DNA of 21,881 bases, taken from positions 1 through 21,881 of IMG/VR virus record IMGVR_UViG_3300021956_000086, one strand, 5' to 3'. The first letter of the stretch is position 1; the number at the start of each line of letters is the position of its first letter. The notes under the pieces are model-generated. The model did no database searches and was not told where the DNA came from. It saw nothing but the letters and a program-made list of their open reading frames with translations. A program made the position numbers and the translations under genes. Shown piece after piece: positions 1 through 21,881 of this stretch. This stretch comes from a virus.

Positions 1-2
1 TG

Positions 3-2771
3 ACGACGATCCGGCTCTTAACCGAAGCCTCCGATCTCGTCACGCTTGAACTTGGTGGTTACCTTCTTCAGGAGACGATGGTCGCAGACCTTGCGGCGGA
101 ATCGTCCCTCTCGGCATCGATCTCGGTCACCCCGAGACTTTTAGCCGACACCTCGGCCACGGTTGACTTCTCTGCGGCCATCTCGACGCAGATCCGCGCT
201 GCGGCAGATATCCAATCGGTCGCAACGGAAACCGGCAGTCTCAGCACCCAGATCCGCGCATCTGCCCAACTGGGTGGTGAAGCCTCAGTTGCCCCGAGTC
301 TCTCGACGCAGATCAGGGCATCGGCTTCGCTTTCTGATTCCGTCTCGCTGTCCGCCCCGGTCACAACATCCATCACGGTCGTTTCCAACCCGACAGGTGA
401 ATCGACTGCAAGCGGTGATATTGCAACGCAGATCAATCTGGCCGCATCGATCCAATCTGAAGCATTGGCAGAAGCCAACCTCAGAACGTCCATCGATGCG
501 TTTGCTGCGGTTATTGGCGTCTCGAACCTGACTGACGCCAGCATCACGACCAGCATCAGCCTTGCGACGGACATCAGCCCACAGATCACTCTGGTTCAGG
601 AAGACGGCGGTCTGCTCCTGACCGAAGACGGGTTCACCCTGATCCACAGCAACGGCGACCCGTACTGCGAAGGCTTGCTCGGGTCCATCGTCAACCTCGA
701 TACGCACCTCTACTGCGAAACCGAGACGACTGCGAACCTCACGGCCCAGATCCTGATGTCCTCTGCGGCTAACGCGATTGCAACGGCTGCTGCGGATCTC
801 AACACCGTCATCCGGTTGGATCTCACTGCATCTGCGCTGTCATCAACGACGGCGGCGATCACGACCAGCATCAAGCTCGATGCGCCGCTTCAGGATGATG
901 CAAGTTTCTCCGGCGGGATCTCCACCCAGATCAAGGCGGTTGCTGCGCTTCTGGGAACGGCATCTGTTACGCCGGGTCTTTCGACTTCGATCAACCTTGC
1001 GGCCAGCCCCACGGCACTGGCAACGATTACCGCGCCGATCACCACCCGTATCGCGCTCAAGAGCGATCTGGCTAGCGAAGCCAGCCTGACGAGCGGCGTT
1101 ACCACCCAGATCAAGCTGGCGGCTGCGCTCAACTCCAATGCGGTCTTCGCCGCAGAACTTAAGACCTCGATCAATGCGCTGACCGCGCTAATTGGCGTAT
1201 CGAACATCTCAGATGCCGCGCTCACCGTCTACCGTGTCGATCCTCACTTCGACCGTCTCGACAACGCAATCTACATCGCTGAACTCCAAGCCTATGACCC
1301 GGCAACGTCCAGCGTCACGACTTGGCGGTTCTCGACGGGAACCGGATTCGATAACGGTGGCCAGTTCTATGAACCCCGCATCGAGCAACCCGCAACGCTG
1401 TCCCGGTCAATGGGTGGATCGTCAGCCGGTGGTCGGACCAGTCAGAGCTATGGTGAACTGACGCTGGTCAACAACGACGGTGGCATCAACGCGCTGGGTG
1501 ATGATTTCTTCGACGGTCGCACCTTGATCCTGAAGCGCGGCAACCCGGATCTGCCGTACTCGACATTCGCCACGGTCCTCGTTGCCACGGTTGAATCTGT
1601 CGCTATGGAGCGCGAAAGAATCTCTGTCCGACTTCGCGACAAGGCCGTCACGCTCGACACGCCATTTTCAAGCTCCAAGTACGCCGGGACCAATGTCCTG
1701 CCGAACGGCATCGAAGGCACGGCAGACGATCTCAAAGGCCAGCCCAAGCCGCGCATCTTTGGCCGCATCGCATTGATGTCACCGAAACTGGTGAATACCT
1801 CAAAGCTGATCTATCAGGTCAACGATGGCGCTGTGGACGCTGTGGTCAACGTGTTCGACGCCGGGGCCTATCTCACCAAGGTCGCCACCGATTACACCTC
1901 TCAGGCCGACATGGAGGCCAACGCGCCTCAAGCTGGAACATGGAGAGCGTGGCCAGCCGGTGGCTGTTTCCGACTGGGGTCTTCACCCTTCGGTCAAGTG
2001 TCCGCTTGCGTCGTTGAAAAGTGGGCCTACAACCAGTCCAACGCTTCAGGAATCCTTCAGCGCATCTTGACCGAGAAGGGCTACACCTCAAGCGACTGGG
2101 TGGCGTCCGACTTCACGACCCTGAGCCAGAAGAACGCAGGAACCTTGGGTGTCATTGTCAATGACGAAGAGACGACGGCCAGCCTTCTGGATCGCGTTTG
2201 CCAGTCCGTCGGAGCATGGTGGGGCTACGACTCACTGGGCCGATTCCGAGTCGCCCGTCTCGATGCCCCGGCAGGGGTTCCGATTACCACGCTGACTGAT
2301 TCCGAAATCCTCGAACTGGAACGCCAGCCTGAAGACAAACTCCCGATCTGGCAGACCACCATGAAAGCGGATGTGAACTACGTCGTTCAAGAGAAGTCTG
2401 CACTGGCCGGAGTCGTTGCAGACAATCGAGTTGCATGGTTCAACACCGAATCCCGAGATCAGAAAGTCTCTGACACCAATGTGAAGGCCGTCAGGCTGTT
2501 GGCAGAGGATGAGTCTTACGATTCGCTCCTGAACGGTATTTCTCAGGCGCAAGCGGAATCCAATCGCCGCCTTTCCCTTTTCTCAGTCCGTCGAGACACC
2601 GTGACTGTGACGCTGGCCAATCCTTATGACCACTACTCAAGTCTCGATCTTGGGGCTGTGGTGAGCTTGCAGACGGCAAAGCTCGGATACACCAGCGGCA
2701 AGTTGTTCACGGTAACCGGGGTGAACATCGACTATCAAGCGAACACCATCGATCTGACTTTGTGGGGCTAA
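3..2771 (+). CDS. Large repeat-rich phage tail protein, 5' end outside window
   Basis: The reading frame is open from the first bases of the window, so the ATG at 78 is internal and the gene begins upstream; at least 922 residues are present. The first ~410 residues (to about nt 1230) are low-complexity, Ala/Ser/Thr-rich tandem repeats of roughly 25 residues, each with a core like STQIRA or TTSIxL. They are interrupted by Gly-Leu-Leu-rich patches (LLLTEDG, near nt 610) that are common in phage tail fibres. The C-terminal ~510 residues are non-repetitive and globular, with a Trp/Tyr-rich stretch (SVGAWWGYDSLGRF, near nt 2205-2245). The next tail gene starts one base after the stop. Position and composition suggest a tail-tip, hub or fibre protein at the distal end of the tail. 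Family assignment is uncertain; the tail role is fairly secure from the neighbours. Confidence 0.75.
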   Translation, partial: TTIRLLTEASDLVTLELGGYLLQETMVADLAAESSLSASISVTPRLLADTSATVDFSAAISTQIRAAADIQSVATETGSLSTQIRASAQLGGEASVAPSLSTQIRASASLSDSVSLSAPVTTSITVVSNPTGESTASGDIATQINLAASIQSEALAEANLRTSIDAFAAVIGVSNLTDASITTSISLATDISPQITLVQEDGGLLLTEDGFTLIHSNGDPYCEGLLGSIVNLDTHLYCETETTANLTAQILMSSAANAIATAAADLNTVIRLDLTASALSSTTAAITTSIKLDAPLQDDASFSGGISTQIKAVAALLGTASVTPGLSTSINLAASPTALATITAPITTRIALKSDLASEASLTSGVTTQIKLAAALNSNAVFAAELKTSINALTALIGVSNISDAALTVYRVDPHFDRLDNAIYIAELQAYDPATSSVTTWRFSTGTGFDNGGQFYEPRIEQPATLSRSMGGSSAGGRTSQSYGELTLVNNDGGINALGDDFFDGRTLILKRGNPDLPYSTFATVLVATVESVAMERERISVRLRDKAVTLDTPFSSSKYAGTNVLPNGIEGTADDLKGQPKPRIFGRIALMSPKLVNTSKLIYQVNDGAVDAVVNVFDAGAYLTKVATDYTSQADMEANAPQAGTWRAWPAGGCFRLGSSPFGQVSACVVEKWAYNQSNASGILQRILTEKGYTSSDWVASDFTTLSQKNAGTLGVIVNDEETTASLLDRVCQSVGAWWGYDSLGRFRVARLDAPAGVPITTLTDSEILELERQPEDKLPIWQTTMKADVNYVVQEKSALAGVVADNRVAWFNTESRDQKVSDTNVKAVRLLAEDESYDSLLNGISQAQAESNRRLSLFSVRRDTVTVTLANPYDHYSSLDLGAVVSLQTAKLGYTSGKLFTVTGVNIDYQANTIDLTLWG

Positions 2772-2772
2772 C

Positions 2773-3540
2773 ATGGCAACCGTACTCGGCTACTCGAACC
2801 AAATCGACTTCGCCACGCTATCAGGCGGAAGCTGGAATGCCAGCTATCCGCTGACGAACATGAAGAACCGCTATCTCAATCAAGCGGCTCGGTCGAACAA
2901 TCTTCTAGCTGCATCGACCGTGTTCAGCATGGATCTGGGTCAGCTTCAGAAGATCGGTCTCTTTGCGCTGGTTTCACACAATCTGACCCGCGATGCCACT
3001 GTCAGGATTCAAGGATCGAACAGCGCCACGTTCTCGACGCTGCTTTACGATTCAACGACGCTTCCGATCTACACCGGGTCCGATTACGCGATCACGTTCC
3101 CACAGGTGGAATCTCGATACTGGAAGGTCACGATCTATGATCCGGGTAACCCTGATGGCTACGTTGCGATAGGGCGTGTCTTTGTTGGATGGCGGTTCAA
3201 ACCGACCAACAACATCGACTGGTCACCATCCATCTCGGTCGAATCAGACACTCAGGTGAAGAAAGCCTTGGGTGGGCCTGAGTATTTCGAGGAACGTCCG
3301 AACCGTCGCGTCTGGCAGGGCAAATGGTCATGGCTCAATGACTTTGAAGCCTACAACGTCTACATGGCCATTCAGCGCGGGACGGACATCAGCCGTGAGG
3401 TCTACTTCATTGAAGATGACACCGATATCGACTACAGAAGTCAACGGTGGTTCTTGGCACGATTCCGTTCACTCTCGGCCATCGAGTTCCCCTATTTGAA
3501 TCAGCACTCGGTCGGCATTGAAGTCGGGGAGTTGCTCTGA
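2773..3540 (+). CDS. Phage tail protein with discoidin-like domain
   Basis: A 255-residue protein. The N-terminal ~140 residues look like a discoidin (F5/8C-like) jelly-roll domain as found in phage tail proteins: FSMDLGQLQKIGLFAL, then ATVRIQGSNSATF, then YWKVTIYDPGNPDGYVAIGR. The remainder is rich in Trp/Tyr (RRVWQGKWSWLNDFEAYNVY) and ends with a β-rich segment. It is probably a structural or carbohydrate-binding component of the tail tip. The start follows the upstream stop by one base, with GTGGGG ending 5 nt before the ATG as ribosome-binding site. Its stop overlaps the next ATG as ATG/TGA sharing a base (TGATG), so the tail genes are translationally coupled. Fold assignment is by eye and moderately confident. 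Confidence 0.7.
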   Translation: MATVLGYSNQIDFATLSGGSWNASYPLTNMKNRYLNQAARSNNLLAASTVFSMDLGQLQKIGLFALVSHNLTRDATVRIQGSNSATFSTLLYDSTTLPIYTGSDYAITFPQVESRYWKVTIYDPGNPDGYVAIGRVFVGWRFKPTNNIDWSPSISVESDTQVKKALGGPEYFEERPNRRVWQGKWSWLNDFEAYNVYMAIQRGTDISREVYFIEDDTDIDYRSQRWFLARFRSLSAIEFPYLNQHSVGIEVGELL

Positions 3541-5660
3541 TGGGCCTGTACCGGGAAACCGCGACTGGATTTCTGGTCGAGCGGGATACCAATCCGGGGG
3601 CAGGGTATACGGCCATCTCCGACATGCCGTCCACCACGGCGGATCGAGTCGCTTGGCACAGAAACCTTGATGTCTATGGCCAGAACTCAACGTGGCATCC
3701 ATCGCTTGCGGGGACTGCGGAATACCCCGGTCCTGACACGCGCTCAGGCTCCGGCATCAACATCATGCCGAACGACTACACCTCGTTCGAGTGGGTGGGT
3801 GGTGCGCCTGATTTCAACGTCTCAAACGCGACGATCATCCGAACAACCAGTGCATGGCATCGGAACTACGGTGTCCGGGTCACCTCTCAGGTCAATGGCG
3901 GAACCGCTTGGCTGGCTCCCGATGCTTCGACCTACAACATCGATCTTCAAACGGGGTCGAAGTGGATTATCTCTGCTTATGTAGCTCCGACCACCGCAGC
4001 GACCCGCACAGTCACGTTCACGCTCAAGACGACCAACGGCGCGACGTTTACCGTTTCGGGCTCCACAGCGTCTGTCGCGGGGAACTGGACCCGGATCAGC
4101 GGCGTCTTTGACCTTTCCAGCAACGCGGATAAATCGGCTCGGCTCGGAATCTCTATCGATACGGTCAACATCGGTGTGGACATCGATGCGGTCATGCTGG
4201 AACAGCAAGTGGGGCCTTTGACGGGACCGACGGCCTACTATTCACCCTGGTCGAACATCAACGGCAGACAGATTCCTGACTACACCATCGACACGGCCAA
4301 GTTCGCCCAGAGCATCAAGCCGGTTGAGATTGTGGATGTGCTGCCGACGGTCGGCAATGTTGAGGGCCGAATCGTCTACCTCACGACGGACAACAAGCTC
4401 TACCGATTTGATGGCACGGTTTGGACCGCAGCCGTTCCTGCGGCAGATGTCACCGGGCAACTGACCAACGCTCAGATCGCAGACATCGCGGCGGCGAAGA
4501 TCACCGGGCAGATCACCAACACCCAGATTTCCGATAACGCGATCTCTACGCCAAAGCTCCAGGCAGGAGCTATTACGACGGCCAAGATCGCCGCAGGAGC
4601 CATCACAGCGGGTGAAATTGCCGCAGGAGCTATAACGACCGCAAAGCTTGCCGCCGGGGCCGTGACGGCCAATGAGATCGCGGCTAACGCCATCACCTCA
4701 GATAAGCTGACGGCGAACTCTGTGGTAGCAGGGAAAGTGGCCGCTGGGGCCATCTCAACGACGGAACTGGCTGCGGGTGCAGTGGCGGCAGGAAAGCTGG
4801 CGGCGAACGCCATCGTCGCCGGAGATGCGGTCATTGCGACGGGTGCAATATCATCCGCTCAGATTGGCAGTTTGAACGCGGACAAGATCAAGACAGGAAC
4901 CATCGGTGCGGACATCATTACCCTGGGGAGTTCATCCTCGATCATTCAGTCGAACGGTTTTGTCTCTGGATCGACGGGATTCCGCATACGCGGATCGGGT
5001 GATGCTGAGTTCAATAACGTCATCGTTCGCGGTTCACTCAACGCCTATGACCTCACCAGTGGGTTTTTGCCTATTGCGCGTCTGACCGATGGCAGCATCA
5101 CCGATGCAAAGATTGGAAGCCTGAGTGCAAACAAGCTAACCGCAGGAACGATCAATGCCAATGTAATCAGTGTCACAAACCTCAACGCTGGCAACATCAC
5201 TTCTGGGTCGATGTCGGCTGATCGAATAACTGCCGGAACAATTTCTGCTGACAAACTTGTCATTGGCGGAATAACCACTGATCGAATTGGGGCCAATCAG
5301 GTTACAAAAATGACTGGTGGTCGCCTTGGCGACAGGCATACTAACTGGGGGTCGTATTGGGATGATTATTATTACATCCAATGCGATGGGGGTGATGTCA
5401 TGGCCTCATTCACTATTACCTTAGTGGGAACAACAGAGGCTACTTTTGGTGGATGCTGGTTATGGATCAACGGTGTGCAAGTTGATTCAAAATATACTAT
5501 TGCGGGTCCAAGTACGACATCATCAACAACCGTTGTTGGGTATTACTCAAATGTACCATCTGGAAATATACAAGTAAGGTTTGAGCAAAATATTGACAAC
5601 AATTCAAACGGCGGCGGCACATGGCTTTACTCTTATCACATATTGAACGGTAAACGCTAA
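3540..5660 (+). CDS. Central tail fibre protein with AGAIT-type repeats
   Basis: A 706-residue protein. Residues ~90-240 resemble a carbohydrate-binding β-sandwich (NWTRISGVFDLSSNADKSAR, then a MLEQQVG...PTAYYSPW end). Residues ~270-300 contain the phage motif GRIVYLTTDNKLYRFDGTVW. Residues ~305-440 form a regular decapeptide array (AAGAITTAKIA, AAGAITAGEIA and variants), typical of trimeric fibre shafts of gpJ/tail-fibre type. A G-rich joint follows (GSTGFRIRGSGDAEFNNVIV), then a second shaft (TAGTINANVISV). The last ~120 residues form a globular tip with many Asn/Tyr/Trp. The DNA becomes visibly AT-richer from about 5160-5290 to the end, suggesting that the tip was exchanged separately. Role: receptor recognition and adsorption. 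The stop overlaps the next start (TAATG). Confidence 0.85.
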   Translation: MGLYRETATGFLVERDTNPGAGYTAISDMPSTTADRVAWHRNLDVYGQNSTWHPSLAGTAEYPGPDTRSGSGINIMPNDYTSFEWVGGAPDFNVSNATIIRTTSAWHRNYGVRVTSQVNGGTAWLAPDASTYNIDLQTGSKWIISAYVAPTTAATRTVTFTLKTTNGATFTVSGSTASVAGNWTRISGVFDLSSNADKSARLGISIDTVNIGVDIDAVMLEQQVGPLTGPTAYYSPWSNINGRQIPDYTIDTAKFAQSIKPVEIVDVLPTVGNVEGRIVYLTTDNKLYRFDGTVWTAAVPAADVTGQLTNAQIADIAAAKITGQITNTQISDNAISTPKLQAGAITTAKIAAGAITAGEIAAGAITTAKLAAGAVTANEIAANAITSDKLTANSVVAGKVAAGAISTTELAAGAVAAGKLAANAIVAGDAVIATGAISSAQIGSLNADKIKTGTIGADIITLGSSSSIIQSNGFVSGSTGFRIRGSGDAEFNNVIVRGSLNAYDLTSGFLPIARLTDGSITDAKIGSLSANKLTAGTINANVISVTNLNAGNITSGSMSADRITAGTISADKLVIGGITTDRIGANQVTKMTGGRLGDRHTNWGSYWDDYYYIQCDGGDVMASFTITLVGTTEATFGGCWLWINGVQVDSKYTIAGPSTTSSTTVVGYYSNVPSGNIQVRFEQNIDNNSNGGGTWLYSYHILNGKR

Positions 5661-6067
5661 TGCTTTTCACTAGAGTCGAAGATTTAACGGGTCGTATTAT
5701 TTCTACTGAATCTTATTGCGAACAAGCTGATATCGAAAATAACCAGAGAGAAGGGACAACCCTATACGAAGGAGTCCATGACGGCTCAGTTACTTTCTTT
5801 GATAAAAAGACATTTGCATTTACTGATAGGCCAGTCATGGAAATCAGCACCAATAAGATGGTCATCAAAGCTGATGGCGTTGATTCTTTAGAGGTAACAG
5901 GCTTGCCGAAAGGAATAACAAGCGTCTCAATTGACGGTCCAATTGGGGCAAAGTGGGATGAGAAAGGAAGGAGTCTATCCCTTACGGTAGATATTCCAGG
6001 AACCTATTATTTGCAGTTAAGCCAAGCACCCTACATCACCACAAACGTGACTTTTTATGGCACTTAA
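5660..6067 (+). CDS. Small β-rich tail-associated protein
   Basis: A 135-residue protein whose ATG overlaps the fibre stop codon. It has no catalytic motif. It contains the pattern TDRPVMEISTNKMVIKADG followed by GLPKGITSVSIDGPIG and a C-terminal PGTYYLQLSQAPY, an Ig-like β-sandwich pattern seen in small proteins encoded beside tail fibres in proteobacterial phages. AT-rich like the fibre tip just upstream, so the two probably moved together. It may decorate the fibre or aid its folding; the function is not recognised. Its last 11 bp overlap the following gene. Confidence 0.65.
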   Translation: MLFTRVEDLTGRIISTESYCEQADIENNQREGTTLYEGVHDGSVTFFDKKTFAFTDRPVMEISTNKMVIKADGVDSLEVTGLPKGITSVSIDGPIGAKWDEKGRSLSLTVDIPGTYYLQLSQAPYITTNVTFYGT

Positions 6068-6296
6068 AAAATTAACTGGATCACCCGAACAGCGCATCCA
6101 GATGCGCGGGACACTTTTTTCCGACTGCGATTGGATGACCTGGCGTCACCGCGATCAGATCGATGCGGGGGAACCTACCTCGCTGACTGAAGAGCAATGG
6201 TCTGAACTGTTGGCCTACAGAGCGGCCCTTCGAGCGTGGCCGGTCAGTGGAGACTACAGCGAGTCATTTCCTGCGAAACCGGGGTGGATGTCCTAG
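6057..6296 (+). CDS. Phage tail assembly chaperone-like protein (Phage_tail_APC type)
   Basis: A 79-residue protein. It contains the typical sequence run of the Phage_tail_APC family: RxxLFSDCDWMTWRHRDQI near residues 17-35, then LTEEQWSELLAYRAALRAWP near residues 43-62, with the conserved W...YR.ALR.WP core. Such proteins are usually the last gene after the tail fibre and help fibre folding or attachment. The ATG lies 11 bp inside the preceding gene. Its TAG stop shares bases with the stop codon of the convergent integrase (CTAG at 6293-6296), so no terminator fits between the two. Base composition returns here to the GC-rich background after the AT-rich tip region. Confidence 0.75.
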   Translation: MALKKLTGSPEQRIQMRGTLFSDCDWMTWRHRDQIDAGEPTSLTEEQWSELLAYRAALRAWPVSGDYSESFPAKPGWMS

Positions 6297-7291
6297 GGGC
6301 TAGCCTTATCCCCATTCAGGATATCGGCAATGCTTGACGCGGACGGGTTGTAATAGACCAAAGCTTGCTTGGCCGATGACCATCCGAACATCCGGCAGAG
6401 ATCCAGAACATTGAGCTTTCTAGCCATCATGGTCGCCGCAGTATGCCGTGTATCGTGGAATGTGAATCCAGATAATCCGGCCCGTTCTTTGTACTTTCTG
6501 AAATTGGCATCGAGGGATTGGCTTTTGATCCCGAACACCAATTTCGGATCAAAGCCCTTCATCTTCTCCATCAGCCGGATCGCTTTGCGGGTGAGGGGCA
6601 CATTGCGCTTCCCGGTCTTGCCATCGACCATGCAATAGTCTGGGTGGACGTTTTCCCACCCTAGGGTGGTTAACTCGCTGGCGCGGCACCCAGTCCGCAT
6701 GGCGGTTAAAAAGCAGACTGCCACGCATTGCGCGACAGATCGTACCTGTTGCCTGGGTGAATAACCCATCGCCTTTAGCATTTTTCGCGCTTCATGCGGC
6801 TGAATGACCGTATCCCGGTGCGGCGGCTTCTTAGGCTTGCGGATTTCTTTGAGGGGGTTGAAGTCGATCCACTTCCATTCGATTTTTGCGGTTTCCAGAA
6901 GATCGGAAAGCAGACTGATGTCGCGAAGCACGGAACCAGGTGAAACATCCTTGAGCCTTGCATCACGCCACTCGACGAACATCTCCGTCGTCAAATTACA
7001 CATCAACTTCCCACTCGGGACGTTGGGATCTTTGCGGAAAGCCTCGAGACGAATCTTTTCCCACTTGTGGCCTTTCTTGGAAGGGGAGACATCTCGTTCA
7101 TATCGATCAAAGGCATCGGCCAGGGTGTGGCGCTCTTTTGGGGCTTTCTTGCCCTCGTTCCTGATCTCAGCGGTTCTGGCATCGGACCATGCCTTGGCCT
7201 CGCGCTGGGTGCGGAAGGTCTTGGTTTCGCGTACCCCATCGACGTACAGAAAAGCCCTGTAGCCGTTGGCTACTTTCTGGATACTCGCCAT
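6293..7291 (-). CDS. int: Tyrosine-family site-specific integrase
   Basis: A 332-residue protein of normal phage integrase length. Residues 1-45 (MASIQKVANGYRAFLYVDG, then TFRTQREAKAW) match an arm-type DNA-binding domain. Residues ~55-145 are the core-binding domain. The catalytic domain shows Arg203 in TGCRASEL, a Lys in DGKTGKR (225 or 228), His279-x-x-Arg282 in FHDTRHTAATMM, Trp304 in FGWSS (a Trp in place of the usual second His) and the nucleophile Tyr313/314 in LVYYNPS. It integrates and, with an excision factor, excises the phage at attP/attB. The ATG borders the GTGTA-repeat arm of the putative attP, so integrase binding there could repress its own gene. It converges on the tail operon with overlapping stops. 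I could not find a convincing dedicated promoter. Confidence 0.95.
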   Translation of the reverse strand: MASIQKVANGYRAFLYVDGVRETKTFRTQREAKAWSDARTAEIRNEGKKAPKERHTLADAFDRYERDVSPSKKGHKWEKIRLEAFRKDPNVPSGKLMCNLTTEMFVEWRDARLKDVSPGSVLRDISLLSDLLETAKIEWKWIDFNPLKEIRKPKKPPHRDTVIQPHEARKMLKAMGYSPRQQVRSVAQCVAVCFLTAMRTGCRASELTTLGWENVHPDYCMVDGKTGKRNVPLTRKAIRLMEKMKGFDPKLVFGIKSQSLDANFRKYKERAGLSGFTFHDTRHTAATMMARKLNVLDLCRMFGWSSAKQALVYYNPSASSIADILNGDKASP

Positions 7292-7293
7292 GT

Positions 7294-7509
7294 GTGTAAT
7301 TGTGCGTGTAATTTGTGTGTAGTGAGGTTACACACAATGCTACTTTGAGGGGTGTTTCGCGTAAATAGCGAAGTGATAAGTGACTGTTTTTAAAGAAAAA
7401 CTACAATCAGCGTATCATTATGTAGCATAGGTTGGTGCCGGAGGTCGGCAACGACTATCCAGCAACCACGGGGATTTAAGGCTTTCGCGTGTAAAAAACG
7501 TGTAGTTAC
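7294..7509. other. attP: Putative phage attachment site (attP) with tRNA-3'-end-like core and arm repeats
   Basis: The region between integrase and the excisionase-like gene holds, at 7433-7448, TGGTGCCGGAGGTCGG. Its complement, CCGACCTCCGGCACCA, is a textbook tRNA T-arm/acceptor 3' end with CCA, of the kind found in bacterial tRNA-Leu genes (from general knowledge). No full tRNA can be folded here because the 5' half is missing. On the integrase side are GTGTAATT (7294-7301), GTGTAATTT (7306-7314), GTGTAGTG (7317-7324) and an inverted TTACACAC (7328-7335). On the other side are GTGTAAAAAA (7489-7498) and GTGTAGTTAC (7500-7509). Core flanked by related short repeats on both sides is the usual arm-core-arm attP plan. 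The region also has two tandem AAGTGA units (7370-7383) and small inverted repeats. The core assignment is inferential but well supported. Confidence 0.7.
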
Positions 7510-7718
7510 TTCCGAGACTCTATCGCTTCGTCGATCTCCCTGATGGGGATCAGGCCGAACTTGTTGAACCGCAACGTGCCGGCCTTCAGCATCCTCCCCA
7601 CCGTGTGTCTGGAGACCCCGAGCATCTCAGCCGCTTGTTGTTGATTCACGTGAACTGGGCGCGGGTGTGATTCCGCATAAAGCCGAACAGCTTTGAGGGC
7701 TATTTCTAGTTCCGTCAT
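7506..7718 (-). CDS. Small HTH protein, probable excisionase/directionality factor
   Basis: A 70-residue protein with a helix-turn-helix of the excisionase/MerR-like type: VNQQQAAEMLGVSRHTVGRM near residues 24-43, followed by LKAGTLRFNKFGLIPIREID, the wing typical of AlpA/Xis-like DNA-binding domains. Lying immediately beside attP and upstream of the integrase, it most likely controls the direction of recombination; a transcriptional regulator is the alternative. The ATG overlaps the upstream TGA (ATGA) and is preceded by GAGGAAACAGC, a good ribosome-binding site. Its final codons run into the right-hand attP arm repeat (7500-7509). Confidence 0.75.
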   Translation of the reverse strand: MTELEIALKAVRLYAESHPRPVHVNQQQAAEMLGVSRHTVGRMLKAGTLRFNKFGLIPIREIDEAIESRK

Positions 7719-8236
7719 GCTGTTTCCTCTTTTTTAGAAGCCCTTTCAAATTCAAGAAACGTCAGCAGATCCCATCCTGTTACGCGCACAATATCTTTTT
7801 GCCCGTACCTAGTTGATTTGGTTCCAATTACGATATATCCAAGTTTTTTTTGGGCTAACCAAGATGTAACTTTGGTTATTGGGACTTGAAAAAGAAGAGC
7901 GACTTGCTGAGGAGTATAAACCGGATCAAACCTAGTAATTTGTTGATCAAGGTCTGCTCTTGATGCAGAAATTTTTGTTGTATAGGTATTCGGTTTGAAG
8001 CGGATAATATTATGTATTGGGTTTTCTTTTATAACAGCATTTTTTTCTGCTTCTAAAGCGGCTTCTCTAGTTGCGAATTGCTCAATATCAATTTTTGCAA
8101 TTTCTGAATACCATTTAGAAGCATTTTTATGTTGAGCAAGTCTATTGACGACATTCAACGACACCCCTACATATAAAAGCTTTCCGTCTTTATCAAAATG
8201 CCTATATAAACTACAGGATGAATTTTCGTCAGTCAT
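7715..8236 (-). CDS. GIY-YIG nuclease-domain protein with C-terminal HTH
   Basis: A 173-residue protein. Residues ~8-80 form a GIY-YIG domain: SLYRHF, then KLLYVGVS (the YIG equivalent), Arg32 in NRLAQH, Glu63 in EAEKNAVIK and Asn76 in NPIHNI, so the main catalytic positions are present. Residues ~105-150 (YTPQQVALLFQVPITKVTSW) look like a helix-turn-helix that could give DNA specificity. The DNA is distinctly AT-rich compared with the flanking genes and carries an A8 run (coding strand; 7844-7851), pointing to recent acquisition. It is inserted co-directionally with ATGA overlaps at both ends. It may be a free-standing homing-type endonuclease or a phage nuclease. No intron is visible. Confidence 0.8.
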   Translation of the reverse strand: MTDENSSCSLYRHFDKDGKLLYVGVSLNVVNRLAQHKNASKWYSEIAKIDIEQFATREAALEAEKNAVIKENPIHNIIRFKPNTYTTKISASRADLDQQITRFDPVYTPQQVALLFQVPITKVTSWLAQKKLGYIVIGTKSTRYGQKDIVRVTGWDLLTFLEFERASKKEETA

Positions 8237-8442
8237 CCCTCAAACTCCTTTAGAAAAAAGTCCATGAAAACGGCAGCGTCATCGCCCAGAGCCGCGACTC
8301 GGAGAAGTTCTCTCCGAGTCTCACCCAGGTGACGATTCGCTTGCCGGCGACAGAACTCAGCGATGGGGACGCCGCGTAACCGGTACGCGAGTTCCGCATT
8401 GGTCAGTTCTGTGAAAAGGCGTTGCGCGGTTGAGGGTGTCAT
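8233..8442 (-). CDS. Hypothetical phage protein
   Basis: A 69-residue, mostly helical, charged protein (QRLFTELTNAELAYRLRG, then RRELLRVAALGDDAAVFMDF). No family is recognised. It has no signal peptide or membrane segment. It is a real gene by virtue of overlapping starts and stops (ATGA with both the gene before and the AT-rich GIY-YIG gene after it) and GC-rich codon use like the rest of the operon. Its function cannot be inferred. Confidence 0.6.
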   Translation of the reverse strand: MTPSTAQRLFTELTNAELAYRLRGVPIAEFCRRQANRHLGETRRELLRVAALGDDAAVFMDFFLKEFEG

Positions 8443-8693
8443 GCCTCCTCCAACAAACTCAACGCTGCTTCCATTTGATCCGCATAAGCCTTGTTTCGAT
8501 CAGCCTTATCAAAGGCATCTCGGTATTCGTGGTGAGCCTGATAAGTGCGGAAGACATGAAGGGCGATCTCTAGCTTCTTCTGCATCTCTTCCACGATGTC
8601 AGCGCGGATGTATTTGGTATCGCATTCGTAAATGTGTCGGCTTCTTGCGGTGTACCCATCGCTATCAAGCCAGAGTATTTTTGGCGCTTTCAT
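8439..8693 (-). CDS. Hypothetical phage protein
   Basis: An 84-residue soluble protein. The N-terminus (MKAPKILWLDSDGYTARSRH) is β-like, and the remainder is a helical segment rich in Glu, Lys and Ala (ADIVEEMQKKLEIALHVFRT), ending DQMEAALSLLEEA. The layout resembles small phage proteins that pair a short β-hairpin with an amphipathic helix, but no named family is recognised. It is tightly packed: its ATG overlaps the TGA of the upstream gene and its TGA overlaps the next ATG. Confidence 0.6.
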   Translation of the reverse strand: MKAPKILWLDSDGYTARSRHIYECDTKYIRADIVEEMQKKLEIALHVFRTYQAHHEYRDAFDKADRNKAYADQMEAALSLLEEA

Positions 8694-8902
8694 TTCGGCA
8701 CGTACCCGCGATAGTGATATTCAGTGCAACGAGACTCGATACCATCAGGTACAGCCATTACGCATTCCCAATGCTTCGCATCAAGCGATACCGATTTCGG
8801 GTTATTGAAAGCAATCAAACCGCCGATTAATGTTCCAAAAATTGCGCCTACATAGACTCCGTTTGAAAGGACCCAGGCACCAAAGTTATTAAGCGTCTTC
8901 AT
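8690..8902 (-). CDS. Small predicted membrane protein
   Basis: A 70-residue protein. Residues ~8-32 (GAWVLSNGVYVGAIFGTLIGG and on) are a long hydrophobic stretch long enough for one membrane span. The C-terminal ~35 residues are polar, with two Cys (WECVMAV, SRCTEY) that could form a disulfide if exported. The ribosome-binding site CGGAG precedes the ATG, and the start lies 14 bp inside the upstream small membrane gene. The two neighbouring membrane proteins may act together, but no lysis, exclusion or transport motif is recognised. Confidence 0.6.
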   Translation of the reverse strand: MKTLNNFGAWVLSNGVYVGAIFGTLIGGLIAFNNPKSVSLDAKHWECVMAVPDGIESRCTEYHYRGYVPK

Positions 8903-9071
8903 TTGTAAGCTCCGTTTGTCCGATCTCTGAATTCACCTGAGAAGCGGGACCGGCAACTTCTCCCCAGATCAAGATTTTGTTCTTCACCGCATCCCAGATA
9001 TCGGGATCGCCCGAGAAGATGAAGACCAGGAATAAAAAGAATCCCCAGAACCTCAATTCGTTTTGCGTCAT
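8889..9071 (-). CDS. Very small predicted membrane protein
   Basis: A 60-residue protein with an N-terminal hydrophobic segment (LRFWGFFLFLVFIFSG, residues ~6-21) that could be a signal anchor or membrane helix, followed by a polar tail. The ATG overlaps the stop of the ThyX-like gene (ATGA), and the end overlaps the next membrane gene by 14 bp. No family is recognised. Retention between tightly overlapping genes supports it as real despite its size. Confidence 0.55.
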   Translation of the reverse strand: MTQNELRFWGFFLFLVFIFSGDPDIWDAVKNKILIWGEVAGPASQVNSEIGQTELTNEDA

Positions 9072-9607
9072 TTCGCTTTCTCCTTTCGATAAGCTTTCAT
9101 CACAGCCTCAAGACCGGGTTTGCATTCCCGAAGCTCAGGGCAGATTCCGTTTCGATAGACGCAAGCAGGGACAAGCGCATTCGAAAGCGCAGGGTCCACG
9201 TGGCGCATCGCCTTTTTGAGTTTCATGTAAGTGGCCACCGTGCGGGGGTGGGAGGCGTAGCAGAGACGCTTCTGGCCCATCGCGATCAACGCCTGGGCGT
9301 TGGCCAGCATCCCGTGATTGACCGGGGTGTATCTGTCCTCTTTGCCGGTGCCGCCACGGTCGTCGCGGTTGGACTCGACGTAATGCTCAAGACCGATCTT
9401 GTGCCGAACCAAGTGAACCGATACGAACGTCTCGATCCCGCGCAACTCGATCCAGAACTGCTGGGTGCGAATTGGGGAATGCTCACAGCGGTAAATCTTT
9501 TCGAGCGTCATTTGACTCGGAACCATTCCCGCTTTACGGGTCATGTCGCAAGCCCGACGCAAGATCCGGTCATCGGTGAGCTTTTCAATGACAATCTCAA
9601 CGCGCAT
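9068..9607 (-). CDS. ThyX-like (FAD-dependent thymidylate synthase-like) protein
   Basis: A 179-residue protein when started at the ATG at 9607. I prefer this start to the upstream TTG (9634) or ATG (9622) because GTGGGG lies 7 nt before it. The middle carries a ThyX-like signature: LRGIETFVSVHLVRHK followed by IGLEHYVESNRDD (Arg68-His69, Ser79, Arg81), like the RHR-x7-S-x-R motif of ThyX but with one extra residue. TPVNHGMLANAQALIAMGQK follows, resembling the substrate-binding helix. Canonical ThyX makes dTMP from dUMP with FAD and NADPH. The protein is short for the family (usually above 200 residues), so it may be a diverged enzyme or a nucleotide-binding relative. It sits among replication genes, which fits nucleotide metabolism. 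Confidence 0.65.
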   Translation of the reverse strand: MRVEIVIEKLTDDRILRRACDMTRKAGMVPSQMTLEKIYRCEHSPIRTQQFWIELRGIETFVSVHLVRHKIGLEHYVESNRDDRGGTGKEDRYTPVNHGMLANAQALIAMGQKRLCYASHPRTVATYMKLKKAMRHVDPALSNALVPACVYRNGICPELRECKPGLEAVMKAYRKEKAK

Positions 9608-9974
9608 TGGCGTACCCCACATAGCGAAGTCCAAGGATGCTGGCTTTCATCTTGATCGAGGCGATGGTGCGGTGCGGGAGGGCCTTGGCAACAGCGTTTG
9701 CTCCACCCAACGGGTAGTACTTTTCTACAAGCTGGATCTCGGTGGTCTTCCAAGGGTTACGAGGCCCCCGAGCGCCTACCTGACGTTCTTTGCGAAGGCA
9801 TCCGCAGCTTTGCGATCTGCCTTGCACAACATGGTCAAGGATGACCGTCCTAGTAACGCCGCATTCGCACGTGCAAACAGCGTACCTACGGCCATCAATG
9901 TCTGGGGCATCACCCGCTACGCGCCAACGGTTGAAGACCATGCCGTCATATGATTTGCGTCTGCTCGTTTTCAT
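9597..9974 (-). CDS. Zn-ribbon/HTH phage DNA-binding-like protein
   Basis: A 125-residue protein. Residues ~12-60 form a short β-rich unit with a Cys cluster, CTCECG then SQSCGCLRKE, that could bind zinc, a layout common in HNH/AP2-associated phage proteins. Residues ~75-115 (TTEIQLVEKYYPLGGANAVA then LPHRTIASIKMKASILGL) look like a SANT/Myb-like or homing-endonuclease-associated helix-turn-helix. No HNH catalytic His-Asn-His set is visible, so it is more probably a DNA-binding factor than a nuclease. The ATG overlaps the preceding TGA (ATGA), and the end overlaps the ThyX-like gene by 11 bp. Confidence 0.65.
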   Translation of the reverse strand: MKTSRRKSYDGMVFNRWRVAGDAPDIDGRRYAVCTCECGVTRTVILDHVVQGRSQSCGCLRKERQVGARGPRNPWKTTEIQLVEKYYPLGGANAVAKALPHRTIASIKMKASILGLRYVGYANAR

Positions 9975-10168
9975 CGGGTGATGATCCCCATTGAGACGAC
10001 CGTTTTAGAGTCCCAGGGCAGGGGGCGTTCTTTCTTTATCCACGGTTCCCGCACGGGCAAAACCTCAGCATCGAAGAACGGGCCGGAGACCTTGGTCACC
10101 TTCATATAAAAGTTGCCATCGCGGTAAATTTTTCCAACGTAAAGGTTGTGAAAAGGTTTGAATTTCAT
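9971..10168 (-). CDS. Hypothetical phage protein
   Basis: A 65-residue basic, β-rich protein (VGKIYRDGNFYMKVTKVSGP, then EVLPVREPWIKKERPLPW). No family is recognised. The pattern suggests a small SH3-like barrel, but that is only a guess. It has ATGA overlaps with both the SNF2 helicase gene before it and the Zn-ribbon gene after it, which supports it as a real gene in the operon. Confidence 0.6.
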   Translation of the reverse strand: MKFKPFHNLYVGKIYRDGNFYMKVTKVSGPFFDAEVLPVREPWIKKERPLPWDSKTVVSMGIITR

Positions 10169-11532
10169 CGCTTCATTGCCTCCATGAGTAGGTCTTGGAC
10201 TTCCCGCTTGGTTTCGCGGCGTTTCATTACGATCTCGTCCACCGTGCCGGCGGCGATGATCTGATGAATAAAGACGGGGCGCTTGTGACCGGCCTGAGCC
10301 TGACGGGTGGGGCCAATGCGCTCGATGATTTGCTGGTACTCCTCAAGGTTCCACCAATGCCCGAAGAAGGCGATGGTGTTTCCGCCATCCTGAAGGTTGA
10401 GCCCGTGCCCTGCTGACTGAGGGTGGGCAAACAGCATCGGGATCTTGCCGGCATTCCAGTCGCGAATCGTTGCGGGGTTTTTGTCCAGGACACGGGCTTT
10501 AGGAAACCGTTTCTGGAGCCGCTCAAGATCGGACTTGAAGTGGTAGGCCACTAGCACCGGCATCCCGGCGGCTTCTTCAAGGATGTCCTCAAGCGCGTCT
10601 AGCTTTTCATCATGGATCGGCTCCCAACCGGCTTCGGTATAAAGAGCGCCATTGGCAAGCTGAAGGCACTTGATCGTTTTGCTGGCTGCGCCGAATGCCT
10701 CGATGTCCTCGCCGGAATCCAGTTGGACGAACATCTCCTGCTCCATCTGTCGGTAAAGCTTTTCGGCTTTCGGTGGGAGCTTCACCCGGATGACATTGAC
10801 AATGGGTTCGTCAAGGTCGAAGTGGTCCGCCGCATTCAACGAAACGCAGAGGTCTTTCAACCGGCCTTCGATCTCGTTCTGGGAATGGGGATACGGTTCA
10901 AGCTTCATTTCATGCGCGTCAGATCCATAGCGAACCTGACGAAACCAACGGTCCTGAAACGCCTGGTACGAGTTGCCCAGACGCTCACCCTTATCGAGAT
11001 ACCAAACCTGACCCCAGAGATCGATCAGGCCATTGGGTGAGGGAGTGCCGGTCAGTTCGATGAAGCGGTCGATCTTGCTGAACGCGACCTTGGCCAGTGC
11101 CCGAGCGCGTTTGCCGCCCTGGCGCAGACGGAAACCCTTGAGCCGGGTGGATTCATCCGCGACCACCGTTTTCCAGGGCCAGTTCACGCCGACTTGTTCG
11201 AGGAGCCAGGGAAGGTTCTCGTAATTCGTGGTGTAGATTTTGGCCGGTTTCAGGATCGCCGCTTTGCGTTCAGCGGCGTTGCCGATGATCGGAGATACGG
11301 TAATTCCGTCGAGGTGATCCCATTTGCGGATTTCATCGGGCCAGGTTGATGCGGCAACGCGCAGCGGAGCCAGTACCAGGACCGGCCCCGGCTCAACGAT
11401 GTCGAGCGCATCGATGGCCGTCAGAGTCGAGATGGTCTTGCCAAGACCCATGCCGGCCCATACGGCACACCGGGGGTTGTCTACGATGTGATCGATGATG
11501 ATCTGCTGGTAAGGGCGGGGGGTGAATTTCAT
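10165..11532 (-). CDS. SNF2-type DEAD-like helicase
   Basis: A 455-residue protein from the ATG at 11532, which overlaps the upstream TGA (ATGA) and has GTGGGG 7 nt before it; the GTG at 11544 is a weaker alternative. Helicase motifs in order: PRPYQQ near residue 5, Walker A GMGLGKT at 27-33, Asp126-Glu127 in VVADESTRLKG (motif II), ELTGTPSPNG (motif III), HPQSAGHGLNLQ (motif V) and QIIERIGPTRQAQAG (motif VI). It then ends with a typical GTVDEIVMKRR. This is the compact phage SNF2 helicase found beside VRR-NUC and family A polymerase genes in many phages. It probably remodels DNA or protein-DNA complexes during replication or recombination, using ATP. Confidence 0.9.
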   Translation of the reverse strand: MKFTPRPYQQIIIDHIVDNPRCAVWAGMGLGKTISTLTAIDALDIVEPGPVLVLAPLRVAASTWPDEIRKWDHLDGITVSPIIGNAAERKAAILKPAKIYTTNYENLPWLLEQVGVNWPWKTVVADESTRLKGFRLRQGGKRARALAKVAFSKIDRFIELTGTPSPNGLIDLWGQVWYLDKGERLGNSYQAFQDRWFRQVRYGSDAHEMKLEPYPHSQNEIEGRLKDLCVSLNAADHFDLDEPIVNVIRVKLPPKAEKLYRQMEQEMFVQLDSGEDIEAFGAASKTIKCLQLANGALYTEAGWEPIHDEKLDALEDILEEAAGMPVLVAYHFKSDLERLQKRFPKARVLDKNPATIRDWNAGKIPMLFAHPQSAGHGLNLQDGGNTIAFFGHWWNLEEYQQIIERIGPTRQAQAGHKRPVFIHQIIAAGTVDEIVMKRRETKREVQDLLMEAMKR

Positions 11533-12086
11533 ATACAACCCCACTGCCGCGCCATTGCTTCAGCGATACCTTGATAAGTTATGCTTCGGAGATGCCCTCG
11601 ATCAGCAGATGGGGGCATTCGATGTATGCGGTTTTCTCTTCCTTCAACTATTTTGGTTGGGGTTAATTTTGGGAGACCCTTCAACCACAAACATGTGGCC
11701 TTAGTTTCACCATGACCAAATTGCCAAGGTTGAATAACTTGATCGGGTTTGCGCCACAAAGACGACATGATACAAACGGGGTTTTCGATGGCGATTCTGG
11801 GGATATCACATTTCGCCAATGACATGAAAAACGAAACAGCCGACTGCTGTCGCCCATCCAATCGTTTAGCGTCAAAATGCCTAGCGCCTGAAACAGATAA
11901 ATGTGTACAGGGAGGGTGAGCAATCATCAGATCCCACGGGTAATCAAGTAAATCGCGCACATCACCTTGGTAGTGCGGCCCAGGGGTGCTAGATGGGAGC
12001 AGATCACACGACATAGCTATAGCCCCCCCCCGTATGAATGCATCGCGAACTACACCGCTATATTCACAAGCGACAAGCACTTTCAC
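11529..12086 (-). CDS. Cytosine DNA methyltransferase-like phage protein
   Basis: A 185-residue protein starting with GTG at 12086 (the GTGA overlaps the VRR-NUC stop; GAGGTGCTGGC is the ribosome-binding site). It has an SAM-binding-like start (MKVLVACEYSGVVRDAF), a PPC motif at 58-60 in AHPPCTHLSVSG with the Cys equivalent to the C5-MTase nucleophile, and IENP at 100-103 in place of the usual ENV. At this length it has no obvious target-recognition domain, so it is a minimal or diverged enzyme. Such proteins are widespread in phages and are usually annotated as DNA cytosine methyltransferase; catalytic activity is not proven. A run of nine G lies in codons 19-21 (12023-12031), a potential slippage site. 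Base composition is lower in GC than its neighbours. Confidence 0.75.
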   Translation of the reverse strand: MKVLVACEYSGVVRDAFIRGGAIAMSCDLLPSSTPGPHYQGDVRDLLDYPWDLMIAHPPCTHLSVSGARHFDAKRLDGRQQSAVSFFMSLAKCDIPRIAIENPVCIMSSLWRKPDQVIQPWQFGHGETKATCLWLKGLPKLTPTKIVEGRENRIHRMPPSADRGHLRSITYQGIAEAMARQWGCI

Positions 12087-12349
12087 GCCAGCACCTCATC
12101 CACACGTTCAAAAGAATCCACGACTTCAACGATCTGGCCGACACGGCGCATCCGTTCGTGTTCACGATCCTGATGCGGCTCGGGAATTTCACCTGGGGCC
12201 TTGCACTCGACCCAGATCAGCCGGCCACCCGGCAACATTACGCAGCGATCCGGTGCCCCGCGACGGCCAATCCATTTCACTTTTCGGATCTCCCCACCAA
12301 GGTTGATGACCTTCTTGTAGAGGTAACCTTCGATATCTGCTTCGCGCAT
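12083..12349 (-). CDS. VRR-NUC domain nuclease
   Basis: An 88-residue, single-domain VRR-NUC protein (PD-(D/E)xK superfamily). The conserved pieces are all present: Glu3/Glu7 in MREADIEGYL, GG at 18-19, KWIGRRGAPDRCV with the catalytic Pro-Asp (33-34), VECK (Glu48-x-Lys50), and Gln60-His-x-x-x-x in HQDREHERMRRVGQ. Such proteins are structure-selective DNA nucleases; this stand-alone form is common next to SNF2 helicase genes in phages and may process replication or recombination intermediates. Its ATG overlaps the polymerase stop by one base (TGATG) and its TGA overlaps the methyltransferase start. Confidence 0.9.
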   Translation of the reverse strand: MREADIEGYLYKKVINLGGEIRKVKWIGRRGAPDRCVMLPGGRLIWVECKAPGEIPEPHQDREHERMRRVGQIVEVVDSFERVDEVLA

Positions 12350-14421
12350 CAGTCCTTCCTGTATCGATAAGTTTCAAAACCGGCAGCAGCCAATGGGAGG
12401 CCATCTACCCATGACGGAACCTTGGCCATGAGTGAGGCCAAATGCTCGACGTTGTATTCGGGAGAGTCGGGTGCCTCGGCGATGATTTCATCGTGGACCG
12501 TCAAAACGATCTGGTAGCCAGCGGCCTCGATGAGCGGCATGGAGTGCGCGAGAACGTCGCGGCTCATGGCCTGGGTGAGGTTTTCAGTCAGCTTTCCACC
12601 GTAGGTGTTCAAGCGTTCCCATTTACGGGTGTACTGATTCAGACCCATGTAGGAGAGTTTCCCGCTGTCGTCCACATGAACGCCGGGATAGCAGAGGTAG
12701 CGCCCCGAGGGCATCCGAATACGGAGCCAAGTTCCGTCGCGGCGGATAGGGAATTTCCGCTTGCCAGCGTAGTAGGTCTTACCGGAGTCAAGCGCGGCAG
12801 CGATTGCCTGTTCCTCGATGTCCTTCCAGAAAGCCGAAGTGTTCGAATGGGCTTCACGCCAGAGGGCTTTGATGGCGTCACAGACGATCCAGGTCTTATC
12901 GGTCAGACCGTAGGCGGGCATCTTCTTTTGCCGTGCCCATTCACGCATCCCGGTGGAGTCGAGAAGGGTCTGAGCCGGGATGCTGGCGTGAGCTTTCTCA
13001 GCCATTTCTTCGAGATCGATGCCAAAGCCGGTGGCGAATGTCACCCAGGCCCCGACCGCACCCTGGTATCCGAACGCAAGTTCCTGAACCTTTCCGACCT
13101 GACGCTGATCCTTGGTGACCTCTGCCGGATCAACACCGAAAGATTTAGCGTAGGCCAGCTTGTAGAGGTCATGGCCGCAGCCAAGATCAAACGCCTCGAA
13201 AGCCTCAAGCTTCCAATTTTCTTTTGCGATCCAAGCCAGCATCCGGCCTTCGATGTTTGAAAGATCCGCGATCACCAACTTCTTGCCCTTGGGCGCAACG
13301 ATGCAGCCCCGAATGGCGCTGGAGGTCAACTCCATGATGTTGTCGGTGAAGAGGTCTTCGCACCCAGCTTTCAGGGCCTCGATGCCGATCTCGATGTCTT
13401 CATGGTCGAGCGATGGACGGGGAAGGTTCTGCGGTTGGAATGTACGACCAGACCATCGACCGGTGCGGCTGGCTCCGCAGAACTGAAGTGTCCCGCGCAG
13501 CCGGCCATCTAGATTTGTTGCGTTGACGAGCGCCGTATATTTCGCTGTCGAGGTGGTTGACGCCTGAAGGCGGTTATTCAAAAGCGCAACCAGTTCCTGT
13601 GGCAGTTGCCCCGAACTGATGTACCTTTCAAGGGTGCTACCTTGAAGATCCGGCAAAGCCAGACCATAAACATCTTCAATATGACGCAGCATCGCGTTGC
13701 GCTGGGTGGACGCACCCACGTCGCCGTTGGTGGCTTCATTGATCTCGAACGCGAGACGCTTTTGCTCAAGAGCGGTGGCTCTTACGGCGGCGTGGGCGAG
13801 TTCGAGATCAATACAGACTCCACGGTCATTGATGCGCTGATCGAGATGCCAGAGGGCAAGCTCGTAATCCGACATATTCCACTTGGGAAGTCGGCGGTAG
13901 CACTCGCGCATGGCGACAATGTCCTGACCCGCGTAGGCCACAAACTTTGCCCATTCTTCTGGGTGGGTTTCAGCCGTTGCACGGCGGATCTTGGATTTCT
14001 GAGGGCGCGGCTTACAAAAAAGCCCGATCAGCTTTTTGCCTTCCGCGTCTTTCGAATCCTCGTCTGATACACCCAGGACCGCGCAAAGGTTGGCCAGCCC
14101 AGCCGGGAGGCTATGAGCCAGTGCCATGATCATGGTGTCGCGCCACCGTTCGACGGGTGGGCACAGATTAGGGAAATTGGAGCGCAACATGAGCCGGTCG
14201 AAGCGGCTGTTGTGCGCGATGACCGTGACGGTCGGATCTTTCAACGCTTCGGCGAGGTCCGCCGGCATTTTGCTATCCGCCGTAGCGTCCCAAACCTTTG
14301 GTGGCTGATCGTCGAACGCATAGGCGTGGATAATCTGTTCCACGGTCTCGGCGTACTTGTCAGCCCCAAAGGAAATGGGTTCCGCGTTGTAGGTTTCGCA
14401 GTCGAACCAGAGGATGGTCAT
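12349..14421 (-). CDS. Family A DNA polymerase with 3'-5' exonuclease domain
   Basis: A 690-residue protein when started at the ATG at 14421, which overlaps the upstream TGA and follows GTGGGG by 7 nt; an in-frame ATG at 14436 would add five residues. Exonuclease motifs: Exo I WFDCET (Asp7, Glu9), Exo II HNSRFD (Asn71, Asp75), Exo III YAGQD (Tyr163, Asp167). The central region is helical. Polymerase motifs: motif A VIADLSNIEGRMLAW (near 385), motif B GKVQELAFGYQGA, motif C LTVHDEIIAE (near 640). No 5'-3' exonuclease domain is present, as usual for phage Pol I-like enzymes. It should be the replicative polymerase, with proofreading. It lies beside nuclease, helicase and SSB genes in a module order shared by many phages. 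Confidence 0.95.
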   Translation of the reverse strand: MTILWFDCETYNAEPISFGADKYAETVEQIIHAYAFDDQPPKVWDATADSKMPADLAEALKDPTVTVIAHNSRFDRLMLRSNFPNLCPPVERWRDTMIMALAHSLPAGLANLCAVLGVSDEDSKDAEGKKLIGLFCKPRPQKSKIRRATAETHPEEWAKFVAYAGQDIVAMRECYRRLPKWNMSDYELALWHLDQRINDRGVCIDLELAHAAVRATALEQKRLAFEINEATNGDVGASTQRNAMLRHIEDVYGLALPDLQGSTLERYISSGQLPQELVALLNNRLQASTTSTAKYTALVNATNLDGRLRGTLQFCGASRTGRWSGRTFQPQNLPRPSLDHEDIEIGIEALKAGCEDLFTDNIMELTSSAIRGCIVAPKGKKLVIADLSNIEGRMLAWIAKENWKLEAFEAFDLGCGHDLYKLAYAKSFGVDPAEVTKDQRQVGKVQELAFGYQGAVGAWVTFATGFGIDLEEMAEKAHASIPAQTLLDSTGMREWARQKKMPAYGLTDKTWIVCDAIKALWREAHSNTSAFWKDIEEQAIAAALDSGKTYYAGKRKFPIRRDGTWLRIRMPSGRYLCYPGVHVDDSGKLSYMGLNQYTRKWERLNTYGGKLTENLTQAMSRDVLAHSMPLIEAAGYQIVLTVHDEIIAEAPDSPEYNVEHLASLMAKVPSWVDGLPLAAAGFETYRYRKD

Positions 14422-15200
14422 GCAGCTTCCCCACATAGCCCTAAGAGGTCTGCTAACTTTGGAAGGAAGTTATATTCAAAAGATGGCGCAACTAGCCGCC
14501 CTGCGCTTGAGAAATTAAGCTCGGGTTTTAATAGTCGAATATATAAACCCTCAAGTAAATCTAGCTTCGATTGATCGCATAAAAGTACTGAGAATGAATC
14601 AAAATCTTTTGAGCCAGAATGTTGAGAAATTCTAGCGGCAACATTAATGCTTTGTCCTACGTATACAACTTTATCTTCTTTAAATAAAAAATATACGCCG
14701 CATTTTGGCGTCCATTTTTGCCTTCCAGCCCAAATTTCTTCCAGACAGGCAAAAGGTACGCCCAAATCGTACATTATTGTTTTTACTAATATTGATTTTT
14801 CAAACTTTTCAATCTTAAACTTCAGATCGGTTTTTTTAGATTCCATTATTTCTATCTGCGCCCTCAAGACAGATACATGCTGTTTCATTTTTTCAATGTC
14901 TAGGGTTAACTTTTCAGCAAGCTGAGTTGTAGGGTGTATTACACAGTATCCTTCAGCAAGTGTTCTAAATAGAAAATCCTTAACCAAATAAAACGCTGTA
15001 AAAGTTCCGCGATTGTTTTCACGGTTCATTACTTTAAACTTTCTACCAGCTTCAATTCTTTTACGAAGAATAGTTGCTAGGGTGCATTCTTCTACTTTGA
15101 AAACCTCTCGTTCAATTTGAGCCAATGTCATCCATTCTTTTAGTAAACATCTATCAATAAAATTAGGAATCTTTTCGTTATAGGAACTTTCGTTTTTCAT
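14418..15200 (-). CDS. GIY-YIG protein with N-terminal winged-helix-like region and coiled coil
   Basis: A 260-residue protein. Residues ~15-75 may form a winged-helix DNA-binding region (MTLAQIEREVFKVEECTLAT). Residues ~95-136 are a strong coiled coil (KLTLDIEKMKQHVSVLRAQI). Residues ~165-235 are a GIY-YIG domain with GVY (168-170), YVG (180-182), Arg190, Glu217 and Asn229. The DNA is markedly AT-rich, and the start and end are ATGA overlaps. The 13-bp sequence GGAAGCTGCATGA occurs at both gene boundaries (15209-15197 and 14430-14418), as if the gene had been inserted precisely between the upstream gene and the polymerase gene. This is a strong candidate for a recently acquired homing-endonuclease-like element. 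Confidence 0.85.
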   Translation of the reverse strand: MKNESSYNEKIPNFIDRCLLKEWMTLAQIEREVFKVEECTLATILRKRIEAGRKFKVMNRENNRGTFTAFYLVKDFLFRTLAEGYCVIHPTTQLAEKLTLDIEKMKQHVSVLRAQIEIMESKKTDLKFKIEKFEKSILVKTIMYDLGVPFACLEEIWAGRQKWTPKCGVYFLFKEDKVVYVGQSINVAARISQHSGSKDFDSFSVLLCDQSKLDLLEGLYIRLLKPELNFSSAGRLVAPSFEYNFLPKLADLLGLCGEAA

Positions 15201-15517
15201 GCAGCTTCCTGCCCGACTGAGCGGAACTCGAAAAGGCCGGCATGTTCTGGATGCGCGAGAGCGAACAATCGGGCTAACGAAGGAGTAAGGTTGTTGTTCA
15301 ATTTGAACTCACCATCCGTCTCCTGAAGCAGGGTTTCATGGCGAATGAACTCTTTGATCGTATACGCCGAGTAGTGGGACCGACCGCTGCGGACGACCCG
15401 CAGCGATTCAGCCTCGAAACGTTCCCAAATTGGGAAGTTGTCGGTGAGCCAATCGAGGAACGATTGGGGGATGTCTGGGTGCGATGCAGCCAGGAGGAAG
15501 AGTTGTTCTTGGGTCAT
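15197..15517 (-). CDS. Conserved phage protein of unknown function
   Basis: A 106-residue protein with a pattern common in phage replication regions: PIWERFEAESLRVVRSGRSH, then IKEFIRHETLL, then FKLNNNLTPSLARLFALAHP and a FEFRSVG end. The family fold and role are not established as far as I know; the spacing suggests a compact helical, perhaps winged-helix-like protein. GC-rich codon use contrasts with the following GIY-YIG gene. The ATG is well placed behind GAGGAAGCACC. Its last bases (GGAAGCTGCATGA) are repeated at the end of the GIY-YIG gene, so before that insertion it probably overlapped the polymerase start directly. Confidence 0.75.
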   Translation of the reverse strand: MTQEQLFLLAASHPDIPQSFLDWLTDNFPIWERFEAESLRVVRSGRSHYSAYTIKEFIRHETLLQETDGEFKLNNNLTPSLARLFALAHPEHAGLFEFRSVGQEAA

Positions 15518-15540
15518 GGTGCTTCCTCAATAAAAAAGCA

Positions 15541-15783
15541 TTACGCGACACGCCAAACGCCGATGCCGTCCTCATGCGGACGAACGACGAAGCGATGTTG
15601 GATAGCGCCAGTGCGGCGGCGGTATGCGCCGACTGCTGAAAGGAGGGTGCGGATTCCACCCGTAGGGGCTTCGGAACCCGGAATCCAAAACATCTGGCCG
15701 ACCTTGAGATCCGCAAAGGGATACTTCGCCTTGCGGCCCCGGTAATCGGGTGGGACTGGAATGTCCGAAAGAATTTGGATCAT
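15541..15783 (-). CDS. Small DUF7303-like phage protein
   Basis: An 80-residue protein: PFADLKVGQMFWIPGSE followed by RRRTGAIQHRFVVRPHEDG and GVWRVA. This matches the DUF7303-like pattern (a P-F-x-x-L-x-V-G-x-x-F segment, then an Arg-rich strand and a terminal V-W-R) common in phage early regions. Function unknown. The ATG has AAGGA as ribosome-binding site. A rho-independent-type terminator lies just upstream (15797-15821), so its expression should depend on readthrough or processing of the SSB transcript. Confidence 0.6.
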   Translation of the reverse strand: MIQILSDIPVPPDYRGRKAKYPFADLKVGQMFWIPGSEAPTGGIRTLLSAVGAYRRRTGAIQHRFVVRPHEDGIGVWRVA

Positions 15784-15796
15784 GTCTGAATCCTTA

Positions 15797-15821
15797 AAAA
15801 AGACCCGGCCCGAAGGCCGGG
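15797..15821 (-). terminator. Rho-independent-type terminator inside the early operon
   Basis: A perfect 7-bp stem CCCGGCC/GGCCGGG (15804-15810 with 15815-15821) around a CGAA loop. On the minus strand it is followed by TCTTTTTT, the usual terminator form. It lies 3' of the SSB-like gene and upstream of the remaining replication genes, so it should reduce rather than end expression of the distal operon, or be bypassed by antitermination. No T-run follows on the plus strand. Confidence 0.8.
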
Positions 15822-15961
15822 GTTAAATGGGAAGGCGTTTCTAACTGGGGTCTCGCTGAAACCGCACCTGGATACGTCTTCGGCTCTGAGAAAGGTCGAT
15901 ACGAACTTCGTATCTGAAGGGGCTTTAAGCGAACTCTTCCGCCAAAGCGCCTTCAGATACG
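15822..15961 (-). promoter_or_regulatory. Intergenic region with nested inverted repeats downstream of the SSB gene
   Basis: The 103-bp spacer between the SSB stop and the terminator contains a 17-bp palindrome GATACGAACTTCGTATC (15898-15914). A 12-bp inverted repeat, CGTATCTGAAGG (15909-15920) with CCTTCAGATACG (15950-15961), overlaps the palindrome by six bases, so the two folds exclude each other. The rightmost arm lies in the final SSB codons. GATACGTC is repeated at 15871-15878 and 15956-15963. Two competing hairpins just before a terminator look like an attenuator or an RNA-processing/stability element; no function is proven. Confidence 0.45.
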
Positions 15962-16476
15962 TCGTCGAAGTCATCCGCATCGGCGATCAGGCCACCAGAG
16001 AATGCTTCGCCGTCACGTGCAAACTGGATCGGACCCAGGGTTGCGAAGATGCCTTTGCCGTACTGACGGTCGTCAGCCCAGATATCGACGAAGGCGTTGA
16101 CGTAGCAGCCGGGATAGGGCTTGCCGTCTTCCTGGGTGAGCGGGGTTTTGTCAGAATCGACAACGGTGACGCGGGTCTTGCTGGACGCGCTCAGGAACAG
16201 GTTGCCGGCATAGCCAGCGAACTGCGCTTTGGTTTCGCCGTCCTTCAAGCAGAACTTCATCGGGTTGGCGCGAATGGTTTTCACCACGGCTTCACCCTTG
16301 TCTTTCCACTTTTCGGCAGCGATAGCCTTGATTGCAGATTCGATAGCCAGGTGGGCTTCGCTATTTGGAGCAAACAGGAAGGTGGCGCTGAATTTGGCGT
16401 CGCCTTGACCCATGACTTGTTCAGCTTTCCAGAGCTTCGGGAAAGCTAGACGGACGTTTTTAAGTGCTACTCGCAT
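15925..16476 (-). CDS. DUF2815-family single-stranded DNA-binding protein
   Basis: A 183-residue protein. The start VALKNVRLAFPKLWKAEQV and the later SKTRVTVVD, YPGCYVNAFVDIWA and FATLGPIQFARDG segments match the DUF2815 family, phage SSB proteins with an OB-like fold. The C-terminus is strongly acidic (ADADDFDDVSEGALAEEFA), as in SSBs that recruit partners by an acidic tail. It coats single-stranded DNA during replication. GAGGTACATCA precedes the ATG. It follows the DUF2800 gene by 9 bp, the usual pairing of these two families. Confidence 0.9.
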   Translation of the reverse strand: MRVALKNVRLAFPKLWKAEQVMGQGDAKFSATFLFAPNSEAHLAIESAIKAIAAEKWKDKGEAVVKTIRANPMKFCLKDGETKAQFAGYAGNLFLSASSKTRVTVVDSDKTPLTQEDGKPYPGCYVNAFVDIWADDRQYGKGIFATLGPIQFARDGEAFSGGLIADADDFDDVSEGALAEEFA

Positions 16477-16485
16477 TGATGTACC

Positions 16486-17658
16486 TCAGTTGCAGTTATC
16501 GAAAAGATCAGCGCCCATAACGAGGGCAGGGCGTTTATCGGACTCCGGGGCAACACTCGGTTTGCCTTCGGATTGGGTGATGAACGGGACAAAGGTCGAG
16601 CCAAAGTCCAGTCCAGATTTCTTGGCCAGCTTTTCAGCGACGGCGGGTGAGATCAGGGTGTGTTTGAAGGCGTCTTCGCCAAAGGCCACTTCGAGCCGTT
16701 CGATCAGTTGCTCGTCGTCGGTCCATTCACGGTTTCCGCGCTTGCCTTCAACTAACTTGAATCCGGGCACCGGTTCGCCGGCAAAAAGTTCACTTTCAAC
16801 GCGGCCACGAATGGCTTTGCACCAGTCCTCGATCAGAGGAATCGCAGCCATGCAGTTGCCCAGAGATTGGTTATCCATCTCGCGCTCCGTTACGGTTATG
16901 GGTTTGGTGAGATCGACGAAGTCATCGCAGACAATCGTCATGACGTGATTGGCGAGGGCGGGGCACTCGGCCTTTGCCTTGCACCATTTGCATTGCTTCT
17001 CACCAGGGTTGAAGTGGTGATCCTGAAGAGAGGTCTTTGCTGCCTCGATCTGCATCGCGGCACGAAGAAGCTCTGTGCGGAATTGCTCTAGGCGCTCGGG
17101 AGTTGTTTCCCACCGATCAAAGTGATTAAGGCGCGGCTGGCCAATGTGGATCTCGACGCGCTTGAAGTCGCCGTAAAACCGATACTGGTCATAGGCTGCA
17201 AGGGCATAGGTCAGAAGTTGAGGGTTCTCTTCAGCGAAAACCTTCACGCCCATCCCGTACTTGAGATCCGCGATCTTGAGAACGTCGTCATGGATGCTGA
17301 CAACGTCTGCCGTTCCACTGGCTCCGGGTTCGAGCGTCAGTTCTCCGATTGGGAGTTTTTGCTCGAGCATCGTGACGCCGCCCCAGATAAAGGTATCGAC
17401 GTAGTCGAGCCAAGCCTTGATGTGGCCAACCATGTCATCATCGACAATGAATTTGAAACCATCGGATTCGAATTCATGGCCAACAAACTCAAAAGGGCTG
17501 CGACCTTCCAATTTCGCGAGATAGGAAACCTCGTGAGCAACGCTTCCTTCAGCCGCGAACTCGGTTGCCTGATCTGGTTTGCCGGCTGACATCGGAATGG
17601 CCGCAGGACACGCCATCCACGTTGCGGCTCCGCTTGGAGACTTTTCTGCGTGTGCCAT
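16486..17658 (-). CDS. DUF2800-family PD-(D/E)xK nuclease with Cys cluster
   Basis: A 390-residue protein. Residues 1-45 hold ACPAA (Cys17) and EGSVAHE (His42). The PD-(D/E)xK core is Asp118 in GTADVV, Asp131-x-Lys133 in IADLKYGMGV and Gln147 in ENPQLLTYA. Cys223, Cys226 and Cys232 (KQCKWCKAKAECPAL), together with Cys17, reproduce the one-plus-three cysteine layout of the Fe-S nucleases AddB/Cas4. This is the DUF2800 type of RecB-like exonuclease, found with DUF2815 SSBs in many phages. It probably resects or matures DNA ends for replication/recombination. The C-terminal ~120 residues are a separate, less conserved region. The ATG directly follows the preceding TAA. Confidence 0.85.
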   Translation of the reverse strand: MAHAEKSPSGAATWMACPAAIPMSAGKPDQATEFAAEGSVAHEVSYLAKLEGRSPFEFVGHEFESDGFKFIVDDDMVGHIKAWLDYVDTFIWGGVTMLEQKLPIGELTLEPGASGTADVVSIHDDVLKIADLKYGMGVKVFAEENPQLLTYALAAYDQYRFYGDFKRVEIHIGQPRLNHFDRWETTPERLEQFRTELLRAAMQIEAAKTSLQDHHFNPGEKQCKWCKAKAECPALANHVMTIVCDDFVDLTKPITVTEREMDNQSLGNCMAAIPLIEDWCKAIRGRVESELFAGEPVPGFKLVEGKRGNREWTDDEQLIERLEVAFGEDAFKHTLISPAVAEKLAKKSGLDFGSTFVPFITQSEGKPSVAPESDKRPALVMGADLFDNCN

Positions 17659-18084
17659 TTACGCGGCCTCGCAGTGTTCAATGATCTTGGTGTAATCTTC
17701 GATCTTGACCTGGGTGAACTTCTCGTAACCGAGATCGGAAAGGATCTTGTAGGCAACTTCTTTGCCTTGAGTCTGAGAAATCTTGGTCAGGGCCTTGCCG
17801 GCTTTCGTCTTCAAAGCGACAACGTCATCGACCATGACGGTCTCAACCGTTTCGACCGTAACGGCAACAGGAGCCGTCTCGACCGTGGGGTCGGTCTCTT
17901 GAGACGGCTCGGAGTTGACGGCGGTTTCACCAGCGGTTTCAGAGGGAGAGGTCTCTGTGCCACCTACGGTTTGCTGGTTTCCGCTGGTGCCGTTACCCGC
18001 CACGGGCACCTGGGCGTTTTGAAGGAAGGAGATCAGGTGATAGATTGCGAGAGTGTTTTCGTTGATTGCTGCTTCAAGACTCAT
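17659..18084 (-). CDS. First early-operon protein with acidic Thr/Val-rich linker
   Basis: A 141-residue protein starting at the ATG at 18084 (AGAGG six bases before it); the ATG at 18192 is excluded because it lies upstream of the strong promoter. Residues 1-25 form a helix (MSLEAAINENTLAIYHLISF), residues ~30-80 an acidic, Thr/Val/Pro-rich linker, and residues ~88-140 a compact helical domain (ALKTKAGKALTKISQTQGKE, then ILSDLGYEKFTQV) of a kind seen at the end of several phage proteins. No enzyme motif is seen. As the first gene of the early operon, before the DUF2800/DUF2815 pair, it may be a replication or recombination accessory protein. Confidence 0.65.
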   Translation of the reverse strand: MSLEAAINENTLAIYHLISFLQNAQVPVAGNGTSGNQQTVGGTETSPSETAGETAVNSEPSQETDPTVETAPVAVTVETVETVMVDDVVALKTKAGKALTKISQTQGKEVAYKILSDLGYEKFTQVKIEDYTKIIEHCEAA

Positions 18085-18100
18085 TTTTGCCTCTGTCCGT

Positions 18101-18116
18101 AGTGTTCTTCCGTAAT
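18101..18116. promoter_or_regulatory. Operator-like site O4 in the early leader
   Basis: AGTGTTCTTCCGTAAT. Its right half and CTTC centre match the operators near the repressor; the left half is degenerate. It lies downstream of the predicted early transcription start, so a bound repressor could block elongation. Confidence 0.4.
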
Positions 18117-18139
18117 GCGAAAGTGGAGTACAGGAACGG

Positions 18140-18167
18140 ATTATAGGCCCGAAAATATTTGAGTCAA
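18140..18167 (-). promoter_or_regulatory. Strong leftward early promoter (PL-like)
   Basis: On the minus strand, -35 TTGACT (18162-18167) and -10 TATAAT (18140-18145) are separated by 16 bp, a near-consensus sigma-70 promoter. The start is predicted about 7 bp beyond 18140, about 50 bp ahead of the first ATG at 18084. An operator-like site overlaps the -35 (18166-18181), and a second lies downstream. This drives the long early operon. Confidence 0.8.
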
Positions 18168-18181
18168 TACACTTCCGTATT
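18166..18181. promoter_or_regulatory. Operator-like site O3 at the early promoter
   Basis: AATACACTTCCGTATT, an imperfect 16-bp palindrome with CTTC centre. It shares the CTTCCGTA core with sites at 18956 and 18101. It overlaps the -35 of the PL-like promoter by two bases. Confidence 0.6.
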
Positions 18182-18190
18182 AAATCAGGC

Positions 18191-18217
18191 AAAAAAGAAC
18201 CCGCCGAAGCGGGTTTT
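18191..18217. terminator. Bidirectional terminator between repressor gene and early promoter
   Basis: Stem AACCCGC/GCGGGTT (18198-18204 with 18209-18215) and CGAA loop. T-runs follow on both strands (CTTTTTT on the minus strand, TTTTGTT on the plus strand). On the minus strand it ends the repressor transcript before the early promoter. Confidence 0.85.
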
Positions 18218-18238
18218 GTTATGGTGGAAAGTTTTTGG

Positions 18239-18907
18239 TCAGGGCTGGTAGAGCGCCCCGGATGGACAGATCGCCGCTACATAGTGGATCGCTTCCACTT
18301 CTTCCTGGAATAGGATGACGGGTTCAAAATCCGCGTTGATGCTGGAAAGGCGGACTTCGTTGTCCTTGATATAAAGCAGTTCTTTAACGAGCTTACGGCC
18401 ATCTCGGCAGATGACGACGACATCGTCGCCGGGTGAAACTGTGTGGTTCGGCTCAACGATCAGGAATTCACCTGACTTGATGCGGGGCCTCATGCTGTCG
18501 CCGCGAACGCGCAGGGCATAGGCATTCTTATCTCGGGCAGGGTATTCCACGTGACCATCTCCTTGTCCAGTTGGGTATCCAAGTTCTTCCAAGAACCCAT
18601 CTGGGCCGCCTTTAACGTGCCCAACGACTGGGACTTGCTTGAACCCTGACATAGGAAATCCCGTATGCTCGGCAAGAGCATCGTTCAGATTGTCCATGCC
18701 TCGGCAATCGCCCTCGACAAGCCAGACAAGCGACACGCCGAAATATTTGGCGATTGGCTCCAAGGTAGCCCGTCTTGGTTCTTTGCTCTCACCGCTCAAG
18801 ATGCGAAAGATTGACGGCTGATTAACCTTGGTCTCCCGCGCAAGGACTGTCGGATTGATCCCGTGCTTCTCGATCAGGTAGGCCAGATTTTCCTTTAAAT
18901 TGTTCAT
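18239..18907 (-). CDS. CI-like repressor with S24/LexA-type autoproteolysis domain
   Basis: A 222-residue protein started at the ATG at 18907; the longer ATG at 18976 would cross the operators. Residues ~5-65 are a helix-turn-helix (AYLIEKHGINPTVLARETKV, then NQPSIFRIL). The S24 domain carries the catalytic Ser138 in RVRGDSMRP and Lys175 in LVKELLY, with the 37-residue spacing of LexA. The cleavage site is HVKGGPDG (Gly100-Gly101) instead of the usual Ala-Gly. It should repress the early promoters and be inactivated by RecA during the SOS response. It is transcribed leftward, divergent from the Cro-like gene. The ATG lies almost at the predicted transcription start with no ribosome-binding site, as in the leaderless cI mRNA of lambda. 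Confidence 0.9.
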   Translation of the reverse strand: MNNLKENLAYLIEKHGINPTVLARETKVNQPSIFRILSGESKEPRRATLEPIAKYFGVSLVWLVEGDCRGMDNLNDALAEHTGFPMSGFKQVPVVGHVKGGPDGFLEELGYPTGQGDGHVEYPARDKNAYALRVRGDSMRPRIKSGEFLIVEPNHTVSPGDDVVVICRDGRKLVKELLYIKDNEVRLSSINADFEPVILFQEEVEAIHYVAAICPSGALYQP

Positions 18908-18913
18908 AGTCAG

Positions 18914-18942
18914 AATATGCGACAACGCATAACAAAAATCAA
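18914..18942 (-). promoter_or_regulatory. Repressor-maintenance promoter (PRM-like), probably leaderless transcript
   Basis: On the minus strand, -35 TTGATT (18937-18942) and -10 CATATT (18914-18919), 17 bp apart. The predicted start lies near 18907, at the ATG of the repressor, and no ribosome-binding site is seen. Operator O1 lies within the spacer and -10. Confidence 0.6.
18916..18931. promoter_or_regulatory. Operator-like palindrome O1
   Basis: TATGCGACAACGCATA, a perfect 6+6 palindrome with a 4-bp centre, located over the -10/spacer of the repressor promoter. Binding here would shut off repressor synthesis, the Cro/CI OR3 role. Confidence 0.75.
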
Positions 18943-18955
18943 GGGATAACCAGAT

Positions 18956-18984
18956 TATGCGCTTCCGTATAGCCAATCTATACG
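18956..18984. promoter_or_regulatory. Operator-like sites O2 and overlapping palindrome
   Basis: TATGCGCTTCCGTATA (18956-18971) has half-sites like O1. It overlaps a 7+7 palindrome, CGTATAGCCAATCTATACG (18966-18984). Position just upstream of the Cro-like gene fits control of the rightward promoter, whose -35/-10 I could not identify with confidence. Confidence 0.6.
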
Positions 18985-19017
18985 TTAGAGTACCTATCCT
19001 TCGACCCGGAGGATTTT

Positions 19018-19224
19018 ATGGACCCCATTTTTCAAATGAACCCGCACGATCTGGTGAAGCGCCTGTTGGAGCTTGGCTGGACACAGGAACAGATCGCTAA
19101 GGCGCTCGATGTCACCCAGCCGACGGTTTGCCGCATGGTGATGTCGCCGACTGTACGACCCCGTCACGATATTGTGGATAAGCTTCGCCAAGTCGTCTAC
19201 GAGATCGACGGGTTCGCGGCATGA
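19018..19224 (+). CDS. Cro-like HTH regulator
   Basis: A 68-residue protein, almost entirely helix-turn-helix: LVKRLLELGWTQEQIAKALD, then VTQPTVCRMVMS. It is led by a very good ribosome-binding site (GGAGGATTTT before the ATG). It is the first gene of the rightward operon, divergent from the CI-like repressor and separated from it by operator-like repeats, so a Cro role is likely: repressing the lysogenic promoter and tuning the early ones. Its stop codon overlaps the primase start (ATGA at 19221-19224), so the two are coupled. Confidence 0.8.
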   Translation: MDPIFQMNPHDLVKRLLELGWTQEQIAKALDVTQPTVCRMVMSPTVRPRHDIVDKLRQVVYEIDGFAA

Positions 19225-21386
19225 TGAGTGCGCCGACACCCCTTTTACCCTACGACGGTTCCGACATACCGGAACTGCTCCGCCAAGAGAAACGCTGGGC
19301 ACCGTGGAAAGCGACATGGAACGCGGATCGCCAGAAATGGGACAAGGTTCCGCGCCACCCAAACAATCCCGCCGAGTGGGGCCTCTCAACCGCAAAGCTT
19401 GAAAGCTGGGTCGGTTACGAGACGGCCAGAAAGGCATTCGAAGCACACAAGGAACATCTGGCCGGCCTCGGCTATTTGATGACCGGTGAGCATGGCGTCG
19501 TCGGTTACGACCTCGATGACTGTGTCCAGGACGGCGTCGTCGCTGAGTGGGCGAGGGCGGTTGTCGAGCGGGTGAAGTCCTACTGCGAGTGGAGTCCATC
19601 GGGCAACGGTCTACGGATCTTCTGCAAGGGCAGCATTCCGCGTGATTGGGCGAATCACGATCAGGGCATCGAGTGTTATGGCGGACATCGCCCTCGCTTT
19701 CTCACCTTAACCGGTCGCCGGTTCGAGGATGCTCCGCTCGACGTTCTTGAGATCCCGCACGACGTTCACGAAGACCTGATGGCGCAGTACGCCAAGACCC
19801 AGCAGACCGCTGAAGTGATCAGCATCGCGATGCCGGAAGTCCTGGACGAGATGTGTCTTCCCGATTTCAAGGATCTTGGTCTCCCGCAGAAGGTAGAACG
19901 CTACCTTGCTGAAGGTGAGCATGATGGCGACCGCTCGGCGATCCTTCATATGTGCGGCGTTTCGCTTTTCTCCAAAGGGCTGACCGATACCGAGGTGTTC
20001 TCGATGTTGGTCAACAACCCGTTCGTGTTCGAGACGGCGCTTGATAAGCGTCGGCAGGACGAGGATCGGGCGATGCTTTACCTCTGGAAGGAGCATTGCT
20101 TAAAGGCTCGGGGCAAAGCGGTGCGGATGACCGCTGACGATTTCGAGGATGTCTCGACAGGGGGAGGTTCAGGCTCCGCTAGTAGCCCATCACCTCAACC
20201 GAAGCCGGGTTTCGTTCGCGATAAGCACGGAATGATCGAGGCGACGGTCGATAACGTCACCAAGGGCGTCCGAAGCAAGGTGGTGATTAGCATGGAGGTC
20301 CGAAAGGATGTCTTCAAGGATGAGATCGTCGTCTCTGAAGATGGCGTCAACTGGAGGCCCTTCCGCGACGATGACTACACCCGGCTTCGGATCATTCTGG
20401 AACGCCAGAGCTTCAAACCCGTTGGGCGTGAACTGATTCGCGATGCGGTGGATCTGGTAGCCAAGGACAACGAGTTCGACACGGCGATCCATTGGCTTTC
20501 AGGTCTTCCCGATTGGGATGGCATTCCGAGGGTCGGTCAGTTCTTGGCTGATTATTTCGGTGTCGATGATTGCGAGTACACCTCTGCGGTGTCCTCTTAT
20601 ATGTGGACGGCGATGGCCGGCAGAGTGCTGTCGCCCGGTATCAAGGCCGATATGGCTCCGATCCTGATCGGTGAGCAGGGCGCTAAGAAATCGTCGAGCA
20701 TCGAGGCGCTGGTGCCGTCGCATGAGTTCTTTACCGAGATGGACATCGACGAGCGCCGTGAGTCGGACAACAGTCGAAAGATGCGCGGTGTCCTGGTCGC
20801 TGAATTGGCCGAGTTGAAGGGCCTCCGTAACCGTGAAGCGGAATACGTGAAGGCGTTCATCAGCCGGACCCATGAAGAATGGGTGCCGAAATTTCGGGAG
20901 TTCGCGACCAAGTTCCCGCGTCGGTTGATCTTCATCGGTACGACCAATGAGTTCCAGTTCCTGAACGACGACACGGGCAATCGTCGATTCCTTCCTGTCG
21001 TGACCAAGATGGCCGATATCAAAGGCATCAAGGACAACCGGGATCAGTTGTGGGCCGAAGCCCGTGACCTGTTCCTGGCGTCGGGCATCGCGTACCAGGA
21101 AGCGGAACGCTTGGCCAAGTTCGTCCACGCGCAGCACATGCTGCATGAACCGTGGACGGATGACATTCGGAAGTGGCTCGATACCGAGGAGGACTTCGGG
21201 ATCACACCCAGGCAGAGGGAAATGCTGACGACGGGGGAGGTCATGCGTGAAGCACTTCGGCTTGATGTGACCAAGAAAGATCGATGGGCAGAGATGCGCG
21301 TCGGTAAGGCGCTCGTCGAATTGGGCTACCAACGAGCAAAACGGCGCATCGAAGGTAAGCCGACATGGGTTTACGTTCCTACCTAG
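19221..21386 (+). CDS. Prim-Pol/VirE-type primase-helicase
   Basis: A 721-residue protein. The N-terminus (RWAPWKATW, KVPRHPNNP) and the region to ~200 form an AEP Prim-Pol domain: GYDLDDC with Asp97 and Asp99, SPSGNGLRIF (Arg where many relatives have a His) and GIECYGGHRPRFLTLTGR. Residues ~430-640 are a VirE-type superfamily 3-like ATPase: SGLPDWDGIPRV, Walker A GEQGAKKSS (484-492), Walker B-like VLVAELAELKG and FIGTTNEFQF followed by NRRFLPV (arginine finger). Layout and length resemble the phage NrS-1 primase-polymerase/helicase. It should unwind DNA and make primers at the origin. The gene's last codons are themselves an origin repeat (GTTCCTACC at 21375-21383). Confidence 0.9.
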   Translation: MMSAPTPLLPYDGSDIPELLRQEKRWAPWKATWNADRQKWDKVPRHPNNPAEWGLSTAKLESWVGYETARKAFEAHKEHLAGLGYLMTGEHGVVGYDLDDCVQDGVVAEWARAVVERVKSYCEWSPSGNGLRIFCKGSIPRDWANHDQGIECYGGHRPRFLTLTGRRFEDAPLDVLEIPHDVHEDLMAQYAKTQQTAEVISIAMPEVLDEMCLPDFKDLGLPQKVERYLAEGEHDGDRSAILHMCGVSLFSKGLTDTEVFSMLVNNPFVFETALDKRRQDEDRAMLYLWKEHCLKARGKAVRMTADDFEDVSTGGGSGSASSPSPQPKPGFVRDKHGMIEATVDNVTKGVRSKVVISMEVRKDVFKDEIVVSEDGVNWRPFRDDDYTRLRIILERQSFKPVGRELIRDAVDLVAKDNEFDTAIHWLSGLPDWDGIPRVGQFLADYFGVDDCEYTSAVSSYMWTAMAGRVLSPGIKADMAPILIGEQGAKKSSSIEALVPSHEFFTEMDIDERRESDNSRKMRGVLVAELAELKGLRNREAEYVKAFISRTHEEWVPKFREFATKFPRRLIFIGTTNEFQFLNDDTGNRRFLPVVTKMADIKGIKDNRDQLWAEARDLFLASGIAYQEAERLAKFVHAQHMLHEPWTDDIRKWLDTEEDFGITPRQREMLTTGEVMREALRLDVTKKDRWAEMRVGKALVELGYQRAKRRIEGKPTWVYVPT

Positions 21387-21619
21387 TTCCTACCCCGTTC
21401 CTACCAAATTTCGAGGAGGTAGGAACGGCTGGAAACCTTGCACTGTAAGGCTTTCATTAAAAGTGTTCCTACCGTTCCTACCTAATTTAATTGTTTTGTA
21501 TTGTAAAAATTACATATACACAGGGACTCCTAGGTATTAGTAGGAAACTGGAAGGATCGCTAGGTTCAGGTAGGAACGGCCATATAAATCAATAAGTTAA
21601 AAAAGGGGGAGGTAGGATC
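21375..21619. repeat. Iteron array with AT-rich core, probable phage replication origin
   Basis: The 9-bp unit GTTCCTACC occurs at 21375, 21386, 21397 (exact 11-bp spacing), 21465 and 21474 (adjacent), and inverted as GGTAGGAAC at 21418 and 21569. Several copies share an 11-bp form, CCGTTCCTACC. Degenerate copies (one mismatch or more) lie at 21539, 21550 and 21611. An AT-rich stretch without repeats fills 21483-21521. The copies at 21397 and 21418 form a perfect 11-bp hairpin with a 12-nt loop. The gap 21387-21653 holds no other gene. Clustered, phased iterons with an AT-rich core beside a primase-helicase are the usual phage/plasmid origin design; a regulatory array is the alternative. Confidence 0.7.
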
Positions 21620-21653
21620 GCTTTTAGGCTTCCGCGCCCCTGGGTGAAAAAAC

Positions 21654-21881
21654 ATGAGTGACCGATACCTGGCAGTAGAAAAACCCGAATGGCATCTCGT
21701 TTTCGATGAGAAGCCACCTTTGGGCGTCAGCCTCCACCTGTTGATGGAGTGGGGCGCATGTATCCGGGGAACCTATGACCCGTCATGGGGAGTGGTTGCC
21801 TGGAGGGAGTTACCCAAAATGACTCCCGAGCAAAAACAAAGAATGCTGGACTTGAAAGCCAGCGGAATTGACTTGAAACGA
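21654..21881 (+). CDS. Hypothetical phage protein, 3' end outside window
   Basis: An ATG at 21654 opens a 76-codon frame that runs to the window edge without a stop. It begins MSDRYLAVEKPEWHLVFDEK and has a Trp-rich middle (MEWGACIRGTYDPSWGVVAW), then a charged helical end (MTPEQKQRMLDLKASGIDLK). Possible ribosome-binding sequence GGGTG lies about 8 bp ahead. It follows the iteron array and reads in the same direction as the primase gene. No family is recognised; the reading frame and codon use look genuine, but the rest of the protein is not visible. Confidence 0.6.
   Translation, partial: MSDRYLAVEKPEWHLVFDEKPPLGVSLHLLMEWGACIRGTYDPSWGVVAWRELPKMTPEQKQRMLDLKASGIDLKR

Follow-up and report, generated by a model that had tools for sequence, protein, structure and literature searches.

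A repeat array at the end of a primase-helicase gene

A cluster of 9-bp repeats at the 3′-end of a phage primase-helicase gene is very probably an iteron-type replication origin, this being the best reading of the repeats. It is highly likely that the array is the site at which replication of the phage starts, and that the product of the gene just upstream attaches to the 9-bp units by means of a C-terminal winged helix, melts an AT-rich core and primes DNA synthesis. What was computed here is the array itself, the conservation of its position and layout in related loci, and its covariation with the wing of that winged helix.

The window (the whole stretch of DNA analysed, a 21,881-bp IMG/VR record) contains seven exact copies of GTTCCTACC or, in inverted orientation, GGTAGGAAC; five are direct and two inverted, and all lie within 21375-21577. 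No exact or one-mismatch copy was found outside the array anywhere in the record, and a control search of the record with the reversed pattern gave no matches. The array scored 7.9, as against a maximum of 3.1 for 10 dinucleotide shuffles and of 3.35 for 10 control segments taken from the same record. Its elements are as follows:

21375-21383, + strand: iteron 1, GTTCCTACC, overlapping the final primase codons
21386-21394, + strand: iteron 2, GTTCCTACC
21397-21405, + strand: iteron 3, GTTCCTACC
21418-21426, − strand: iteron 4, inverted, reading GGTAGGAAC on the + strand
21465-21473, + strand: iteron 5, GTTCCTACC, opening the conserved 9-bp tandem (from family geometry)
21474-21482, + strand: iteron 6, GTTCCTACC, second in the 9-bp tandem (from family geometry)
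21483-21523, no strand: AT-rich core, candidate DNA-unwinding element (direct count, 7/41 GC)
21539-21547, − strand: degenerate inverted copy AGTAGGAAA, two mismatches
21550-21558, − strand: degenerate inverted copy GGAAGGATC, two mismatches
21569-21577, − strand: iteron 7, inverted, reading GGTAGGAAC on the + strand, right arm
21611-21619, − strand: iteron 8, inverted, reading GGTAGGATC on the + strand, one mismatch

The first three iterons are exactly 11 bp apart, and iterons 5 and 6 (starting at 21465 and 21474) are separated by 9 bp. In the region of iteron 1, GTT CCT ACC TAG specifies the end of the primase, V-P-T-stop. The element AGTAGGAAA at 21539-21547 may alternatively correspond to TATTAATAGGAAA, a conserved spacer element of the relatives. 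A preliminary description of this DNA had reported seven exact 9-bp copies (five direct, two inverted) together with degenerate ones, an AT-rich core between the groups and a position directly after the gene for the Prim-Pol/VirE protein; the copies were recounted and the number holds, the core has the composition listed above, and the first unit reaches into the stop region of the gene. Short direct repeats beside an initiator gene, with an adjoining AT-rich region, are what an iteron origin has, and both are present. No DnaA boxes were found in the array, and the search for terminator-like hairpins returned one, which equals the chance expectation.

The upstream protein combines a Prim-Pol domain with a VapE-type helicase

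The gene preceding the array encodes a protein of 721 residues with the following parts:

19221-21386, + strand: initiator primase-helicase gene, 721 aa (Prim-Pol, VapE-type helicase and predicted C-terminal winged helix)
19263-19850, + strand: NrS-1-type Prim-Pol domain, about residues 15-210 (phmmer matches to 7ola, 6a9w, 7rr3 and 6k9a; PHROG primase families)
20505-21116, + strand: VapE-like AAA+ helicase domain, residues 429-632 (PF05272)
21198-21383, + strand: C-terminal winged helix, about residues 660-721, the predicted iteron reader (AlphaFold2 model; covariation)
21327-21380, + strand: beta-hairpin wing, residues 703-720, with 707, 709, 714 and 716 as the top covarying residues

In phmmer searches the N-terminal part matched 7ola (E = 5.4e-16) and the NrS-1 structures 6a9w (7e-14) and 6k9a (9e-14), so a Prim-Pol domain homologous to that of NrS-1-like primase-polymerases is present, and the primase is of the AEP rather than the Toprim type. 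The VapE-like helicase domain was recognized by PF05272 (E = 1e-58), and the helicase part matched 7pds (VapE; E = 1.1e-27). The records of 7ola and 7pds carry the names DNA primase, PriRep1 and similar to D. nodosus vapE, and we take both to be SaPI-type proteins. An AlphaFold2 model of the protein (mean pLDDT 85, pTM 0.55) gave as its best Foldseek match 7pds, PriRep1 with dsDNA (1e-24), the NrS-1 structures matching as well. At the C-terminus the model predicts two helices (671-678 and 688-700) and, after them, a hairpin (703-710/713-720), which is the plan of a winged helix.

Elsewhere in the window, a replication cassette on the opposite strand (10165-17658, −) encodes an SNF2-type helicase, a DNA polymerase A, an Enc34-type ssDNA-binding protein and a DUF2800/PD-(D/E)XK protein. 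Two ORFs on the same strand (14418-15200 and 7715-8236, both −) contain a VYVGQSINVAARISQH / LYVGVSLNVVNRLAQH stretch that resembles a GIY-YIG nuclease motif, the former ORF sitting in an island of 35% GC. At the left end, the large ORF 3-2771 (+) has an N-terminal part made up of repeated LSTQIRASA-like modules, each some 25-30 residues long.

The layout of the array is conserved while its letters vary

Related loci were drawn from viral and genome contigs, phages and plasmids, and an array was called when the score over 333 bp at the gene end exceeded the 99th percentile of control segments. Searching for the repeats beside homologous primase genes, as the preliminary description had proposed, revealed arrays at the same place in 110 of 118 primase loci (the window counted), the other eight having none above the threshold in those 333 bp. 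Layout was analysed on 111 usable motifs, namely these 110 plus that of locus L043, which scored just below the threshold. Across the family there are 44 different unit sequences; the letters vary and the layout is kept. A direct tandem occurs in 98/111 loci, and the spacing is 9 bp in 146 of 157 central-tandem spacings; the 11-bp phasing put forward in the preliminary description is therefore exact for the first three copies in the window and does not extend to the family as a rule. In 81/98 loci the first unit extends into the 3′-end of the primase gene. From the direct to the first inverted unit the gap has a median of 68 bp; the window departs from this with a weak right arm and a longer gap than typical, of 95 bp counted to its first exact inverted unit. 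GC content in the gap is 33%, compared with 53% for the locus, and it is lower in the gap in 91/92 cases. The core GTTCCTAC is common to the window and Acidovorax phage ACF1.

Distant VapE genes with downstream arrays of other layouts were found in phages of Staphylococcus, Enterococcus, Paenibacillus and Corynebacterium, and in two streptococcal satellites. Post-VapE arrays with other letters and spacings were seen in loci L143, L144, L145, L146, L147 and L151, which belong to Gram-positive phages and streptococcal satellites. There was no such array after the VapE genes of Pseudomonas LPPA36 and Phocaeicola BD26P2, and only short or scattered repeats follow the VapE gene of Rhodobacter BigEagle and Pseudomonas DP1.

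The preliminary description had paired the array with an NrS-1-like primase. Arrays were, however, found with varied N-terminal modules on the VapE genes (other AEP types, Toprim or none), which shows that the array goes with the VapE helicase and its winged helix, the primase module being the part that varies. The family alignment of the N-terminal 300 residues displays swapping of the primase module, with several AEP types and Toprim represented, and a conserved helicase half.

Plasmids of 13-15 kb also bear a VapE gene followed by such repeats. In the small circular plasmids L138, L027 and L031 the VapE gene (about 430 aa) precedes the repeats. L138, a 12,879-bp Enterobacter plasmid, has both the VapE gene and the array, and a Pfam scan of its ten other ORFs found no replication initiator domain. 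One related plasmid does carry a separate replication protein, so the plasmids provide only a hint.

Unit sequence covaries with the wing of the predicted winged helix

Covariation was computed over 57 non-redundant loci, controlling for helicase distance. The distance between unit sequences correlated with that between residues 701-718 (partial r = 0.49, P = 0.0005), the value for residues 645-700 being r = 0.19. When codons overlapping the units were masked, r was 0.47 for residues 701-716; masking cost nothing, on which ground codon overlap was rejected as the source of the covariation. A 12-residue scan along the protein placed the covariation peak at 700-716 and showed two minor ones, at 664 and 340. 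Recognition of the iterons by the C-terminal domain, a mark of SaPI-type systems, is predicted here from this strong covariation at 700-716. Linkage is another possible source: the wing codons adjoin the array, and recombination could carry wing and array together. This explanation is only weakened by the data, since residues 673-700 covary less than residues 645-672 although they lie nearer to the array, and since some close pairs keep their spacers while the units change.

Changes of this last type are seen between some close relatives. In the pair L024/L083, whose helicases are 99% identical, the units are 42% and the spacers 83% identical; the corresponding values are 60% and 80% for L123/L127, and 49% and 74% for L009/L010. 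Spacer identity exceeded unit identity in 23 of the 41 pairs compared, so a change of units with retention of spacers is a trait of some pairs, not a rule. Downstream of the primase in the three pairs named, eight or so units change together and the spacers are largely kept.

The four columns with the highest mutual information were 709, 707, 714 and 716. In the predicted hairpin, 709 would face 714 and 707 would face 716 across the two strands. Units starting with TA or AA were accompanied by Q714 and by a residue other than R/K at 709 in 12/12 loci, and units starting with G mostly by R709. On the helicase tree, unit class and residue 714 change together ten times; the traits for this tree test were picked on the same data, which makes the printed P-values optimistic. 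Residue 692 of the recognition helix was also considered as a partner of unit positions 7-9, and was discarded because its strong mutual information was not matched by coincident changes on the tree. The resulting wing rule (R709 with G first; Q714 with T or A first, then A) fits 21 of 21 further classifiable loci, which are less than 90% identical to the earlier ones over tail and array and are relatives rather than independent lineages; 18 of them belong to the majority class, so that the three minority-class fits carry most weight. Two of the 21 (L203 and L159) were read as reverse complements, being in the opposite orientation.

This pattern suggests that a few C-terminal residues read the repeats. 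We are inclined, on balance, to think that the VapE-type wing holds a short recognition code in which residues 707, 709, 714 and 716 set the letters of the unit, that repeated switches in different lineages have rewritten all units, sometimes with the spacers kept, and that relatives and satellites in this way use mutually exclusive origins.

Alternative roles for the repeats

Direct units to the left and inverted units to the right of an AT-rich gap formally make up a large stem-loop, and an origin in which the arms fold back on each other for the protein to assemble there has been proposed for pRN1 and for Bordetella phages; pRN1 requires a stem-loop of ∼100 bp located 3′ of its Prim-Pol/SF3 gene (PMC4234260). 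Such folding is very improbable here. In 40 of 60 loci the two arms do not keep the same register (the spacing is 9 on the left and often 10 on the right), and for this reason a stem-loop was discarded as the principal mechanism; there are also further units beyond the stretch that would form the stem, some of them inside the coding region. In the precedents themselves, BPP-1 and pRN1, the helicase is of the D5_N type and a comparable array of 9-mers is absent, whereas the helicase in the window is VapE. That the array acts mainly in dose control, the primase limiting its own expression or setting incompatibility while the origin fires elsewhere, is very improbable: opposed arms on either side of an AT-rich gap are how an origin is laid out, and arrays like this one serve as origins in the homologues that have been studied best (PMC7581432). 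The overlap of the first unit with the end of the primase gene, seen in the window as in the 81 loci mentioned above, would nevertheless suit such a role, as would the additional annotation of the Sfi21 origin record as a phage-inhibitory sequence, and a control role could exist alongside origin function.

Least probable of all is that the repeats are operators read by a CI-like or Cro-like phage regulator instead of the primase. Genes for a repressor (18239-18904) and a Cro-like protein (19018-19224) do lie just upstream of the primase gene, but neither the repressor/Cro intergenic region, where the repressor promoter would be expected, nor the rest of the fragment contains an exact or one-mismatch copy of the unit, and no sigma-70-like promoter was detected in 21200-21881. 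Binding by a regulator rather than by the primase had been named in the preliminary description as evidence that would count against an origin. In 20 loci sharing one Cro-like family (a set to which the window does not belong), the distance between Cro-like proteins was unrelated to that between units (r = −0.04, P = 0.64), while in the same 20 loci the wing gave 0.73; this comparison concerns the Cro-like protein and led to its rejection as the reader of the repeats. The Cro-like neighbour thus does not covary with the repeats and the C-terminus of the primase does.

The origin interpretation of the preliminary description is supported, having withstood those of its own refutation tests that could be run. 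The GC skew calculation that it had proposed was carried out on four phage genomes (YeP5, APSE-1, BPP-1 and Sfi21) and proved uninformative, with no consistent switch at the array; in APSE-1 the skew minimum lies 2.2 kb from the array, near a change in the direction of transcription. A second origin elsewhere in the phage genome is possible, as the 21,881-bp record is a fragment.

Proposed mechanism and significance

For an iteron origin at this position, the sequence of events can be inferred from the homologues. The C-terminal winged helix would attach the primase-helicase to the 9-bp units, whose first letters would be read by the beta-hairpin wing. Copies of the protein would then assemble into rings on the direct units to the left and the inverted units to the right of the AT-rich core, and the helicase would melt the core. 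Synthesis would be primed by the fused Prim-Pol domain, probably in both directions, and the primed strands would be extended by the phage DNA polymerase A together with the single-strand binding protein.

A likely origin is thereby placed for a large group of phages whose replication start is mostly unmapped, as far as our searches show. The 44 unit sequences provide a natural data set for reading and testing a rule of protein–DNA recognition. The results also bear on the published proposal of stem-loops for Prim-Pol/helicase initiators, and on the means by which replication systems are kept separate among related phages, plasmids and satellites.

Comparison with known replication systems

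P4 has, in its alpha/ori-crr system, a second iteron cluster away from ori. P4 alpha contains a Toprim primase, whereas the window primase is of the AEP type, and no second cluster is present in the 21,881-bp fragment, an incomplete record. The deep-sea phage NrS-1 shares the homologous Prim-Pol domain and a fold match in the helicase region (6k9c), but its C-terminal region is only 12% identical to the window protein in a structure alignment. In pRN1 ORF904 and BPP-1, a Prim-Pol domain is likewise combined with an SF3-type helicase and a winged helix, with the origin 3′ of the gene (PMC4234260); they differ in their D5_N helicase and in an origin described as a stem-loop, and no 9-bp iteron array was found in them. 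In the PLE satellites of Vibrio cholerae, the origin and the DNA-binding domain of RepA vary together, and replication needs cognate pairs (PMC8263062); that initiator has a RepA_N domain, so the parallel is one of specificity variation and not of homology.

The preliminary description considered origins of this type to be poorly described for phages with an NrS-1-like primase, yet such origins are already on record for relatives, namely for SaPI Rep and SCCmec Cch2 (PMC7581432) and, as an annotation, in Sfi21; a literature search of partial coverage returned no paper describing this array family in VapE phages. In Streptococcus thermophilus phage Sfi21, a 302-bp non-coding origin is annotated after a putative primase, and its plan is that of the window, with direct repeats at +60/+68, an AT-rich gap and inverted repeats at +146/+154; its helicase, however, is Pox_D5/DUF5906 and not VapE, and its units are spaced by 8 instead of 9. 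The C-terminal domain of SCCmec Cch2 binds direct repeats just 3′ of its own gene, at a putative origin, this sequence-specific binding having been demonstrated; Cch2 differs in having only three 5-nt iterons, a primase supplied as a separate protein pair, and a Primase_Cterm domain of the D5_N type (PMC7581432). In the SaPI Rep helicases it is the C-terminal domain that recognizes the iterons, which lie directly 3′ of the helicase gene (PMC7581432, eLife 2020, SCCmec). The window system resembles SaPI Rep/ori in its self-loading helicase of the same sequence family (homology to 7pds and 7ola) and in iterons directly 3′ of the gene, and differs in belonging to a phage group and in its 9-bp units 9 bp apart, opposed arms and other letters. 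Most likely, then, the window array as an object belongs to a known kind, and its readable, repeatedly changed specificity is the part worth following.
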